A DNA stretch of 64,000 nucleotides from Pseudomonadota bacterium (lineage in GTDB: Bacteria > Pseudomonadota > Gammaproteobacteria > Xanthomonadales > Rhodanobacteraceae), in NCBI GenBank assembly GCA_021793575.1, contig JAJYSM010000012.1, forward strand, positions 1 through 64,000. The letters are read 5' to 3'. Both the position numbers and the translations under genes were made by a program. Under the pieces are notes generated by a model. The model was given only the letters and a program-made list of their open reading frames with translations, was not told where the DNA came from and made no database searches. How positions within the stretch are numbered: position 1 is the first letter of the stretch; every line of letters begins with the position of its first letter. Shown here one piece after another: positions 1-64,000 of this stretch.

Positions 1-99
1 CTGCTTGGTGCTCTCGCAGTCCGCCACCATGTCCTGCGCCCATTGCGGGTAGCTGGTCAGTTCAGTCAGCGGGCCGGTGCGTTCGAAACGAGTACTCAT
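1..99 (-). CDS. N-terminal fragment of a TenA-like / iron-containing redox enzyme family protein (runs off left edge)
   Basis: Only the first 33 codons are in the window, read leftward from an ATG at 97-99. An AGGAGA ribosome-binding site lies about 5 bases upstream (104-109). The N-terminus begins MSTRFERTGPLTELTSYPQW and is rich in charged and aromatic residues, with no signal peptide. From memory, Xanthomonadaceae proteins with this kind of start are annotated as TenA-like or iron-containing redox enzymes (a haem-oxygenase-like helical fold). No catalytic residues are visible in the fragment, so this assignment is tentative. The gene is divergent from the ligase gene starting at 864. Confidence 0.45.
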   Translation of the reverse strand, partial: MSTRFERTGPLTELTSYPQWAQDMVADCESTKQ

Positions 100-863
100 G
101 TGATTCTCCTGCGGCGTGGAATGTTGCGGTGGGTTGCTGCTGCTTGTCCGGCAGCCAGGCTGGCTGCTGCCGGTTGTGATCCGGTATCGCCGAGCGATAC
201 CGGAAACCTTCGATGCGTGATTCATGCATTTTCGCAGTGCCGCAGCATCCGCATCAGCGGCGACCGACACTCGTGCGGGCCCGCGCCGGGGTGCTCGGGT
301 GCCCGCCGCAGATTGCCCTTGCAGAGTAGCGCCAGCTGAGTTCCGGCCAGGCGAACTGGCGTGCATTTTTTTGATCGGGAAGTTCTGGATGGCCGGCGCC
401 AGCAGGTGCATGACCCGCATCGACGCGGACGGCGGCCTGTCGCTGCCAACATCGCAGCGCGGGCTGCCGCACCCACCAGCGTCGGCCACCCGCTCGACGC
501 CATGTCTGCGTGCCCACGGACAGGCAGCATTCCTCAGACCGCCGGAGCGCGCCCTGGCGCGCTGTTGTCGGCCGCTTCCAGCACCCCGCTGGGCGCACTG
601 CACGGCACCACCGACCACGCCAGCATCATCAGTTCGATTGTCACGTCGCAGTGCCCGTCATGAGATGTGGCTGGATCATGCCTGCAGAGGGACCACCTCG
701 ACCACTGCCGGCGCACCGACCGCGCCGGCACGCCTGCCGAAACCCCGCCACGCGGGCCAATCGACAGCGGGAAATGGACGTCCAGCCTTACAGTCAGGCC
801 TCGCCGTTTCACCGCATCGCCCTATCCGAATTCGCGGCCGGGGCCACTCGAAGGAGCACGCGC
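100..863. other. 764-bp intergenic region without a recognisable gene
   Basis: This gap separates two divergent genes. Open frames cross it on both strands, but their translations are rich in Arg, Pro, Ala and His without any domain-like pattern, as expected of high-GC noncoding DNA. The only structures seen are a perfect 10-bp inverted repeat at 181-203 and an imperfect GC-rich palindrome around 149-174. An AAGGAG ribosome-binding site for the downstream ligase lies at 851-856. Promoters for both divergent genes are expected here, but no convincing -35/-10 pair was found. Confidence 0.6.
181..203. repeat. Perfect 10-bp inverted repeat, 3-base loop
   Basis: CCGGTATCGC at 181-190 and GCGATACCGG at 194-203 are exact reverse complements separated by CGA. 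The repeat lies about 80 bases upstream of the leftward start codon at 99. No T-run follows on either strand, so it is not a canonical terminator. It could be an operator or a small palindromic element. Confidence 0.6.
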
Positions 864-1991
864 ATGATCACGCTTGGGATGGAAGAGGAAATCCAGGTCA
901 TCGATGCACACGGGCAGCTGGTGGCCCACGACTTTGCCGCGGAGTTTGCCGAGGCCGAGCTGCCGGAGGGCCTGATGGACCGGGAGATCCACCGCTGCGT
1001 GATCGAGGTGAAGACGCGCATCTGCCACGCGGTGCCGCAGCTGCTGGCCGCCCTGCGCGTGCTGCGCGCGCAGGCGCGGCGGCGCGCGGCGACGCAGGGC
1101 CAGCAGATCCTGATCGCCGGCATCCACCCCACTTCGCCGTGGCAGCAGCAGGCGCTGCATGACGACCCCGGGCACCCACACTACTGCCAGCTGGTGGACG
1201 AATACCGCGACGTGGCGCGCGGCGCGCTCAGCTTCGGCATGCACCTGCATCTGGGCTTCGAGGCCGGCGCGCCGCGGATGGCGGTGATGAACCGGCTGCG
1301 CCATGTGCTGCCCGAGGTGCTGGCGCTGTCCGCCAGCTCGCCGTTTTTCGAGGGCCGCGACAGCGGGTTGCATTCCTGGCGACACAGCTTGCTGGATCGC
1401 TATCCGCGCATGGGCACGCCCGAGGTGTGGGAGAGCGAGCACGACTACCAGACCCACGTGCGCCGGCTGCGCCACACCGGCTGCCTGGGCGAGGATCAGG
1501 GGCTGTGGCAGGACCTCCGCCTGCATCATCGCTACGGCACGCTGGAGGTGCGCATCATGGACACGCACCCGGACCTGGTGCGCATCGGCCTGATCGCCAC
1601 GCTGCTGAAGTGGGAGGCCGAAACCCTGCTGCTGGAGCTGCACGCCGGACGCGCCAAGCCGGCGTGGTCGCGCGCCTGCATCGACGAGAACAAGTGGCGC
1701 GCGCGCCGACATGGCCTGCGCGCGCAGTGGATCGACTGGCACCGCGACGAAGCCTGCAGCACCGCGCTGCATTTCGAGCGCTGGTGGGCACGCATCGCGC
1801 CGCGCGCGGCCGACGCCGCCGAGCGCAACTACTGGGAACGCCATCTGGCCGATGCGCTGTGCCAGGGCACGTTTGCCGACGTACTGCGCCGGCAGGCCCA
1901 GCGCCATGCCGACTGGCGCACCACCTTGCAATGGATGGCGGCGCTGGCCTGTGACGACGCGGTGCTGCCGCGCTACGCCGAGGCCTCGTGA
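864..1991 (+). CDS. Carboxylate-amine ligase of the GCS2 / YbdK type
   Basis: The protein has 375 residues and belongs to the glutamate-cysteine ligase 2 superfamily, which forms an amide between a carboxylate and an amine through an acyl phosphate. The family signature is clear: GMEEEIQVID at residues 5-14 (metal/ATP-binding acidic cluster), the HLHLGFE strand around residue 128 and EVRIMDTHPDL near residue 228. The length fits YbdK-like ligases (about 370). The start is the ATG at 864, preceded by AAGGAG at 851-856. The upstream in-frame extension does not look coding. The stop overlaps the start of the next gene (TGATG), so the two are probably translationally coupled. YbdK has weak gamma-glutamylcysteine ligase activity in vitro. 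The true substrate here is unknown, and the ATP-grasp partner suggests it makes a specific small amide. Confidence 0.85.
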   Translation: MITLGMEEEIQVIDAHGQLVAHDFAAEFAEAELPEGLMDREIHRCVIEVKTRICHAVPQLLAALRVLRAQARRRAATQGQQILIAGIHPTSPWQQQALHDDPGHPHYCQLVDEYRDVARGALSFGMHLHLGFEAGAPRMAVMNRLRHVLPEVLALSASSPFFEGRDSGLHSWRHSLLDRYPRMGTPEVWESEHDYQTHVRRLRHTGCLGEDQGLWQDLRLHHRYGTLEVRIMDTHPDLVRIGLIATLLKWEAETLLLELHAGRAKPAWSRACIDENKWRARRHGLRAQWIDWHRDEACSTALHFERWWARIAPRAADAAERNYWERHLADALCQGTFADVLRRQAQRHADWRTTLQWMAALACDDAVLPRYAEAS

Positions 1992-3163
1992 TGAACGCCT
2001 TGCCCGAACTTCGACTGGCATCGCTCGGCGTGGAACCGATGGCACAGGCGCTGGCGCAGGTCGGTGCGCCGCACCTGCCGCAGAGCCTGCTGTCGGATCA
2101 CTACGGGGTCGGCAACCACGCCCTGCAGCAGGCGCTGCGCGCCAAGATCGCGCACCTGCTGGCGGCGCTGCAGCCGCAGCTGCAGCCGGCGCGCATCGCG
2201 TGGCCGGGGACGCAGCCGGATGTGCTGGCGCTGGATCTGGCGCTGGTGGAGCACCCGCAGCGCCCGTTCGATCTGGCCTGGGTGGAGATCCAGGCGTTCA
2301 CCACCATGCTGCCCACCTTCCACGCCATGCATCTGGCGCAGCGGCGGCTGCATGGGCTGGCGCCGCGCTGGCTGCCGCACGACCCGCTGCCCGGCGCAAC
2401 CGACTGGGTCGAGCACCTGCGTCGCTGGGTGGCGCCCCACGCCGCCACCGTGCTGATCGAGGATCAGCCGCGCACCGGCCTCAGCTGGCCAGACCTCGAC
2501 GGCGCCCGCCACTGGTGGCACGTGGCCGTGCGCGACTGGCGCGAGCTGACCGCAGCCGATGGCCTGCTGCGCGATGCGGACACCTCGCAGCGCGCCGCGC
2601 AGCACTACAGCCACGTGTGGAACCGGCTGATCTTCTCGGACCTGTCCGCGTCCGACCGATCGCAGGCCGAGGCCACCCTGCGCGCGGCCGATCGGCTCAG
2701 CTGGCACAGCCACCCGGCCTGGTACGAGGGGATCCACAAGGGCAGCCTGGCCGAGCTGCCGCTGGCCGCACACGAAGCCTGCCACTGGGTCGAGGACAGC
2801 CCGCTGCGCGCCGCGCAGTGGGCGCAGCCGCAGCGCTGGGTGGCCAAGTCCGTCAGCGGACATTCCGGCAGCGGCCTGCTGCTGGCGCCCACGGCGGCAC
2901 AGCTGCAGGCGCTCCCCACGCCGCGCCAGTGGATCGTGCAGAAGCGCTTCCGCCAAGTGCCCGTGGGGCAGCATCCGCTCACCCGCCAGCCGCTGTTCGG
3001 TGAGGTGCGCTGCATGCTCGGCCTGCAGCCCGGCCGCGCGCCGTGGGTGATGGCGTGGATCCTGCGCTGCTCCACCGACGGCGTGGCGACCATGAGCGGC
3101 CGCCGGACCGCCCCCGGCGAGGGCATGACACTGTTGTATTTCGACAGTTCAGCCACGTCGTGA
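1991..3163 (+). CDS. Putative ATP-grasp ligase, glutathionylspermidine-synthase-like
   Basis: The protein has 390 residues and no signal peptide or membrane segment. The C-terminal half reads like an ATP-grasp domain of the glutathionylspermidine synthase type: a lysine followed by a glycine/serine-rich loop (WVAKSVSGHSGSGLLL, about residues 285-300), then WIVQKRFRQ near residue 315 and GEVRCMLGL near residue 337. The N-terminal half would be the preATP-grasp domain. This reading is motif-level inference only. The ATG at 1991 overlaps the stop of the GCS2-type ligase, and a GTG codon directly precedes it in frame. Pairing a GCS2 ligase with an ATP-grasp enzyme suggests two successive ATP-dependent amide-forming steps on one substrate. 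Confidence 0.6.
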   Translation: MNALPELRLASLGVEPMAQALAQVGAPHLPQSLLSDHYGVGNHALQQALRAKIAHLLAALQPQLQPARIAWPGTQPDVLALDLALVEHPQRPFDLAWVEIQAFTTMLPTFHAMHLAQRRLHGLAPRWLPHDPLPGATDWVEHLRRWVAPHAATVLIEDQPRTGLSWPDLDGARHWWHVAVRDWRELTAADGLLRDADTSQRAAQHYSHVWNRLIFSDLSASDRSQAEATLRAADRLSWHSHPAWYEGIHKGSLAELPLAAHEACHWVEDSPLRAAQWAQPQRWVAKSVSGHSGSGLLLAPTAAQLQALPTPRQWIVQKRFRQVPVGQHPLTRQPLFGEVRCMLGLQPGRAPWVMAWILRCSTDGVATMSGRRTAPGEGMTLLYFDSSATS

Positions 3164-3275
3164 CGGGCCACACCGCAGGCACACGTCATCCGGCCCGCAC
3201 GGCGCCGCACCGGCGCTATGCTCACTTCGGCTGCAACGAAAGCACGCACCCACTCCACCTCAGGCAGGCCACTCG

Positions 3276-4259
3276 ATGACCACCGTCTTTCTCACCGGCG
3301 CCAGCGGATTTCTGGGCGGCCATCTGCTGCGCGAGCTGCGCGCGGCGGGTTGCGCGGTGCGCGCGCTGTCGCGGCGACCGGAATCCGACGCCGCCATCGC
3401 GGCCGGCGGCGGCGTGCCAGTGCGGGCGAGCCTCGCCGATCAGGCCGCGCTGCAGGCCGCGCTGGCCGGATGCGCGGCGGTGTTCCACGCCGCCGCCGAC
3501 ACCAGCCTGTGGCGTCCGCACGCGGCGGCGCAGACCGCCAGCAATGTGCAGGGCACCGGGAACCTGCTGCGCGCCGCCGAATCGGCCGGCGTGCAGGGCT
3601 TCATGCACACCTCGTCGGTGTCGGCGTGGTCGCACCTCGTGCACGGCGTGATCGATGAGTCGGTGCCGCAGCGCGGCGGCGACAGCTGGATCAACTACGA
3701 GCGCAGCAAGTACCTCGGCGAGCAGGCGGTGCGGCGCTCGGCGCTGCCGTGGATCGTGTTCAACCCCAGCCACATCCTGGGGCCGGGCGACCGCCACAAC
3801 TGGGCGCGCCTGATCATGCTGATCGAGCGCCAGCAGCTTCCCGGCATCCCGCCCGGCATCGGCGCGTTTGCCGACGTGCGCGAGATCGCCAAGGCCCAGG
3901 TGCGCGCCTGGCAGCAGCGGCGCTTCGAGCAGCGTTTCCTGCTCGGCGGCGAGCAGGCCAGCTTCGTCGACTTCGTGCAGCGGGTCGGCGCGGCGCTGGG
4001 CCGGCGCACGCCGCGCGGCGCCACGCCGGCGTGGGCGCTGATGGGGTTTGCGCGGCTGTCCGATGCGTGGTCGCGGGTCACCGGCAGGGAGCCGGACATC
4101 ACCCCCGAAGGCGCCGCGCTGACCTCGCACCGGCTGCAGGTGGACTCGGCCAAGGCTCGCCGCGAACTGGACTATGTGGAAACGCCGCTGGACACGCTGC
4201 TCGCCGATACGCTGCAATGGATGCGGCACGCAGGCATGCTGCCCTCGGACGGCGGCTGA
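3276..4259 (+). CDS. NAD(P)-dependent epimerase/dehydratase (extended SDR)
   Basis: This 327-residue Rossmann-fold protein opens with the dinucleotide-binding motif TGASGFLGGH (residues 7-16). It carries the extended-SDR YxxxK catalytic pair in YERSKYLGE (about residues 142-150), with a Ser pair just upstream (HTSSVSAW). The best family match is the dihydroflavonol-4-reductase-like or 3-beta-hydroxysteroid-dehydrogenase-like branch. The substrate cannot be deduced. The start is the ATG at 3276, about 110 bases after the ATP-grasp-like gene and in the same direction. The secreted acylase gene follows 52 bases later. Confidence 0.85.
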   Translation: MTTVFLTGASGFLGGHLLRELRAAGCAVRALSRRPESDAAIAAGGGVPVRASLADQAALQAALAGCAAVFHAAADTSLWRPHAAAQTASNVQGTGNLLRAAESAGVQGFMHTSSVSAWSHLVHGVIDESVPQRGGDSWINYERSKYLGEQAVRRSALPWIVFNPSHILGPGDRHNWARLIMLIERQQLPGIPPGIGAFADVREIAKAQVRAWQQRRFEQRFLLGGEQASFVDFVQRVGAALGRRTPRGATPAWALMGFARLSDAWSRVTGREPDITPEGAALTSHRLQVDSAKARRELDYVETPLDTLLADTLQWMRHAGMLPSDGG

Positions 4260-4311
4260 CAACGGACCGCGCCAGCGGCCAGAATGCCTGCACCCTTTTC
4301 CGGACACGCCG

Positions 4312-6519
4312 ATGCTGATGCGCACCGCGGTACTTCGACGCTCACTGCTGTTGATCGCCCTGCTGGCCCTCGCCGGCGGCGGGCATGCCGACGCATCCGG
4401 CAGCGTCGCCGATGCAGCCCGCTGGCAGCGCGAGGCGCAGGCGGTCACGATCACCCGTGACGACTGGGGCATCGCCCACGTGCACGGCCGCACGGATGCG
4501 GACGCGGTGTTCGGCATGGCCTACGCGCAGGCCGAGGACGACTTCAACCGCGTGGAGACCAACTACCTCGTCTCGCTGGGGCGGCTGGCCGAGGCCGAGG
4601 GCGAGCCGGCCCTCTGGCAGGATCTGCGCCAGCGGCTGTTCATCGATCCGCAGACGCTGCAAACGCTCTACGGCCAGAGCCCACCGTGGCTGCAGCAGCT
4701 GATGAACGCATGGGCCGACGGGCTGAATTTTTATCTCGCCACCTACCCGCACGTGCATCCGCGCGTGATCACGCACTTCGAGCCGTGGATGGCGCTGTCC
4801 TTCACCGAAGGCAGCATCGGCGGCGACATCGAGCGGGTGGAGCTGAAGCCGCTCAAGGCGTTCTACGGCCGCGCCACCGACGCGCCGCTGGCGCAGGTGC
4901 GCATACAGCCCAGCTGGGTCGAGCCGACCGGCTCCAACGGCATCGCCATCGCGCCCAGGCTCACCGCCGACGGCCATGCGCTGCTGCTGATCAACCCGCA
5001 CACCTCGTTCTTCTTCCGCTCCGAGCTGCAGATGTCCAGCGACGCTGGGCTGGACGCCTACGGCGCGGTGACCTGGGGCCAGTTCTTCATCTACCAGGGC
5101 TTCAACCAGCATGTGGGCTGGATGCACACCTCCACCGGCGTCGACGCGGTGGACGAGTTCGCCGAGACGATCGTGCGCCAGGGCGGCAAGCTGTACTACC
5201 GCTACGGCAAGGCGCTGCGGCCGGTCACCACGCGGCAGATCACGCTGCACTACCGCGCCAAGGACGGCACGCTGGCGCAGCGCAGCTTCACCGCGTACTT
5301 CACCCACCACGGCCCGATCGTGCGCGAGCTGGGCGGCAAATGGATCGCCGAGGCGCTGATGAACAAGCCGGTGCCTGCGCTGGAGCAGAGCTGGCTGCGC
5401 ACCAGGACGCACGACCTGGCCAGCTACATGAAGGTGGCCGAGCTGAAGGCCAACTCCTCCAACAACACCCTGTTCGCTGACGACAAGGGCGAGATCGCCT
5501 TCCTGATGCCGCAGTTCGTGCCCCGGCGCGACAACCGCTTCGATTACACCAAGCCGGTGGACGGCTCGAACCCGGCCACCGACTGGCACGGCCTGACGCC
5601 ACTCAGCCAGCTGCCGCAGGTGGTGAATCCGCCCAACGGCTGGGTGTTCAACACCAACGACTGGCCGTACTCGGCGGCCGGCCCCAACAGCCCGAAGCAG
5701 GCCGACTACCCGCGCTACATGGACACCTTCGGCGAGAACCCGCGCGGCCTGCACGCCACCCGCCTGCTCACCGGCGCGAAGGACTGGACGCTGCCCTCGC
5801 TGATCAGCGCCGCGTTCGATTCCTACCTGCCCGCGTTCGCGCGGCAGATCCCGATCCTCATCGCCGACTACGATGCGCTGGCCGCCAGCGACCCGCTGAA
5901 GGACAAGCTGCGCGGTCCGATCGCGCTGCTGCGCGGCTGGGACTACCGATGGGGCATCGCCTCGATGCCGACCACGCTGGCGGTGTTCTGGGGCGACACG
6001 CTGTGGGACGAGGTGAGCAAGGCGGACACTGCCGAAGGTCTGTCGATCTACGACGTGATGGCCGAGAAGGCCGGTTCGCGCGCGCGCCTCAATGCGCTGG
6101 CTGAAGCCTGCGATCGACTGCAAAAGGACTTCGGCAGCTGGGGCGTGCCGTGGGGCGAGGTCAACCGCTACCAGCGCCTCACCGGCGCCATCCAGCAGCC
6201 GTTCGACGATGCGAAGCCGAGCATCCCGGTGCCGTTCACCTCCTCACGCTGGGGCTCGCTGGCCTCCTTCGGCGCACATCGCTGGCCCGGCACCAGGCGC
6301 TACTACGGCACCAGCGGCAACAGCTTTGTGGCGGTGGTCGAGTTCGGCCCCAAGGTGCGCGCCCGCGCCATCACCGCAGGCGGCGAAAGCGGCCACCCCG
6401 ACTCGCCGCACTTCAACGACGAGGCCGAGCGCTACACCACCGGCGACCTGCGCACGGTGTACTTCTGGCCGCAGCAGCTCAAAGGGCATACCGAGCGGGT
6501 GTATCACCCAGGCGGGTGA
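4312..6519 (+). CDS. Secreted penicillin-acylase-family Ntn hydrolase
   Basis: The protein has 735 residues and a signal peptide: two arginines, then a Leu/Ala-rich core, with likely cleavage near the AGGGHADA segment around residue 24. The start is the ATG at 4312; a longer in-frame extension would cross the end of the upstream gene. The penicillin amidase fold is recognisable from DDWGIAHVHG (about residues 50-59), the spacer, and a GSNG motif. Ser208 there would become the N-terminal nucleophile of the beta chain after autocatalytic cleavage at Gly207-Ser208. NPHTSF near residue 228 and a conserved NTNDWPY-type stretch follow. Relatives cleave amides such as beta-lactam side chains, acyl-homoserine lactones or polyamine conjugates. 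The sequence does not show which. It probably acts in the periplasm. Confidence 0.85.
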   Translation: MLMRTAVLRRSLLLIALLALAGGGHADASGSVADAARWQREAQAVTITRDDWGIAHVHGRTDADAVFGMAYAQAEDDFNRVETNYLVSLGRLAEAEGEPALWQDLRQRLFIDPQTLQTLYGQSPPWLQQLMNAWADGLNFYLATYPHVHPRVITHFEPWMALSFTEGSIGGDIERVELKPLKAFYGRATDAPLAQVRIQPSWVEPTGSNGIAIAPRLTADGHALLLINPHTSFFFRSELQMSSDAGLDAYGAVTWGQFFIYQGFNQHVGWMHTSTGVDAVDEFAETIVRQGGKLYYRYGKALRPVTTRQITLHYRAKDGTLAQRSFTAYFTHHGPIVRELGGKWIAEALMNKPVPALEQSWLRTRTHDLASYMKVAELKANSSNNTLFADDKGEIAFLMPQFVPRRDNRFDYTKPVDGSNPATDWHGLTPLSQLPQVVNPPNGWVFNTNDWPYSAAGPNSPKQADYPRYMDTFGENPRGLHATRLLTGAKDWTLPSLISAAFDSYLPAFARQIPILIADYDALAASDPLKDKLRGPIALLRGWDYRWGIASMPTTLAVFWGDTLWDEVSKADTAEGLSIYDVMAEKAGSRARLNALAEACDRLQKDFGSWGVPWGEVNRYQRLTGAIQQPFDDAKPSIPVPFTSSRWGSLASFGAHRWPGTRRYYGTSGNSFVAVVEFGPKVRARAITAGGESGHPDSPHFNDEAERYTTGDLRTVYFWPQQLKGHTERVYHPGG

Positions 6520-6561
6520 TGCTGACGAGGCAATGATGGCCTGCGAGGCCACCATCAACCG

Positions 6562-6941
6562 CCGGGTGCTGGGCACCACGCCGACGGGCAGATGCTGTGG
6601 GGGGATGCCGCCTGTCAGATCCGCGGCGAAAAGGATGTGCCCAAGCTCAAGAACTACCTGCTCCTTCGAGCATGACCTGATCGACGGTGTGATCCTGCTG
6701 CCCGACAACCTGTTCTACAACGGCGTATCTGAAAAGCGAGCCGCTGGGCGGACTGGTCGCGGTGATCGACAAGGCCCATGCGACGGAAAACAACTACAAG
6801 CTGTCGCCCTCGCGCTATCTGCCCCACGGCGGTGCCAAGGTGATGCGCGAGATTCCCGAGCTCGCGGCGGAGCTGGCAGCGTTGAAAAAAGTGGAGGCAA
6901 GGCTCGACCAGGAACTGGCGAAGGTGTTGGCGCAGCTATGA
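6562..6941 (+). pseudogene. Internally deleted hsdM remnant (type I restriction-modification methyltransferase)
   Basis: Three fragments of an N6-adenine DNA methylase lie in consecutive but shifted frames. From about 6574 one frame gives HHADGQMLWGDAACQIRGEK and continues DVPKLKNYLL, like the N-terminal helical domain of HsdM. In the next frame, from about 6665, EHDLIDGVILLPDNLFYNG resembles the late catalytic-domain segment that follows the NPPF motif. From 6729 a third frame encodes a 70-residue C-terminus (LKSEPLGG to KVLAQL) ending in a TGA at 6939-6941. The central several hundred residues, including the SAM-binding and NPPF motifs, are missing. The gene cannot be active. No hsdS or hsdR is present beside it. 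Confidence 0.75.
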
Positions 6942-7022
6942 ACAAGTCGAACCAGCGCGCAACCGATCGACAACAACCCCGATTGCGTAACCATCCCGCC
7001 ACCTTAGCTCGGCGGGCAAGGT

Positions 7023-7083
7023 GGCTACGGTAGCCGCTTACGGTGGGTGGAGGACTTGCACCTCCAGGCAGACGCGACCTGCC
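7023..7083. repeat. Cluster of three small hairpins
   Basis: Three short perfect stems lie in succession: GGCTAC/GTAGCC (7023-7028 with 7030-7035), GGAGG/CCTCC (7049-7053 with 7061-7065, 7-base loop) and GGCAG/CTGCC (7067-7071 with 7079-7083, 7-base loop). On the minus strand the middle one resembles a tRNA T-arm, but no acceptor or D-arm can be built around it. The cluster lies between the hsdM remnant and the gyrA terminator and may be debris of the element that brought hsdM. Confidence 0.4.
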
Positions 7084-7097
7084 GGGCGCGCACAAAG

Positions 7098-7123
7098 AAA
7101 AACCTCGCCGAAGCGGGGTTTTT
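7098..7123 (-). terminator. Rho-independent terminator of gyrA
   Basis: Read on the minus strand, an 11-bp stem (five A-T pairs, then CCCCGC with GCGAGG) closes a TTCG tetraloop and is followed by a T-run. It begins 23 bases past the gyrA stop at 7146. The flanking A-runs and T-runs make it potentially bidirectional, so it could also stop transcription coming from the left. Confidence 0.85.
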
Positions 7124-7145
7124 CTCGTCCAGAACCGCGACAGGC

Positions 7146-9761
<2,616 letters not shown>

Positions 9762-9899
9762 GAATCGGCTTCCCTGATAACGAAAAGTGGGCATTGACGC
9801 GGCGCCTCAAGCGCATGCGCGAGCGGCCCGAAAACAACCGCTGGAGTGTAGCACGAAAGGTGCCAGATAGACAGTATTTTATCTATCTATATCAATACC

Positions 9900-10310
9900 T
9901 TATGTGGGTGTCTTGGAGCCCCTGAAAAGCATTCCGCGCGCGGTCGCGAAATTGACCAGCGCGGCCACCGCCGAACCGCCGGCCGCGGCTATCGCCGGCC
10001 ACCGGTGCAGGGAGGCAAAGTTCAGCAACAGCAGCGCGTAAATCCCGTAGTTGATCACTGCCCCGAAGCTCATCAGGCCCAGCCAGTGCAGCCACTCGGC
10101 GTGCGCGGCGCGATCGCTGCGGCGTGCGGCAAAGGTGTAGCGGCGGTTCCACCACCAGGTGAAGGTGGCGGCGAGCAGGAACGAGATGACCCTGGCCAGG
10201 TACGGATTCCAGTGCTGCCAGCCCACCAGCAGCTGCACCACGCCGGCGTCGATCAGCAGACCGAGCACGCCGCCCGCCGCGAACAGGCCGATTTCACGCG
10301 ACAGCCTCAC
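9900..10310 (-). CDS. GtrA-like small membrane protein
   Basis: This 136-residue protein has four predicted membrane helices: [17 protein letters not shown], a helix around [14 protein letters not shown], one around [18 protein letters not shown], and one near the C-terminus. That layout and the WNRRYTF segment after helix 2 are typical of the GtrA/DPMS family. These proteins flip or assist polyprenyl-linked sugars in cell-surface glycosylation. The start is a GTG at 10310 that overlaps the mtnA stop by four bases (GTGA), so it is translated from the mtnA message. Its functional link with methionine salvage is unclear. Confidence 0.8.
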
Positions 10311-11326
10311 GATCCGAACATCGCCTGCATCGCGATGCTGTTGGGCCGCTCGATCACGCCGCGCTCGGTGACGATGGCATCGATCAGTTCGGCCGGCGTC
10401 ACGTCGAACACCGGATTCCATGCCTGCGCGCCCTCGACCACCGTGCGCGTTCCGGCCGTGCTGAGCAGCTCGGCCGGGTCGCGCAGCTCGATCTCGATCT
10501 CCTCGCCGGTGCCGGTGGCCATGTCGACGGTGGACGACGGCGCCACCACCATGAACCGCACGCCGTGGTAGCGCGCGGCGATCGCCAGCTGGTAGGTGCC
10601 GATCTTGTTCGCGGTGTCGCCGTTAGCGGCGATGCGGTCGGCGCCCACGATCACCCACTGCACGGCGCCGGACTTCATCAGGTGCGCGGCGGCGGAGTCG
10701 GCGATCAGCTGCGCCGGAATGCCGTCGCGCACCAGCTCCCACATGGTCAGTCGCGCGCCCTGCTGCCATGGCCGCGTTTCGCCGGCATAGACGCGGGCGA
10801 TGCGGCCGGCCGCCACGCCGGCGCGGATCACGCCCAGCGCAGTGCCGTAGCCGGCTGTGGCCAGCGAGCCGGTATTGCAGTGGGTCAGCACGCCGGCGGG
10901 GGCGGCGATCAGCGCGGCGCCAAGTTCGCCCATGCGCCGATTGGCGGCCAGATCCTCGTCCTGGATCGCCTGCGCCTCGCGCAGCAGCGCCGCGGCATCG
11001 GCGCCGGCGGCGATCCGCCGCTTCATGCGATCCAGCGCCCACATCAGGTTGACCGCGGTGGGCCGCGCCGCGCGCAGCGTGGTCAGCACCTCGGCGATGG
11101 CCGCACCCTGCTGCGCGGCCATCGCCACGCCCCAGGCCGCGGTGATGCCGATCGCCGGTGCGCCGCGCACTGCCAGGTCGCGAATCGCGCCGGTGACCTG
11201 GGCTGCATCGCGGCAGTCGATCCAGCGTTCCTCGTGCGGCAGCCGGCGCTGATCGAGCAGGCGCAGATGGTCGCCCTGCCACTGCACGGCGCGGATGGAG
11301 TCATGCGTTTGGGTCACGTTATGCAT
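10307..11326 (-). CDS. mtnA: S-methyl-5-thioribose-1-phosphate isomerase
   Basis: MtnA (339 residues) converts 5-methylthioribose 1-phosphate to the ribulose form in the methionine salvage pathway. It belongs to the eIF2B-alpha-like family. Visible signatures are [13 protein letters not shown] near residue 45, the catalytic cysteine in [17 protein letters not shown] (about residue 158) and the aspartate in [19 protein letters not shown] (about residue 238). The ATG at 11326 gives the expected N-terminus ([16 protein letters not shown]). In related genomes mtnA lies next to gyrA. Here a GtrA-like gene is coupled between them. Confidence 0.95.
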
Positions 11327-11422
11327 CCGCCCATTATCGCCCAAGCGGGCGACGGCGGATGCAGGTTTCGACACACACTACGCGGTGCCGGGCCGGCATC
11401 GTGCAGGCGCAGCGTGCTGCCC

Positions 11423-11614
11423 TCACGGCGCCTCGGGCATCACCAGCCACAGCAGCAGATACAGCAGGATGCCCGAGCCGCCCATCAGGGTCAGCACGAT
11501 CCAGCCCACCCTGACCAGAGTCGGATCCCAGCCAAAATAGTCGGCGATGCCGGCGCAGACGCCCGCCAGTTTCCGGTCGCTGCGCGCGCGATACAACCGC
11601 TTGTCGGAAGTCAC
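11423..11614 (-). CDS. PspC-domain small membrane protein
   Basis: This 63-residue protein consists almost entirely of a PspC domain: LYRARSDRKLAGVCAGIADYF followed by a hydrophobic C-terminal helix (ILLYLLLWLVMPEAP). The start is a GTG at 11614 with AGGAG seven bases upstream. PspC proteins sense envelope stress in the phage-shock response. Isolated short copies such as this one are common, and their role is not established. The phaC stop codon lies 18 bases upstream, so it may be the last gene of the pha transcript. Confidence 0.85.
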   Translation of the reverse strand: MTSDKRLYRARSDRKLAGVCAGIADYFGWDPTLVRVGWIVLTLMGGSGILLYLLLWLVMPEAP

Positions 11615-11632
11615 TGATCGTCTCCTGCAAAC

Positions 11633-12700
11633 TCAATCACGCGCCCGCAGCCATTGATGGATGGCCGGCGGTACCTCGCGCTGCGCGCGGCCGGACACGT
11701 AGATGCCGATATGCCCGCCCTTGAACGCGAGCTGGGTGTAGTCGCTGCTGCCAAGATGCTTTCCCAGCGCGCGCGAGGCGTCCGGCGGCACCAGGTGATC
11801 CTGTTCGGCAAAGATGTTCAGCACCGGCACGGTCAGCGCGCCCAGATCCACCGGCCGGCCGCCGATCTCCAGCGTGCCCTTGACCAGCTTGTTGCCCTGG
11901 TAGAAATCCTTGATGAACTGGCGGAACGCCTCGCCGGCCTGATCGGGCGAATCGAAGATCCAGCGCTCCATCCGCAGGAAGTTCTCCAACTCGATCGGAT
12001 TGTCGAGGATGTCGACCATGCCGATGTATTTCTGCTGGTTCAGCCGCACCGGTTTCAGGGTGAGGTAGACGTAATTCATCAGCCCGGCGGGGATATTGCC
12101 CATGGTGTCGACGAACCGGTCCACGTCGAGATTGCGGCACCAGTGCGACAGCATGTTGTCCGGCGTGTGGAAGTCCACCGGGGTGACCATGGTGATCAGG
12201 TTTTTCACCTTGCCCGGATGCAGCGCGCTGTAGCACAGCGAGAACGCACCGCCCTGGCAGATGCCGAGCAGGTTGATCGCATCCAGCCGGTGCCGCTGGC
12301 GCACCGCATCGACGCAGCGGTCGAGGTAGCCATTGATGTAGTCGTCCAGCGTGAGCCAGCGATCGGCGCCGTCGGGGTAGCCCCAGTCGATCAGATAGAC
12401 GTCTTCGCCCTGCTCCAGCAGGTTGCGCACCATCGAGCGGTCGGCCTGCAGGTCGGTCATCCAGACCGTGTTGACCAGGGCATAGACGATCAGCAGCGGT
12501 GTTTTCGAGGTGGGCGTGGCGTGACCGGTGAAGTGCCACACCTTCAGCTTGTCCTCGCTGTAGACCAGCTCGCGCGGCGTGTTGGCGTACTCCGGCTCGC
12601 GCATGCCACGCAGGTGGCCCATGCCGGCGGCCAGCTTGCGCTGAAACGCCGCGATATCGCCCAGTGCCTTGGCCGGATCGATGCGCAATGGCGTGTACAT
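11633..12700 (-). CDS. phaC: Class III poly(3-hydroxyalkanoate) synthase catalytic subunit
   Basis: PhaC (355 residues) polymerises hydroxyacyl-CoA into storage polyester and in class III works as a complex with PhaE. It is an alpha/beta-hydrolase with the lipase-like box GICQGG, placing the nucleophile at Cys148 (149 in the Allochromatium enzyme). The catalytic Asp lies in AEQDHLVPP (about residue 302) and the His in GGHIGIYVSG (about residue 331). The short length and the adjacent phaE define the class. The ATG at 12700 follows a strong AAGGAGA site, 12 bases after the phaE stop. No phaA or phaB lies nearby. Confidence 0.95.
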   Translation of the reverse strand: MYTPLRIDPAKALGDIAAFQRKLAAGMGHLRGMREPEYANTPRELVYSEDKLKVWHFTGHATPTSKTPLLIVYALVNTVWMTDLQADRSMVRNLLEQGEDVYLIDWGYPDGADRWLTLDDYINGYLDRCVDAVRQRHRLDAINLLGICQGGAFSLCYSALHPGKVKNLITMVTPVDFHTPDNMLSHWCRNLDVDRFVDTMGNIPAGLMNYVYLTLKPVRLNQQKYIGMVDILDNPIELENFLRMERWIFDSPDQAGEAFRQFIKDFYQGNKLVKGTLEIGGRPVDLGALTVPVLNIFAEQDHLVPPDASRALGKHLGSSDYTQLAFKGGHIGIYVSGRAQREVPPAIHQWLRARD

Positions 12701-12712
12701 GACGGCGTCTCC

Positions 12713-13849
12713 TTACTTGCGCTTGCGCGGCTTGGCCGGCGCGACGGTGGGGGTGCGGGTTCTGGAGACGACGGCTGCCTTGCCGGCGGCGGATTTGCGC
12801 GCCGCGGCCGGGGTGGCCTCGGTCAGGGACTTTTTCGCGGCGATCGGGCGCGGCTTCGGCTTTGCGACGGACTTCTTTACGGTCGAACGGCGGGGCTGCG
12901 TCGGCACCGCGCCAGCCGCCGCCGGCTTGGACGCGGCCAGCCGCTGCCGCAGCGCTGCCAGCTCGCGCTGCAGGCTGGCGATATCGTCGGTGTGATCCTT
13001 CGCGGCTGCCGCGTTGCCAGCGCGCAGTTCGCGGCGCAGCGCCTGCAGGCGCTCGCCAAGGCTGGACACTTCGCTGCGCGTGGGCACGCCGAGCTGCTGG
13101 CACAACTGCTCGGTCTGCCGCTGCTGCAGCTGGCGCACGCGCATCTGCGTGTTGACCATCGCACCGTAGACCTCGCGAAACTCCTCGGTCAGCGCGATCT
13201 CGGCATAGGCCTCCTCGGCGGCGTCCACCCACAGGTCATACAGCGCCTTGAGCGAGTCGATCTGGCGCCCCGGCTCGGCATGTTCGGCGAGCTTGTCCTG
13301 CAGGCGCTCCATGCCCTGCGCGTTGGCGCGCTGGATCAGCGCCTGGTAGCGCGCGGAAGCCTGCAGCGATTCCGTCACGGCCGACAGCATGTCCTGCTGC
13401 AGCATCTGCTGTTCGCGGTTCAGGCCAAAGGCCGGGCTGGCGCCGTGACTGCCGGCCAGATCGCCGAAAACCCCAGGCTGTTGCGCCGCCTGCATCCACG
13501 CTTGCCACTGGCGGGTGAAACCCTCCGCGCCGGCGCCGTCGATACCGCTGAAAGCCTGTGCCAGCGGCTGGCTGGCGCCGCCGAACAGCTGCTGCAGCTG
13601 CTGGCGCCAGTCGCTCGACGGCGCGCCGACGCCACCGGCAGCAGCACCCTGCATCCACTCGAAGTAGCCCTTCAGGCCGGCCAGCGTGCGCTCCAGCGCA
13701 TCGTTGCCCGCGCTGGCCTGGGCCTGGGCCGCCGCCGGCGCGAATGGATGGGCGGCTGGTGGCTGCTGCAGCTGGCGGGCCCACGCATCCCACGACTGCC
13801 GGGCCAGCGTCTGATAATCCCTGATGAAATCGTTGGCTGGATCGCTCAT
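12713..13849 (-). CDS. phaE: Class III PHA synthase subunit PhaE with a lysine-rich C-terminal tail
   Basis: PhaE (378 residues) is the non-catalytic partner of class III PhaC and is needed for its activity. The N-terminal 230 residues are helical and glutamine-rich, with the WDAWARQLQ opening and the LYDLWVDAAEEAY block typical of PhaE. A coiled coil follows at about residues 245-300 (LGERLQALRRELRAG and LQRELAALRQRL). The last 75 residues or so are a Lys/Ala/Pro-rich tail resembling the histone H1-like tails of PhaF and AlgP. Such a tail could bind DNA, but that is inference. PhaE and PhaC form a two-gene unit downstream of pnp. Confidence 0.92.
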   Translation of the reverse strand: MSDPANDFIRDYQTLARQSWDAWARQLQQPPAAHPFAPAAAQAQASAGNDALERTLAGLKGYFEWMQGAAAGGVGAPSSDWRQQLQQLFGGASQPLAQAFSGIDGAGAEGFTRQWQAWMQAAQQPGVFGDLAGSHGASPAFGLNREQQMLQQDMLSAVTESLQASARYQALIQRANAQGMERLQDKLAEHAEPGRQIDSLKALYDLWVDAAEEAYAEIALTEEFREVYGAMVNTQMRVRQLQQRQTEQLCQQLGVPTRSEVSSLGERLQALRRELRAGNAAAAKDHTDDIASLQRELAALRQRLAASKPAAAGAVPTQPRRSTVKKSVAKPKPRPIAAKKSLTEATPAAARKSAAGKAAVVSRTRTPTVAPAKPRKRK

Positions 13850-13920
13850 CGGTACATCCTCACGCGGTGTCCATGCATCCTAACAAAACCGCTGTGGCAG
13901 GATGATGGCTACTGAAACGA

Positions 13921-13946
13921 CAAGGCCCGGCATGTGCCGGGCCTTG
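13921..13946 (-). terminator. Terminator-like hairpin after pnp
   Basis: A perfect 11-bp stem (CAAGGCCCGGC with GCCGGGCCTTG) and a 4-base loop lie 34 bases past the pnp stop. The T-run on the minus strand is short and interrupted (TTGTCGTTT), so termination may be partial. It marks the end of the rimP-to-pnp operon and precedes phaE. Confidence 0.7.
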
Positions 13947-13979
13947 CTGATCTGCTTTGGCGCGATGAGCCGCGCAGGC

Positions 13980-16085
13980 TCAGGCGTTGCTGGCTTCGTC
14001 TTCCAGCACGGCCTTGATCGACAGGCGGATGCGCCCCTGCTTGTCCACTTCGAGCACCTTGACCTTGACGATGTCGCCTTCCTTGAGCTTGTCGGAAACC
14101 TTCTCGACGCGCTCGCTGGAGATCTGCGACACGTGCACCAGACCGTCTTTGCCCGGCATGATCGTGACGAACGCGCCGAAGTCCATCAGCTTGGCGACCT
14201 TGCCCTCGTAGATACGGCCCGGCTCGACGTCGGAGACGATCTGCTCGATGCGCTTGCGCGCCGCTTCGCCGGCCTCGCGATTGACCGAACCGACGATGAT
14301 GGTGCCGTCGTCGCTGATGTCGATGGTGGTGCCGGTCTCTTCGGTGATCGAACGGATGGTGGCGCCGCCCTTGCCGATCACTTCGCGGATCTTGTCCGGA
14401 TGGATCTTGATGGTGATCAGACGCGGTGCGTACTCGCTCATTTCCGTGCGGGCGGTGGTGAGCGCCTTGCCCATCTCGCCGAGGATATGCAGGCGACCGC
14501 GCTTGGCCTGCGCCAGCGCCACCCGCATGATCTCCTCGGTGATGCCGTCGATCTTGATGTCCATCTGCAGCGCGGAAATGCCGTCGGCACTACCGGCCAC
14601 CTTGAAGTCCATGTCGCCGAGATGATCCTCGTCACCGAGGATGTCGGACAGCACCACGAAGTCGGCGCCCTCCTTCACCAGGCCCATCGCAATGCCGGCC
14701 ACCGGCGCCTTCAGCGGCACGCCCGCGTCCATCATCGCCAGCGAGGAGCCGCACACCGAGGCCATCGACGAGGAGCCGTTGGACTCGGTAATTTCCGAGA
14801 CCACGCGCAGCACGTACGGGAACTCCTCGATGCTCGGCTTCACCGCCTGCACGCCGCGCTTGGCCAGACGGCCATGGCCGATCTCGCGACGCTTGGGCGC
14901 ACCGAATCGGCCGGCCTCGCCCACCGAGAACGGCGGGAAGTTGTAGTGGAACAGGAACGGATCCTTCGACTCGCCTTCCGGCGCGTCGATGATCTGCGCG
15001 TCGCGCGTGGTGCCCAGCGTGACGACGACCAGCGCCTGCGTCTCGCCGCGGGTGAACAGCGCGGAACCATGCGTGCGCGGCAGCACGCCGACGCGGGCCG
15101 TGATCGCGCGCACGTCGTCCAGCTGGCGGCCGTCGATGCGCACCTTGGTCTTCAGCACGCTGTCGCGCATGGTGTGGTACTCGAGCTCGCCGAACTCCTT
15201 GGCCAGCTCGCCGGACGACCAGCCGTGGGCCTCGGCCTGGGCCTTCAGCACGGCCATCACGTCGGCCTTGATCGCCGAGATCGCGTCGCGGCGCTGCAGC
15301 TTGTCGCGCACCTGGAACGCCTGCGCCAGCTGGTCACCGACGGCGCCCTTGATGGCGGCGATCAGCGACTCGTTGCGGGCCGGCGGCTGCCAGTCCCACG
15401 ACGGCTTGGCGGCCTCGGCGGCCAGCTCGGCGATGGCGCGGATGGCCACCTGCATCTGCTGGTGACCGAACATCACCGCGCCCAGCATTACATCCTCGGA
15501 CAGCAGCTTGGCTTCGGATTCCACCATCAGCACCGCGCCCGCGGTGCCGGCGACGACCAGATCCAGCGCGGAGGTCTTCAGCTCGGTGTGGGTCGGATTG
15601 AGCAGGTACGTACCGTTGGCGTAGCCCACGCGGGCAGCACCGATCGGGCCCTTGAACGGGATCCCGGCCAGGCTCAGCGCGGCGGAGGCGCCGAGCAGCG
15701 CCACGATGTCGCCGTCGACCTCCGGATTGAGCGAGACGACCTGCGCGATCACCTGCACTTCGTTCTTGAAGTCCTCGGGAAACAGCGGGCGCACCGGACG
15801 ATCGATCAGACGCGAGGTCAGCGTCTCCTTCTCGGTCGGGCGGCCTTCGCGCTTGAAGAAGCCGCCGGGAATGCGGCCGGCCGAGTAGAACTTCTCGACG
15901 TAGTCGACGGTGAGCGGGAAGAAATCCTGCCCTTCCTTCTGCTTGGTGGCCGCCACCGCGGTGACCAGCACCACCGTGCCGCCCATGCTGGCCATGACGG
16001 CACCGGAGGCCTGGCGGGCAATTTCGCCCGTTTCCAGCGTGACTTCGTGACTACCGTACTGGAATGACTTGGTTACTTTTGCCAC
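13980..16085 (-). CDS. pnp: Polyribonucleotide nucleotidyltransferase (PNPase)
   Basis: PNPase (701 residues) degrades RNA 3' to 5' by phosphorolysis and is a core component of degradosome-like complexes. Two RNase PH domains (about residues 10-230 and 310-545) flank the helical linker. The second carries the active-site region around [26 protein letters not shown] domain ([15 protein letters not shown], about residues 560-574) and an S1 domain ([15 protein letters not shown], about residues 620-634) complete the usual order. The start is a GTG at 16085, giving GTG-GCA-AAA, with AGGA about ten bases upstream. The gene follows rpsO by 83 bases, a gap occupied by one copy of the 59-bp double-hairpin repeat. 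Confidence 0.97.
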
Positions 16086-16105
16086 GTTGATTGTGTCCTG
16101 ATCTG

Positions 16106-16164
16106 ATTGAAAAGTGCGCTCATGGATGAGCGCCTCTTGATCTTCGTGTTCATGGACGAACGCA
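16106..16164 (-). repeat. 59-bp double-hairpin repeat, copy C
   Basis: On the minus strand this 59-base unit matches the two plus-strand copies at 22617 and 22681 at about 46 of 59 positions versus copy A. It begins TGCG, has hairpin 1 (16146-16163), a GATCAA linker, hairpin 2 (GCGCTC/GAGCGC, 16116-16133) and the shared end CTTTTCAAT. Stem bases differ from the other copies in a compensated way. It fills most of the rpsO-pnp gap. Confidence 0.8.
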
Positions 16165-16168
16165 CGAA

Positions 16169-16438
16169 TTACCGACGCAGGCCGAGGCGTTCGATCAGGG
16201 TCTGATAGCGCGCCAGATCGCGATCCTTCAGATAGCTGAGCAGGCGCTTGCGCTGGTTGACCAGCTTCAGCAGGCCACGGCGGGAATGGTGATCCTGCTT
16301 GTGCTCCTTGAAGTGGCCGGTGAGATGGTCGATGCGGGCGGACAGCAGCGCCACCTGGACTTCCGACGAGCCGGTGTCGTTGGGCACGCGGCCGAAATCA
16401 GCAATGATCTTGCCGGTTTGTTCTGCGGTGAGAGACAT
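16169..16438 (-). CDS. rpsO: 30S ribosomal protein S15
   Basis: S15 has 89 residues, exactly the usual bacterial length, and binds the central domain of 16S rRNA. Signatures include [24 protein letters not shown], the [21 protein letters not shown] block and the C-terminal LIERLGLRR. The ATG at 16438 follows AAGGAA. In E. coli S15 represses its own translation through a leader structure. Here the leader contains the 20-bp inverted repeat at 16464-16509, which may have a related or processing role. Confidence 0.98.
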
Positions 16439-16463
16439 GGGTATATGTTCCTTGAAAGGCGAT

Positions 16464-16509
16464 GCGAAGCTTGCGCAACGTCACCGTGATGACGTTGCGC
16501 AAGCTTCGC
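16464..16509. repeat. Perfect 20-bp inverted repeat in the truB-rpsO gap
   Basis: The arms at 16464-16483 and 16490-16509 are exact reverse complements (GCGAAGCTTGCGCAACGTCA and its complement) around a 6-base loop. In RNA this would be a very stable stem 26 bases upstream of the rpsO start codon. No T-run follows on the minus strand, so it is not a standard terminator. It could be an RNase III processing site separating rpsO-pnp from the upstream message. Confidence 0.8.
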
Positions 16510-16600
16510 CTTGATGAATGAAAGCGCTGAAATAACCTGCTTATTCTACCGATGCGAGCGGTATGACAACAAGAGCGGACGCAGTGAATGCCCGAATCGT

Positions 16601-17542
16601 TCAGGCCGGTGGCAGATTGAAGCCGCGCAGAATGCGCGCGCGCCCCTGCTCGTCCAGTTCCAGCAGTGCCAGCAGGGCACCATCGCTGGCATACGCCGCG
16701 CAACGGCCGCTGCCGGATGAATCGGCCAACACGATCGGCTGACCGCGTGAAATGGCCATGCTCTGGGCGTCGTCGAGCCGCAGCGTGGGCAGCTGCGCCA
16801 GCCCGGCGGCCACCGGCAGCAGGCAGGCCAGCAGCGCCTCGTCGCCCTGGCCGGCGGCCTGCTGCAGCTGCTCCAGCGTCAGCATGTCCGGCTCGCGAAA
16901 GGGTTCCACCCACAGGCGCCGCAGCGCCGTCAGATGCGCGCCGCAGCCCAGGCGCTCGCCCAGGTCCACCGCCAGCGAGCGCACATACGTGCCGGAGCCG
17001 CACTCCACCTGCAGTTGCAACGTGTCGGCGCTGCGCCCGAACAGGTCGAGCCGGTGCACCTCCACCTCGCGCGGCGGCACCTCGACGTTCTCGCCACGCC
17101 GTGCCTTGGCATACAGGCGCTCGCCATCGCGTTTGAGCGCCGAATACATCGGCGGCACCTGCCAGATGCGCCCGCGCAGCGGAGCCAGCGCCGCCTCGAT
17201 GATGGCCTCGTCCAGAACGGGCACCGGGCGCTGCTGCACGATTTCGCCCTCGCGATCGGCCGTATCGGTGGTGATGCCCAACCGGCATTCGGCCACGTAC
17301 GCCTTGCGTGCACCCAACAGGCTGCCGGCGAGCTTGGTCGCCTCGCCGAAACACAGCGGCAGCAGGCCGGTAGCCAGCGGATCGAGCGCGCCGGTGTGGC
17401 CGCCTTTGGCGGCGCGCAGCAGCCGACGCACGGCCTGCAGTGCCTGGTTGGAACTCAGGCCCAGCGGCTTGTCGAGCAGCACGATGCCGTGCAGGTCACG
17501 GAACACGATGCGCGGCAGACGGTTCTTCAACGCAATTGACAC
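16601..17542 (-). CDS. truB: tRNA pseudouridine(55) synthase
   Basis: TruB (about 313 residues) isomerises U55 in the T-loop of tRNAs. The N-terminal motif GIVLLDKPLGLSSNQALQ and the catalytic aspartate in GHTGALDPLATGLLP (Asp near residue 48) are intact, and the C-terminal PUA-like domain is present. The start is uncertain. The GTG at 17542 is 14 bases after the rbfA stop, has no strong ribosome-binding site and gives the usual length. Longer in-frame extensions run into rbfA. The gene lies in the conserved infB-rbfA-truB-rpsO order. Confidence 0.95.
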   Translation of the reverse strand: MSIALKNRLPRIVFRDLHGIVLLDKPLGLSSNQALQAVRRLLRAAKGGHTGALDPLATGLLPLCFGEATKLAGSLLGARKAYVAECRLGITTDTADREGEIVQQRPVPVLDEAIIEAALAPLRGRIWQVPPMYSALKRDGERLYAKARRGENVEVPPREVEVHRLDLFGRSADTLQLQVECGSGTYVRSLAVDLGERLGCGAHLTALRRLWVEPFREPDMLTLEQLQQAAGQGDEALLACLLPVAAGLAQLPTLRLDDAQSMAISRGQPIVLADSSGSGRCAAYASDGALLALLELDEQGRARILRGFNLPPA

Positions 17543-17556
17543 CCGTGGCGCGCGTT

Positions 17557-17940
17557 TCAGTCCGGTTTTCCGTCGGTCGGCGGCAGCAGATCGCGGGCCT
17601 GGTCGCGCAGCAGCGATTCGATCCGCTCGCCCTTGTCGACCGAATCGTCGTACTTGAATTTCAGCTCCGGCACGCGCCGCATGCGCATGCCGCTGTGAGC
17701 CAGCGCATGGCGGATTTCGTAGCCCATCGCATTGAGCGCCTTCACTGTCGGCAACCCCTGCTCCGGCTGCAGCGCGGTCACCCACACCGTGGCCCAGTCC
17801 AGATCGCGGGTGATCTCCACGTCCGACACGCTGACCGAGGGCAACCCGTGGTCGCGCACGGCCGCGTGCACCAGCAGGCCGATCTCGCGGCGCAGTTCGG
17901 CGCCGATGCGGTCGGTACGTTTGAAATCACGGGATGGCAT
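17557..17940 (-). CDS. rbfA: Ribosome-binding factor A
   Basis: RbfA (127 residues) is a KH-type 30S maturation factor that helps process the 5' end of 16S rRNA and supports cold growth. The start MPSRDFKRTDRIGAELRREI is typical, as is the RVPELKFKYDDSVDKGERIE segment near residue 100. The ATG at 17940 is chosen because everything upstream is the heptamer repeat, which would translate into low-complexity sequence. It is cotranscribed with infB upstream and truB downstream. Confidence 0.95.
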   Translation of the reverse strand: MPSRDFKRTDRIGAELRREIGLLVHAAVRDHGLPSVSVSDVEITRDLDWATVWVTALQPEQGLPTVKALNAMGYEIRHALAHSGMRMRRVPELKFKYDDSVDKGERIESLLRDQARDLLPPTDGKPD

Positions 17941-17967
17941 AGGCAGGGGATCGTGGTGAATGGAGAC

Positions 17968-18086
17968 GGGGAGCGGAGAGCGGGGAGCGGGGAGCGGGGA
18001 ACGGGGAACGGGGAACGGGGAACGGGGAACGGGGAACGGGAAGAGCTTCGCAGCCTTTGTTCCCGGTTCCCTGTTCCCCGTTCCCG
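17968..18086. repeat. Heptamer tandem repeat with inverted counterpart between infB and rbfA
   Basis: Ten consecutive 7-bp units occupy 17968-18037. The first four are of GGGGAGC type (one is GGAGAGC) and the last six are exact GGGGAAC. After an 18-21-base spacer, 18059-18086 carries the same motif inverted as about four degenerate units (GTTCCC, GGTTCCC, TGTTCCCC, GTTCCC). The two blocks can pair into a long GC-rich stem inside the infB-rbfA message. The purine/pyrimidine strand bias would also favour slipped or G-rich structures. Similar GGGAACG heptamer runs are known from Xanthomonadaceae intergenic regions. Confidence 0.85.
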
Positions 18087-18095
18087 CTGTTGACG

Positions 18096-20936
18096 TTACA
18101 GCGTGCGCGCCACTTCGGTGCGCTCGAAGCACTCGATCTGGTCGCCGGCCTTGACGTCGTTGTATTGCTTGACCGCGATGCCGCACTCCATGCCGTTGCG
18201 TACTTCGTCGACCAGATCCTTGAAGCGGCGCAGCGATTCCAGCTCGCCCTCGAAGATCACCACGTTGTCGCGCAGCACGCGGATCGGCTTGCTGCGCTTG
18301 ACCACGCCCTCGGTGACCATGCAGCCGGCCACGGCGCCGAACTTGGAGCTGCGGAACACGTCGCGCACCTGGGCGGTGCCGATGATGTCCTCGCGCACTT
18401 CCATGCCGAGCAGGCCGGTTGCCGCCTGCGTCACCTGATCGATCACGTCATAGATGATCGAGAAGTAGCGCACATCGAGGCCAGACGTCTCGATCACCTT
18501 GCGCGCCGACGCATCCGCACGCACGTTGAAGCCGATGATCAGCGCCTTGGAGGCCGCCGCCAGCGTGGCGTCGGACTCGTTGATGCCACCGACCCCGGAC
18601 GACACCACGTTGACACGCACGCGATCGTTGCCGATCTGGGTGAGCGATTCGCGCAACGCCTCGACCGAGCCCTGCACGTCGCCCTTGACCAGGATGTTGA
18701 GCGTCTGCTGCTCCACGCCCTGACCCATCTTGGCGATGATGTCCTCCAGCCGGTTGCTCTTGCTGACCATGCGCGTTTCGCGACGTTTCAGCTCACGCTC
18801 CTGCGCGACCTCGCGGGCCAGACGCTCGTCCTCGACGCAGACGAAGTCGTCGCCGGTTTCCGGCACGCCGGAAAGGCCGAGCACCTGTACCGGGATCGAC
18901 GGGCCGGCTTCCAGCACCTGCTTGCCGGTTTCGTCGATCAGCGCCCGCATGCGGCCGTATTCGATGCCGCAGACGATGAAGTCGCCCTTCTTCAGCGTGC
19001 CCTGCTGCACCAGCACGGTGGCCACCGGGCCACGGCCGCGGTCGAGACTGGATTCGATCACCACGCCGGAGGCGCGGCCATCGGACACCGCCTTGAGTTC
19101 CATTACTTCGGCCTGGATCGAGATCGCGTCCAGCAGATCCTCGACGCCCGCGCCGGTCTTGGCCGACACCGGGATGAACTGCACGTCGCCGCCCCAGTCT
19201 TCCGGCACCACTTCGTACTGCACCAGGCCCTGCTTGACGTTGTCGGGGTTGGCGCCGTCCTTGTCCATCTTGTTGACCGCCACGATCAGCGGCACCTTGG
19301 CCGCACGCGCGTGCTTCACCGCTTCCACCGTCTGCGGCATCACGCCGTCGTCGGCGGCCACCACCAGGATCACGATGTCGGTCGACTGCGCGCCGCGGGC
19401 GCGCATCGAGGTGAACGCCGCGTGGCCCGGCGTATCGAGGAAGGTGATCACGCCGCGCGAGGTCTGCACGTGGTACGCGCCGATATGCTGGGTGATGCCA
19501 CCGGCTTCGCCCGAGGCCACCTTGGTGGTGCGGATGTAGTCGAGCAGCGATGTCTTGCCGTGATCGACGTGGCCCATGATGGTGACCACCGGCGGACGCG
19601 TGGTCTTCTCGCCCTCCAGCTCCACATTCTGGGTGTGCGCCGCCAGCGCCTCCTCGGCGTTGTTCTGGCTGTCGGCAACCGGCGTGTGGCCGAGTTCCTC
19701 CACCACCAGCACCGCGGTGTCGTGGTCGATGGTCTGGTTGATGGTCGCCATCACGCCCATCTTGAACAGCGCCTTGACCACCTCCGAACCCTTGACCGCC
19801 ATCTTCTGGGCCAACTCGGCCACCACGTTGGCGTCGGTCACCACCACTTCGCGCACCACCGGTGCGGTGGGCCGCGAGAAGCCGTGCGGACCGGACGGTG
19901 CATTGCTGTTGCCGCGCGACAGCTCGCGGCCGCCGCTGCGACCGGGCTTGCTGCGCTTGCTGCTGGAGGAGCGACGGGCCCGATCGGCCTCGCTCAGGTG
20001 CATCTGGCCGCCGGCGAAACGCTTGCTGCCATCGCGCTCATCCTTGCTGCCGGAGGTGCCTTCGTTGCGTTCGCGCGAATGCTTGGGCTTGTTGCGATTG
20101 GCATCGCCACTGGCCGGCGCAGCGGCCGGCGCGCCGGCACTGGCCGCGCGGGCGGCCACCGGGGCGGGCGCCGCCACCACCGGGGCAACAACCGGGGTGG
20201 GTGCCGGCTTGATCAGCTTTTCGCGCTTGCGCGGCTCGTGGATGCGCGGCAGGATCATACCCAGATCGCGCTGATCCATGCGCTGGACCGCGTTCGTCTC
20301 GTCCTCGACCTTGTCGGCCGGTGCCTTGTCCGCAGGGGTTTCCAAGGCAACTACAGGTTCGTGAGCTGCAGGTTCGTGGCTGTCGGCCGCCGCAGTCGCC
20401 TGCGCAGCTGCACTTTGGCGGTGTTCCTGTTCATGCTGTCGTTGCTGCTCGTCGAGGGCGCGCTGTTGCGCCTCTTGCTGGCGGCGATGTTCGGCGTCGA
20501 GGCGCTCGCGCTCTTCCTGCTCGCGCTGCTGCTGCGAAGCCTGCAGCTTGCGCAGGGCGTCCTCGCGCTCGCCGTCGGCACCGGCCTCCTCGGCAATCGC
20601 GCTGCGCTTGACGTAGGTGCGCTTGGCGCGTACCTCCACGTTCACCGTCTTGGCGGTTGCGGGCACGCCGCGGCCACCGGGGGTGGCCACCTTCAGTTCG
20701 CCAACGGTGCGTCGCTTCAGCGTGATCTGGCGGGGCGCGCTGTCATCGACCTCCGCCACGGCTTCGTTCTTGCCGTGCGTGCGCCGCAGGAATCCGAGCA
20801 GCTTCACCTTTTCGGTGCTGCTGATGACCTGCTCCTGATCGGAGAATTTCATGCCCGCCTCGCCAAGCTGCCCGAGCAGCTTGTCGACCGGCATGCCCAG
20901 TACCTGGGCGAGTTGTTTGATCGTGACGTCCGACAT
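18096..20936 (-). CDS. infB: Translation initiation factor IF-2
   Basis: IF-2 (946 residues) is the GTPase that positions initiator tRNA on the 30S subunit. The N-terminus has the IF2-N domain ([18 protein letters not shown]), then an IF2-associated segment, a long charged [11 protein letters not shown]-type helix (about residues 130-175) and a low-complexity Ala/Pro/Lys linker. The G domain begins near residue 450 with GHVDHGKTS, followed by DTPGHAAF and [10 protein letters not shown], and the C-terminal domains follow. The ATG at 20936 gives the standard start. The nusA stop lies about 130 bases upstream. Confidence 0.98.
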
Positions 20937-21065
20937 CGTGTTGTTGCTCCGCCGTTCCCGCGCTTATCGTCTGTGCGGCATGTTCTGCGCCGCCACCTCC
21001 ATCCGTGGTGAAAGGCTTGTTCAAGCCTTTCTCGGCACACCCGTCCAGGGTGCCGCCGCCCGCGG

Positions 21066-22571
21066 TTAGCCGCCTTTCTCCAGCCGCTCGATCATCGGTG
21101 CGCGCGCGGCCATGATCAGTGCCGCAGCGCGCTCCTCATCCATGCCTTCGATATCAATCAGGTCATCCACCGCCTGATCCGCCAGCTCCTCAACCGTGCT
21201 TATCTCGCGTGCGGCCAGGGCGTAGGCGGTCACCTCGTCCATACCGTCCAGTGCAAGCAGCTCGGCGGAAGGCTGATGTTCGTCCACACCCTCCTCCGCA
21301 GCCAGTGCCTCGGTCAGCAGCGCATCGCGGGCACGGGCACGCAACTCCTCGACGATATCCTCGTCGAAGCCCTCCACCGCCAGCAGCTCGGCGCTGGGCA
21401 CGTAGGCGATTTCCTCGATGCTGGAGAAGCCTTCCTGCACGAGGATAACGGCAATCTCCTGATCCACCTCGAGCTTGTCCATGAACAGCTGGCGCGCGGC
21501 CTCCTGCTCGGACTCGCTCTTGGCGGTGACCTGGTCCTGGGTCATCACGTTGAGCTGCCAGCCGGTGAGCTTGCTGGCCAGCCGCACGTTCTGGCCACCG
21601 CGACCGATCGCCTGGGACAGCTTGTCCTCGGCCACCGCGATGTCCATCGAGTGCTTGTCCTCGTCCATGATGATCGACTGCACTTCGGCCGGTGCCATCG
21701 CATTGATGACGTACTGCGCCTGGTTCTCGTGCCACAGGATGATGTCGACGCGCTCGCCGTTGAGGTCGTTGGAGACCGCTTGCACGCGCGAACCGCGCAT
21801 GCCGATGCAGGCGCCGATCGGATCGGTGCGGCTGTCGTGGGCGAGCACGGCGATCTTCGCGCGGTCGCCCGGGTCGCGGGCGCAGCCCTTGATCTCGACC
21901 AAGCCCTGGCCGACTTCGGGCACTTCCAGCTTGAACAGCTCGATCATGAACTCCGGCGCCGCGCGCGACACGAACAGCTGCGGCCCGCGCACCTCGGACT
22001 TCACTTCATACAAATAACCGCGCACGCGGTCGCCGACGCGGGCGGACTCGCGCGGTATCGTCTTGTCGCGCGGAATGAACGCCTCGGCGTTGCTGCCCAG
22101 GTCGAGATAAAGGTTGCCGCGCTCGACCCGCTTGACGATGCCGGTCACCAGCTCGCCGACACGGTCGGCGAACGCGTCCACCACCTGCTGGCGCTCGGCT
22201 TCGCGCACGCGCTGCACGATCACCTGCTTGGCGGCCTGGGCGGCGATGCGCCCGAATTCGGCGTTTTCCACCTGCTGCTCGACGTACTGGCCCACCTCGG
22301 CGTCGGCACGCTCGTCCAGCGCATCCATCAGGCGCAGCTGGTAGAACGGTGATTCCATTTCGCCATCGTCGGCGATGACTTCCCAGCGGCGGAAGGTCGT
22401 GTACTCGCCGGTGTCCTGGTCGATCGACACGCGGATATCCGGCTCCTCCTCCGGATAGCGCTTTTTGGCAGCCGAAGCCAGCGCGGCCTCCATCGCCTCG
22501 AAGATGACTTCGCGCGGCACGCCCTTTTCGTTGGCGACCGCGTCGACGACCAGCAAAAGCTCTTTGCTCAT
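21066..22571 (-). CDS. nusA: Transcription termination/antitermination protein NusA
   Basis: NusA (501 residues) binds RNA polymerase and modulates pausing, termination and antitermination. Domain order is normal: N-terminal polymerase-binding domain (MSKELLLVVDAVANEKGVP), S1 domain near residues 135-200, two KH domains (IGACIGMRGSRVQAVSNDL and IGRGGQNVRLASKLTGW) and two C-terminal acidic helix-hairpin-helix repeats (LLAVEGFDEDIVEELRARA and LLALDGMDEVTAYALAARE). The ATG at 22571 is the canonical start. Its leader, between rimP and nusA, is filled by two tandem copies of the 59-bp double-hairpin repeat. Confidence 0.98.
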   Translation of the reverse strand: MSKELLLVVDAVANEKGVPREVIFEAMEAALASAAKKRYPEEEPDIRVSIDQDTGEYTTFRRWEVIADDGEMESPFYQLRLMDALDERADAEVGQYVEQQVENAEFGRIAAQAAKQVIVQRVREAERQQVVDAFADRVGELVTGIVKRVERGNLYLDLGSNAEAFIPRDKTIPRESARVGDRVRGYLYEVKSEVRGPQLFVSRAAPEFMIELFKLEVPEVGQGLVEIKGCARDPGDRAKIAVLAHDSRTDPIGACIGMRGSRVQAVSNDLNGERVDIILWHENQAQYVINAMAPAEVQSIIMDEDKHSMDIAVAEDKLSQAIGRGGQNVRLASKLTGWQLNVMTQDQVTAKSESEQEAARQLFMDKLEVDQEIAVILVQEGFSSIEEIAYVPSAELLAVEGFDEDIVEELRARARDALLTEALAAEEGVDEHQPSAELLALDGMDEVTAYALAAREISTVEELADQAVDDLIDIEGMDEERAAALIMAARAPMIERLEKGG

Positions 22572-22616
22572 TGCAGCAACTCCATAGGCGCCCAGCGGCG
22601 TCCGATCGTTAACTTT

Positions 22617-22675
22617 TGCGTTCATCCACGAACGCGAGGATCAAAAAGCGGCCGTCCGTGGCCGCACTCTTCAAT
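22617..22675 (+). repeat. 59-bp double-hairpin repeat, copy A
   Basis: The unit runs from TGCG to TCAAT. Hairpin 1 is GCGTTC-ATCCAC-GAACGC, the linker contains GATCAAAAA, and hairpin 2 is GCGGCC-GTCCGT-GGCCGC. It matches the adjacent copy B at 52 of 59 positions. It lies in the leader of nusA. Confidence 0.85.
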
Positions 22676-22680
22676 TTTAT

Positions 22681-22739
22681 TGCGCTCATCCATGAGCGCG
22701 GGGATCAAACAGCGGCCATCCATGGCCGCACTCTTCAAT
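22681..22739 (+). repeat. 59-bp double-hairpin repeat, copy B
   Basis: This direct repeat of copy A follows after 5 bases. Hairpin 1 is GCGCTC-ATCCAT-GAGCGC, and the T-A pair of copy A is replaced here by C-G, a compensated change. Hairpin 2 is GCGGCC-ATCCAT-GGCCGC. The unit ends three bases before the rimP stop codon at 22743. Confidence 0.85.
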
Positions 22740-22742
22740 GGA

Positions 22743-23300
22743 TCAATCAACTTTCCTGGCTGGGGGCTTGCCGCCGCGCTTGGGCTGCGGGGCGTACCCC
22801 AGCGCCACCCAGTCCGGCACCACGCGCGCGCTTTCCACCAGCACGTGCTCGAATTTGAATGTCTTGCCTTCAGCTTCCAGCGTGATCTGCTCGCCTGCCA
22901 CCGCGAGCAGTTTGCCGCGCAGGCGCCGACGTCCCTCCAGCGGCGACTTCAGCAGCAGCTTCACTTCCTGCCCGCTCACCTTGGCGAACTGCGCGGCGGT
23001 GAATAGCGGCCGATCGAGACCGGGCGAGGAAACCTCCAGCACATAGTGCCCGGGAACCGGATCCTCGACGTCGAGCAGCGCGGACAGCTCGCGGCTGGCG
23101 GTCTCGCAGTCCTCGATGCCGATCTCGCGGCGTTCGGCGGCATCGTCGCCGCCGTGCTCCGCGCGCCGCTGCTCGGACAGATCCAGATACACCCGCAGCG
23201 TACTCTGCCCGTGCGATGGGGTGAATTCCACGCCGATACACTCCAGCCCCAGATCGGCCAGAACTTCGGTGAATCGCTGTGCGAGTGCCTGGGTATCCAT
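22743..23300 (-). CDS. rimP: Ribosome maturation factor RimP
   Basis: RimP (185 residues) is needed for 30S subunit maturation. The sequence shows the [16 protein letters not shown] opening, the EISSPG-type motif as [13 protein letters not shown] near residue 85 and the C-terminal [13 protein letters not shown]. The start is ambiguous. The ATG at 23300 has GGAG 12 bases upstream, whereas the alternative ATG at 23312 abuts that GGAG and would leave no spacing, so 23300 is preferred. An attenuator-like hairpin ends 29 bases upstream. The gene opens the rimP-nusA-infB operon below the initiator tRNA gene. Confidence 0.93.
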
Positions 23301-23329
23301 AGATCCGCTCATCTCCGATCGCCAGAAAC

Positions 23330-23355
23330 AAAAAATGGGCTCCAACGGCCCATTT
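23330..23355 (-). terminator. Intrinsic terminator / attenuator in the rimP leader
   Basis: On the minus strand an 8-bp perfect stem (AAATGGGC with GCCCATTT) and a 7-base loop run straight into six T residues (23335-23330). It stands between the tRNA terminator and the rimP start codon, only 29 bases before the latter. Full termination here would silence the operon, so it is more likely an attenuator or a partial second terminator. Confidence 0.75.
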
Positions 23356-23441
23356 CCTTATCTCGCCGATGTAACGCCTCATGCCACTTTCCACGAAACC
23401 ACACGGCTTGCCGTGCGACCCGACGCATCCTTGCGCCCAAC

Positions 23442-23465
23442 AAAAAAGCCTCACAAGGAGGCTTT
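23442..23465 (-). terminator. Intrinsic terminator of the initiator tRNA gene
   Basis: Read on the minus strand, AAAGCCTC pairs with GAGGCTTT around a 5-base loop and is followed by six T residues. It lies 18 bases past the tRNA 3' CCA. It would end the short tRNA transcript, with read-through feeding rimP as in the E. coli metY-rimP-nusA arrangement. Confidence 0.85.
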
Positions 23466-23483
23466 CTTGCATCAAGAAAGATC

Positions 23484-23560
23484 TGGTAGCGGGGGCAGGA
23501 TTCGAACCTGCGACCTTCGGGTTATGAGCCCGACGAGCTGCCAGACTGCTCCACCCCGCA
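23484..23560 (-). tRNA. Initiator tRNA-fMet (CAT)
   Basis: The 77-nt cloverleaf is complete, with CCA encoded. The anticodon loop is CTCATAA. The anticodon stem has the three G-C pairs (GGG/CCC) that mark initiators, and the first base pair is broken (U1 opposite U72), as required for formylation and IF-2 use. The D-arm contains GGAGCAGTCTGGCAGCTC and the T-loop is TTCGAAT. The position directly upstream of rimP-nusA-infB matches the metY locus of E. coli. Confidence 0.97.
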
Positions 23561-23680
23561 TCAGATTCCGAGGAGTTTAACGAGGTGGCCAGTTTCTTGC
23601 AAGCGTCAAGATCCATTTGTCGTTGACGCAGCAGCGAAAGAACCACGTCGCATGCGGGCGACCGTCACCTGAGCCGCGAC

Positions 23681-25135
23681 TCACAGTCCGAACGCACTCC
23701 GGCACCAGCCCAGCAGCGGCCCCCAGTAGAGGCCCAGTGCAAGCAGCGACATCGCGTTCAACGACAGCACCACGCGCAACGACATGTCCGGCTTCGCCTG
23801 CAGCACGCTGCCCTCCTGCGGTTTGTCGAAATACATCACCTTGATCACGTGCAGGTAGTAGTAGAGGCCGACGATCGCAAACACGATGCCGACGATCGCC
23901 AGCCACAGCATGTTGGCGTGAATCGCCGCCTCCAGCACCAGCGCCTTGGCCCAGAAACCGAGCAGCGGCGGCACGCCGGCCAGCGAGAGCATCGTCAGCA
24001 GCATCAGAAACGCCATCCACGGCGATTTCCGGTTGAGCCCCTTCAGATCGGCAATCTCTTCGCACTCGAAACCGGCGCGGGTCAGCGAAAGCATCACGCC
24101 GAATGCGGCCACGCTCATCAGGGCGTAGCCGATCGCGTAGAACATCGCCGCGGCATAGCCTTCCGGCCCGGCCGCGGAGAGGCCCAGCAGCAGGTAGCCC
24201 ATGTGCGAGATGGTCGAATAGGCCAGCATGCGCTTGAGGTTGGTCTGCACGATCGCGACCAAGTTGCCGATCGCCAACGACAGCACCGCCAGCACCGCCA
24301 GCATCAGCTGCCACTGATGCACCAGATCGCCCATGCCGGCATCCAGCAGCCGATAGGCCATGCCGAACGCGGCCAGCTTCGAGCCCGAGGCAATGAAGGT
24401 GGTGACCGGCGTCGGCGCGCCCTGGTAGACGTCCGGTATCCACATGTGGAACGGCGCGGCGCCCAGCTTGAAACCGATGCCGACGAGCATGAAGATCAGC
24501 CCGAACAGCAGCAGCTTTGGCGCCTGCGTATACGTCATCACGTTGTGCAGCTGCGCCAAGTCCAGGGTCGGCGTGCCGCCCATGCCGGAGGCGCCGTAGA
24601 CCATCGACATGCCGTAGAGCAACATGCCCGAGGCCAGCGCGCCCAGCACGAAATACTTGATCGCCGCTTCAGACGGCAGCCGTTCGTCGCGATTCAGCGC
24701 CACCATCGCATACGACGACAGCGACAGCAGCTCCAGCCCCAGGTACACGGTGACCAGGTTGCCGGCCGACACCAGCAGCATGATGCCGATCACCGCAAAG
24801 ATCATCAGCGTGTAGAACTCACCGCCGAGCAGCTTGCGGTCGATCAGGTACGGGCGCGCATACACGAACACCAGCGCCGTGGTCAGTAGCGCAAACACCT
24901 TGAGGATCTCCGACACCCGGTCGCGCACAAACATGCCGCCAAAGGCGGTTACCGTCTGCGGCGGCTGGCCGGCGATCACCAGATAGATGGTGAACAGCAG
25001 CAGGGCGATCGAGATCCAGTGCAGATAAGGCCGCTGCGCGGGCTGCATGAAGGCATCGGCCAGCAGCAGCACGCACGCCGCCGCCACCAGATAGAACTCC
25101 GGCAGCATGATCAGGATGTCAGTGAGAGTGGGCAT
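23681..25135 (-). CDS. nuoN: NADH-quinone oxidoreductase subunit N
   Basis: NuoN (484 residues) is one of the three antiporter-like proton-pumping subunits of complex I. It has about 14 hydrophobic segments. Conserved features are the YLGLELLSLSSYAMVAL helix with the key Glu (about residue 127), the discontinuous-helix lysine in KLGAAPFHMWIPDVYQG and the LKRMLAYSTISHMGYLLLG segment. The ATG at 25135 (MPTLTDILIMLPEFYLVA) is the canonical start, 11 bases after the nuoM stop. It is the last gene of the nuo operon. No clear terminator was found before the tRNA gene. Confidence 0.97.
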   Translation of the reverse strand: MPTLTDILIMLPEFYLVAAACVLLLADAFMQPAQRPYLHWISIALLLFTIYLVIAGQPPQTVTAFGGMFVRDRVSEILKVFALLTTALVFVYARPYLIDRKLLGGEFYTLMIFAVIGIMLLVSAGNLVTVYLGLELLSLSSYAMVALNRDERLPSEAAIKYFVLGALASGMLLYGMSMVYGASGMGGTPTLDLAQLHNVMTYTQAPKLLLFGLIFMLVGIGFKLGAAPFHMWIPDVYQGAPTPVTTFIASGSKLAAFGMAYRLLDAGMGDLVHQWQLMLAVLAVLSLAIGNLVAIVQTNLKRMLAYSTISHMGYLLLGLSAAGPEGYAAAMFYAIGYALMSVAAFGVMLSLTRAGFECEEIADLKGLNRKSPWMAFLMLLTMLSLAGVPPLLGFWAKALVLEAAIHANMLWLAIVGIVFAIVGLYYYLHVIKVMYFDKPQEGSVLQAKPDMSLRVVLSLNAMSLLALGLYWGPLLGWCRSAFGL

Positions 25136-25146
25136 GTTCGATCCGA

Positions 25147-26655
25147 TCAAATCTTGTGGATGGCGAGCTGCTGCACCAGCTGTGCCACCGAGGTGTCCAT
25201 CAGGTGCACCAGCGGCTGCGGCCAGATGCCGATGGCCAGCACGGCGGCGGCAAAGGCGACCAGCACGAACGTCTCGCGGCCGTTGATCTCCTTCATCTCG
25301 GCCACATGCGGGTTGGTGATGTCGCCCCACAGCACGCGCTTGACCAGCCACAGGGTGTAGGCCGCGCCGATCACCAGGGTGAAGCCGGCAAACAGCGCAA
25401 TCCACGGGTTGGCGCTGAAGCTGGCCAGGATCACCATGAACTCGCCGACGAAGCCGCTGGTGCCCGGCAGGCCGCAGTTGGCCAGCGCGAACAGCACATA
25501 GAAGAAGCCGAACCACGGCATCGCATTGATGACGCCGCCGTAATCCTTGATCTGGCGGCTGTGCAGCCGGTCATACAGCACGCCGATGCAGGTGAACATG
25601 GCGCCGGAGACGAAGCCGTGCGAGATCATCTGCACCATCGCGCCCTGCATGCCCAGCTGCGCCATGTCGGCACTGCCCTGCTCGCGCACCAGCAGGAACG
25701 CAATGAAGATGCCCAGCGTGACGAAGCCCATGTGCGCGACCGAGGAGTACGCCACCAGCTTCTTCATGTCCTCCTGCACCAGCGCGACATAGCCGATGTA
25801 GACGATCGCGATCAGGCTCAGCACGATCACCAGCCAGGCGTAATGCGCGCCCGCGTCCGGCGTGATCGGCAGGATAAAGCGCAGGAAACCGTAGGTGCCG
25901 ACTTTCAGCATCACCGCCGCCAGCACCACCGAGCCGCCGGTGGGCGCCTCGACGTGCGCATCGGGCAGCCAAGTATGCACCGGCACCATCGGCACCTTGA
26001 TCGCAAACGCGATCAGGAACGCGAAGAAGATCCAGGTCTGCTCCTTCATCGTCAGCGGCAGCGCGGCCAGCGTGGCCATGTCGAACGTGCCGGCCTTCTG
26101 GTACAGGTACAGCAGCGCGATCAGCATGAAGACCGAGCCGAAGAACGTGTAGATGAAGAACTTCAGCGTCGCATACACCCGGCGCGGCCCGCCCCAGACA
26201 CCGATCAGGATGAACATCGGGATCAGGATCGCCTCGAACAGCGCGTAGAACAGCAGCGCGTCGGTGGCGCAGAACACGCCGATCAGCAGGCCTTCCAGGA
26301 TCAGCATGGCGGCCATGTACTGCTGCGGGCGATCCTGGATGGCCTCCCATGCACCCACGATCACCAGGATGCCGATGAAGGTGGACATCAGGATCAACGC
26401 CACCGAAATGCCGTCGACCGCGAGGCTGTAATGCACGCCCCAGGCGGGAATCCACAGGTAGCTTTCGGTCAGTTGCATGCCGCCCGCGTCAGGGTGGTAC
26501 TGCAGCAGCAGGAACAGGCTGACCACGAACGTCAGCACCGCCACCAGCAGGGCCAGCCAGCGCGCGAGATTGGGCCGGGCCGAGCCGGCAAGCAGCACCG
26601 GAATGGCGCCAGCGACAGGGAGCCAGATCAGCAGGCTGAGCAAGTGAGTGAACAT
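25147..26655 (-). CDS. nuoM: NADH-quinone oxidoreductase subunit M
   Basis: NuoM (502 residues) is a proton-pumping membrane subunit of complex I. Visible features are the FYALFEAILIPMFILIGVWG helix with the conserved Glu, KVPMVPVHTWLPDAHVEAP with the pump lysine and histidine, and DMKKLVAYSSVAHMGFV. About 14 transmembrane helices are present. It starts 15 bases after the nuoL stop and is followed by nuoN after 11 bases. Confidence 0.97.
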   Translation of the reverse strand: MFTHLLSLLIWLPVAGAIPVLLAGSARPNLARWLALLVAVLTFVVSLFLLLQYHPDAGGMQLTESYLWIPAWGVHYSLAVDGISVALILMSTFIGILVIVGAWEAIQDRPQQYMAAMLILEGLLIGVFCATDALLFYALFEAILIPMFILIGVWGGPRRVYATLKFFIYTFFGSVFMLIALLYLYQKAGTFDMATLAALPLTMKEQTWIFFAFLIAFAIKVPMVPVHTWLPDAHVEAPTGGSVVLAAVMLKVGTYGFLRFILPITPDAGAHYAWLVIVLSLIAIVYIGYVALVQEDMKKLVAYSSVAHMGFVTLGIFIAFLLVREQGSADMAQLGMQGAMVQMISHGFVSGAMFTCIGVLYDRLHSRQIKDYGGVINAMPWFGFFYVLFALANCGLPGTSGFVGEFMVILASFSANPWIALFAGFTLVIGAAYTLWLVKRVLWGDITNPHVAEMKEINGRETFVLVAFAAAVLAIGIWPQPLVHLMDTSVAQLVQQLAIHKI

Positions 26656-26670
26656 GTGTGCCTGCTTCCC

Positions 26671-28692
26671 TTATTGTCCGACTACCCAATACCCGCCAAG
26701 CAGCAGGATCAGGCCGAGGATCATTGCAAAGGCGTAGTGATAGAGATAACCCGACTGCAGCCGGCGCACGCTGGCGGCCACACGGTGAACCACGCCCACC
26801 GAACCGTTGACCATCGCGTCGTCGATCAGCGCGGTGTCGCCGACCTTCCAGAACAGGCGGCCCAGCTTGACGCTGCCCGTGGCGAACAGCGCGAAATACA
26901 CGTTGTCGATCCAGTATTTGCGGTCGAGCACCGTCCACAGCGGTTTGAGCGCCGATTTGATCCTGCCGGCCATGGCCGGGTTGAACAGGTAGATGTAGGT
27001 GTTGATCGCGAACGCCGTCAGCACCAGCAGGAACGGCAGCTGGGTAAAGCCGTGCAGCGCCATCGCCAGCGAGCCGTGGAACTCCAGACCCAGCTCGCCC
27101 AGCACGTTGTTCGCCGCGTTGACGTGGATGGCGGAACCGAACCAGCCGCCAAACAGCATCGGCCCGACCGTGAAGAAGCCGATCAGCAGCGAGGGAATCG
27201 CCAGCAGCACCAGCGGCACCGTCACCACCCACGGCGACTCCTTCGGCGGGTGCGACAGCACGCCCGGCTGATGATGCGCATGGTCGTCATGGTGATCGTG
27301 GCCGTGCGACGCCACCACGCTGAAGCGCTCCTTGCCGTGGAAGGTCAGGTACATCTGGCGGAATGTGTACAAGCCCGTCACCAGCGCACCGGCCATCACG
27401 CAGAAATAGGCGTAACCGGCGCCCCAGCGATGCGACAGGCCGACCGCCTCGATGATCGCGTCCTTCGAGTAGAAGCCGGAAAAGAACGGCACGCCGCACA
27501 GCGCCAGCGATCCGATCCACATGGTGATCCAGGTGATCGGCATGTACTTGCGCAGGCCGCCCATGTAGCGCATGTCCTGCTCGTGGTGCATCGCCATGAT
27601 CACCGAGCCGGCGCCGAGGAACAGCAGCGCCTTGAAGAACGCGTGGGTCATCAGGTGGTACACCGCGCCGCTGTAGGCCGACACGCCCAGCGCCACCGTC
27701 ATGTAGCCGAGCTGCGACAGGGTGGAATACGCGATCACCCGCTTGATGTCGTTCTGGACAATGCCGATCAAACCGGTGAACAGCGCGGTGGTGGCGCCGA
27801 TCACCAGCACGAAGCTGAGCGCACCCGGCGACAGCTCGAACAGCGGCGACATGCGCGCCACCATGAAGATGCCGGCCGTCACCATCGTGGCCGCATGGAT
27901 CAGCGCGGAAATCGGCGTCGGACCTTCCATCGAATCGGGCAGCCATACATGCAGCGGCACCTGCGCCGACTTGCCCATCGCGCCGATGAACAGGCAGATG
28001 CAGATCACCGTGGCCGCATCCCAGTGGGTACCCGCGGTGATCTGCAGGGTCTTGCCGACCAGGCTGGGCGCCGCATGGAACGCGGTGGCGTAATCCAGCG
28101 TATGGAGGAAATACAGCACCGCTGCGATGCCCAGCAGAAAGCCGAAGTCGCCCACCCGGTTGACCAAAAACGCCTTCAGGTTGGCGAAGATCGCGGTCGG
28201 CTTCTTGTACCAGAAGCCGATCAGCAGATACGACACCAGACCCACCGCTTCCCAGCCGAAGAACAGCTGCATGAAGTTGTTGCTCATCACCAGCATGAAC
28301 ATCGAGAATGTGAACAGCGAGATGTAGCTGAAGAAGCGCTTGTAGCCCGGGTCATCGTGCATGTAGCCGATGGTGTACAGATGCACCAGCAGCGACACGA
28401 AGCTCACCACCACCAGCATCATCGCGGTCAGCCGGTCGACCATGAAGCCGACGCTGGCGTTAAAGGGGCCGATCTGGAACCAGGTGTAGATGTTCTGGTT
28501 ATACGCGACCGCGCCGCCCAGGGTGAGCTGGTACAGCACGTAGAACGACAGCGCGCAGGAAATCGCCACGCCGAGAATGGTGACCGAATGCGAGCCGGCC
28601 CGGCCGAGAAACCGGCCGAGAAACCCAGCCAGCAGGCAACCCACCAGAGGTGCCAGCGCGATCGTCAGCAGGATGTGTGTGGATATCACCAT
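26671..28692 (-). CDS. nuoL: NADH-quinone oxidoreductase subunit L
   Basis: NuoL (673 residues) is the distal antiporter-like subunit with the long amphipathic helix HL at its C-terminal end. Characteristic pieces are LFFGWEAVGLVSYLLIGFW, SAQVPLHVWLPDSMEGPTP and DIKRVIAYSTLSQLGYM. A histidine/aspartate-rich loop (SHGHDHHDDHAHHQPG) lies between helices near residue 470 and could bind metal or simply be a linker. The ATG at 28692 gives the usual MVISTHILLTIALAPL, with a GGAAG-type site upstream. The 130-base gap to nuoK is the largest in the operon and contains a pair of ATCCATG-type palindromes. Confidence 0.97.
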   Translation of the reverse strand: MVISTHILLTIALAPLVGCLLAGFLGRFLGRAGSHSVTILGVAISCALSFYVLYQLTLGGAVAYNQNIYTWFQIGPFNASVGFMVDRLTAMMLVVVSFVSLLVHLYTIGYMHDDPGYKRFFSYISLFTFSMFMLVMSNNFMQLFFGWEAVGLVSYLLIGFWYKKPTAIFANLKAFLVNRVGDFGFLLGIAAVLYFLHTLDYATAFHAAPSLVGKTLQITAGTHWDAATVICICLFIGAMGKSAQVPLHVWLPDSMEGPTPISALIHAATMVTAGIFMVARMSPLFELSPGALSFVLVIGATTALFTGLIGIVQNDIKRVIAYSTLSQLGYMTVALGVSAYSGAVYHLMTHAFFKALLFLGAGSVIMAMHHEQDMRYMGGLRKYMPITWITMWIGSLALCGVPFFSGFYSKDAIIEAVGLSHRWGAGYAYFCVMAGALVTGLYTFRQMYLTFHGKERFSVVASHGHDHHDDHAHHQPGVLSHPPKESPWVVTVPLVLLAIPSLLIGFFTVGPMLFGGWFGSAIHVNAANNVLGELGLEFHGSLAMALHGFTQLPFLLVLTAFAINTYIYLFNPAMAGRIKSALKPLWTVLDRKYWIDNVYFALFATGSVKLGRLFWKVGDTALIDDAMVNGSVGVVHRVAASVRRLQSGYLYHYAFAMILGLILLLGGYWVVGQ

Positions 28693-28730
28693 TTTTCTTC
28701 CATTGCTGCGTACCAAAAGTTCTGCAGGGA

Positions 28731-28772
28731 CACGTCCATGGTGCTTGGCGCCGGCGCGGACATCCATGTCCG
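28731..28772. repeat. Two ATCCATG-loop palindromes in the nuoK-nuoL gap
   Basis: CAC-GTCCATG-GTG at 28731-28743 and CGGAC-ATCCAT-GTCCG at 28757-28772 have the same loop core (RTCCATG) as the hairpins of the 59-bp repeats elsewhere in this window, but with different stems and linkers. They are therefore a related, not identical, element. Confidence 0.6.
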
Positions 28773-28822
28773 GTCGTTAAGGCCGGCGCGATATGCCACC
28801 GGCATGTCGCGAGCGCCGGGCC

Positions 28823-29128
28823 TCACCCCTTCATGCTGTCGATGTCGGCGATATTGATGGTGCTGCGATTGCGGAACAGCAGGACCAGGATCGCCAGGCC
28901 GATGGCGGCTTCCGCCGCGGCCACGGTGAGGATGAAGAATACGAACACCTGCCCCGATACGTCGCCGAGAAAGCGCGAGAACGCCACGAAGTTGGTGTTC
29001 ACCGCCAGCAGCATCAGCTCGATCGACATCAGCAGCACGATCACGTTCTTGCGGTTGATGAACAGGCCGGCGACGGCGATGCAGAACAGCACGGCGCCAA
29101 GCACGATGTAGTGCGACAGGGTGATCAT
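28823..29128 (-). CDS. nuoK: NADH-quinone oxidoreductase subunit K
   Basis: NuoK (101 residues) is a three-helix membrane subunit in the proton-translocation path. It starts [21 protein letters not shown]. The two functional glutamates are visible in [13 protein letters not shown] and [17 protein letters not shown]. Its ATG overlaps the nuoJ stop by four bases. Confidence 0.97.
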
Positions 29129-29775
29129 GGACGGGGCTCCTGTGTTGCGGCCGGCGCATCCCCAACGGGGCGTTCGGCAGCCATCTTCACGATGCGGATG
29201 CGGTCACGCGGATTGACCCTGACCTGCTGGCTGGCGGATTCGTGCCGCGCATCGGTGCGCTGGCGCAGGGTCAACGCCACCGCTGCCACCACGCCCACGG
29301 TGAGGATCAGTGCGGCAATCTCGAACGGCAGCAGGTACTGCGTATACAGCGCGTGGCCCAGCCACGCGGTATTCGACACTCCGGCCACGCTGGCCGGGTT
29401 CGGACCCATCAGCTGGGCATGCATGGCGCGCACGCCGATCAGGCCCAGCATCTCCGTCAGCATCACCACCGCCACGATCAGGCCCACCGGCAGAAACTTG
29501 ACGAAACCCTCGCGCATCGTTTCCTGGTCGATGTCCAGCATCATCACCACGAACAGGAACAGCACCATTACCGCGCCCACGTAGACCACGATCAGTGCCA
29601 GCGCAAGAAACTCCGCGTCGGCCAGCATCCACAAACAGGCGGTGCTGAAGAACGTCAGCACCAGTGCCAGTACCGCATGCACCGTGTTGCGCAGGCTGAT
29701 CACCGCCAGCGCCGAGGCCACCGTGACAACGCCGAACGCGTAAAAGCAGATGAGTTGGAACAGTTGGGGATTCAT
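29125..29775 (-). CDS. nuoJ: NADH-quinone oxidoreductase subunit J
   Basis: NuoJ (216 residues) has five transmembrane helices, including the third helix [17 protein letters not shown], which forms the pi-bulge region near the quinone site. The C-terminal 40 residues or so are polar and extended relative to short homologues. It starts at the ATG at 29775, 8 bases after nuoI, and overlaps nuoK (ATGA). Confidence 0.96.
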
Positions 29776-29783
29776 CGTCGGCC

Positions 29784-30275
29784 TCAGCGGTATGCCGCGT
29801 CTTGCGCGCGGTCGGCGGCAATCTGCTGCTCGAAGCGGTCGCCGATCGCCAGCAGCTGCAGCTTGCTGACCACGTTCTCGCCGCGCTGCTCGAAGTGGTA
29901 CTCGTGAATACTGGTCTCAACGATGGAATCGACCGGACAGCTCTCCTCGCAGAAGCCGCAGAAGATGCACTTGAACAGGTCGATCTCATAACGCGTAGTG
30001 CGGCGCTGGCCGTCGCTGGCACGCGGCGCCGAGTCGATCGTGATCGCCAACGCCGGGCACACCGCCTCGCACAGTTTGCAGGCAATGCAGCGCTCTTCGC
30101 CGTTGGCGTAGCGGCGCAACGCATGCAGGCCGCGGAAGCGGTTCGACTTGGGGATGTGCTCCATCGGATAGCGCACGGTGTATTTGGGCTTGAACATGTA
30201 GCCCATAGTCAGACCCATGCCCTTGAACAGCTCGATCAACAGCAGGCTCTTGAAATAGTGTGTGACGCGAGACAT
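29784..30275 (-). CDS. nuoI: NADH-quinone oxidoreductase subunit I
   Basis: NuoI (163 residues) carries clusters N6a and N6b in two ferredoxin motifs: [12 protein letters not shown] (about residues 61-72) and [12 protein letters not shown] (about residues 100-111). It links NuoG to NuoB in the peripheral arm. The spacing to nuoH is 7 bases and to nuoJ 8 bases. Confidence 0.97.
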
Positions 30276-30282
30276 AGGCTCT

Positions 30283-31311
30283 TCAGACTCCCGGGCCGAT
30301 GCTGACCAGACCGAAATACTTCAGGCAGCCGGCGACAAGCACCCAGACGATGGCGATGGGAATGAACACCTTCCAGCCCAGCCGCATGATCTGGTCATAG
30401 CGGTAGCGGGGGAAGCTGGCGCGGAACCACAGGAACATGAAGGAGAACACGAAGGCCTTGATGAAAAGCCAGAGCACGCCGCCGTGCCCGATGAAGCCCC
30501 ATGTGGCAGGGAATGGCGACAGCCAGCCGCCCATGAACAGGATCGAAGCCAGGAAGCTGACCAGGATCATGTTGGCGTATTCGGCCAGGAAGAAGATCGC
30601 GAAGGCCGAGCCGGAGTACTCCACGTGGAAACCGGCCACGATCTCCGATTCGCCCTCGGCCACGTCGAATGGTGCGCGATTGGTCTCTGCCACCCCGGAG
30701 ATGAAATAGATCACGAACACCGGCAGCAATGGCAACCAGAACCAATCGAACAAACCCTTGCTGCCGGCCTGCGCGTTGACGATGTCGGTAAGGTTGAGTG
30801 ACCCGGCCAGCACCAGCACGCAGACCAGGCACAAACCCATCGCCAGTTCGTACGAGATCACCTGCGCCGCCGAACGCATCGCACCCAGCAGTGCATAGCG
30901 CGAGTTCGACGCCCAGCCGGCAAGAATGATGCCGTACACGCCCATCGAGGTCATCGCCAGCAGGTACAGCACGCCCGCGTTCGCGTTGGACAGCACCATG
31001 CGACTGCTGAACGGGATTACTGCCCACGCCGCCAGCGCCGGTATCAACGTCAGCAGCGGCGCGAGGTAATAGAGGAAGCGGCTGGCGTTGGTCGGCAGGA
31101 TCACTTCCTTGAGCAGCAGCTTGATCGTGTCGGCGAACGCCTGCAGCAGGCCGAACGGGCCGATCTTGTTCGGCCCCATGCGCACGTGCATCCAGCCGAT
31201 GACCTTGCGCTCCCAGAACACGAACATCGCCACGGCGACGATCAGCGGCAGCGTGATGCACAGGATGTAGACGATCGGCCACACCAGCTGTTGGATGAGT
31301 TGGTCAAGCAT
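30283..31311 (-). CDS. nuoH: NADH-quinone oxidoreductase subunit H
   Basis: NuoH (342 residues) has eight transmembrane helices and forms the quinone-binding chamber with NuoB and NuoD. The conserved [20 protein letters not shown] loop after helix 1 and the acidic loop [20 protein letters not shown] are both present. The ATG at 31311 ([17 protein letters not shown]) is 5 bases after the nuoG stop. Confidence 0.97.
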
Positions 31312-31316
31312 GCTGC

Positions 31317-33644
31317 TTATGCCTTGCTCAGAGTGATGGCGGCGCCGTACGGCGGAAGCGCGGCGGTGAGTTCCTGCCCCGCCTCGATCCACGCCGCGCC
31401 GTCAGGCACGGCCTTGTCGATCACCAGCGGCAGCACCACCTCGCCGAGGCGCAGCTGCGCGCCATCGGCAAGGCCCATGCGCTGTGCCTCGGTGGCATTC
31501 AGGCGCACCGCCGGTGCCCGGTTGAGCGGATGCGCATTCAGCGCGGTGGCTCGCCGCAGCACTGCATCGCCGCGGTAGATCGGCCAGGTGGCCAGGCGGG
31601 TCAGTCCGCCGGCCGGAGGACGCACGGCCAGCGCGCCTGGTGAGGTCACCGCATGCGCACTGATGCCACTGCGCAAACCGGCCAGATCGTCGAACTCGAA
31701 ACCGGCCAGCTGCAGCGCGCCACCCAGCGCGCGCAGCACCTTCCAGCCCGGGCGGACCTGCTCCGGCGCCCTCGCGCCGGCGGCCACGCCCTGCGCCAGA
31801 CCGTCGACATTGACCAGCGTGGCATCCATTTCCGGCAGCAGCGCGATCGGCAGGATCACGTCGGCCACCTCGCGCAGCGCGGTGCTGGCATAGGCGCTGA
31901 ACGCCACCACCTGTTCGGCCGCACGCAGCGCCTTCAGCGCGGTGGCGCCGTCGGCGAAATCGTGCGGCGGCTCGACGCCGTACAGCAGGTAGCTCTTGCG
32001 CGGCTGTACGAGCATCGCCAGCGCGTCCAGGCCGGCATCACCCGGCAGCACGCCAAGCGAGGCCAGGCCGACCGCATTGGCGCCGACCGGCAGCTCGTTG
32101 CAGCCAGCGCCCGTGGCGTCGGCAATGAAGCGAGCGATGGCACGCAGCCACGAGGCCTGTGGGTGAGTGACCGCCGCCTCGCCCAGAATCACCACCGACT
32201 TGCCCGACTTGAGTGCGGCGATCGCCGCGCTGTCGGCTGCATCGGCGCGCACGGCGCCGACTGCATCGGCCAGCGCGGCGGGCGCACTGGCACCCGCAGC
32301 CACCGCTGCACTGGCCAGCGCCAGCAGGGCATCGACCAGCGCCTGCGGCGCCACCACGACTTCACCGGCGAGCCGGTAATTGAAATCGAAATGCGCCGGG
32401 TTGACGGCGTAAACCTGCGCGCCCTTCTTCACCGCCTGATGCAGGCGGTGATTGAGCAGCGGCATCTCGTGACGCAGGTCGGAGCCGATCAGCAAGGCAG
32501 CCCGAACCTGCTCGACTTCGGCGACCGGCAGCGCAAACGGCTGCGCGCGGGCGTGGTCGGCGAAATCGAGCTGGCGCAGCCGGTGATCGACATGCGTGCT
32601 GCCGAGCCCGCGGGCCAGCCGCATCAGCAGATCGCCTTCTTCGTTCGAGCTGGCCGGATGCAGCAACACGCCCAGCTCGCTTCCGGTTGCCTTCTTCAGC
32701 AATGCGCCAGCGAACTGCAGGGCGTCTTCCCAGGTAGTCGCCTGCCACTGGCCGTTGCGCTTCACTTCCGGCGCGCTGATGCGGTCGGCGGCGTACAGGC
32801 CCTGATAACTGTAGCGGTCACGGTCGGACAGCCAGCATTCGTTGATCGAATCGTTGTCGCGCGGCACCGTGCGCAGCACTTCGCCGCGGCGCGCATGCAG
32901 CCACAGGTTGGAGCCGAGCGCGTCGTGGTAGCCGATCGACGGCTTCGCAATCAACTCCCATGCACGCGCCTGGTACTGGTACGGCTTGTTGGTGAGCGCG
33001 CCGACCGGGCAGACATCGATGATGTTGCCGGACAGTTCGGTTTCCAGCGTCTTGCCGATCCAGGTGCCGATCTGCAGGTTTTCGCCGCGGTTCATGCCGC
33101 CCAGCTCGTAGCTGCCGGCGATCTCGCTGGTGAAACGCACGCAGCGTGTGCACTGGATGCAGCGGGTCATCTCGGTGGCCACCAGCGGCCCGATGTTCTC
33201 GTCGGCGACGGTGCGCTTGCGCTCGGTAAAGCGCGACACGCTGCGGCCATAACCGAGCGCCACGTCCTGCAGCTCGCACTCGCCGCCCTGGTCGCAGATC
33301 GGGCAGTCGAGCGGATGGTTGATCAGCAGAAACTCCATCACGTCGCGCTGGAACTTCAGCGCCTTGTCCGAACGCGTGGTGACCTTCATACCCTCGGCCA
33401 CCGGCGTGGCGCAGGCCGGCTGCGGCTTGGGCATCAGCTTGCCGCCCATCTCCACGTCGACCAGGCACATGCGGCAGTTGGCGGCGATCGGCAGTTTGCG
33501 GTGGTAGCAGAAGCGCGGGATCGCCACGCCGATCGCGTCAGCGGCCTCGATGATCATGGCGCCCTTGCGGATCTGCGTGGACTTGCCATCGACCTCGATG
33601 TTGAGCAGGTCGGGCGCCATGGTGTTGACAGGCTGCGCACTCAT
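31317..33644 (-). CDS. nuoG: NADH-quinone oxidoreductase subunit G
   Basis: NuoG (775 residues) holds clusters N1b, N4 and N5. The N-terminal ferredoxin domain shows [19 protein letters not shown], the His/Cys motif for N5 lies in [18 protein letters not shown], and the N4 cysteines are in [10 protein letters not shown]. The later N7 cysteine motif of E. coli NuoG is absent (only [10 protein letters not shown]-type sequence is found), as in most bacteria. The C-terminal molybdopterin-oxidoreductase-like half is present but degenerate. The ATG at 33644 overlaps the nuoF stop by four bases. Confidence 0.97.
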
Positions 33645-34981
33645 GCGGCGATTCCCCGCAGCTTTGAATCGGGATGGGCTTCGGCCAGCAGGTCTTCGAC
33701 CATCGAGCGGCCGTGCTGCGCGAAATATTCGAATTCGTTCCAGAACCGCGCCAGGAAGCCCTGCACCGGCCACGCGGCGGCTTCGCCGAACGCGCAGATG
33801 GTGTGGCCTTCGATCTGGCCGGCAATCGCCTTGAGCCGATGCAGGTCGTCCGGCGTGCCGTTGCCCTCGACGATGCGCGTGAGTACGCGGTACATCCAGC
33901 CGGTGCCTTCACGGCATGGCGTGCATTGGCCGCAGGATTCCGCCATGTAGAAACGCGCGATGCGATGGCAGACCTTGACCATGCAGGTGGTCTCGTCCAT
34001 CACGATCACGGCACCCGAACCCAGGCCCGAGCCGGCCTTCTGCAGGCAGTCGTAGTCCATCGTGCTTTCCAGCATCACGTCAGCCGGCAGCACCTTCATC
34101 GAGGAGCCCCCGGGGATCACCGCCTTCAGCTGGTGGCCATTGCGCACGCCACCGGCCATCGCCAGCAGGTCCTTGAACGAGGTGCCCAGACGCACCTCGA
34201 AGTTACCCGGGTTGTTGACGTGGCCGGAGACCGAGAAGATCTTCGGACCGCCGTTGTTGGGCTTGCCCAGGTTGAGGAACCAGTCCGCGCCGTTGCGCAG
34301 GATCGCCGGCACCGAGGCGTAGGTCTCGGTGTTGTTGATCGTGGTGGGCTTGCCGTACAGGCCGAAGTTGGCCGGGAACGGTGGCTTGAAGCGCGGCTGG
34401 CCCTTCTTGCCTTCCAGCGACTCCATCAGCGCGGTCTCTTCACCGCAGATGTAGGCGCCGGCGCCGAGCGCGTTGTGGATGTCCACGTCGATGCCGCTGC
34501 CCTGGATATTCTTGCCCAGCAGGCCAGCCGCATAGGCTTCGCGCAGCGCCTCCTCCAGGTGCTCGAACGGCTCATGGTGGAACTCGCCGCGCAGGTAGTT
34601 GTAGGCCACGGTGGAGCCAGTGCAGTAGCAGGCGATCGCGATGCCCTCGATCACCGCGTGCGGGTTGTAGCGCAGGATGTCGCGATCCTTGGCGGTGCCG
34701 GGTTCCGATTCGTCCGAATTGCACAGGATGTATTTCTGCATCGTGCCCTTGGGCATGAACGACCACTTCAGTCCGGTCGGGAAGCCCGCGCCGCCGCGAC
34801 CGCGCAGACTGGATTTCTTGACCTCCTCGATCAGCGTCGCCGGATCGGGCTTCTCGGCGAGGATTTTCTTCCACGCCTTGTAGCCGTCGACCTGGAGATA
34901 GCTGTCCATCGCCCACGGCTTGTCGAAATGCAACGTGGTGTAGACGACCTGGTGATCCTGCGGTGCGGGTCCGACTGCCAT
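33641..34981 (-). CDS. nuoF: NADH-quinone oxidoreductase subunit F
   Basis: NuoF (446 residues) binds NADH, FMN and cluster N3, the entry site for electrons. Visible are the glycine-rich FMN/NADH motif [13 protein letters not shown] (about residues 62-74), [20 protein letters not shown] and the N3 cysteines in [15 protein letters not shown]. Its stop overlaps nuoG. nuoE precedes it by 11 bases. Confidence 0.98.
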
Positions 34982-34992
34982 GACTTAAGCCC

Positions 34993-35520
34993 TTATTCCA
35001 GACCGTCGAGGATCTCGTCGACCTTTTCGGTCGTGAGACGCTCGTGGTAGTGCCCGTTGACGGTCATCGCCGGCGCACACACGCAGGCGGCGATGCACTC
35101 TTCTTCGCGCTTCAGATAGACGCGTCCGTCCGGCGTGCTCTCGCCCAGCTTGATGCCCAGCTTTTTCTCGCAGTGGTGCACCAGCTCCTCGGCGCCGTTG
35201 AGCCAGCACGAGATGTTGGTGCAGATCGCCACGTTGTTGCGGCCGACCGGTTTGGTCTCCAGCATCGAATAGAAGCTGGCCACCTCGTAGGCCCACACGG
35301 CGGGTAGCTCGAGGTAGCACGCCACCGCAGTGATCAGCTCGTCGGTGAGGAAGCCCTGATTCTGCTCCTGCGCGGCGAACAGCGCCTGGATCAGCGCCGA
35401 ACGCTTGCGATCGGGCGGGAACTTGGCGACCCACTCGTCGATATGATGACGGGTGTGTTCGGTAAGCGCAGCGAGCGGATCGACGTTCCTGACCTGCTCG
35501 AAATGTCCGGTGGATTTCAT
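34993..35520 (-). CDS. nuoE: NADH-quinone oxidoreductase subunit E
   Basis: NuoE (175 residues) is a thioredoxin-like [2Fe-2S] protein carrying N1a. The four cysteines are in ICTNISCW and EECIAACVCAPAM. The ATG at 35520 (MKSTGHFEQVRNVDP) is preferred. A longer in-frame start would lie within the end of nuoD. Confidence 0.97.
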   Translation of the reverse strand: MKSTGHFEQVRNVDPLAALTEHTRHHIDEWVAKFPPDRKRSALIQALFAAQEQNQGFLTDELITAVACYLELPAVWAYEVASFYSMLETKPVGRNNVAICTNISCWLNGAEELVHHCEKKLGIKLGESTPDGRVYLKREEECIAACVCAPAMTVNGHYHERLTTEKVDEILDGLE

Positions 35521-35539
35521 CAACAGTGCTCCCCTCGGC

Positions 35540-36796
35540 TCAGCGATCGACGTCGCCGAACACGAGGTCATAGGTACCGATCATGGCCACCACATCGGCG
35601 AGCATGTGGCCACGCACGACGGTGTCCATGGACGAAAGATGGGCGAAGCCCGGTGCGCGCAGATGCACGCGAAACGGTTTGTTGGCGCCATCGGAAACCA
35701 GGTAGCAACCGAACTCGCCCTTCGGCGCCTCAACCGCACGGTAGGTTTCGCCGGCCGGCACGCAGTAGCCTTCGCTGAACAGCTTGAAGTGGTGAATCAT
35801 GGCTTCCATGTCCTCCTTCATCTCGACCCGCGAGGGCGGTGCCACCTTGAAGTTCTTCAGCATCACCGGGCCGGGGTTCGCACGCAGCCACTGCACGCAC
35901 TGGCGGATGATCCGGTTCGACTGGCGCATCTCTTCCATGCGCACCAGATAACGGTCGTAACAATCGCCGTTGACGCCTACCGGGATGTCAAAATCCACTT
36001 CAGCGTACTTGGCATACGGCTGCTTCTTGCGCAGATCCCATTCGACGCCCGAACCGCGCAGCATGGCGCCGGTCATGCCCCACTGCTGTGCCAGTTCCGG
36101 GCTGATCACACCGATGCCTACGGTGCGCTGCTTCCAGATGCGGTTGCCAGTGAGCAGCTCCTCGTACTCGCCCACCTTCGACGGAAAATCAGCGGTAAAC
36201 GCGTCGAGGAAATCAAGCAGCGAGCCTTCACGCCAACTATTGAGGCGCTTGAGGTCGTTACCCTTGTGCCACGGCGATTCGCGGTGCTGCGGCATCTGCG
36301 CCGGCAGGTCGCGGTAGACGCCGCCGGGGCGGTAATAGTTGGCGTGCATGCGCGCGCCGGAAACTGCCTCGTAGCAGTCCATCAGTTCCTCACGCTCGCG
36401 GAACGCGTACAGGAACACCGCCATCGCTCCCAGATCGAGCCCGTGCGTACCGATCCACAACAGGTGATTGAGGATGCGCGTGATTTCGTCAAACATCGTC
36501 CGGATATACTGCGCCCGCGCCGGGGCCTCGATGCCGAGCAGGGTCTCGATGGCGAGCACATACGCGTGCTCATTGCACATCATCGACATGTAGTCGAGTC
36601 GGTCCATGTAGCCGATCGACTGGTTGAACGGCTTGGACTCGGCCAGCTTCTCCGAACCACGATGCAGCAGGCCCACATGCGGATCGGCGCGCACGACCGT
36701 TTCGCCGTCCATCTCCAGCACCAGCCGCAGCACGCCGTGCGCCGCTGGATGCTGGGGGCCGAAGTTCATCGTGTAGTTGCGGATTTCCTGGGTCAT
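35540..36796 (-). CDS. nuoD: NADH-quinone oxidoreductase subunit D
   Basis: NuoD (418 residues) is the 49-kDa-type subunit that lines the quinone site with NuoB. The [19 protein letters not shown] motif with the quinone-contacting histidine, RGSEKL, and the C-terminal [18 protein letters not shown] are all intact. It is a separate gene from nuoC, not fused as in E. coli. Only one base separates the two. Confidence 0.98.
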
Positions 36797-36797
36797 T

Positions 36798-37526
36798 TCA
36801 GTTCTCCCGCCAGTGATCCGCGGCTTCCGCCTTGGCCTGCAGCAGATCAGCGTCGTTGCGGATGGTTCGCGGCACCAGCACGCGCGGCTCGATTGACACC
36901 GGCTGGTAGATCACCCGCTTCAGCTCGGGGTCGTAACGCACCTCGACGTTGCCGATCAGCGGAAAATCCTTGCGGAACGGATGACCGACGAAACCGTAGT
37001 CGGTGAGGATGCGGCGCAGATCCGGGTGACCGTCGAAGATGATCCCGTACAGGTCGAACGCCTCGCGCTCGAACCAGTTCACCCCTGCCCATACAGACGT
37101 CAGTGACGGCAGCATCGGCAACGTGTCATCGTCACAGAATACGTGCAGACGAAGGCGCCGATTGTGTTCGATCGACAGCAGCTGGATCACCGCAGCGAAA
37201 CGACGCGGCTCACTGGCAGCACGCGGGCGCTCGTCCCAGTTGAAGCGGCCCATCGCCTGCCCCTCGACGCCGCGCGAGAAGCCGTCGCCGCCAGCCGTGT
37301 CGGTGTCCCACTCGGTTTGGCCGTAGCTGAGGTAATCGATACCGCACAGATCGATCAGCTCGCTGAAACGGAACACTGGTTCGTCGCGCAACGCGGTGGT
37401 TACCGCGATCAGGTCGGCGGCAGCCAGTTCAGCGATGGTCTCGTTGCGAACGGCAGTGAGGCTCAGCGTGTCGCCGAATCGCGCAGCGAGCTGCTCGGCC
37501 AACGAGCCTGGATGTGGGTCGGACAT
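36798..37526 (-). CDS. nuoC: NADH-quinone oxidoreductase subunit C
   Basis: NuoC (242 residues) is the 30-kDa-type subunit of the peripheral arm. The family signature [29 protein letters not shown] (given here only by its ends, [11 protein letters not shown] and RRILTDYGF) and HPFRKDFPL are present. It follows nuoB by 9 bases. Confidence 0.97.
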
Positions 37527-37535
37527 GTCAGGGCC

Positions 37536-38093
37536 TCACGAACGCGCGACGGTGCTGGTTCGGCGGATTTTCTTCTGCAACTGCAGGATGCCGTGGATCA
37601 GCGCCTCGGCCGTCGGCGGACAGCCCGGCACGTAGATATCAACCGGCACGATGCGGTCGCAGCCACGCACCACCGAATAGGAGTAATGGTAGTAACCACC
37701 ACCATTGGCGCAGCTACCCATCGAGATCACCCACTTTGGCTCAGCCATCTGGTCGTAGATCTTGCGCAACGCCGGAGCCATCTTGTTGGTCAAGGTGCCG
37801 GCCACAATCATCACATCGGACTGGCGCGGGCTGGGGCGGAAGATCACGCCATAGCGATCCAGATCGAGTCGGGACGCGCCCGCATGCATCATCTCTATGG
37901 CGCAGCAGGCCAAGCCAAACGTCACCGGCCACATCGAACCAGTACGCGCCCAGTTCATCAGCGCATCGACGCTGGTGGTGGCAAAGCCGTGCTGCATGAC
38001 CGGATTGTCACCGACTGGTCGCAGGATATCGTCGACCAGGTTCAGCGGCTGCGGGTTGTGCATCACCCGGCTGACGGAATCGATCACTCCCAT
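37536..38093 (-). CDS. nuoB: NADH-quinone oxidoreductase subunit B
   Basis: NuoB (185 residues) binds the terminal cluster N2. The tandem cysteines in [13 protein letters not shown], then [14 protein letters not shown] and [11 protein letters not shown], provide the four ligands. The ATG at 38093 ([15 protein letters not shown]) lies inside the last codons of nuoA, giving a 10-base overlap. Confidence 0.98.
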
Positions 38094-38440
38094 TCCAGCG
38101 CTCCCTTCTTCCACACGTAGGCAAAACCGATGATCAGCAACAGCAGGAACAAGGCCATCTCGATCAACGCGATCGCGCCAACCTGCATGAACACCACAGC
38201 CCACGGAAACAGGAAAGCGATTTCCAGATCGAAAATGATGAACAGTATCGCCAGCAGGTAGTAGCGCACGTCAAAACGCATGCGGGCATCTTCAAACGGC
38301 TCGAAACCACATTCGTATGGCGTGAATTTTTCCGCTTCCGGGCGACGCGGACCAGCGAGCAGCCCGACGACCAGCAGCAGAAAACCAAGACCGGTGGCAA
38401 CGCCGATGAACAACAGGACAGGCCAGTATTCGGCAAGCAC
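38084..38440 (-). CDS. nuoA: NADH-quinone oxidoreductase subunit A
   Basis: NuoA (118 residues) is a three-helix subunit next to the quinone chamber. Conserved parts are [24 protein letters not shown] (ends quoted: [15 protein letters not shown]) and [14 protein letters not shown]. The start is a GTG at 38440 with GGAGG about 12 bases upstream, giving [11 protein letters not shown] as in homologues. A longer in-frame ATG start would add a non-conserved, Ser/Arg-rich stretch. It is the first gene of the 14-gene operon. The 256-base gap upstream should hold the promoter. Confidence 0.95.
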
Positions 38441-38696
38441 GATACAACGTACCTCCGCGCCGTCAGGCGCATCAGTGACCGCGGAAGAAACGGTCTGGCG
38501 ACTTCGATTCAACAGGCTGGGCGACCGCAGGCTGCTCAACCATGCTTGCATGTGATCGAACGCGTGAGCGTCCGATGTTCCGCGAGATGAACTCGCGAAC
38601 CGTGCAATTGTATCAGCACGCATGGGTACGACGACAAGCACTGACGAGCCGCATCCCGCAGATTGATGCCTCACGCTTTGCGGCATGGTGACGCAG
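38441..38696. promoter_or_regulatory. nuo operon upstream region with a small hairpin
   Basis: This gap separates nuoA from the pilZ stop and is the expected position of the nuo promoter, though no clear sigma-70 boxes were picked out. It contains the stem CGCGAG-ATGAA-CTCGCG at about 38580-38596, which faintly resembles the ATCCATG-loop palindromes. Confidence 0.4.
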
Positions 38697-39050
38697 TTAC
38701 ATCGTCTGGGTGCTGCGCTCGGAACTCAGCGTACCCGCCAGGATGTTCTCGATGCGGCTGCGCGCTGCCTCGGCATCACTCGATTCGTTGAAGTGGATGC
38801 CGATGCCTGCCGTGCGATTGCCCTGCGCGCCGAGCGGGCTGATCCAGACCACCTTGCCGACCACCGACAGCCGCTCGGTCTCCTCGGCCAGCGTCACCAG
38901 CAGCACCACCTCGTCGCCCAGCGAATATTGCTGGGCGGTCGCTGCGAACAGACCTCCGTGCTTGAGAAACGGCATGTACGCGTTGTACAGCGAGGCCGCG
39001 TCCTTGATCTTCAGTGAAATGATGCCCTGGCGGGCGGCCATCGGTTGCAT
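38697..39050 (-). CDS. pilZ: Type IV pilus PilZ protein
   Basis: This 117-residue PilZ-domain protein resembles the Xanthomonas PilZ over its whole length: [12 protein letters not shown] at the start, [45 protein letters not shown] and the conserved C-terminal end ...TQTM. That subgroup lacks the RxxxR c-di-GMP motif and acts through PilB and FimX in type IV pilus assembly. In Xanthomonas the gene follows holB. Here holB is 11 kb away, with the frd block, a c-di-GMP gene and a deacetylase gene between. A 7-bp stem (39103-39109 with 39121-39127) lies upstream. Confidence 0.92.
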
Positions 39051-39342
39051 GCTTGGCTCCTGTCGAACGGCAGGGTCGTCCGATCAATGGCAATGATCTT
39101 GAGCGTGGTGCGCCAACGGTACCACGCGCGAACAATGTACCCGCATCACCCCATCAACGCACGACATGGAAGTGACGCAATGAGTGCTGATCGTCCGGGC
39201 GCCATCGCAGGTTCAGCCTGACGCTCTTGCTCGGACGGTGCCGCAACGATCTCCTGCGCCAGCACGACAGTGATCGACAGCCGGTCGGTTCCTTGACGAC
39301 TGCCTGGAGCCAACGGGAAACTTCCCAGCCGAGTCGGCAGTT

Positions 39343-39951
39343 CTACCTTGATGAATAAACCATGCCGGTCAATTCAGCGGTCAACTGCTTCGCCGTGTCG
39401 TCCATGATTCCATGAAGGCTCTTGGCAATCCGCTCTCGAATCGGGGCGAGCAGTGCTGGCAGGCGTACAGAACGACTCAAGACGCGGGTTTCCGACGCGT
39501 ATAGCTGCAACAGGTCTAACAAAAGACGTTCCAGTTCCACGCGAGAATATGATGCCTGAATGGCGGCGCGGACTCCATTCTCACGTTGCCAACTATCAAG
39601 AACCCGATAAGCAGCACCCAGCAGGCGCTCAATTCGCTTCATGCGGATCGGCAGGATCTCGTCATAGTGAACAGTGATCTTTATCGGTAAACTGCCAATC
39701 TGCGTCAAAAAAACACGGTCGATTTCCTTGGTTGCATCAAGCAGTCTGCGCAGCGCTTCATTATTTGGAGAAACTCCGGCGACAACTGCCTCACCAGCCC
39801 GACGAATGACCAACGCGTCCTTTTGGGTCTCCTTGGAAACATTGCGTGCAAGGACAGGTTCGATATGAGGCAGCGCAAGGCGCAAGGGAAGGATGGCGCG
39901 CAGCGTCATGATGGTGCGTCGACTATAGGCCTCGAGAATTTTCCGATTCAT
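39343..39951 (-). CDS. Hypothetical protein at the end of the frd block
   Basis: I do not recognise this 202-residue protein. It is soluble and mainly helical, without signal peptide, membrane helix or cysteine clusters. It contains a regular leucine-rich helix (RVELERLLLDLLQLYASETR) and a basic N-terminus (MNRKILEAYSRRT). The start is taken as the ATG at 39951. A longer frame reaches 40032 and would come within 11 bases of the methyltransferase stop at 40043. Its lower GC content, orientation and tight spacing place it in the same acquired unit as the methyltransferase and frdABCD. Confidence 0.6.
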   Translation of the reverse strand: MNRKILEAYSRRTIMTLRAILPLRLALPHIEPVLARNVSKETQKDALVIRRAGEAVVAGVSPNNEALRRLLDATKEIDRVFLTQIGSLPIKITVHYDEILPIRMKRIERLLGAAYRVLDSWQRENGVRAAIQASYSRVELERLLLDLLQLYASETRVLSRSVRLPALLAPIRERIAKSLHGIMDDTAKQLTAELTGMVYSSR

Positions 39952-40042
39952 CGCGGCCAGTACGTCTGTCCGATCTAATTGTAGATGGCCAGCAGACCAC
40001 GTTTGCCGCTTGCCTTGTCTGCAATTCGACACGCTTTCGATC

Positions 40043-40801
40043 CTAAATGGATTTGGTTGCGTGATGCATGCCGATCATGCCGCCAAGCAGGGATTTTGCT
40101 GAAACGTCGCGATAGCCTATTTCACGCAATATTCCGCTCAGCTCATCGGCCCGATAGAACATCTTCAGCACATCCAGAAAGTATCGTTTGCTATTCATTG
40201 CGGCTGGGCCGCTTCGGAACAGAAAGCCTGTGAAAATCAGGCAGATGCGCAGATATCCATAATAAATCGTTTCCACTACTGGATTGTCCGGCCGCAACAT
40301 GTCGCAGTGGCAGAAACGACCGCCCGGCTTGAGCACACGGTGGATCTCTTCAAAAACGGTCTTGACGCGCAGATGTCGTGATGCGAACTGCAGCGTCACC
40401 ACGTCAAAATGATCATTCGGGAAAGGGAGCTTATGCACATCACCTATCACGCTCTGGATGCGTAGCCCGCGCGCGCACGCGCGTTGTTGACCAACCTCCT
40501 GCATCGCGGCACTACGGTCCATCGCATGCACTTCCAGGCTCGGTTCATGCTGAAGTAGCGCAATGCCGATCGCGTTCGTGCCAGCACAAACATCGAGTAC
40601 CCGTTCGCCTGGGCGCACATTGATCACTGCTATAAAACGACTTAAAAACCAGCGCCATAATCCAAGGCTGGCCACACGGTTGGCACTATCATAATACGGT
40701 GCGACATCGGCAAATACGTCGTTCAGGCTCTGCTTCCAATAAGCGCTGAACCGCTTTTCACGTGCCTTTTCACGTGATGCCAGATGAGTGTGAGCGTTCA
40801 A
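40043..40801 (-). CDS. UbiE-like class I SAM methyltransferase, paralogue 1
   Basis: The protein has 252 residues and resembles the UbiE/COQ5 quinone methyltransferases. It shows the N-terminal VFADVAPYYDSANRVASLG (UbiE has KYD..ND..S.G), SAM motif I VLDVCAGTNAIGI (Asp70 to Ile80, where UbiE has the GGTGD form), an acidic motif II (VHAMDRS), GDVHKLPFPNDHFDVVT and RVLKPGGRF. The start is a TTG at 40801 with AGGAAA upstream; no ATG occurs before residue 94. It follows frdD by about 100 bases. Its paralogue lies on the other side of frdABCD. A quinone substrate is inferred from family and context. The reaction is unknown, and it is not a clear match to the known rhodoquinone enzyme RquA. Confidence 0.8.
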   Translation of the reverse strand: MNAHTHLASREKAREKRFSAYWKQSLNDVFADVAPYYDSANRVASLGLWRWFLSRFIAVINVRPGERVLDVCAGTNAIGIALLQHEPSLEVHAMDRSAAMQEVGQQRACARGLRIQSVIGDVHKLPFPNDHFDVVTLQFASRHLRVKTVFEEIHRVLKPGGRFCHCDMLRPDNPVVETIYYGYLRICLIFTGFLFRSGPAAMNSKRYFLDVLKMFYRADELSGILREIGYRDVSAKSLLGGMIGMHHATKSI

Positions 40802-40903
40802 TGGCTTTTCCTGTTTGTATTTTCATATACACATAAAAGAAATTGGTCAGACGTGGCGGTATGCAAGAATGGTATGCTTGCTCACTGTCCACATCAGAAT
40901 TCA

Positions 40904-41245
40904 TCAAAATCGTGACAAGTATACCGTCAACGCAACACTACATAGCGCAGCAATGGAATAGGCGACGGTCGCAATCAAGGCATCCGCACGAACGCCGAAG
41001 TCAAAAAAAGTGATCCGCAAACGGTGCGCCTGGCTCCACAACAACAGAAAGAGAACTGTAAATATCGATATTTTTCCGAACCAGTGCGATGCATACGCGT
41101 ACAGTTTTTCATAACCAAAACGGTCGGGCACGTGGCCCGTGGCGGCCAAGAGCGTAAGTACTATCAGCACCGGCACGAACAACGATGCGAGTTCGCCTCC
41201 AGCAGCGAAAAGTCCCCAAATAATAGGTTTATTTGACTTCGCCAT
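40904..41245 (-). CDS. frdD: Fumarate reductase membrane subunit D
   Basis: FrdD (113 residues) is the second membrane anchor of quinol:fumarate reductase. The opening KPIIWGLFAAGGELASLFVPVLIVL matches the E. coli FrdD pattern (WGLFGAGG). It has three helices, and LLLWSQAHRLRITFFD corresponds to the LWCGLHRMHH region of E. coli. No haem-ligand histidine pair is evident, as expected of the haem-free type D enzymes. The ATG at 41245 follows frdC by 2 bases. Confidence 0.9.
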   Translation of the reverse strand: MAKSNKPIIWGLFAAGGELASLFVPVLIVLTLLAATGHVPDRFGYEKLYAYASHWFGKISIFTVLFLLLWSQAHRLRITFFDFGVRADALIATVAYSIAALCSVALTVYLSRF

Positions 41246-41247
41246 GA

Positions 41248-41634
41248 TCAGATTGCCCAGTAAAGAATGAAAATCGACAGCAAGATCCAGACAACATAAT
41301 GCGCGCCTGACACCACGCTATCAGGCATGAATTGCTCTCCCACCTGAATGGGTAGCGCCTTGGGCGCGACGTTGAACCAGGTGAACGAGTTATAGAGTGA
41401 AAATGCCAATGCCAGCACATGAAACATGATGCTCAGCGGTTGGCGCAAGGCGGCAAGGAATCCTTCGTATTGAGCCTGCCCCTCCGACAGACGCGCGAGA
41501 CCAACAAGCAAAATGATCGTGTAGATGCCGATGAAGATGCACGTCACCTCACGCGCCATGTAGCGCATATAACGCGGGCGCTTGAAAAACCAAGCGGTTC
41601 TGGATATTTCATGAACATACGGTCGGCGGCTCAT
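41248..41634 (-). CDS. frdC: Fumarate reductase membrane subunit C
   Basis: FrdC (128 residues) has three transmembrane helices. It begins MSRRPYVHEISRTAWFFKRP, and Glu29 in YMAREVT aligns exactly with Glu29 of E. coli FrdC, a residue needed for menaquinol oxidation. TWFNVAPKALPIQVGEQ matches the TWFELAPKAANI segment of E. coli. The ATG at 41634 overlaps the frdB stop (ATGA). A GTG four codons upstream is less likely. Confidence 0.92.
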   Translation of the reverse strand: MSRRPYVHEISRTAWFFKRPRYMRYMAREVTCIFIGIYTIILLVGLARLSEGQAQYEGFLAALRQPLSIMFHVLALAFSLYNSFTWFNVAPKALPIQVGEQFMPDSVVSGAHYVVWILLSIFILYWAI

Positions 41635-42392
41635 TTTTTGTTCCACGACATGAAGTGTTCAAGATACCAATCGACGGTGCTCGCGACCTTCACCTGCTGC
41701 AGGGCACTGGCTGGATCCACATGTTTGGGGCAGACATCGGAACAGGCACCTACGAAGGTGCACTCCCACACACCCTCGTTGGTGGCAATCTCTTCCTGCC
41801 GTTCATCCCGACCACCGTCGCGCGAGTCCAAGTTGTAGCGATGCGCCAGGGTAATTGCTGCGGGGCCGATGAACTTCGATTTGGTCAAACCGTATTCGGG
41901 ACAGGCCGCGTAGCACAGCATGCAATTGATGCACATCGAAAATCTGCGATAGCGCTGCATCTGAGCCGGGGTCTGTTTGTACTCACCCTCCTCGAGCGTC
42001 TTCGGCTTGGCCGGAATCAAATAAGGCTTGACCCGCTTCAATTTGTCCATGAAGTCGTCGGCGACGGACACGAGGTCGCGTTCAATCGGGAAATGAGCCA
42101 GCGGTTCAAGTCTGATCACGCCTTCGTAATCACGTACCATCGCCTTGCAGGCCAGCTTGGGCTCGCCGTTGATCATCATGCCGCAGCTGCCACACACCTG
42201 CATATGGCAGGACCAGCGGTAGGCCAGCGTGGGATCGATATGGTCTTTGAGGTAATTCAGGGCATCCAGCATGCACCATTCGTTCTTGCACGGTACCGAG
42301 TAGCGCTGATAACTTGGTGTTTCGTCGCGATCCGGGTTGTACCGCAATACCTCAAGCTCAACTTGTCGTGCACCCAGTCTGTTATCACTCAT
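41631..42392 (-). CDS. frdB: Fumarate reductase iron-sulfur subunit B
   Basis: FrdB (253 residues) passes electrons from quinol to the flavoprotein. The [2Fe-2S] ligands lie in RWSCHMQVCGSCGMM and KLAC (about residues 60-83). The [4Fe-4S]/[3Fe-4S] region shows CINCMLCYAACP and CTFVGACSDVCPKH. IGPAAITLAHRYN and QTPAQM are shared with E. coli FrdB rather than SdhB. Start and stop both overlap neighbouring frd genes by four bases, indicating tight coupling. Confidence 0.95.
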   Translation of the reverse strand: MSDNRLGARQVELEVLRYNPDRDETPSYQRYSVPCKNEWCMLDALNYLKDHIDPTLAYRWSCHMQVCGSCGMMINGEPKLACKAMVRDYEGVIRLEPLAHFPIERDLVSVADDFMDKLKRVKPYLIPAKPKTLEEGEYKQTPAQMQRYRRFSMCINCMLCYAACPEYGLTKSKFIGPAAITLAHRYNLDSRDGGRDERQEEIATNEGVWECTFVGACSDVCPKHVDPASALQQVKVASTVDWYLEHFMSWNKK

Positions 42393-44146
42393 TTCTTTGC
42401 TCCCGAGTAATCACGCACACCTGGAGGTGAGGTGGTGATTACCACGTCGCGGTATTCGATACGGGGGCGTTCAGTTTGGCTGTAATACGCCATGGAATGC
42501 TTGAGATACTTGTTGTCATCACGCGCCGTAAAGTCGAGGCGCTGATGCGCACCGCGCGATTCCTTGCGTTCAAGCCCACTCACCGCGACGGCTTCGGCGC
42601 AGTCGAGCATCGAGCCCAACTCTAGCGCTGAGAGCAGATCGGTGTTGTAGACATTTGTCTTGTCGTGAAGCGCCACGTCCGCATAACGGCGGCGCAGATC
42701 AGCAAGCTTGTTGCAAGTTTCCGTCAGGCCATGCGCGGTACGGTAGATGCCTACACCCTCTCCCATGGTATCGGTCATCTCTTTGCGCAGACCAGCGATC
42801 GACTCCTTGCCGACGTCACGCATGAACAGTGCGCGGAGCTTCGCCTGCGCCGCTTCGCCCTGACTTGCCAGCGCAGCATCATTACCCGGCTTCTGATCCC
42901 GCACATACTCAAGCGCGGAGAGACCTGCACGATGACCGAACACCAGAATCTCCACCAGGGAATTCGAGCCCAAACGATTCGCACCGTTGATACTGACGCA
43001 GGCGCATTCGCCCGCGGCGAAAAGACCGGGTATGGACGTAGCTGCGTTGAGATCCGTATGAATGCCGCCCATCATGTAATGTGCCACCGGCCGGATCGGC
43101 ACCATCTCGGCAACCGGATCGATGCCGAGATAGCTGATGCAAATATCGCGCACGAACGGTAGACGTTCGTTGATTTTCTTCTCACCCAAGTGCCGCATGT
43201 CCAGCCAGACGCAATCACCCCACGTCGTCTTCACCGCGCGACCTTTCTGAATCTCATGCCAGATGGATTGGCTCACGCGGTCGCGTGGACCGAGCTCCAT
43301 GGTCTTCAATTCCGGCTTGCCCAGCGGGGTTTCCGGTCCCATGCCGTAGTCCTGCAGGAAGCGATAGTTGTCCTTGTTGAGGAGAACGCCGCCCTCGCTA
43401 CGACACGCTTCGGTCAACAGAGTCCCGGTGTTGGGCAAACCTGTTGGGTGAAACTGGACAAACTCCATGTCCTTCAACGGCACGCCAGCGCGGTAGGCCA
43501 ATGCCATGCCGTCGCCAGTCTTGATGGCACCATTGGTGTTAAACGGAAATATGCGACCTGCCCCACCGCCAGCGATGATTACCGCGCGAGCCTGGAAGCG
43601 GCGCATCTGGCCAGTCTTCATCTCAATTGCAGTGAGGCCTTGGCAACGTCCGTCATCCACAAGGAGATCGGTAGCATAGTATTCGTCAAAGCGCTGGATG
43701 TTCGGATACTGCAGCGTGGTCTGGAACAGCGTATGCAAAATATGGAAACCCGACTTGTCGGCAGCGAACCAGGTGCGTTGGATCTTCATGCCACCAAATG
43801 GTCTCACTGCCACCGAACCATCCGGTTCACGATTCCATGGGCAGCCCCAATGCTCCAACTGAGTCAGTTCTTTGGGGGCCTCATGAATGAAATACTCGAC
43901 CGCGTCCTGATCGCAAAGCCAATCGCCGCCTCCGACGGTGTCATGAAAGTGCTGTTCATAGCTATCGTCGGGCTTGACCACTCCTGCCGCACCACCCTCT
44001 GCAGCACAGGTATGACTGCGCATCGGATAGACTTTTGAGATGAGTGCTATTCGAATTTTGGAATCCGCCTGCGCGAGCGCAATGGCAGCGCGCAAGCCGG
44101 CGCCGCCCGCGCCGATGATGGCTACATCCGCCTTGAACGTCTCCAT
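42389..44146 (-). CDS. frdA: Fumarate reductase flavoprotein subunit A
   Basis: FrdA (585 residues) reduces fumarate to succinate with covalently bound FAD. The N-terminus DVAIIGAGGAGLRAAIALAQ is the FAD-binding fold. SKVYPMRSHTCAAEGG holds the flavinylated His (44 in E. coli) and, five residues on, the Glu typical of FrdA where SdhA has Gln. HPTGLPNTGTLLTEACRSEGG (ends: HPTGLPNTG, CRSEGG), GANRLGSNSL and RKESRGAHQRLD complete the active site. The similarity to E. coli FrdA runs the full length. An AGGAAA site precedes the ATG at 44146. No FNR box was found upstream. Confidence 0.95.
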   Translation of the reverse strand: METFKADVAIIGAGGAGLRAAIALAQADSKIRIALISKVYPMRSHTCAAEGGAAGVVKPDDSYEQHFHDTVGGGDWLCDQDAVEYFIHEAPKELTQLEHWGCPWNREPDGSVAVRPFGGMKIQRTWFAADKSGFHILHTLFQTTLQYPNIQRFDEYYATDLLVDDGRCQGLTAIEMKTGQMRRFQARAVIIAGGGAGRIFPFNTNGAIKTGDGMALAYRAGVPLKDMEFVQFHPTGLPNTGTLLTEACRSEGGVLLNKDNYRFLQDYGMGPETPLGKPELKTMELGPRDRVSQSIWHEIQKGRAVKTTWGDCVWLDMRHLGEKKINERLPFVRDICISYLGIDPVAEMVPIRPVAHYMMGGIHTDLNAATSIPGLFAAGECACVSINGANRLGSNSLVEILVFGHRAGLSALEYVRDQKPGNDAALASQGEAAQAKLRALFMRDVGKESIAGLRKEMTDTMGEGVGIYRTAHGLTETCNKLADLRRRYADVALHDKTNVYNTDLLSALELGSMLDCAEAVAVSGLERKESRGAHQRLDFTARDDNKYLKHSMAYYSQTERPRIEYRDVVITTSPPGVRDYSGAKK

Positions 44147-44299
44147 CAGTTTTCCTCGCAGTTGTCGCGTCGCACCCGAAACGGGTCAATAACACTCAGA
44201 TACATGGTCATATCCACTCAAACGCAGTGCCCGATCTGATTGAGGTCAGCCGGCTGCGGTGCAGGGTTGATGTAGGTGTGCAGCGAATCATGAGCGCCC

Positions 44300-44915
44300 G
44301 CCATTTGAACGCAAGGTGCAGCCTGCGGCTTGATCGACCTGAGGTGACGCATGGCCGAAGCCGGAGCATTCTTCGTAACCCGACCCGAGTCACACATGCC
44401 TGTACGTCACGCGTACTCCGCGCAGTCCGACCGCGCGGCTGGCGGTGACCTGCCATCCATACCTGAGGCTTTATGGCCACTGCTCGGCGAGGAGATGCAA
44501 CGGGCGTCCTCGACGCACCCGATGCCAGGATTCCGAGCCGGGCAAGACGGCGGCGGTACTGATTAACAGCACGGCGCTCTTCGCGCCGACAATCTGTGCA
44601 ATCTACAAGGGTCGCTGGCAGCCCTGGCTGTTCTTCAGGCGGGTAACACCGCATGTGTGCATCAATCATCTCTTGGGCAACAGCTTGAACGCCACCGAGA
44701 CACAAGCAGGGTGCGCCATTGCCAACTACACACACACCACCATTGCCAAAAACACTTTTCAACTCGACGCCTCGCTCTCTTCCTGTCTAAGATCCTGTCG
44801 GTCTCAATTTTGGAGAAAACCCAGCTCTCACGCGCCCCGCAAGTCGATCCGCCTCTATCCGATTCGGCTGATGCGACTAATCAGCTGATCTTGCTGGATG
44901 CATCATCAGTGAGTA
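44300..44915 (+). pseudogene. Decayed IS4-family transposase fragment
   Basis: Several plus-strand frames together give the C-terminal half of a DDE transposase. AGAFFVTRPESHMPVRHAYS starts near 44360. TICAIYKGRWQPWLFFRRV lies near 44598, where intact proteins read YKSRWQVELFFKWIKQ. GNSLNATETQAGCAIANYT lies near 44680, and SKILSVSILEKTQLSRAPQ near 44790 with the terminal NQLILLD near 44878. The shifts between frames and the lost catalytic glutamate (VELFF changed to PWLFF) show it is dead. No N-terminal half and no terminal inverted repeats were found. Confidence 0.75.
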
Positions 44916-44953
44916 GTTGAACGCAAGAATAGAATGGCACTTACTGAACCTCA

Positions 44954-44975
44954 TTGGGATGGCCATAACGTCGCA
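44954..44975 (+). repeat. 22-bp direct repeat, left copy
   Basis: TTGGGATGGCCATAACGTCG plus CA matches 46172-46193 at 19 of 22 positions, with the last 13 bases identical. The two copies bracket methyltransferase paralogue 2. The left copy lies just past the transposase remnant. Confidence 0.5.
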
Positions 44976-45207
44976 GGCTGAGGTGAGCAGGCGGGGGCTA
45001 ACTGGTCGGGCTCAACATGCCAGCAGCGTCTGGCGCAGCGGCAGCGGCCGCTGCGGGCCCAAGCCTGCCGTCGCACGTACAGGCCATCCGACAACTAACA
45101 CAGCCGGCCGCTGATGGGCGAGGTCACCCAACGGTGGTCGCGTTTTTATGTCTGCATGATTGGACGTCTCTGGGGACTCCAGCACGCGGGATTTGTCCGG
45201 GAATCTC

Positions 45208-45993
45208 TCAGATCGAAACTTTTTGCGCCGCATGAAACCCTACCATCCCACCCCAGATGCTTCTCTTGCATTTAATATTTGAAAATCCTATGAGCTGCAA
45301 CACATCGGAAAATTCATCTGTGGTATAGAAATGATGAATGGCGTCACCGAAATAGCCATTGCATTTTCTGGTTGTCTCGGTTGACCCGAAGATCATGGAT
45401 GTCATGAAAACAGAAATACGCAAGAAGCGAAGATAGAGCCATTCAACAACCGGATTATTCGGCTTGAGCATATCGCAGTGATAGAAGAATCCGCCTGGTT
45501 TCAGCACACGGAAGATTTCGGGTAATACTTTATCCAATTGCAGGTGACGCGATGCGGCTTGGAGCGTAATCACGTCGAAAGAGCTGTCTGGAAACGGGAG
45601 TTCGTGAACATCCTGAATGATGCTGGCAATCTGCAGACCCGTTTTTTTCGCCCTTCGCTGCCCCTCGATCTGCATTTCCTGGCTACGATCAATGGCAGTA
45701 ACGGAAATGAGGGGCTCTTTTTTCCGCAACCTGATCCCCACGTCATTGGTTCCTGCGCAGACATCGAGAACCTGGTACTGCGGGAGCAGATTTATTGTCC
45801 TAACGAACTGCCAGACCCAAATTTCCCACAAACCAAGGCTCGCAACGATGTTCCCCGGTCGATAATATCGCGGAACGTCCTTGAAAACCTTGGGCACCAT
45901 CTGTGACCATACATTTGAAAAAAGCGACCGCCGATGTTTTTCTCTTTGTTCAAATATTTCCGTGGTTATCGAAGAAGATACATTCTGCTTCAT
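45208..45993 (-). CDS. UbiE-like class I SAM methyltransferase, paralogue 2
   Basis: The protein has 261 residues and is clearly homologous to the product of the gene at 40043. Shared stretches include NIVASLGLWE against NRVASLGLWR, VLDVCAGTNDVGI (motif I, about residues 75-87), ELPFPDSSFDVITLQAASRHL, VLKPGGFFYHCDMLKPNNPV and YLRFLRISVF. Both carry Asn where typical UbiE motif I has Gly. The ATG at 45993 follows an AAGGAG site nine bases upstream. The gene precedes frdA with the transposase remnant between. It is low in GC and probably has its own promoter in the 270-base gap upstream. The substrate is inferred to be a quinone or its precursor. Confidence 0.8.
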   Translation of the reverse strand: MKQNVSSSITTEIFEQREKHRRSLFSNVWSQMVPKVFKDVPRYYRPGNIVASLGLWEIWVWQFVRTINLLPQYQVLDVCAGTNDVGIRLRKKEPLISVTAIDRSQEMQIEGQRRAKKTGLQIASIIQDVHELPFPDSSFDVITLQAASRHLQLDKVLPEIFRVLKPGGFFYHCDMLKPNNPVVEWLYLRFLRISVFMTSMIFGSTETTRKCNGYFGDAIHHFYTTDEFSDVLQLIGFSNIKCKRSIWGGMVGFHAAQKVSI

Positions 45994-46131
45994 CAACAAT
46001 ACTCCTTGATTCTTTAAACAAGCACAGCTTTTGCCTACTTCTAAGTGGCAACTGGTGGATCTCTGATCTGAAGATGCAGCTTCTTGTCTCCAAATATCCT
46101 GACCGCCAAGACCAAGGTGAGAACCTTACGA

Positions 46132-46155
46132 CAATTATCGTCTGGATAATAATTG
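46132..46155. promoter_or_regulatory. Operator-like dyad upstream of methyltransferase paralogue 2
   Basis: CAATTAT (46132-46138) and ATAATTG (46149-46155) form a perfect 7-bp inverted repeat with a 10-base spacer in an AT-rich patch, about 140 bases upstream of the leftward start at 45993. Its size fits a dimeric regulator site. It does not match the FNR consensus. Confidence 0.4.
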
Positions 46156-46171
46156 CACTTATCCAAGCCGC

Positions 46172-46193
46172 TTGGAACGACCATAACGTCGCA
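46172..46193 (+). repeat. 22-bp direct repeat, right copy
   Basis: This is the partner of 44954-44975 (19 of 22 identical, same orientation). It lies between the methyltransferase upstream region and the end of the GGDEF-EAL gene, close to the apparent right boundary of the low-GC block. Confidence 0.5.
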
Positions 46194-46265
46194 CGTCGCC
46201 ACGCTGAACGCGGCTGGGTGAGTACCGCCTGATTCACGCGACACCGGTGCGGGTCGCGGCGCGGG

Positions 46266-49127
46266 TCAGGCGTGCCCGGATTGCCCGGTGAGCAGTGACT
46301 GCCGTTCGCTGACCAGCAGGCTCCACGAGAGTGGCGGCACCCAGCACGCGACCCAGCCGACCACGGCGTCCCCCGGCATCGGCCGCGAGATCGAGAAGCC
46401 CTGCAGCTGGTGGCAGCCGAGCGAGGCCAGCAGGTCGCCTTGGGCCGAATTTTCCACACCCTCGGCGATCACCGCTTTGGCCAGCATGCGCGCGGTGGTG
46501 ATCACACCGGCCGCGATCGCCATGTTGCGCTCATCGCTGAGAATGTCGCGCACGAAGCTCTGGTCGAGCTTGATGTGCTCGATGTCGAGCTTCTGGATAT
46601 GACTGAGCGACGCACTGCCGGTGCCAAAATCGTCGAGTCCCACGCGGATGCCGCGCCGCCGGCATTCCTCGATGACGACCTTGGCGCGCGCGTGATCCAT
46701 GCTCGGGCCGGTCTCGGTCACCTCGATGCCGAAGCCCACGTCCATCACGCCCGGGTAGGCTTCCAGCGCAGCGTCGATATCGCTGAAAAACAGCGGATGC
46801 AGCAGATGGCGGGTGCTGATGTTGACCGACACCGGCAGCGCCACGCCCTGTTGCATCCACGCCTGGCACTGCTTCAGCGCCTCATCCAGCACATAGCGGC
46901 CGATCGGCCGGGCCAGCTGCGGATCGTCCAGCACGTGCATGAAGCTGGCCGGCTCGATCAGCCCCAGCTCGGCATCCTGCAGGCGCACCAGCGCCTCCAT
47001 TCCGGCCACGCCGTGCAGGCCCGGCAGGCCATCGATGTAGACGATCGGCTGGTACAGCAGCCGCAGCTGTGACTGCACCAAGGCCTGGCCGATACGCTCG
47101 CGCATTGCCTGCAGGCGATGCTGCTCCAGTTCAAGCGCCGGCTCGTAGATCGCGCCGCGATCCTTGCCCTCCTCCTTGGCTACGTACATGGCCAGGTCGG
47201 CGTGCCGCACCAGCCCCTCGGCGTCGGAGTTGTCCAGCGGGAACAGCGTCCAGCCGATGCTGGCCGACAGATGCACCTGCTCGCCCATCAGCTCGAACGG
47301 TGCGCGCAGCGCCTGCAGGATGCAGCGGCTGATCACCTCCAGCTGCTCGCGGCTGTCGAGGCCGGAGATCACCAGCGCGAATTCGTCGCCGCCGAAGCGC
47401 GCCAGCACGTCCTCCTTGCGCAAGATGGCGAGGATCCGCGTGGATGCCTCGGCCAGCACGCGGTCGCCGCCGTCGTGCCCGACACTGTCGTTGATGCTCT
47501 TGAAACGATCCAGATCGAGCACGCCCACCGCCAGCAGCGACTGCTGTTGCAGAGAGCGGACGCGCGCCTGTTCCAGCAGATCGAACAGCAGGCGCCGATT
47601 CGGCAGGCCGGTGACCACGTCATAGAAAGCCAGCCGCTCGACGCTGGCTTCGTGCTTTTTCTGTTCGGTGATGTCGCGCTGGTTCCAGATCCGCCCCTGC
47701 GCCACGCCGTCGATGCGGATCGGCGTGAAGTCGCGCACGAAGATGCGGCCGTCGCTCATCACCACTTCGTCGCCCTTGACCGCCACACCGTTAGCCAGAA
47801 GGGTGCTCAGGCGCTGGAACTCCCGCTCCGGATCGCCGTAAGCGTGCTGCAGACGCGCGTGGATCGTGGCCGCGGGCTGATGCTCCAGCTGACTCGGCGA
47901 CTCCGCGAAGCCGAACAGCCGGCAGAATGCCTCGTTGGCAAACTTCACCGTGTTGTCCTCGGCCATCACCAGGATGCCTGAGTGCTGGTTGGCCAGGATC
48001 GTGCGGAAATGTTCCAGGTTGAACTGCAGCGCACGCTCCGCCTGCAGCCGGGCCGCGCGGCTGCGCTGCATCTGGATGCCCAGCCCCAGTTCGGTGGCCA
48101 TTTCGGCGAACACCTGCACCTCGATCGGGGCAAACGCATCGGCATCCGTAGCGCCGATCACCAGCGCAGCGACAACGGCTCCGTCCACCCGCAGCGGCAG
48201 GGTCAGCATCGCGCGCAGCCCGGGTTCCGGGTCGGGCGCAACTCCGGCCGGCCACGGCGCGCGCTGAACCTCGGGCACGCCGTCGCGCAGCGCCGTCGCC
48301 AAGGCCTCCTCGATCGCCGCGACGCGGGTCGGCCCCGGCCCTGCCGCGTCGGCCAGACCCGTCTGCGCCAGGCCTTGCCCGGCCTGGGCCATATGCCCAT
48401 CGGGCCGACCAATCCAGGCAAACCGGTAGCCGCCAACACGATGCGCCACCGCGCAGGCGTCGGCGAGAAGGGCCGATTCGTCCGTACTGCGGGTGACCAC
48501 CTTGACCATCTCGCTGAGCAGGCGCAGCGCCCGCCGCTGGCGCGCTTCTTCCTGCACCGATTGCAGCAACAGCGTGCGCTGCTCATGGGCCTCCAGCCCC
48601 AGCCCGATGCTGGTCGCTGCCTGCTGCAGCAACTCGATCATCGGCAACGAAAAGAAATCGGTGTGGCTCGCGCGGATCACCAGCGCCGCCTGTACCTCGC
48701 CGAACTTCAGCACCGGCACCGCCACCACCGCGGCGACCCGGTGGCGCTCGTAGGCCGCGCGAAACATCTCCAGCCCCGGCGTGTGGCGGATATCCGCCTC
48801 CAGCAGTGGCAGGCCCTGCCAGAACGGCGGATGCGCCAGCGCCAGCGGCAGGCGCTCGGGATAGATATCCTCCAGGCCGGCGGGAATCCGCGCCGGGGCC
48901 ACCCGTCGGAACCAGCCGGTGTTGTGATCCACCTCGCCCACCATTACCAGCCGGGCGCCGACGCGCCGCTCCAGCACCTCGATCACTGCTTCGTACAGCA
49001 CCGCCGGTTCGAGCGAACGCACCAGCAGCTGACCGATGTCCGAGAGGGCCGCATAGAAGCACTCGCTGGATGCGACTGCCGCCGTGCTCAGCTCGGACTG
49101 GATCGGATTCTGAGTCGAATTGCGCAT
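46266..49127 (-). CDS. GAF-GAF-PAS-GGDEF-EAL cyclic-di-GMP signalling protein
   Basis: This 953-residue soluble protein begins with two GAF-like sensor regions (about residues 25-200 and 200-360), then a PAS domain (FRTILANQHSGILVMAEDN near residue 370). A diguanylate cyclase domain follows with GGDEF near residue 577 and an inhibitory-site RKED five residues before it. The phosphodiesterase domain has EALVR (about residue 708), VNIS, IEVTET, DDFGTG, IKLDQ and AEGVE, so both catalytic sites look intact. Net activity cannot be predicted. No membrane segment is seen. The ATG at 49127 is the first in frame. A perfect 20-bp palindrome lies upstream. Confidence 0.93.
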   Translation of the reverse strand: MRNSTQNPIQSELSTAAVASSECFYAALSDIGQLLVRSLEPAVLYEAVIEVLERRVGARLVMVGEVDHNTGWFRRVAPARIPAGLEDIYPERLPLALAHPPFWQGLPLLEADIRHTPGLEMFRAAYERHRVAAVVAVPVLKFGEVQAALVIRASHTDFFSLPMIELLQQAATSIGLGLEAHEQRTLLLQSVQEEARQRRALRLLSEMVKVVTRSTDESALLADACAVAHRVGGYRFAWIGRPDGHMAQAGQGLAQTGLADAAGPGPTRVAAIEEALATALRDGVPEVQRAPWPAGVAPDPEPGLRAMLTLPLRVDGAVVAALVIGATDADAFAPIEVQVFAEMATELGLGIQMQRSRAARLQAERALQFNLEHFRTILANQHSGILVMAEDNTVKFANEAFCRLFGFAESPSQLEHQPAATIHARLQHAYGDPEREFQRLSTLLANGVAVKGDEVVMSDGRIFVRDFTPIRIDGVAQGRIWNQRDITEQKKHEASVERLAFYDVVTGLPNRRLLFDLLEQARVRSLQQQSLLAVGVLDLDRFKSINDSVGHDGGDRVLAEASTRILAILRKEDVLARFGGDEFALVISGLDSREQLEVISRCILQALRAPFELMGEQVHLSASIGWTLFPLDNSDAEGLVRHADLAMYVAKEEGKDRGAIYEPALELEQHRLQAMRERIGQALVQSQLRLLYQPIVYIDGLPGLHGVAGMEALVRLQDAELGLIEPASFMHVLDDPQLARPIGRYVLDEALKQCQAWMQQGVALPVSVNISTRHLLHPLFFSDIDAALEAYPGVMDVGFGIEVTETGPSMDHARAKVVIEECRRRGIRVGLDDFGTGSASLSHIQKLDIEHIKLDQSFVRDILSDERNMAIAAGVITTARMLAKAVIAEGVENSAQGDLLASLGCHQLQGFSISRPMPGDAVVGWVACWVPPLSWSLLVSERQSLLTGQSGHA

Positions 49128-49163
49128 TCAGTAGGCCAGCCGGATGGACGGAGCGGCAACGCC

Positions 49164-49183
49164 GGCTTCGCCCGGGCGAAGCC
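49164..49183. repeat. Perfect 20-bp palindrome
   Basis: GGCTTCGCCCGGGCGAAGCC is fully self-complementary with no spacer. It lies 37 bases upstream of the c-di-GMP gene start and could be an operator for a symmetric dimer. It could equally be a GC-rich hairpin by chance. Confidence 0.5.
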
Positions 49184-49321
49184 TCGATCTGCGGAAATCA
49201 TTGCCAGTCGGATGATGCGCGGGCATGACACACCCCTGTGCTGCGCCGGCATCATCTTCCTCCGCTACCAAAAGCTAGCCCTGTCGCGCGGCTGACGCAA
49301 GGCCGGCGTAGTGGCCCAGCC

Positions 49322-50272
49322 TCAAAGCTCGCACCAACCCCAGTGATCGAAGACCCACGGCGTGCGCAGCCGCAGCGCCAGTCGCACAAACCGCGGCTGG
49401 CCGCTTGCTGCGGTTGCCGGCAAGTAACAGCAGCCGCTTTCATCGCGCTGCAGTGGCGCCTCACGCCAGCGCCAGCTATGCGCGCCGGCAGGGCTGACCA
49501 CACTCAGCTGCAGCCACGGTTGCAACCAGAACGGCGGCCGCCACGGCAGCGCGGAAGATTGAGTCAGCGACGCTGGCAATGGGGCATGACGCTCCGGGCG
49601 GCATGCCATGCGGCGCATGCGGCCACCGCTGAGTGCCATCTGGCTGTGATGCATCGCCAGCGCCGCCAGCTTGTTGGCCCGCTGCGCCGGGGAACCGCCG
49701 ATGTCGAGGCCGCCGACCAGCGCTACTGCGCCATGTACCAGGTAGATCAGCAGCGGCAGTGGATCGCCGACGGGGGGCGCCAGCGCCAGCCGGATTAGCA
49801 CGTGGGCCGCGGCGTGATCGGGGTGGCGGTCGTCCAGCGCAGGCATGGCGATGAGGCTGGGCGCAAACCGGTCGAGCGCGGCACGCAACGCGGCCAGCGG
49901 CGCGCGGTCGGCCTGCAGCAGGCAGTCGGTCACGCCGAGGTCCGGCCAATCAAGCGTCCGGATGGCCTGCGCCGGCACGTCGAGTAGCTGCAGCGCCTGG
50001 CGCATTTCCCGCAGACGCCGGCGGCCCCAGCGCAGGCGGTCGCCGGCGCCGACCCACAGCCGCCGCTCCAGCCAGCGCTGCGGCCACGGGTTGTTGTCGC
50101 CAGCGGTCAGCAGCAGCACCTGCACCTCGCCGCCGGCCGCACGCACCTGCTGGATCAGCAGGCCGCAGGCGATGGTTTCGTCGTCCGGATGCGGTGCCAC
50201 CACCAGCAGCCGCGTCTGCGCGGAAAAGGACGGCAGCCCGGTCGCAGCCGCCGCCACCGCGGTCAGCGCCAT
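49322..50272 (-). CDS. PIG-L family deacetylase
   Basis: The protein has 316 residues. The zinc-binding motif of the LmbE/PIG-L family is clear as APHPDDETIACG (about residues 26-37), with the third ligand region DDRHPDHAAAH near residue 152. Family members remove acetyl groups from N-acetylglucosamine conjugates or related small molecules. The C-terminal 90 residues or so are Trp/Pro/Arg-rich and not typical of the family. The ATG at 50272 overlaps the end of holB by 10 bases, so it is co-translated with the fab-holB cluster. The substrate is unknown. Confidence 0.8.
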   Translation of the reverse strand: MALTAVAAAATGLPSFSAQTRLLVVAPHPDDETIACGLLIQQVRAAGGEVQVLLLTAGDNNPWPQRWLERRLWVGAGDRLRWGRRRLREMRQALQLLDVPAQAIRTLDWPDLGVTDCLLQADRAPLAALRAALDRFAPSLIAMPALDDRHPDHAAAHVLIRLALAPPVGDPLPLLIYLVHGAVALVGGLDIGGSPAQRANKLAALAMHHSQMALSGGRMRRMACRPERHAPLPASLTQSSALPWRPPFWLQPWLQLSVVSPAGAHSWRWREAPLQRDESGCCYLPATAASGQPRFVRLALRLRTPWVFDHWGWCEL

Positions 50273-51198
50273 TGCGCCAGCAGGGCAAGCAGCAGCAGGT
50301 CGCCGCGCAGCGGGCCGCGCAGGCTTTCGCGGGCGCGGTTGGCGGCGCCGTACCACGCATCCAGCGCCTCGGCATCGAGCGTGCTGGTCAGCGGACCGCT
50401 GCCGGCGGCGGCCCTCGCCTTCAACTCGTCGGCGGCCGCCTGCGCGGCAAACCACAGCCGCTGCGCCGGCTCGCTGTCCAGCCAGCGCTTGACCACCTCC
50501 TGCGGCTGGCCGCGGCCGGCGGCCAGCGCGGCCAGATCCTTGCGCACCTCGCGCCGGCGATCGAGCGCGCCCTGCTGCGCCCAGTCGCGCGCCAGCCCCG
50601 GATTGCCGCCGGCGGCCGCGAGCGCCGCGGCAGCATCGGCCACACCCTCGGCCTGCAGCCAGGCCAGCGCGGCGGCGGCCGGCGGCAGCTGGAACTCGAT
50701 CCGCTGGCAGCGGCTGCGGATGGTCTGCGCCAGCCGCCACGGCGCGTCGGCAAGCAGGATCAGCACGGTCTGCGCGGAGGGTTCCTCCAGCGTCTTCAGC
50801 AGCGCATTGGCGGCCGCGGCATTCATCGCGTCGGCGGGGTCGATCAGCGCCACCTGCCAGCCGCCGAACTGGCTGCTCATGGCCAGTCGCGCCGACAGCT
50901 CGCGGATCTGCTCGACCACGATCTCGCTGCGCTGCACGCCGTCCTTGCGCAGGCCGAAGCTGAGGCCGATGAAATCGGGATGGCTGCCCGCGACCAGCAG
51001 CAGGCAGCTGCGGCAGGCTCCGCAGGGCTCACCCTGCGCGGCACGCTCGCACAGCAGGCCGTGCACGAAGCGCCGCGCGAACGCGCGCTTGCCGAGGCCG
51101 GCCGGCCCGCACAGCAGCAGCGCGTGCGGCATCGCATCGCGCTGGCGACGGGCCTGCAGGCGCGTCCAGTGTTCGGCGTGCCACGGCAGCGCGGTCAC
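50263..51198 (-). CDS. holB: DNA polymerase III subunit delta'
   Basis: HolB (311 residues) is part of the clamp loader. It has an AAA+ fold with GPAGLGKRAFARRFV (about residues 31-45), a four-cysteine zinc module (CERAAQGEPCGACRSC), VEQIRELSARL and ANALLKTLEEP. The start is a GTG at 51198 overlapping the tmk stop (GTGA). The usual downstream partner in Xanthomonas, pilZ, is displaced here. Confidence 0.94.
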   Translation of the reverse strand: MTALPWHAEHWTRLQARRQRDAMPHALLLCGPAGLGKRAFARRFVHGLLCERAAQGEPCGACRSCLLLVAGSHPDFIGLSFGLRKDGVQRSEIVVEQIRELSARLAMSSQFGGWQVALIDPADAMNAAAANALLKTLEEPSAQTVLILLADAPWRLAQTIRSRCQRIEFQLPPAAAALAWLQAEGVADAAAALAAAGGNPGLARDWAQQGALDRRREVRKDLAALAAGRGQPQEVVKRWLDSEPAQRLWFAAQAAADELKARAAAGSGPLTSTLDAEALDAWYGAANRARESLRGPLRGDLLLLALLAQWR

Positions 51199-51851
51199 GA
51201 CGGCGTCCCCGCGAGCAGCACCGCCAGCGCCGCGCACGCCGCCTGCAGCACGGCCGCCGGCGACTGGCTGGCGTCGATCACCCGAAAGCGCGCCGGCTCG
51301 GCGGCGGCGCGCGCGCGATAGCTGGCGCGCACGCGTTCGAAAAAGGCGTCGGTCTCGGTCTCGATGCGGTCGGCGTCGCCGCGGCCGGCGGCGCGGGCGC
51401 GCCCGGTCGCCACCGGCAGGTCGAGCAGCAGGGTCAGTTCGGGCTGCAGCCCGGCGCAGGCCCAGCGTTCGAGCTCGGCGATGCGCGCTTCCGGCTGGCC
51501 GCGGCCGCCGCCCTGATAGGCGTAGCTGGCATCGGCAAAGCGATCGCACAACACCCACTGGCCCGCGCGCAGGGCCGGTTCGATCACCGTGCGCACCAGC
51601 TGCGCGCGCGAGGCGAACATCAGCAGCAGTTCGGCCTCGGCGCACAGCGCGCGCTGGGTCGGGTCGAGCACGATGGCGCGCACCGCCTCGCCCAGCGGCG
51701 TGCCGCCAGGTTCGCGCGCCTGGACCAGCTCGATGCCGTGCTGGCCGATGAATTCGCGCAGGCCGGCCAGCAGGGTGCTTTTGCCCGCCCCCTCGCCGCC
51801 TTCGAGGCTGATGAAGCGTCCGCGCGGTGCGCTGATTGGCGAGGCGCTCAT
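51195..51851 (-). CDS. tmk: Thymidylate kinase
   Basis: Tmk (218 residues) phosphorylates dTMP to dTDP. The P-loop is EGGEGAGKSTLL (about residues 17-28), followed by AREPGGTPLGE, the DRF motif in CDRFADASYAYQGGGRG and the lid region around residue 150. The ATG at 51851 overlaps the mltG stop by four bases. Confidence 0.96.
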   Translation of the reverse strand: MSASPISAPRGRFISLEGGEGAGKSTLLAGLREFIGQHGIELVQAREPGGTPLGEAVRAIVLDPTQRALCAEAELLLMFASRAQLVRTVIEPALRAGQWVLCDRFADASYAYQGGGRGQPEARIAELERWACAGLQPELTLLLDLPVATGRARAAGRGDADRIETETDAFFERVRASYRARAAAEPARFRVIDASQSPAAVLQAACAALAVLLAGTPS

Positions 51852-52885
51852 GGGCAGTGCTTCCGCTGGTAGCAGTCGACGTTGCGATTGTGTTCTTCCA
51901 GCGTGTCGGCGAACACGTGCCGGCCATCGCCGCGGGCCACGAAGTACAGCGACTTGCCCGGCGCCGGATGCAGTGCCGCCAGCAGCGCCGGCTTGCCCGG
52001 CAGCGCGATCGGCGTCGGCGGCAGGCCCGGCCGGGTATAGGTGTTGTACGGCGTGTCGGTGGTGAGATCGCTCTTGTGGATACTGCCGGTGTAGCTGGCG
52101 CCCATGCCATAGATCACGCTGGGGTCGGTCTGCAGCAGCATGTGATCCTGCAGGCGGCGCACGAACACGCCGGCGATCCTGGCACGCTCGTCGGCGCGGC
52201 CGGTTTCCTTTTCCACGATCGAGGCCAAGATCAGCGCGTCGTACGGGGTGGCCAGCGGCAGGCCCTTGTCGCGGCCAGGCCACAGCGCGGCCAGCGTCTT
52301 GTCCATCGCGGCGTGCGCCCGCTTGAGGATGTCCAGATCGCTGTCGCCTTTGACGTAGGCATAGGTCTCCGGCAGGAAGCGCCCCTCCGGCGCCTCGCCC
52401 GGGGCGCCGATGCGCTGCATGATGCTGGCGTCGGCTAGCCCGGCGCTGTCGTGCTTGAGCTTGTCGGCCTTCGCCAGCGCCTGGCGCAGCTCGGCGAACG
52501 TCCAGCCGTCGACGATGGTGAAATCGTGCTGCAGCACCTTGCCGGTCGCCATGTTGACGAGCAGCTGGCGCGGCGTGATGCCGGGCATCAGCGCGTATTC
52601 GCCCGCGTGCAGCCTGCCGGCCACGCGCATCTGCTCGGCCAGCAGCCGCCAGTAGAGCGGGCTGGCGGTGCTCAGGCCGCGCTGGCGCAGCTCGTCGACG
52701 ATGGCCTTGAAGCTGCTGCCGCGCGCGATGTCGATGCTCTCGCCCGACGTGGTGACATGCAGCGGCGCGGCGCTGAAGCGGCTGAAGTCGCGCCAGCCGA
52801 CGAGCAGCGCGCCGCCGATCGCCAGCAGCGCGAGCAGTGCCAGCAGACGCGGCAGCAGGCGGCCCTGGATCGTTGTGCGGCTCAT
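51848..52885 (-). CDS. mltG: Endolytic murein transglycosylase MltG
   Basis: MltG (345 residues) cuts nascent peptidoglycan glycan strands. One N-terminal transmembrane helix (LLALLALLAIGGALLVGW, about residues 13-30) anchors it, and a LysM-like subdomain follows. The catalytic Glu is in LASIVEKETG (about residue 220). QTDPSVIYGMG, YNTYTRPGLPPTPI and the C-terminal YFVARGDGRHVF complete the YceG fold. It overlaps pabC and tmk by four bases each. Confidence 0.96.
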   Translation of the reverse strand: MSRTTIQGRLLPRLLALLALLAIGGALLVGWRDFSRFSAAPLHVTTSGESIDIARGSSFKAIVDELRQRGLSTASPLYWRLLAEQMRVAGRLHAGEYALMPGITPRQLLVNMATGKVLQHDFTIVDGWTFAELRQALAKADKLKHDSAGLADASIMQRIGAPGEAPEGRFLPETYAYVKGDSDLDILKRAHAAMDKTLAALWPGRDKGLPLATPYDALILASIVEKETGRADERARIAGVFVRRLQDHMLLQTDPSVIYGMGASYTGSIHKSDLTTDTPYNTYTRPGLPPTPIALPGKPALLAALHPAPGKSLYFVARGDGRHVFADTLEEHNRNVDCYQRKHCP

Positions 52886-53709
52886 TCAGCGTGCTCCATC
52901 GAAAACCCCAGTGTGCGCCAGTGCTGCTGCAGCTGGCGGGTCAGCGTACCGACGGCATACGCCTGATCGCCCAGCGCGTGTACCGGCACGATGCCGCGGA
53001 CACTCGAACTCAGAAAAATCTCGCTGGCCGACTGCAGCGCCTCCAGCGTCAGCTCGCGCAGCTGCGCCGCCGGGTGCGCCGCCAGCACTTCGGCGCGCGC
53101 CACGCCGGCCACGCCGCAGCGATCCAGCGGCGGCGTCAGCAGCGCGCCGTCGACCACCGCGAACAGGTTGGCCATGGTCGCCGAAATCACCCGGCCATGG
53201 GTATCGCGCAGCAGGCCCTCGGCAATCGCCGGATCGCTCCATTCGGCGCGCGCCAGCACCTGTTCGAGCCGGTTCAGATGCTTGATGCCGGCCAGTCGCG
53301 GCTGCTCGGCCAGGCGCAGGTCGCATACGCGCATGGCCACGCCGCGCGAGTAAATGTCCGCCGGCAGCGGCGGCGGCGCGAATGCGGCCACCACGCGTGT
53401 GGGCTGCGGGGAAGCCGGCGGCGCATAGCCGCGATCACCGACGCCGCGGGTCAGGCTGATGCGCACCACCGCCGCCGGCAGGCCTTCGCTGACCGCGCGC
53501 GCCTCGCGCCACAGCTGCGCGGCGTCCGGCGTCGGCAGGCCCAGGCGCCGGCAATCCGTCGTCAGCCGCTGCGCGTGCCGCGACCACAGCGGCGCACTGG
53601 CGCCGACCAGGCGCACGCTCTCGAACAGGCCGTCGCCGTAGGCCAGCCCGCGGTCGAGTGCCGACACCGTGTCGCTGGCGATGCCGTTCACCCGGATGCG
53701 CGCGGTCAT
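52882..53709 (-). CDS. pabC: Aminodeoxychorismate lyase
   Basis: PabC (275 residues) is a fold-type IV PLP enzyme that releases p-aminobenzoate for folate synthesis. DRGLAYGDGLFESVR (about residues 19-33) and the PLP lysine in GIKHLNRLEQVLA (about residue 145) are present. The latter part EIFLSSSVRGIVPV is typical of the family. Overlaps of four bases with pabB and mltG indicate one transcript. Confidence 0.94.
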   Translation of the reverse strand: MTARIRVNGIASDTVSALDRGLAYGDGLFESVRLVGASAPLWSRHAQRLTTDCRRLGLPTPDAAQLWREARAVSEGLPAAVVRISLTRGVGDRGYAPPASPQPTRVVAAFAPPPLPADIYSRGVAMRVCDLRLAEQPRLAGIKHLNRLEQVLARAEWSDPAIAEGLLRDTHGRVISATMANLFAVVDGALLTPPLDRCGVAGVARAEVLAAHPAAQLRELTLEALQSASEIFLSSSVRGIVPVHALGDQAYAVGTLTRQLQQHWRTLGFSMEHAE

Positions 53710-55055
53710 GCGCCACTGACTCCCAGCGCGCGCAGCAGCCCGCGCGCCTTGGCGCGGGTCTCGTCCAGTTCGTTCCGTGCCACCGAATCGGCGACGATGC
53801 CGGCACCGGCGCGCAGGCTCACGCCGCGGTCGACCTGGGTCAGCGTGCGGATCAGGATGTTCAGGTCGAGGTCACCGTTGCGATCGAGGTAGCCCAAGGC
53901 GCCCGTATAGGCGCCGCGCGGCGCATCTTCCAGCGCCGCGATGATTTCCATGCAACGCACCTTGGGACAGCCGGTGATGGTACCGCCGGGAAAAGTGGCG
54001 GCGATGACCTCGCCCGGGGTCACCCCTGCGCGCAGAAGCCCGCGCACATTGGAAACCAGGTGGTGCACGTGGGCATAACTCTCCACCACCATCAGCTCGT
54101 CGACCGCGACCGTGCCAGGCACGCAGACACGGCCAAGGTCGTTGCGCTCCAGGTCGATCAGCATCACATGCTCGGCGCGCTCCTTCGGGTGCGCGCGCAG
54201 CTCGCGGATGCGTGCCGGCTCGTCGTCGCCGGGCAGCCGCGGGCGCGTGCCGGCGATCGGACGGGTCTGCGCCACGCCCCGACGCACCTCGACCAGCCGC
54301 TCCGGCGACGAGCTGACCACGGCCCAGCCCGGCTGCTGCAGCAAGCCGGCGAACGGGGCCGGATTGGCCCGGCGCAGCGCGGCATGCAGCGCGGCTGGCA
54401 CGGGCGGCTGCTCGAAGCGGACGCGCCACTCGCGCGAGAGATTCACTTGGAAGATGTCGCCAGCCTGCAGGTGCCCGTGAATGCGCGAAACGCCGTCGAG
54501 GAAGCGCGCCGGCGCGTCCTCGTGCCATGCCTGCGGTGCCGGCAGCGGCGACAGCGGCTGCGCGGCGACCAGATCTGCCTGCAGCTGATCAAGCAGGCCT
54601 TCCGCGCCGGCCTCGGCCAGCAGGATGGTGCAGTCGTGCGCGTGGTCGACGATCACCGCCGCGGGGCAGCGCAGCGCCAGCGCCACCGGCAGCGTCGCCG
54701 GCGGCTGCAGCTGCAGTCGCGGCTCGATCTCGCCGGCCAGCTCGTAGGCCAGCAAGAGCACCCAGCCGCCGTGGAACGGCAGTTCGTCATTCGCCGGCGG
54801 CAGCCGCTCGGCCTGCCACGCGGCGTCCAGCGCGTCGAGGAAGCGGCCCGCGCGCGGCTGCCCCGCCGCATCCCGCAGGCGCCCATCGGCGGTCAGCGTC
54901 AGCGACTCGCGCGGAAACGCGAACAGGATGTCGTGGCGCGACTGCGCGGTGCCGCGCAGCGCGCTCTCCAGCAGGCACGGATAGCGTTGCGGAAACGCCG
55001 CGGCCGGTGCGAGCAGATCGCGTCGGCCAGGCAGCACGCGGCGATGACAGCTCAC
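53706..55055 (-). CDS. pabB: Aminodeoxychorismate synthase component I
   Basis: PabB (449 residues) makes 4-amino-4-deoxychorismate from chorismate with ammonia from a PabA/TrpG amidotransferase, which is not in this window. Chorismate-binding-enzyme motifs are visible: IFQVNLSREW (about residue 195), RPIAGTRPRLPGDD, ERAEHVMLIDLERNDLGRV and FPGGTITGCPKVRCMEII. The start is a GTG at 55055, two bases after the fabF stop. PabB and PabC adjacent to each other make a PABA module inside the fab cluster. Confidence 0.93.
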   Translation of the reverse strand: MSCHRRVLPGRRDLLAPAAAFPQRYPCLLESALRGTAQSRHDILFAFPRESLTLTADGRLRDAAGQPRAGRFLDALDAAWQAERLPPANDELPFHGGWVLLLAYELAGEIEPRLQLQPPATLPVALALRCPAAVIVDHAHDCTILLAEAGAEGLLDQLQADLVAAQPLSPLPAPQAWHEDAPARFLDGVSRIHGHLQAGDIFQVNLSREWRVRFEQPPVPAALHAALRRANPAPFAGLLQQPGWAVVSSSPERLVEVRRGVAQTRPIAGTRPRLPGDDEPARIRELRAHPKERAEHVMLIDLERNDLGRVCVPGTVAVDELMVVESYAHVHHLVSNVRGLLRAGVTPGEVIAATFPGGTITGCPKVRCMEIIAALEDAPRGAYTGALGYLDRNGDLDLNILIRTLTQVDRGVSLRAGAGIVADSVARNELDETRAKARGLLRALGVSGA

Positions 55056-55057
55056 GC

Positions 55058-56296
55058 TCAGACGCGGCGAAATGCCAGCGTGCCGTTGGTACCGCCGAAG
55101 CCGAACGAGTTGGATAGCGCCACGTTGAACTTTGCCGCGCGCGCGGTGTGCGGCACGAAGTCCAGATCGCAGCCTTCGCCGGGCTCGTCGAGATTGATGG
55201 TCGGCGGCAGCACCTGATCGCGCAGCGCCAGTATCGTGAAGATCGCCTCGACGCCGCCGGCCGCGCCCAGCAGATGGCCGGTGGTCGACTTGGTCGAGCT
55301 CATCGCCAGCTTGTAGGCATGGTCGCCGAACACCGCCTTGGCCGCCATCACCTCGCCCACATCGCCCATCGGGGTGGAGGTGCCGTGGGCGTTGACGTAC
55401 TGCACCTCGGCCGGGTTGAGATGCGCATCGGTCAAGGCATTCTGCATGCAGCGCGCGGCGCCCTCGCCACCCTCACTGGGCGCGGTCATGTGGAATGCGT
55501 CGCCGCTCATGCCGAAGCCGGCCAGCTCGGCGTAGATGCGGGCGCCGCGCGCCGTGGCGTGTTCGTACTCTTCCAGCATCAGCACACCGGCGCCGTCGGA
55601 CAGCACGAAGCCGTCGCGGTCCTTGTCCCACGGGCGGCTGGCCCGGGCCGGCTCGTCGTTACGGGTGGACATCGCCTTGGCCGAGCAGAAGCCGGCCATC
55701 GCGGTGCCGGTGGTGGCGAATTCGGTGCCGCCGGCAAGCATCGCGTCGGCGTCGCCATACTGGATCATCCGCGCGGCCAGCCCGATGTTGTGGGTGGCGG
55801 TGGTGCAGGCGGTGACGCAGGCGATGTTCGGCCCCTTCAGCCCGAACATGATCGACAGCTGGCCTGACACCATGTTGATGATCGAGCTGGGCACGTAGAA
55901 CGGCGACACGCGGCGCGGCCCCTTGGCAGCCAGCTCCAGTGCGGTCGCTTCGATGGTGTAGAGGCCGCCGATGCCGGCGCCGATCGCCACGCCGATGCGC
56001 GGAGCATTCGTCTCGGTCACTTCCAGGCCGGAATCGCGCAAGGCCTGGGTACCCGCGGCCACGCCGTAATGGATGAACGGGTCCATCTTCTTGACGTCCT
56101 TGGCTGGCATCCACTGGGCCGGATCAAAACCGCTGACCTGACCTGCGATGCGGGTGGCATAAGCCGTGGTGTCGAAGTGGGTCACCGGACCGATCCCGCT
56201 GACGCCCTTGAGAACACGCTCCCAGGCGGTGGTGATGTCGTTGCCAACCGGCGAAATGATGCCCATGCCGGTCACTACCACGCGTCGCTTGCTCAT
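55058..56296 (-). CDS. fabF: 3-oxoacyl-ACP synthase II
   Basis: FabF (412 residues) elongates acyl-ACP with malonyl-ACP. The catalytic Cys lies in [13 protein letters not shown] (about residue 163) and the two histidines in [11 protein letters not shown] and [13 protein letters not shown]. The C-terminus [14 protein letters not shown] is standard. The ATG at 56296 gives [18 protein letters not shown]. The gap to acpP (234 bases) holds no gene. Confidence 0.97.
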
Positions 56297-56530
56297 GCTG
56301 GTCTTCCTTCGTGATTCCATGAAACTGCCGCTGCCGGCAGGTGCTCCGCGGCAGCGGCCGCGAACACGTCATCCGCTCGGGCAAGGCGCGCATCCTGCGC
56401 ACCATACGGGGTCGGACGTAACAAAATGCAGAAACGAAAACTGCGCCAGGTCGGCGCAGCATTCGACAGGATCGGTTGGGTGGTTGGCGGCATGAAATGC
56501 CTCGACCATCACCGATCGGGTGCGGCAGGG

Positions 56531-56770
56531 TCAGTCCTTGGAGTGCGCCTTGATGTAGTCGACGGCCTGCTGCACGGTGGTGATCTTCTCGGCATCTTCG
56601 TCCGGGATCTCGGTCTCGAACTCTTCCTCGAGCGCCATCACCAGCTCCACCGTATCGAGCGAATCGGCGCCCAGATCGTCCACGAACGAGGCATTCGCCG
56701 TGACTTCATCCTCTTTCACGCCAAGCTGCTCGATGACGATTTTCTTGACGCGCTCTTCGATGGTGCTCAT
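56531..56770 (-). CDS. acpP: Acyl carrier protein
   Basis: AcpP (79 residues) carries growing acyl chains. The phosphopantetheine serine is in [19 protein letters not shown] (Ser37, numbering from Met1). The protein is acidic throughout, as expected. The ATG at 56770 has GAGAGG ten bases upstream. The alternative ATG three codons earlier would leave almost no spacing, so it is rejected. Confidence 0.97.
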
Positions 56771-56950
56771 GTTGCCCATACCTCTCAAGGAGTAATAGTT
56801 GTAAGTGTGTGCCGGCGGCATTGTAGTGGCTGACACGCGCAGCCGCCACGATCCGCCGATGCAGGGAGCCCACCAGCCTTCTAAAGGCCGGCGCGAAAAC
56901 GCAATTGTCACCTAAAACGCGGCCGCTGGCGACTACCGCAGCCATAGACG

Positions 56951-57694
56951 CTAGGCCATGTACATGCCACCGTTGACGTGCAGCGTCTCACCGGTGATGT
57001 AGGCCGCCGCCGGCGAAGCCAGGAACCCGACCGCCTTGGCGATATCGGCTGCTTCACCCAACCGGCCCAGCGCGATCTGCCCCAGCAGTGCCTGCTTCGA
57101 TGCCTCCGGCAATGCGCGAGTCATGTCGGTGTCGATGAAGCCCGGCGCCACCACGTTGACGGTGATGCCGCGGCTGCCGATCTCGCGTGCCAGCGACTTG
57201 GAGAACGCGATGATGCCGGCCTTCGCCGCCGCATAGTTGGACTGGCCCGGATTGCCGGTGAGGCCGATCACCGAGGCGATCGAGATGATGCGTCCCTTGC
57301 GCGCCTTCATCATGCCGCGCATCACCGCCTTGGAAGTGCGGTAGACCGAGCTGAGGTTGGTATCCAGGATCACATTCCAGTCCTCCTCACGCATGCGCAT
57401 CAGCAGCTGATCGCGGGTGATGCCGGCGTTGTTGACCAGGATCGTGACAGCGCCGAACTGCTTGCCGATGCCGTCGATCAGCGCCTCGACCGCCGCTCCG
57501 TCGGTAACGTCCAGCACGCGGCCGTGACCGCCGCGCGCGGCCAGCCGCGCGCCGATCGCCGCCGCGCCGCTGTCGCTGGTGGCGGTGCCGATCACGGTGG
57601 CGCCCTGTGCTGCCAGCTCGTCGGCAATCGCCGCACCAATGCCGCGGCTGGCGCCGGTGACCAGGGCGATCTCGCCTTGCAGTGGATTGCTCAT
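56951..57694 (-). CDS. fabG: 3-oxoacyl-ACP reductase
   Basis: FabG (247 residues) is the NADPH-dependent SDR that reduces 3-ketoacyl-ACP. TGASRGIGAAIAD (about residues 13-25), NNAGITRD, the catalytic Ser in SIASVIG and the YxxxK pair in YAAAKAG are all intact. The C-terminus ITGETLHVNGGMYMA is typical. The ATG at 57694 lies 69 bases after fabD. Confidence 0.97.
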   Translation of the reverse strand: MSNPLQGEIALVTGASRGIGAAIADELAAQGATVIGTATSDSGAAAIGARLAARGGHGRVLDVTDGAAVEALIDGIGKQFGAVTILVNNAGITRDQLLMRMREEDWNVILDTNLSSVYRTSKAVMRGMMKARKGRIISIASVIGLTGNPGQSNYAAAKAGIIAFSKSLAREIGSRGITVNVVAPGFIDTDMTRALPEASKQALLGQIALGRLGEAADIAKAVGFLASPAAAYITGETLHVNGGMYMA

Positions 57695-57763
57695 ATAGGT
57701 GGGTTCCTGTGGTCCGACAAGGATGGGATTCAGCAAGGGCAGATCATGCGCCCGCGGCGCCGG

Positions 57764-58711
57764 TCACGCCCATTCGGCACGCGCGGCATCCAGCTCGGCC
57801 GGCGTACCGATGGCGCGCGCCTCGATGGTCTTGTCGATGCGCTTGATCAGCCCGCCCAGCACCCTGCCGGGCCCGCATTCGACTGCGCGCGTGGCGCCGC
57901 CGGCCGCCAGCGCCTGCACGCATCCGCTCCAGCGCACCGGCAGGTACAGCTGGCGCTGCAGCGCGCCGCGGATCTCGTCGAGCGTACCGTAGCTGCACGC
58001 CTCGGCGTTCTGCACCACCGGCATCGCCGGCAGCTGCCAGCGGATCGCGGCCATCCGCTCGCCCAGCTTGTCCGCCGCCTCGCGCATCAGCATGCAATGC
58101 GAAGGCACCGACACGGCCAGTCGGATCGCCTTCTTCACCCCCAGCTCGGCCAGACGCGCCAGTGCCCGATCGACCGCCTCAGCGTGCCCGGCGATCACCA
58201 GCTGCCCGGGCGAGTTGTAGTTGGCCGGCGCGACGACCTGCCCGTGCGCCACTTCTGCGCACACGGCGGCCGTCTGCGTATCGTCGCCGCCGAGGATCGC
58301 CGCCATCGCGCCCACCCCGGCCGGCACGGCGGCCTGCATCAGGCGGCCGCGCGCGGCCACCAGCGCCGCCGCGTCATGCAGCGACAACGCACCCGCGCAC
58401 ACCAGCGCGCTGTATTCGCCCAGGCTGTGGCCGGACAGCTGCGCCGGCTGCACGCCGCCCAGCTTCTGCCACACGCGCCAGTTGGCAACACTGGCCGCCA
58501 GCAGCGCCGGCTGCGTGTGCTCGGTGCGGTTGAGCTGATCCTCCGGCCCGTGCTGGCTCAGCGTCCACAGATCCACGCCCGCGCCGGCCGAGGCCTCGGC
58601 GAAGGTTGCCTGCACCTCGGTGTGCGCGGCGGCGAGTTCGGCCAGCATGCCGACCGACTGAGAACCCTGGCCGGGGAAAACGAAGGCGAGCGAAGAGGCG
58701 TTCAAGGTCAT
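57764..58711 (-). CDS. fabD: Malonyl-CoA:ACP transacylase
   Basis: FabD (315 residues) loads malonyl groups on ACP. FVFPGQGSQSVGML opens the protein, the nucleophile is in GHSLGEYSALV (about residue 97), and VSVPSHCMLM supplies the catalytic His (about residue 206). The ATG at 58711 gives MTLNASSLAFVFPGQGSQ. It lies between fabH and fabG in the standard order. Confidence 0.97.
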   Translation of the reverse strand: MTLNASSLAFVFPGQGSQSVGMLAELAAAHTEVQATFAEASAGAGVDLWTLSQHGPEDQLNRTEHTQPALLAASVANWRVWQKLGGVQPAQLSGHSLGEYSALVCAGALSLHDAAALVAARGRLMQAAVPAGVGAMAAILGGDDTQTAAVCAEVAHGQVVAPANYNSPGQLVIAGHAEAVDRALARLAELGVKKAIRLAVSVPSHCMLMREAADKLGERMAAIRWQLPAMPVVQNAEACSYGTLDEIRGALQRQLYLPVRWSGCVQALAAGGATRAVECGPGRVLGGLIKRIDKTIEARAIGTPAELDAARAEWA

Positions 58712-58809
58712 CGGGTGGGTGCGCGTGGCTTCGGTGGAGGCGCGCATGGTGCCAGCATCGCCGGCCATCCGCAGCGGTATTCAAGTGGAAGCGGACATGC
58801 CGCGACAGG

Positions 58810-59784
58810 CTAGTAACGCAGCAGCGCCGAAGCCCAGGTGAAGCCGCCGCCAAAGGCTTCCAGCAGCAGGTTCTGGCCGCGCTGCACTTTGCCCGAACGC
58901 ACCGCGTAGTCCAGCGCCAGCGGCACCGAACCGGACGAGGTGTTGGCGTGCTTGTCGACCGTCACGATGACGCGATCCATCGACATCTTCAGCCGCTTGG
59001 CGGTGGCCTCGATGATGCGCAGGTTGGCCTGGTGCGGAATCAGCCAGTCGATGTCCGATTCCTGCATGCCGGCGGCCTGCAGGGTCTCCTCGACCAGCGA
59101 GTCGAGCGTTTTCACCGCCACCTTGAACACCTCGCGACCGGACATGCGGATGCGCACGCCGTGGTTGGGCTCGTCGGTAAAACCCACCGACACGCCGACG
59201 GGGTTGTACAGCAGGTCCTTGTGGCCACCATCGGCATGCAGGCAGGTGGTGTAGATGCCGGGCTCGTCGCAGGCCTCCAGCACCACCGCGCCGGCACCGT
59301 CGCCGAACAGCACACAGGATTCGCGCTCGGTCCAGTCGACCATCCGGGTCAGCGTCTCGGCACCGATCACCAGCACTTTCTTCGACTGCCCGCTGCGAAT
59401 GAATTTGTCGGCGATACCCAACGCGTAGACAAAACCCGAGCAGGCTGCATTCACGTCGAACGCGGCGCAACCGTTGGCACCGAGGCGGTGCTGCACCAGA
59501 CAGGCCGTGGACGGAAAGATCAGATCCGGGGTGGTGGTGCCCAGCACGATCAGGTCGAGCTCGGACGCCTTGACGCCAGCGGCTTCCAGCGCATTCTTCG
59601 CCGCCTGCAGGGCCAGGTCGCCGGTGGTTTCCCCGTCAGCGGCGATGTGGCGCTGGCGGATGCCGGTGCGGCTGTGAATCCATTCGTCGGTGGTGTCGAC
59701 GATTTTTTCCAGGTCGGCATTGGTGACCACGCGCTCGGGCAGCGCACTGCCGGTGGCGATGATGCGGGCATAGATCGGAGGCAT
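58810..59784 (-). CDS. fabH: 3-oxoacyl-ACP synthase III
   Basis: FabH (324 residues) starts fatty acid synthesis from acetyl-CoA and malonyl-ACP. The Cys-His-Asn triad is visible in NAACSGFVYALG (about residue 115), IPHQANLRIIE (about residue 250) and KHANTSSGSVPLA (about residue 280). plsX, which precedes fabH in E. coli, is absent, so fabH follows rpmF directly across a terminator-like hairpin. Confidence 0.97.
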   Translation of the reverse strand: MPPIYARIIATGSALPERVVTNADLEKIVDTTDEWIHSRTGIRQRHIAADGETTGDLALQAAKNALEAAGVKASELDLIVLGTTTPDLIFPSTACLVQHRLGANGCAAFDVNAACSGFVYALGIADKFIRSGQSKKVLVIGAETLTRMVDWTERESCVLFGDGAGAVVLEACDEPGIYTTCLHADGGHKDLLYNPVGVSVGFTDEPNHGVRIRMSGREVFKVAVKTLDSLVEETLQAAGMQESDIDWLIPHQANLRIIEATAKRLKMSMDRVIVTVDKHANTSSGSVPLALDYAVRSGKVQRGQNLLLEAFGGGFTWASALLRY

Positions 59785-59868
59785 TCAGCTATCCATCAAC
59801 AAAACGGAGGATCGAACGACGGCAAAGGCGGCAGCACACCACCACGTTACGTTCCGACGCGGATAAAC

Positions 59869-59898
59869 GCAAAACGGCGCGTTGCCGCGCCGTTTTGC
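59869..59898 (-). terminator. Terminator-like 13-bp hairpin between rpmF and fabH
   Basis: GCAAAACGGCGCG (59869-59881) pairs perfectly with 59886-59898 around a TTGC loop. The A/T ends of the stem supply a short T-run, so termination or attenuation between rpmF and fabH is plausible on the minus strand. Confidence 0.7.
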
Positions 59899-59940
59899 AC
59901 GATCAGAGGCCGGGGCGGGCGGAAGCTGCCCCGGAGCCGA

Positions 59941-60135
59941 TCAGTCCTCGACCGACACGGCCGACTTGGTCTCGATGACTTTCTTGCCGCGGTAGTAGCC
60001 GTCCTTGGTGACGTGGTGGCGCAGATGCACCTCGCCACTGGTCGGATCGGTCGACAGCTGCACGGTCTTCAGCGCGTCGTGCGAGCGGCGCATGCCGCGG
60101 GTGGATGGGGTGCGGCGGCTCTTGGCAACGGCCAT
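59941..60135 (-). CDS. rpmF: 50S ribosomal protein L32
   Basis: L32 (64 residues) begins [20 protein letters not shown] and has the central [19 protein letters not shown] segment. In this version the zinc cysteines are replaced (HLRHH rather than CP.CG), as in many gammaproteobacteria. It lies between yceD and fabH, the usual order. Confidence 0.96.
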
Positions 60136-60204
60136 GGTAGTTCTCCAGCGGAAGCTTGATGATCTTGGTCGGCATGAGCCGGATCGGATGATCCGGCTCG
60201 GTGG

Positions 60205-60723
60205 TTACTTCTTCAGCTCGCGCAGTACCGCGAACGGATTGTCAGAGCGACGCTCGCCGGCGGCAAACGCATCCGGCTCGTGTCCTGTCACATCGTCGGG
60301 CAGGCTGCTGTCCGGGTTGACCGGCACCAGCGGCAGCGCCAACAGCAATTCGTCTTCCATCACATCGGCCGGATTCAACCGGCCATCCGCGCCGATCAGC
60401 AGCGGCTCGAAGCCGGGCGGCAAGCCGGCCTCGTCGCGTTCCTGCCTGATCAAACCAAGCCGGGTATGCACAGCGACCGGCAGCACGAACGGTTCCAGCG
60501 TGCGCTGACAGGTCAGCGTGAGCGATGCCTCGGCGCGCACGTCGACGTAATCCGTGCCCATCTCGTCACGCCCGAAGTCCAGCGCAAACCTCACCGTTCC
60601 GTCGCTGCTGGCCAGCAGCTCGCACAGGCGCGACATCGCCGCGACGGGCAGCGCTCCCTCGAACAAACGCCGCGCCGAGACCATGCGCCAAGCGTCCACG
60701 GACTCTGGCAGTGTCACGGACAT
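60205..60723 (-). CDS. yceD: YceD (DUF177) family protein
   Basis: This 172-residue protein belongs to the DUF177 family, linked to 23S rRNA accumulation and encoded next to rpmF in most bacteria. Recognisable parts are RLFEGALPVAAMSRL near residue 19, LTCQRTLEPF near residue 79 and the acidic VMEDELLLALPLVPV near residue 120. The C-terminus NPFAVLRELK is the family signature. The ATG at 60723 is the only good start. It is the first gene of the leftward fab cluster, and the promoter should lie in the 145-base divergent gap to its right. Confidence 0.92.
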   Translation of the reverse strand: MSVTLPESVDAWRMVSARRLFEGALPVAAMSRLCELLASSDGTVRFALDFGRDEMGTDYVDVRAEASLTLTCQRTLEPFVLPVAVHTRLGLIRQERDEAGLPPGFEPLLIGADGRLNPADVMEDELLLALPLVPVNPDSSLPDDVTGHEPDAFAAGERRSDNPFAVLRELKK

Positions 60724-60868
60724 AAGCCCGGAATGGTAGGTTTAGCGCCCATCGAAGTCAACCCGCACCGTGCCCGTGTGGGCAGAAGCAAGGGCGGCAG
60801 ACGCTCATTTTGCCTGATTCGGCATCCATGCGGCAGACTTCACCCTCACGCCTGCCGAGCCGCCACCC

Positions 60869-61321
60869 TTGAATGTCACCCTGATATCCGGCGCCGCCGC
60901 CCTGCTGGCGCTGCTGCTGATGGCCACCGGCTGGGCGCTGCTGCAGCGCCATCGCCGCGCCCGCAGCGGTAGCCTGCAGAAACTGCTCGACCTGGCCGAC
61001 CGGCTGGAGGCGGATCTGAAAACCTGCCGCTCCGGACTAAAGCAGGCGCATGCGGTGATGTCGCTCAACCCCGATCTGCCTGCCGCCAGCGAACAGGACG
61101 CGCAGCACGCGATCGACGCGGGACTGCGCGCACTGCTGCAGCAGCGGCTGTGGATCCGCGACCGCTCACCGCAGGCCAGCCAGACTGAGCTGGACACCGC
61201 CGTTCGCTCGATGCAGGGCACGCGCGACCGCCTGCAACCGCTGCTGCTGGCGCTGACCAAAGCCCAGCATGATCTGAACCATGCCATGCGCGAGCACATC
61301 CGGCGGGATCCGGACGCATGA
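60869..61321 (+). CDS. Small membrane-anchored hypothetical protein
   Basis: I do not recognise this 150-residue protein as a named family. It has one N-terminal hydrophobic helix (ISGAAALLALLLMATGWALL, about residues 6-25) followed by a cytoplasmic or periplasmic helical region of leucine-rich heptads (LQKLLDLADRLEADLKTC). The start is a TTG at 60869, since no ATG fits before residue 18 and no good ribosome-binding site is seen. It overlaps the maf start by four bases. Confidence 0.65.
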   Translation: MNVTLISGAAALLALLLMATGWALLQRHRRARSGSLQKLLDLADRLEADLKTCRSGLKQAHAVMSLNPDLPAASEQDAQHAIDAGLRALLQQRLWIRDRSPQASQTELDTAVRSMQGTRDRLQPLLLALTKAQHDLNHAMREHIRRDPDA

Positions 61322-61917
61322 GTGCAGGCGGTCCGCCACCACTCCGGCTGGTGCTCGGCTCCACCTCGCGCTATCGGGCCGAACTGCTGCGCCGCCTGTG
61401 CGCGGATTTCGAGCAGCGCGCGCCAGGCACCGACGAGGCCGCACGGGCCGGTGAGGCACCGGCGCTGCGCGCGCAGCGGCTGGCTGTGGCCAAGGCCGCG
61501 GAGGCCGCCATCGGCCTGAGCGACGCCGTGGTGATCGGCTCCGATCAGGTCGCCGAGCTGGACGGCCTGATCCTGGACAAACCCGGCACCGCCGCGAACG
61601 CCTGCGCCCAGCTCGCCGCCAGCCGCGGCCGCCAGCTGCAGTTTCATACAGCCGTCTGCGTGCTTGACACCCGCAGCGGCCGCCGGCAGGTGCATATAGA
61701 CCTTACCCGCGTGCGCTTTCGCGACCTCGATGCTGCGGAAATCGCCCGCTACGTCGAACGCGAACAGCCGCTCGATTGCGCCGGAAGCTTCAAATGCGAA
61801 GGCCTCGGCATCAGCCTTTTTGAGCAGATCGACAGCCACGATCCCACCGCGCTGATCGGCCTGCCGCTGATCGCGCTGGCGCGACTGCTGCGCGAGTGCG
61901 GCATGCTGCTGCCGTAG
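61318..61917 (+). CDS. Maf-family nucleotide pyrophosphatase, YceF subgroup
   Basis: This protein (199 residues) hydrolyses modified nucleoside triphosphates; E. coli YceF prefers m7GTP. Family motifs are LGSTSRYRAELLRRL (about residues 12-26), the catalytic Asp in VIGSDQVAELDG, a KPGT segment and CAGSFKCEGLGISLFEQI near residue 153, which marks the YceF rather than the YhdE subgroup. In many bacteria yceF flanks yceD-rpmF, as it does here in divergent orientation. Confidence 0.9.
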   Translation: MSAGGPPPLRLVLGSTSRYRAELLRRLCADFEQRAPGTDEAARAGEAPALRAQRLAVAKAAEAAIGLSDAVVIGSDQVAELDGLILDKPGTAANACAQLAASRGRQLQFHTAVCVLDTRSGRRQVHIDLTRVRFRDLDAAEIARYVEREQPLDCAGSFKCEGLGISLFEQIDSHDPTALIGLPLIALARLLRECGMLLP

Positions 61918-62012
61918 CCCCGGCGGCGGTTCGCCAACGCCACGGAGCGAACGCTACACTGCCATGAAAGCGCTGGCCTCATGTCGCGCGCCCTGACGAT
62001 CAAGAAGATCCC

Positions 62013-62954
62013 ATGCCTGCCACGATCCAGCACCGCGACGACGATCTGCAGCAGCAGCTGGGCACGGCGATGGCCCAGGTCAACCGCGTGCTGCTGGGCA
62101 AACCGCGGCAGGTAAAGCTCGCTTTCACCTGCCTGATCGCCGGTGGTCATCTGTTGCTGGAGGACATCCCGGGAGTGGGAAAGACCACCCTCGCGCATGC
62201 GCTGGCGGCTACTTTCGCGCTCGATTTCCAGCGCGTGCAGTTCACCAGCGACCTGCTGCCGTCGGACATCATCGGGGTCAGCATCTACGAGCGCGAGAGC
62301 GGCCAGTTCCGCTTCCACCCGGGGCCGATCTTCACCGGCCTGCTGCTGGCCGACGAGATCAACCGCGCCAGCCCCAAGACGCAGAGCGCGCTGCTGGAGG
62401 CGATGGCGGAAAACCAGGTCACCGTGGACGGCCAGACGCACGCGCTGGCGCAGCCGTTCTTCGTGGTGGCCACGCAGAATCCGCTGGATCTCAACGGCAC
62501 CTTTCCGCTGCCCGATTCGCAGCTCGACCGGTTCATGCTGCGGCTGTCGCTGGACTATCCGGACGCCGCCGCCGAGCGCGCGCTGCTGACCGGCAGCGAC
62601 CGCCGCGACCTGCTGGCCCAGCTCGAACCGCAGCTCGATGGCGCCGCGCTCACCGCCCTGCATCAGCGCGCGCAGACGATCACCGCCAGCGGCGCCCTGC
62701 TCGATTACCTGCAGGCGCTGCTCGCCGCCAGCCGCCGCCACGCCGACATCCGCGTCGGCCTGTCGCCGCGCGCCGGCCTGGCCCTGCTCGGCGCGGCGCG
62801 CGCGTGGGCGCTGCTCAGCGGCCGCCGCCACGTGCTGCCGGAGGACCTCCAGGCGCTGTTCGTGCCGCTGGCCGCGCATCGCCTGCTGCCGGCGCGCGGC
62901 ACGCAGGGCGACGCTCTGGCGCGCCAGCTGCTGGCCGAGGTGGCGGTGGATTGA
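62013..62954 (+). CDS. MoxR-family AAA+ ATPase
   Basis: This 313-residue chaperone-like ATPase shows Walker A in LLEDIPGVGKTTLAHAL (about residues 45-61), Walker B in LLADEINRASPKTQSALLEA and sensor regions FFVVATQNPLDLNGTFPLP (ends: FFVVATQNP, GTFPLP) and DRFMLRLSLDYP. MoxR proteins assist folding or metal insertion with von Willebrand or DUF58 partners. Its stop overlaps the start of the DUF58 gene, the classic MoxR-DUF58-transglutaminase arrangement. Confidence 0.94.
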   Translation: MPATIQHRDDDLQQQLGTAMAQVNRVLLGKPRQVKLAFTCLIAGGHLLLEDIPGVGKTTLAHALAATFALDFQRVQFTSDLLPSDIIGVSIYERESGQFRFHPGPIFTGLLLADEINRASPKTQSALLEAMAENQVTVDGQTHALAQPFFVVATQNPLDLNGTFPLPDSQLDRFMLRLSLDYPDAAAERALLTGSDRRDLLAQLEPQLDGAALTALHQRAQTITASGALLDYLQALLAASRRHADIRVGLSPRAGLALLGAARAWALLSGRRHVLPEDLQALFVPLAAHRLLPARGTQGDALARQLLAEVAVD

Positions 62955-63907
62955 TGCGCGGCCTGCTGCAGCGCCTGCAGGCATGGGCGGAGCGCCGGCT
63001 GCCTGCGCTCACCCGCTACCGGCGGCCGGAGCCGCTGCCGATCGAGTTGCATCGGCGGCGCATCTACATCGTGCCCACCGGATTCGGCATCGGCTTTGCG
63101 GTGCTGCTGCTGGTGATGCTGGTCGGCGCGCTGAACTACGCCAACAACGCCGCGCTGCTGCTCACCTGCCTGCTTGGCGCCGCCAGCGCGACCAGCATGC
63201 TGGTGGCTTTTCGCAGCCTGGACGGCCTGCGCCTGAGCCAGATCCGCGCCGGGCACGCCTGCGCCGGCGAACCGCTGCAGCTCACCGTAGTGTTCGAGTC
63301 GGCGCGCCCGCGCAGTGCGATCCGGCTCGATCTGGAAGGCCAGTGCAGCGCCTTCGCGGTCGCGACCAACCAGGTCACTTCGGTCAAGCTGGCGCTGCCC
63401 ACTCGCCAGCGCGGCTGGCAGCCGCTGCCGCGCCTGCGGCTGTGGAGCAGCTGGCCGCTGGGCATGTTTCGCGCATGGAGCTGGCTGCATCCGCAGTCTT
63501 CAGTATTGGTGTGGCCGCGACCGGAATCGTCCGGGCCGCCGCCGCGCGCGCCCGCCGACGATGCCCACCATATGCGCCTGCATCGCGGCGATGAACTGGC
63601 CGCGCTGCGCGATTACCGCACCGGCGATCCGCAGCGGCACATCGCCTGGAAGGCCAGCGCGCACCGCGACAACCTGCTGGTGAAGGATTTCGAGCAGCCG
63701 CAGAGCCAGCCGCAGTGGCAGCTCGACTGGCGCCAGCTGCCCGGGCTGGACAGCGAAGCGCGCATCGCGCGGCTGGCGCGCTGGCTGGGCGAGGCCCAGG
63801 CGCAGCGGCGCAGCTACAGCCTGTGGTTGCCCGGCAGGCAGATCGCCAGCGGCAGCGGCCCGCTGCACTATGCGCACTGCATGAGCGCGCTGGCGGAATT
63901 GCCATGA
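62954..63907 (+). CDS. DUF58 domain membrane protein
   Basis: The protein has 317 residues. Two membrane helices near the N-terminus (YIVPTGFGIGFAVLLLVMLV and ALLLTCLLGAASATSML) precede the DUF58 domain with LRDYRTGDPQRHIAWKASA (about residue 220), its hallmark, then LLVKDFEQP. It is coupled to moxR upstream (TGATG) and to the TgpA-like gene downstream (ATGA). Confidence 0.92.
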   Translation: MRGLLQRLQAWAERRLPALTRYRRPEPLPIELHRRRIYIVPTGFGIGFAVLLLVMLVGALNYANNAALLLTCLLGAASATSMLVAFRSLDGLRLSQIRAGHACAGEPLQLTVVFESARPRSAIRLDLEGQCSAFAVATNQVTSVKLALPTRQRGWQPLPRLRLWSSWPLGMFRAWSWLHPQSSVLVWPRPESSGPPPRAPADDAHHMRLHRGDELAALRDYRTGDPQRHIAWKASAHRDNLLVKDFEQPQSQPQWQLDWRQLPGLDSEARIARLARWLGEAQAQRRSYSLWLPGRQIASGSGPLHYAHCMSALAELP

Positions 63908-64000
63908 GCGCGACCAGGCCGATCGAACCACCCATCGACCAGCGCACGTTCGACCTGCTCAGCCTGAGCATGGCGTTCGTGCTCGTGCTGCACGCGCCGC
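63904..64000 (+). CDS. TgpA-like transglutaminase family protein, N-terminal fragment
   Basis: Only 32 codons are in the window: MSATRPIEPPIDQRTFDLLS followed by LSMAFVLVLHAP, the beginning of a first membrane helix. By position after MoxR and DUF58 it should encode a DUF3488/TgpA membrane transglutaminase. The fragment itself shows only the start of a membrane protein. Confidence 0.7.
   Translation, partial: MSATRPIEPPIDQRTFDLLSLSMAFVLVLHAP

Follow-up and report, generated by a model that had tools for sequence, protein, structure and literature searches.

A fumarate reductase operon between two methyltransferase-like genes

What might a fumarate reductase operon do between two genes for methyltransferase-like proteins? 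We asked this of a 64,000-nucleotide stretch of a Rhodanobacteraceae genome (contig JAJYSM010000012.1), which as a whole is called the window here. We conclude that the island carrying these genes is probably a horizontally acquired locus for rhodoquinone-dependent fumarate respiration (probability roughly 0.83). The features are as follows.

35540-38473, minus strand: nuoA-D, first genes of the host's complex I operon (labels from the protein sequences)
38697-39050: pilZ, between nuoA and the island
39105-46254, no strand assigned: whole inserted island, edges approximate and set from the closest relative, L118
39343-40032, minus strand: orf229, 229 aa, GTG start 10 nt past the rquA1 stop
39355-44176, minus strand: putatively transferred module frdABCD-rquA1-orf229, a continuous match to locus L010
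40043-40801, minus strand: rquA1 (methyltransferase 1), 252 aa, TTG start; PF01209, 1.6e-36
40904-41245, minus strand: frdD, membrane anchor, 113 aa; NF003977, 81.3 against a cut-off of 60; PF02313
41248-41634, minus strand: frdC, membrane anchor with Glu29; PF02300, 134.8 bits against 24.2
41631-42392, minus strand: frdB, iron-sulfur subunit, 253 aa; NF009051, 371.8 against 333
42389-44146, minus strand: frdA, fumarate reductase flavoprotein, 585 aa; NF006686, 961.8 bits against 854
44360-44841, plus strand: remnant of a degraded IS4-family transposase, its DNA about 66% identical to that of ISPosp4
44933-46193, minus strand: direct-repeat span around rquA2, two 43-nt repeats
45208-45993, minus strand: rquA2 (methyltransferase 2), 261 aa, ATG start; PF01209, 2e-29

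An initial annotation had described frdABCD between two UbiE/COQ5-like genes, on one strand and low in GC, and this layout and its coordinates held: the operon is complete and of the E. coli type, and the flanking pair are 50% identical. Its six genes were correct, but it had overlooked orf229 and the IS4 remnant, which lies in the 1.06-kb gap between frdA and rquA2, upstream of frdA. GC content per kb is 0.50-0.58 at 40-46 kb, 0.56-0.60 at 38-40 kb and 0.60-0.75 in every other kb of the window. All seven frames (rquA2, frdABCD, rquA1 and orf229) are open. The frdC start is probably the ATG at 41634, which overlaps the frdB stop (the ORF list has a GTG at 41646 as an alternative), and rquA2 would begin at 45999 if an upstream TTG were used instead.

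FrdA, FrdB and FrdD each exceed at least one NCBIfam equivalog cut-off, FrdA also passing TIGR01176 (943.9 against 932.7), while FrdC exceeds the Pfam cut-off but falls below that of NCBIfam (93.8 against 143). Gene order, the FrdA and FrdB equivalogs and the two small anchors place the enzyme among E. coli-type (type D) quinol:fumarate reductases, with FrdC assigned by Pfam only. FrdC Glu29 (numbered from the 41634 ATG) and the FrdA glutamate of HTxAAEGG, here HTCAAEGG, can both be read in the sequence as first annotated; both are residues typical of such reductases. A second SdhA/FrdA-type flavoprotein is found on another contig of the genome (C64).

The two methyltransferase-like proteins resemble RquA

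Both flanking proteins belong to the UbiE/COQ5-type class I SAM-methyltransferase family (PF01209), and yet they look like RquA, not UbiE. SAM motif I of RquA is described as departing from that of other class I methyltransferases (PMC5953543), and it departs in both window proteins, which carry LDVCAGTN in place of the LDLAGGTG found in the UbiE of this genome. Of 83 rows, 79 have LDVCAGTN, counting the two window proteins; the other four have LDICAGTN (one), LDLCAGTN (one) or LDVCGGTN (two). Among 90 alignment columns conserved in RquA, rquA1 keeps 88, rquA2 77 and UbiE 42; over the 48 at which UbiE differs from the RquA set, rquA1 agrees with RquA at 47 and rquA2 at 41. Both copies also carry D95 and D121 (rquA1 numbering), candidate equivalents of Asp118 and Asp143 of the Rhodospirillum rubrum protein. 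Published R. rubrum rquA oligonucleotides (PMC6529003, Table 3) translate to FEPGQE, LQPA and FMDRSR; aligned by eye, these correspond to RPGER, LLQ and AMDRSA of RquA1, with FMDRSR fitting the first aspartate.

In a tree of 84 rows, none of which is known to be an experimentally proven RquA, rquA1 falls in a five-row clade (100/100, bootstrap not settled) with metagenome-assembled genomes (MAGs) of Sulfuriferula, Burkholderiales and Polaromonas. The assignment to RquA therefore draws on motifs, the published oligonucleotides and relatives whose own activity is unproven. Nor is a sequence call proof of RquA activity, since a Desulfobacterota rquA gene yielded no rhodoquinone when placed in E. 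coli (PMC13386864).

It is extremely improbable that the two enzymes are instead UbiE/MenG-like and methylate menaquinone or another quinone. The best named NCBIfam matches of both are indeed UbiE/MenG models, but all lie under their cut-offs (for the rquA1 product, at best 137 bits against 158.35, and 126.3 against 216; for the rquA2 product, 116.3 and 104.4 bits), the genome encodes a UbiE-like protein besides these two, and UbiE differs at 48 of the 90 RquA-conserved columns, against 2 for rquA1 and 13 for rquA2.

The genome carries ubiquinone genes and no menaquinone marker above cut-off

The partner of E. coli fumarate reductase is menaquinol. We checked one marker per menaquinone pathway, MenD for Men and MqnC for futalosine, in the genome (99.83% complete, 123 contigs). 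A search for men and mqn genes had been proposed in the initial annotation, and neither marker rose above its cut-off (MenD at best 62.1 against 244.2, MqnC 18.4 against 428.1), which also speaks against methylation of menaquinone. The ubiquinone genes examined were UbiE, UbiU and UbiV. A UbiE-like protein separate from the island pair is encoded elsewhere in the genome (C75), and UbiU (528.7 against 440 bits) and UbiV (348.8 against 275), which belong to the O2-independent ubiquinone pathway, exceed their NCBIfam cut-offs and are adjacent at one locus.

The initial annotation had suggested that the pair make a low-potential quinone for Frd out of ubiquinone. This idea gains support from the RquA-like sequences, the separate UbiE-like protein, the presence of UbiU and UbiV, the sub-threshold MenD and MqnC scores and the recurrence of the frd linkage (below). 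Its other option, menaquinone methylation, is not supported, no menaquinone route being seen by one marker per pathway, and its phrase ‘self-contained quinone locus’ goes too far, as rhodoquinone would be made from ubiquinone, whose synthesis is encoded elsewhere.

The island appears to come from betaproteobacteria

Betaproteobacteria appear to be the source of the gene block, which now sits next to complex I genes. It forms a 7.1-kb insertion between pilZ-nuoA and a GGDEF/EAL gene; of 19 loci examined from the same genus, 17 have contiguous flanks and so an empty site. The module matches a Burkholderiales MAG locus (L010) at 82.75% DNA identity in one continuous stretch of 4829 columns. Four betaproteobacterial loci (L009-L012, from Sulfuriferula, Burkholderiales and Polaromonas MAGs) share the order frdABCD-rquA-orf229 at about 81-83% DNA identity; L012 is 74% identical over the rquA1-orf229 part, and L009 ends inside orf229. 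Unlike the window, each has a single rquA and, over the 7.6-18.7 kb of sequence compared, lacks nuo genes.

Among 197 genomes of the family, rquA (E≤1e-40) was found in one and was absent from the 196 others searched, with a two-row profile from the window that can miss distant RquA; the large genome surveys scored only part of the first-look candidates. FrdC matches occurred in 103 of the 197, 59 of them past the Pfam cut-off. The window protein scores 134.1 bits and those of other family genomes at most 28.7, and we read the latter as SdhC cross-hits.

Related loci recur beside complex I genes

We compared the best 80 of 245 related loci; because these are related to each other, counts over them are not independent. 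A complete frdABCD (each subunit >90 bits) lies on the rquA strand in 42, five have a partial set on short contigs, and 33 have none. The methyltransferase-frd linkage on which the initial annotation had built is thus recurrent, but its two-sided bracket is not: it appears in 0 of 80, and no locus has a second rquA above 60 bits. What does recur is frdABCD-rquA together with orf229.

In the window, some 0.4-0.7 kb separate the island from nuoA downstream of it, and the two point in the same direction; the nuoA-D labels are assigned from the window protein sequences, and one homologue of the nuoB query (in L034) carries Pfam's 20-kDa complex I domain. Homologues of nuoA-D occur in 42 of the 80 loci: rquA lies between nuoA and nuoB in 8, precedes nuoA on the same strand in 21 and is divergent in 13. 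The recurrence of frd-rquA beside or inside nuo suggests that complex I is the electron donor. The initial annotation knew of no described system with such a layout, which overlooks that Stairs et al., 2018 had already reported rquA near complex I, II or III genes (PMC5953543). Neither orf229 nor an rquA insertion between nuoA and nuoB was found in print in the parts available of a literature including PMC5953543, PMC9814641, PMC11707229, PMC13386864, PMC6529003 and PMC8269255, of which supplementary tables (e.g. of PMC5953543) may list such neighbours.

orf229 follows rquA with or without frd

An orf229 homologue lies directly 3' of rquA in 55 of the 80 loci, the gap ranging from -14 to 65 nt with start codons assigned by a script, and all 55 homologues found in these loci directly follow rquA. 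The gene orders are frd-rquA-orf229, rquA-orf229-frd and nuoA-rquA-orf229-nuoB. Across 398 genomes of the phylum, orf229 (E≤1e-4) was found only in the two in which the two-row window profile detected rquA (E≤1e-40). It is missing beside rquA in 25 of the 80 loci, all with at least 700 nt of downstream sequence, and so seems not strictly required, the more so as purified RquA makes rhodoquinone by itself (PMC9814641); 18 of those 25 genomes lack a copy at E≤1e-4, though these are mostly metagenome bins and some absences may be gaps.

By a dN/dS of 0.14-0.15 against two loci (L010 and L011), orf229 is under purifying selection. The window protein matched 0 Pfam and 0 NCBIfam families, and 43 members gave one weak match (E 0.003-0.005) in each collection, which we read as chance. 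AlphaFold2 predicts an all-helical protein (mean pLDDT 92.4), for which a fold search gave no clear structural match.

We propose that the orf229 product acts with RquA itself, as a quinone-presenting protein, scaffold or control, and not with Frd, because the gene follows rquA whether or not frd is there. If the rhodoquinone locus stands, the protein could instead serve fumarate reductase or complex I as an assembly factor or regulator, and frd genes do occur in 39 of the 55 orf229 loci and nuo genes in 33. We think this unlikely: 16 of the 55 have no frd, none of the nuo genes were seen in 22 (some on short contigs), and rquA is the constant neighbour in all three orders. A broader reading has about even odds in our estimation: orf229 would be an undescribed family and dedicated RquA partner (in rhodoquinone-specific quinone delivery, as a scaffold or in control), and frdABCD-rquA-orf229 a portable NADH-to-fumarate cassette inserted again and again next to or within the complex I operon. 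In this case betaproteobacteria would have passed it to a lineage in which the sampled relatives are without it.

A second, divergent RquA-like gene

rquA2 looks like a diverged second RquA gene, probably acquired separately. It keeps LDVCAGTN, IDRS and QDVH; its end branch in the 84-row tree is 2.21 against a median of 0.065, and its closest relative among the tree sequences is at most 52% identical. The 13 departures at conserved columns include A34P, D38R, R39P and L83R, two of the 13 being towards UbiE (L26V and A77D). GC at codon positions 1 and 2 is 0.498 and 0.368, against 0.611 and 0.409 in rquA1. The 43-nt direct repeats flanking rquA2 (44933-44975 and 46151-46193) are 74% identical, and their 33-nt core occurs in the genome in these two copies only, allowing ≤3 mismatches. 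The reference for the nearby IS4 remnant, ISPosp4, is from Polaromonas sp. JS666 plasmid 2, and the remnant's strand was inferred from the aligned annotated gene.

The long branch, the changed columns, the separate repeats and the lower GC content of the first two codon positions could mean that rquA2 has another job than rquA1, using a different quinone substrate or, as RquA is reported to be a homodimer (PMC9814641), regulating RquA1 by pairing with it. We regard this as somewhat unlikely, since rquA2 retains 41 of the 48 columns that distinguish RquA from UbiE, with motif I and both aspartates, and with no relative closer than 52% its divergence may merely reflect an unsampled lineage.

A proposed route and its expression

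The sequence comparisons establish the genes, the families they belong to, the empty insertion site, the module in common with other loci and the linkage of orf229. Beyond that, the locus genes very probably serve rhodoquinone synthesis and fumarate respiration without oxygen. In our proposal, the host pathway would supply ubiquinone, also without oxygen, and RquA1 would exchange a ubiquinone methoxy group for an amino group from S-adenosylmethionine to give rhodoquinone, by analogy with the published biochemistry (PMC9814641) of RquA, which works with SAM and Mn2+. Complex I, encoded directly downstream, would reduce rhodoquinone with NADH and pump protons, and FrdABCD would re-oxidise rhodoquinol and reduce fumarate to succinate. 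The orf229 product would work with RquA, rquA2 would probably be a redundant or differently regulated source of RquA activity, and the genes would be expressed without oxygen.

Expression of the island is unproven, as no FNR-like site (≤2 mismatches) was found in 44147-45207 and no sigma-70-like promoter on the minus strand in 39000-46500, and an IS remnant sits in the upstream gap. Together with the altered columns of rquA2 and the lack of an rquA hit (E≤1e-40) in the other 196 genomes searched in the family, this would suit a decaying or silent passenger whose frames are still open but which lost a working promoter after the IS4 insertion, so that the strain performs no rhodoquinone respiration. 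We consider that quite improbable: none of the seven frames is broken, 42 of the 80 other loci likewise lie beside nuo genes, the promoter scan was crude and covered sigma-70-type sites only, and dN/dS against L010 and L011 is 0.02-0.15 for frdA, frdB, rquA1 and orf229 (rquA1 against rquA2 was saturated).

Comparison with known systems

The fumarate reductase resembles E. coli frdABCD (type D) in its four subunits, their order and FrdC Glu29, but here rquA is in the cluster and the genome has no menaquinone marker above cut-off. ‘Candidatus Thiosymbion oneisti’ is likewise a gammaproteobacterium without menaquinone that has frdABCD and rquA and for which rhodoquinone use was proposed; in the parts available, that account mentions neither linkage of these genes nor a companion gene, and no further rquA (PMC8269255).

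The closest parallels are RquA of R. rubrum (Rru_A3227) and its relatives, class I SAM-methyltransferases with an altered motif I and two aspartates that have candidate equivalents here at the expected places; they are linked to respiratory genes and patchily distributed by lateral transfer (PMC9814641, PMC5953543). The locus here differs in its two copies, one very divergent, and in the downstream orf229, for which we found no mention in the available parts of those accounts. These accounts give bacterial rhodoquinone synthesis a single dedicated gene, that of RquA, and phylogenetic-profile work in one of them turned up no other enzyme distributed as RquA is (PMC5953543). A recurrent and readily testable partner gene would change this one-gene picture and might bear on the modest SAM affinity of purified RquA (Kd about 2.2 mM; PMC9814641). 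Parasitic worms also use rhodoquinone, made by another route (PMC6656428); the island described here would illustrate how one short transferred block of genes can bring in low-potential quinone respiration.

Gene order at the frd locus

The initial annotation had placed frdABCD between two UbiE-like genes, all on one strand and low in GC. This was confirmed by gene order, by GC content per kb (0.50-0.58 across 40-46 kb vs 0.60-0.75 for the parts of the window on either side of 38-46 kb) and by the 50% identity of the two methyltransferase-like proteins, here called RquA1 and RquA2. On the minus strand between 39.1 and 46.3 kb, the order is rquA2, a 1.06-kb gap, frdA, frdB, frdC, frdD, rquA1 and orf229 (encoding a 229-residue protein of unknown function), followed by pilZ and then by what we take to be the complex I operon, labeled from nuoA onward. 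The layout therefore stood, while orf229 and the nature of the 1.06-kb gap had been left out.

Features of the locus
45208-45993, minus strand: rquA2
40043-40801, minus strand: rquA1
39343-40032, minus strand: orf229, starting 10 nt after the rquA1 stop
38697-39050: small PilZ-domain protein gene (pilZ), directly upstream of nuoA
44360-44841: degraded IS4-family transposase remnant, in the gap upstream of frdA
44933-44975 and 46151-46193: 43-nt direct repeats flanking rquA2, 74% identical

Identity of RquA1 and RquA2

The best named matches of both proteins are the UbiE and MenG models of NCBIfam, below their curated cut-offs, and a separate UbiE-like protein is encoded on another contig of the same genome. 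Aligning 80 RquA relatives gave 90 columns with at least 97% conservation. RquA1 keeps 88 of these and RquA2 77; the count is 86 for L008, a distant relative, and 42 for the UbiE of this genome. At the 48 columns where UbiE departs from the RquA set, RquA1 keeps 47 and RquA2 41, with UbiE's residue at two of the seven that RquA2 does not keep. Both window proteins have LDVCAGTN as motif I, where the genome's UbiE has LDLAGGTG. Translation of the R. rubrum rquA oligonucleotides listed in Table 3 of PMC6529003 gave FEPGQE, LQPA and FMDRSR, which match the same region of RquA1 by eye. Judged against relatives that include no experimentally proven RquA sequence, the evidence that both proteins are RquA-like is strong but indirect. 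A diverged extra copy of RquA is the likeliest identity of RquA2, which may possibly serve another function.

Quinone setting

It had been proposed that the methyltransferase-like pair supplies a low-potential quinone matched to this Frd, and that menaquinone genes be sought in the genome. The best matches scored 62.1 bits for MenD (244.2 needed) and 18.4 bits for MqnC (428.1 needed), so neither menaquinone route is visible by its one marker. Genes for UbiU and UbiV, named ubiquinone anaerobic biosynthesis proteins in NCBIfam, are adjacent and both above the cut-offs. With the RquA-like pair, these results bear out the core of the proposal. They also fit the usual context of rhodoquinone: Chobert et al. 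report the O2-independent ubiquinone pathway in 73 of 84 rquA genomes and menaquinone in only 5 cases (PMC11707229). Another contig encodes a second SdhA/FrdA-type flavoprotein.

Recurrence of frd and orf229 beside rquA

The survey rests on a single scan of named prokaryote genomes, from which 245 relatives were obtained and the best 80 (L009-L088) retained. Complete frdABCD, with every subunit above 90 bits, lies on the rquA strand in 42 of these 80 loci (36 upstream and 6 downstream of rquA); 5 have partial sets on short contigs and 33 have none. Since no second rquA above 60 bits was found in any of these best 80 of 245 loci, the bracket is seen in this genome only. The linkage of methyltransferase and frd recurs across these loci with a single rquA; the two-sided arrangement does not.

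An orf229 homologue directly follows rquA in 55 of the 80 loci, spaced -14 to 65 nt from rquA when its start is the one chosen by script. In each of the other 25, the sequence continues for 700 nt or more downstream; their genomes, mostly metagenome bins in which gaps are possible, carry orf229 elsewhere in 7 cases and show none at E<=1e-4 in 18 (control genomes, 3/3 positive). Because 16 of the 55 orf229 loci have no frd genes (39 do), orf229 follows rquA more than frd. The cultured betaproteobacterium Sulfurisoma sediminicola (L030) is one carrier of the rquA and orf229 pair. Among 398 sampled genomes of the phylum, rquA (E<=1e-40) and orf229 (E<=1e-4) occur in the same two genomes and nowhere else, a small number that includes the window's own genome.

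Four locus pairs (L014/L029, L022/L040, L043/L050 and L066/L071) seemingly come from the same genomes, judging by common contig-name prefixes, and in each pair orf229 is present in one locus and absent from the other. At L047, on a contig titled Deltaproteobacteria bacterium, a 4Fe-4S protein follows rquA; transfer or mis-binning is possible. In two Methylococcaceae loci (L079, 9773-10336; L081, 9782-10336) an unrelated protein with a weak, sub-cut-off YtkA-like match follows rquA.

The orf229 family

The window orf229 protein matched no Pfam or NCBIfam family (43 family members gave one weak match in each library) and no PDB sequence below E 0.18. Across the 43 members, 13 positions never vary; many of these are charged, and they include N43, K46, E47, K50, D51, D84, R109, R112, Y157 and E160. 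The AlphaFold2 model is confident and nearly all-helical (mean pLDDT 92.4), and structural comparison gave no clear match. Comparison with two donor-like loci gave a dN/dS of 0.14-0.15. In sections 8 and 16 of Stairs et al., respectively, rquA genes are described as not near other hypothetical proteins, and profiling gave no other enzyme of matching distribution (PMC5953543). On these published surveys we take orf229 to be, within the literature searched, an undescribed companion of RquA. It most likely assists or controls RquA, and it seems not strictly required for rhodoquinone synthesis, since RquA is active in vitro without it and many rquA genomes show none.

Placement beside complex I

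Of the best 80 of 245 loci, 42 encode homologues of the window NuoA-D proteins; these loci are kin rather than 42 independent events and include several distinct arrangements. In eight (L013, L016, L018, L027, L034, L049, L057 and L062) rquA interrupts the complex I operon between nuoA and nuoB, and six of these also carry frd. In 21 loci rquA precedes nuoA and shares its strand, and in 13, a single Sulfuritalea-like clade, nuo is divergent. In the window, the module (frdABCD-rquA1-orf229) is just upstream of nuoA and shares its direction. Its four closest relatives, the betaproteobacterial loci L009-L012, have no nuo genes within 7.6-18.7 kb of sequence, so this placement probably arose anew. 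That rquA can lie within 15 genes of complex I genes is already noted in PMC5953543; insertion between nuoA and nuoB was not found reported in the literature searched.

Origin of the island

The comparison used 19 relatives' loci, obtained for 30 same-genus genomes in which nuoA was found. The two flanks of the island, pilZ-nuoA on one side and the EAL gene on the other, adjoin in 17 of them; one exception stops at a contig edge and the other has no EAL-gene match. The flanks are ~43 nt apart in the closest locus, L118, vs 7.1 kb in the window. The pilZ DNA matched at the equivalent position in these loci with the GGDEF/EAL gene next in 17 of 19, placing c-di-GMP-type genes beside complex I. 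Among 197 family genomes, RquA at E<=1e-40 was found in this genome only. FrdC scored 134.1 bits here and at most 28.7 bits elsewhere; some match occurred in 103 genomes, above the Pfam cut-off in 59, and we read the others as probable SdhC cross-hits.

Window DNA starting at the frdA ribosome-binding site and ending near the orf229 stop forms a single alignment of 4829 columns with the Burkholderiales locus L010, at 82.75% identity. Together with the IS4-type remnant, which among plasmids is nearest to ISPosp4 of a Polaromonas plasmid, this makes a betaproteobacterial source likely. RquA2 was probably acquired separately, as its closest relative in the set reaches 52% at best, its gene has flanking repeats of its own and its GC is lower at codon positions 1 and 2. 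When as many as 3 mismatches to a 33-nt core were allowed, the genome showed no further copy of these repeats.

Proposed pathway

We propose that NADH electrons would enter via complex I and be handed to rhodoquinone, which RquA would make from ubiquinone and SAM, a reaction demonstrated by others (PMC9814641). FrdABCD would then transfer these electrons to fumarate, and the orf229 product would most likely help or regulate RquA. Neither an FNR-like nor a minus-strand sigma-70-like site was found upstream. The window as a whole holds 25 FNR-like sites, counted at up to 2 mismatches, more than the 8.8 expected from shuffles. The orf229 companion family, the placement beside nuo and the clean acquisition go beyond the routine; altogether, the finding is mostly consistent with known rhodoquinone biology.
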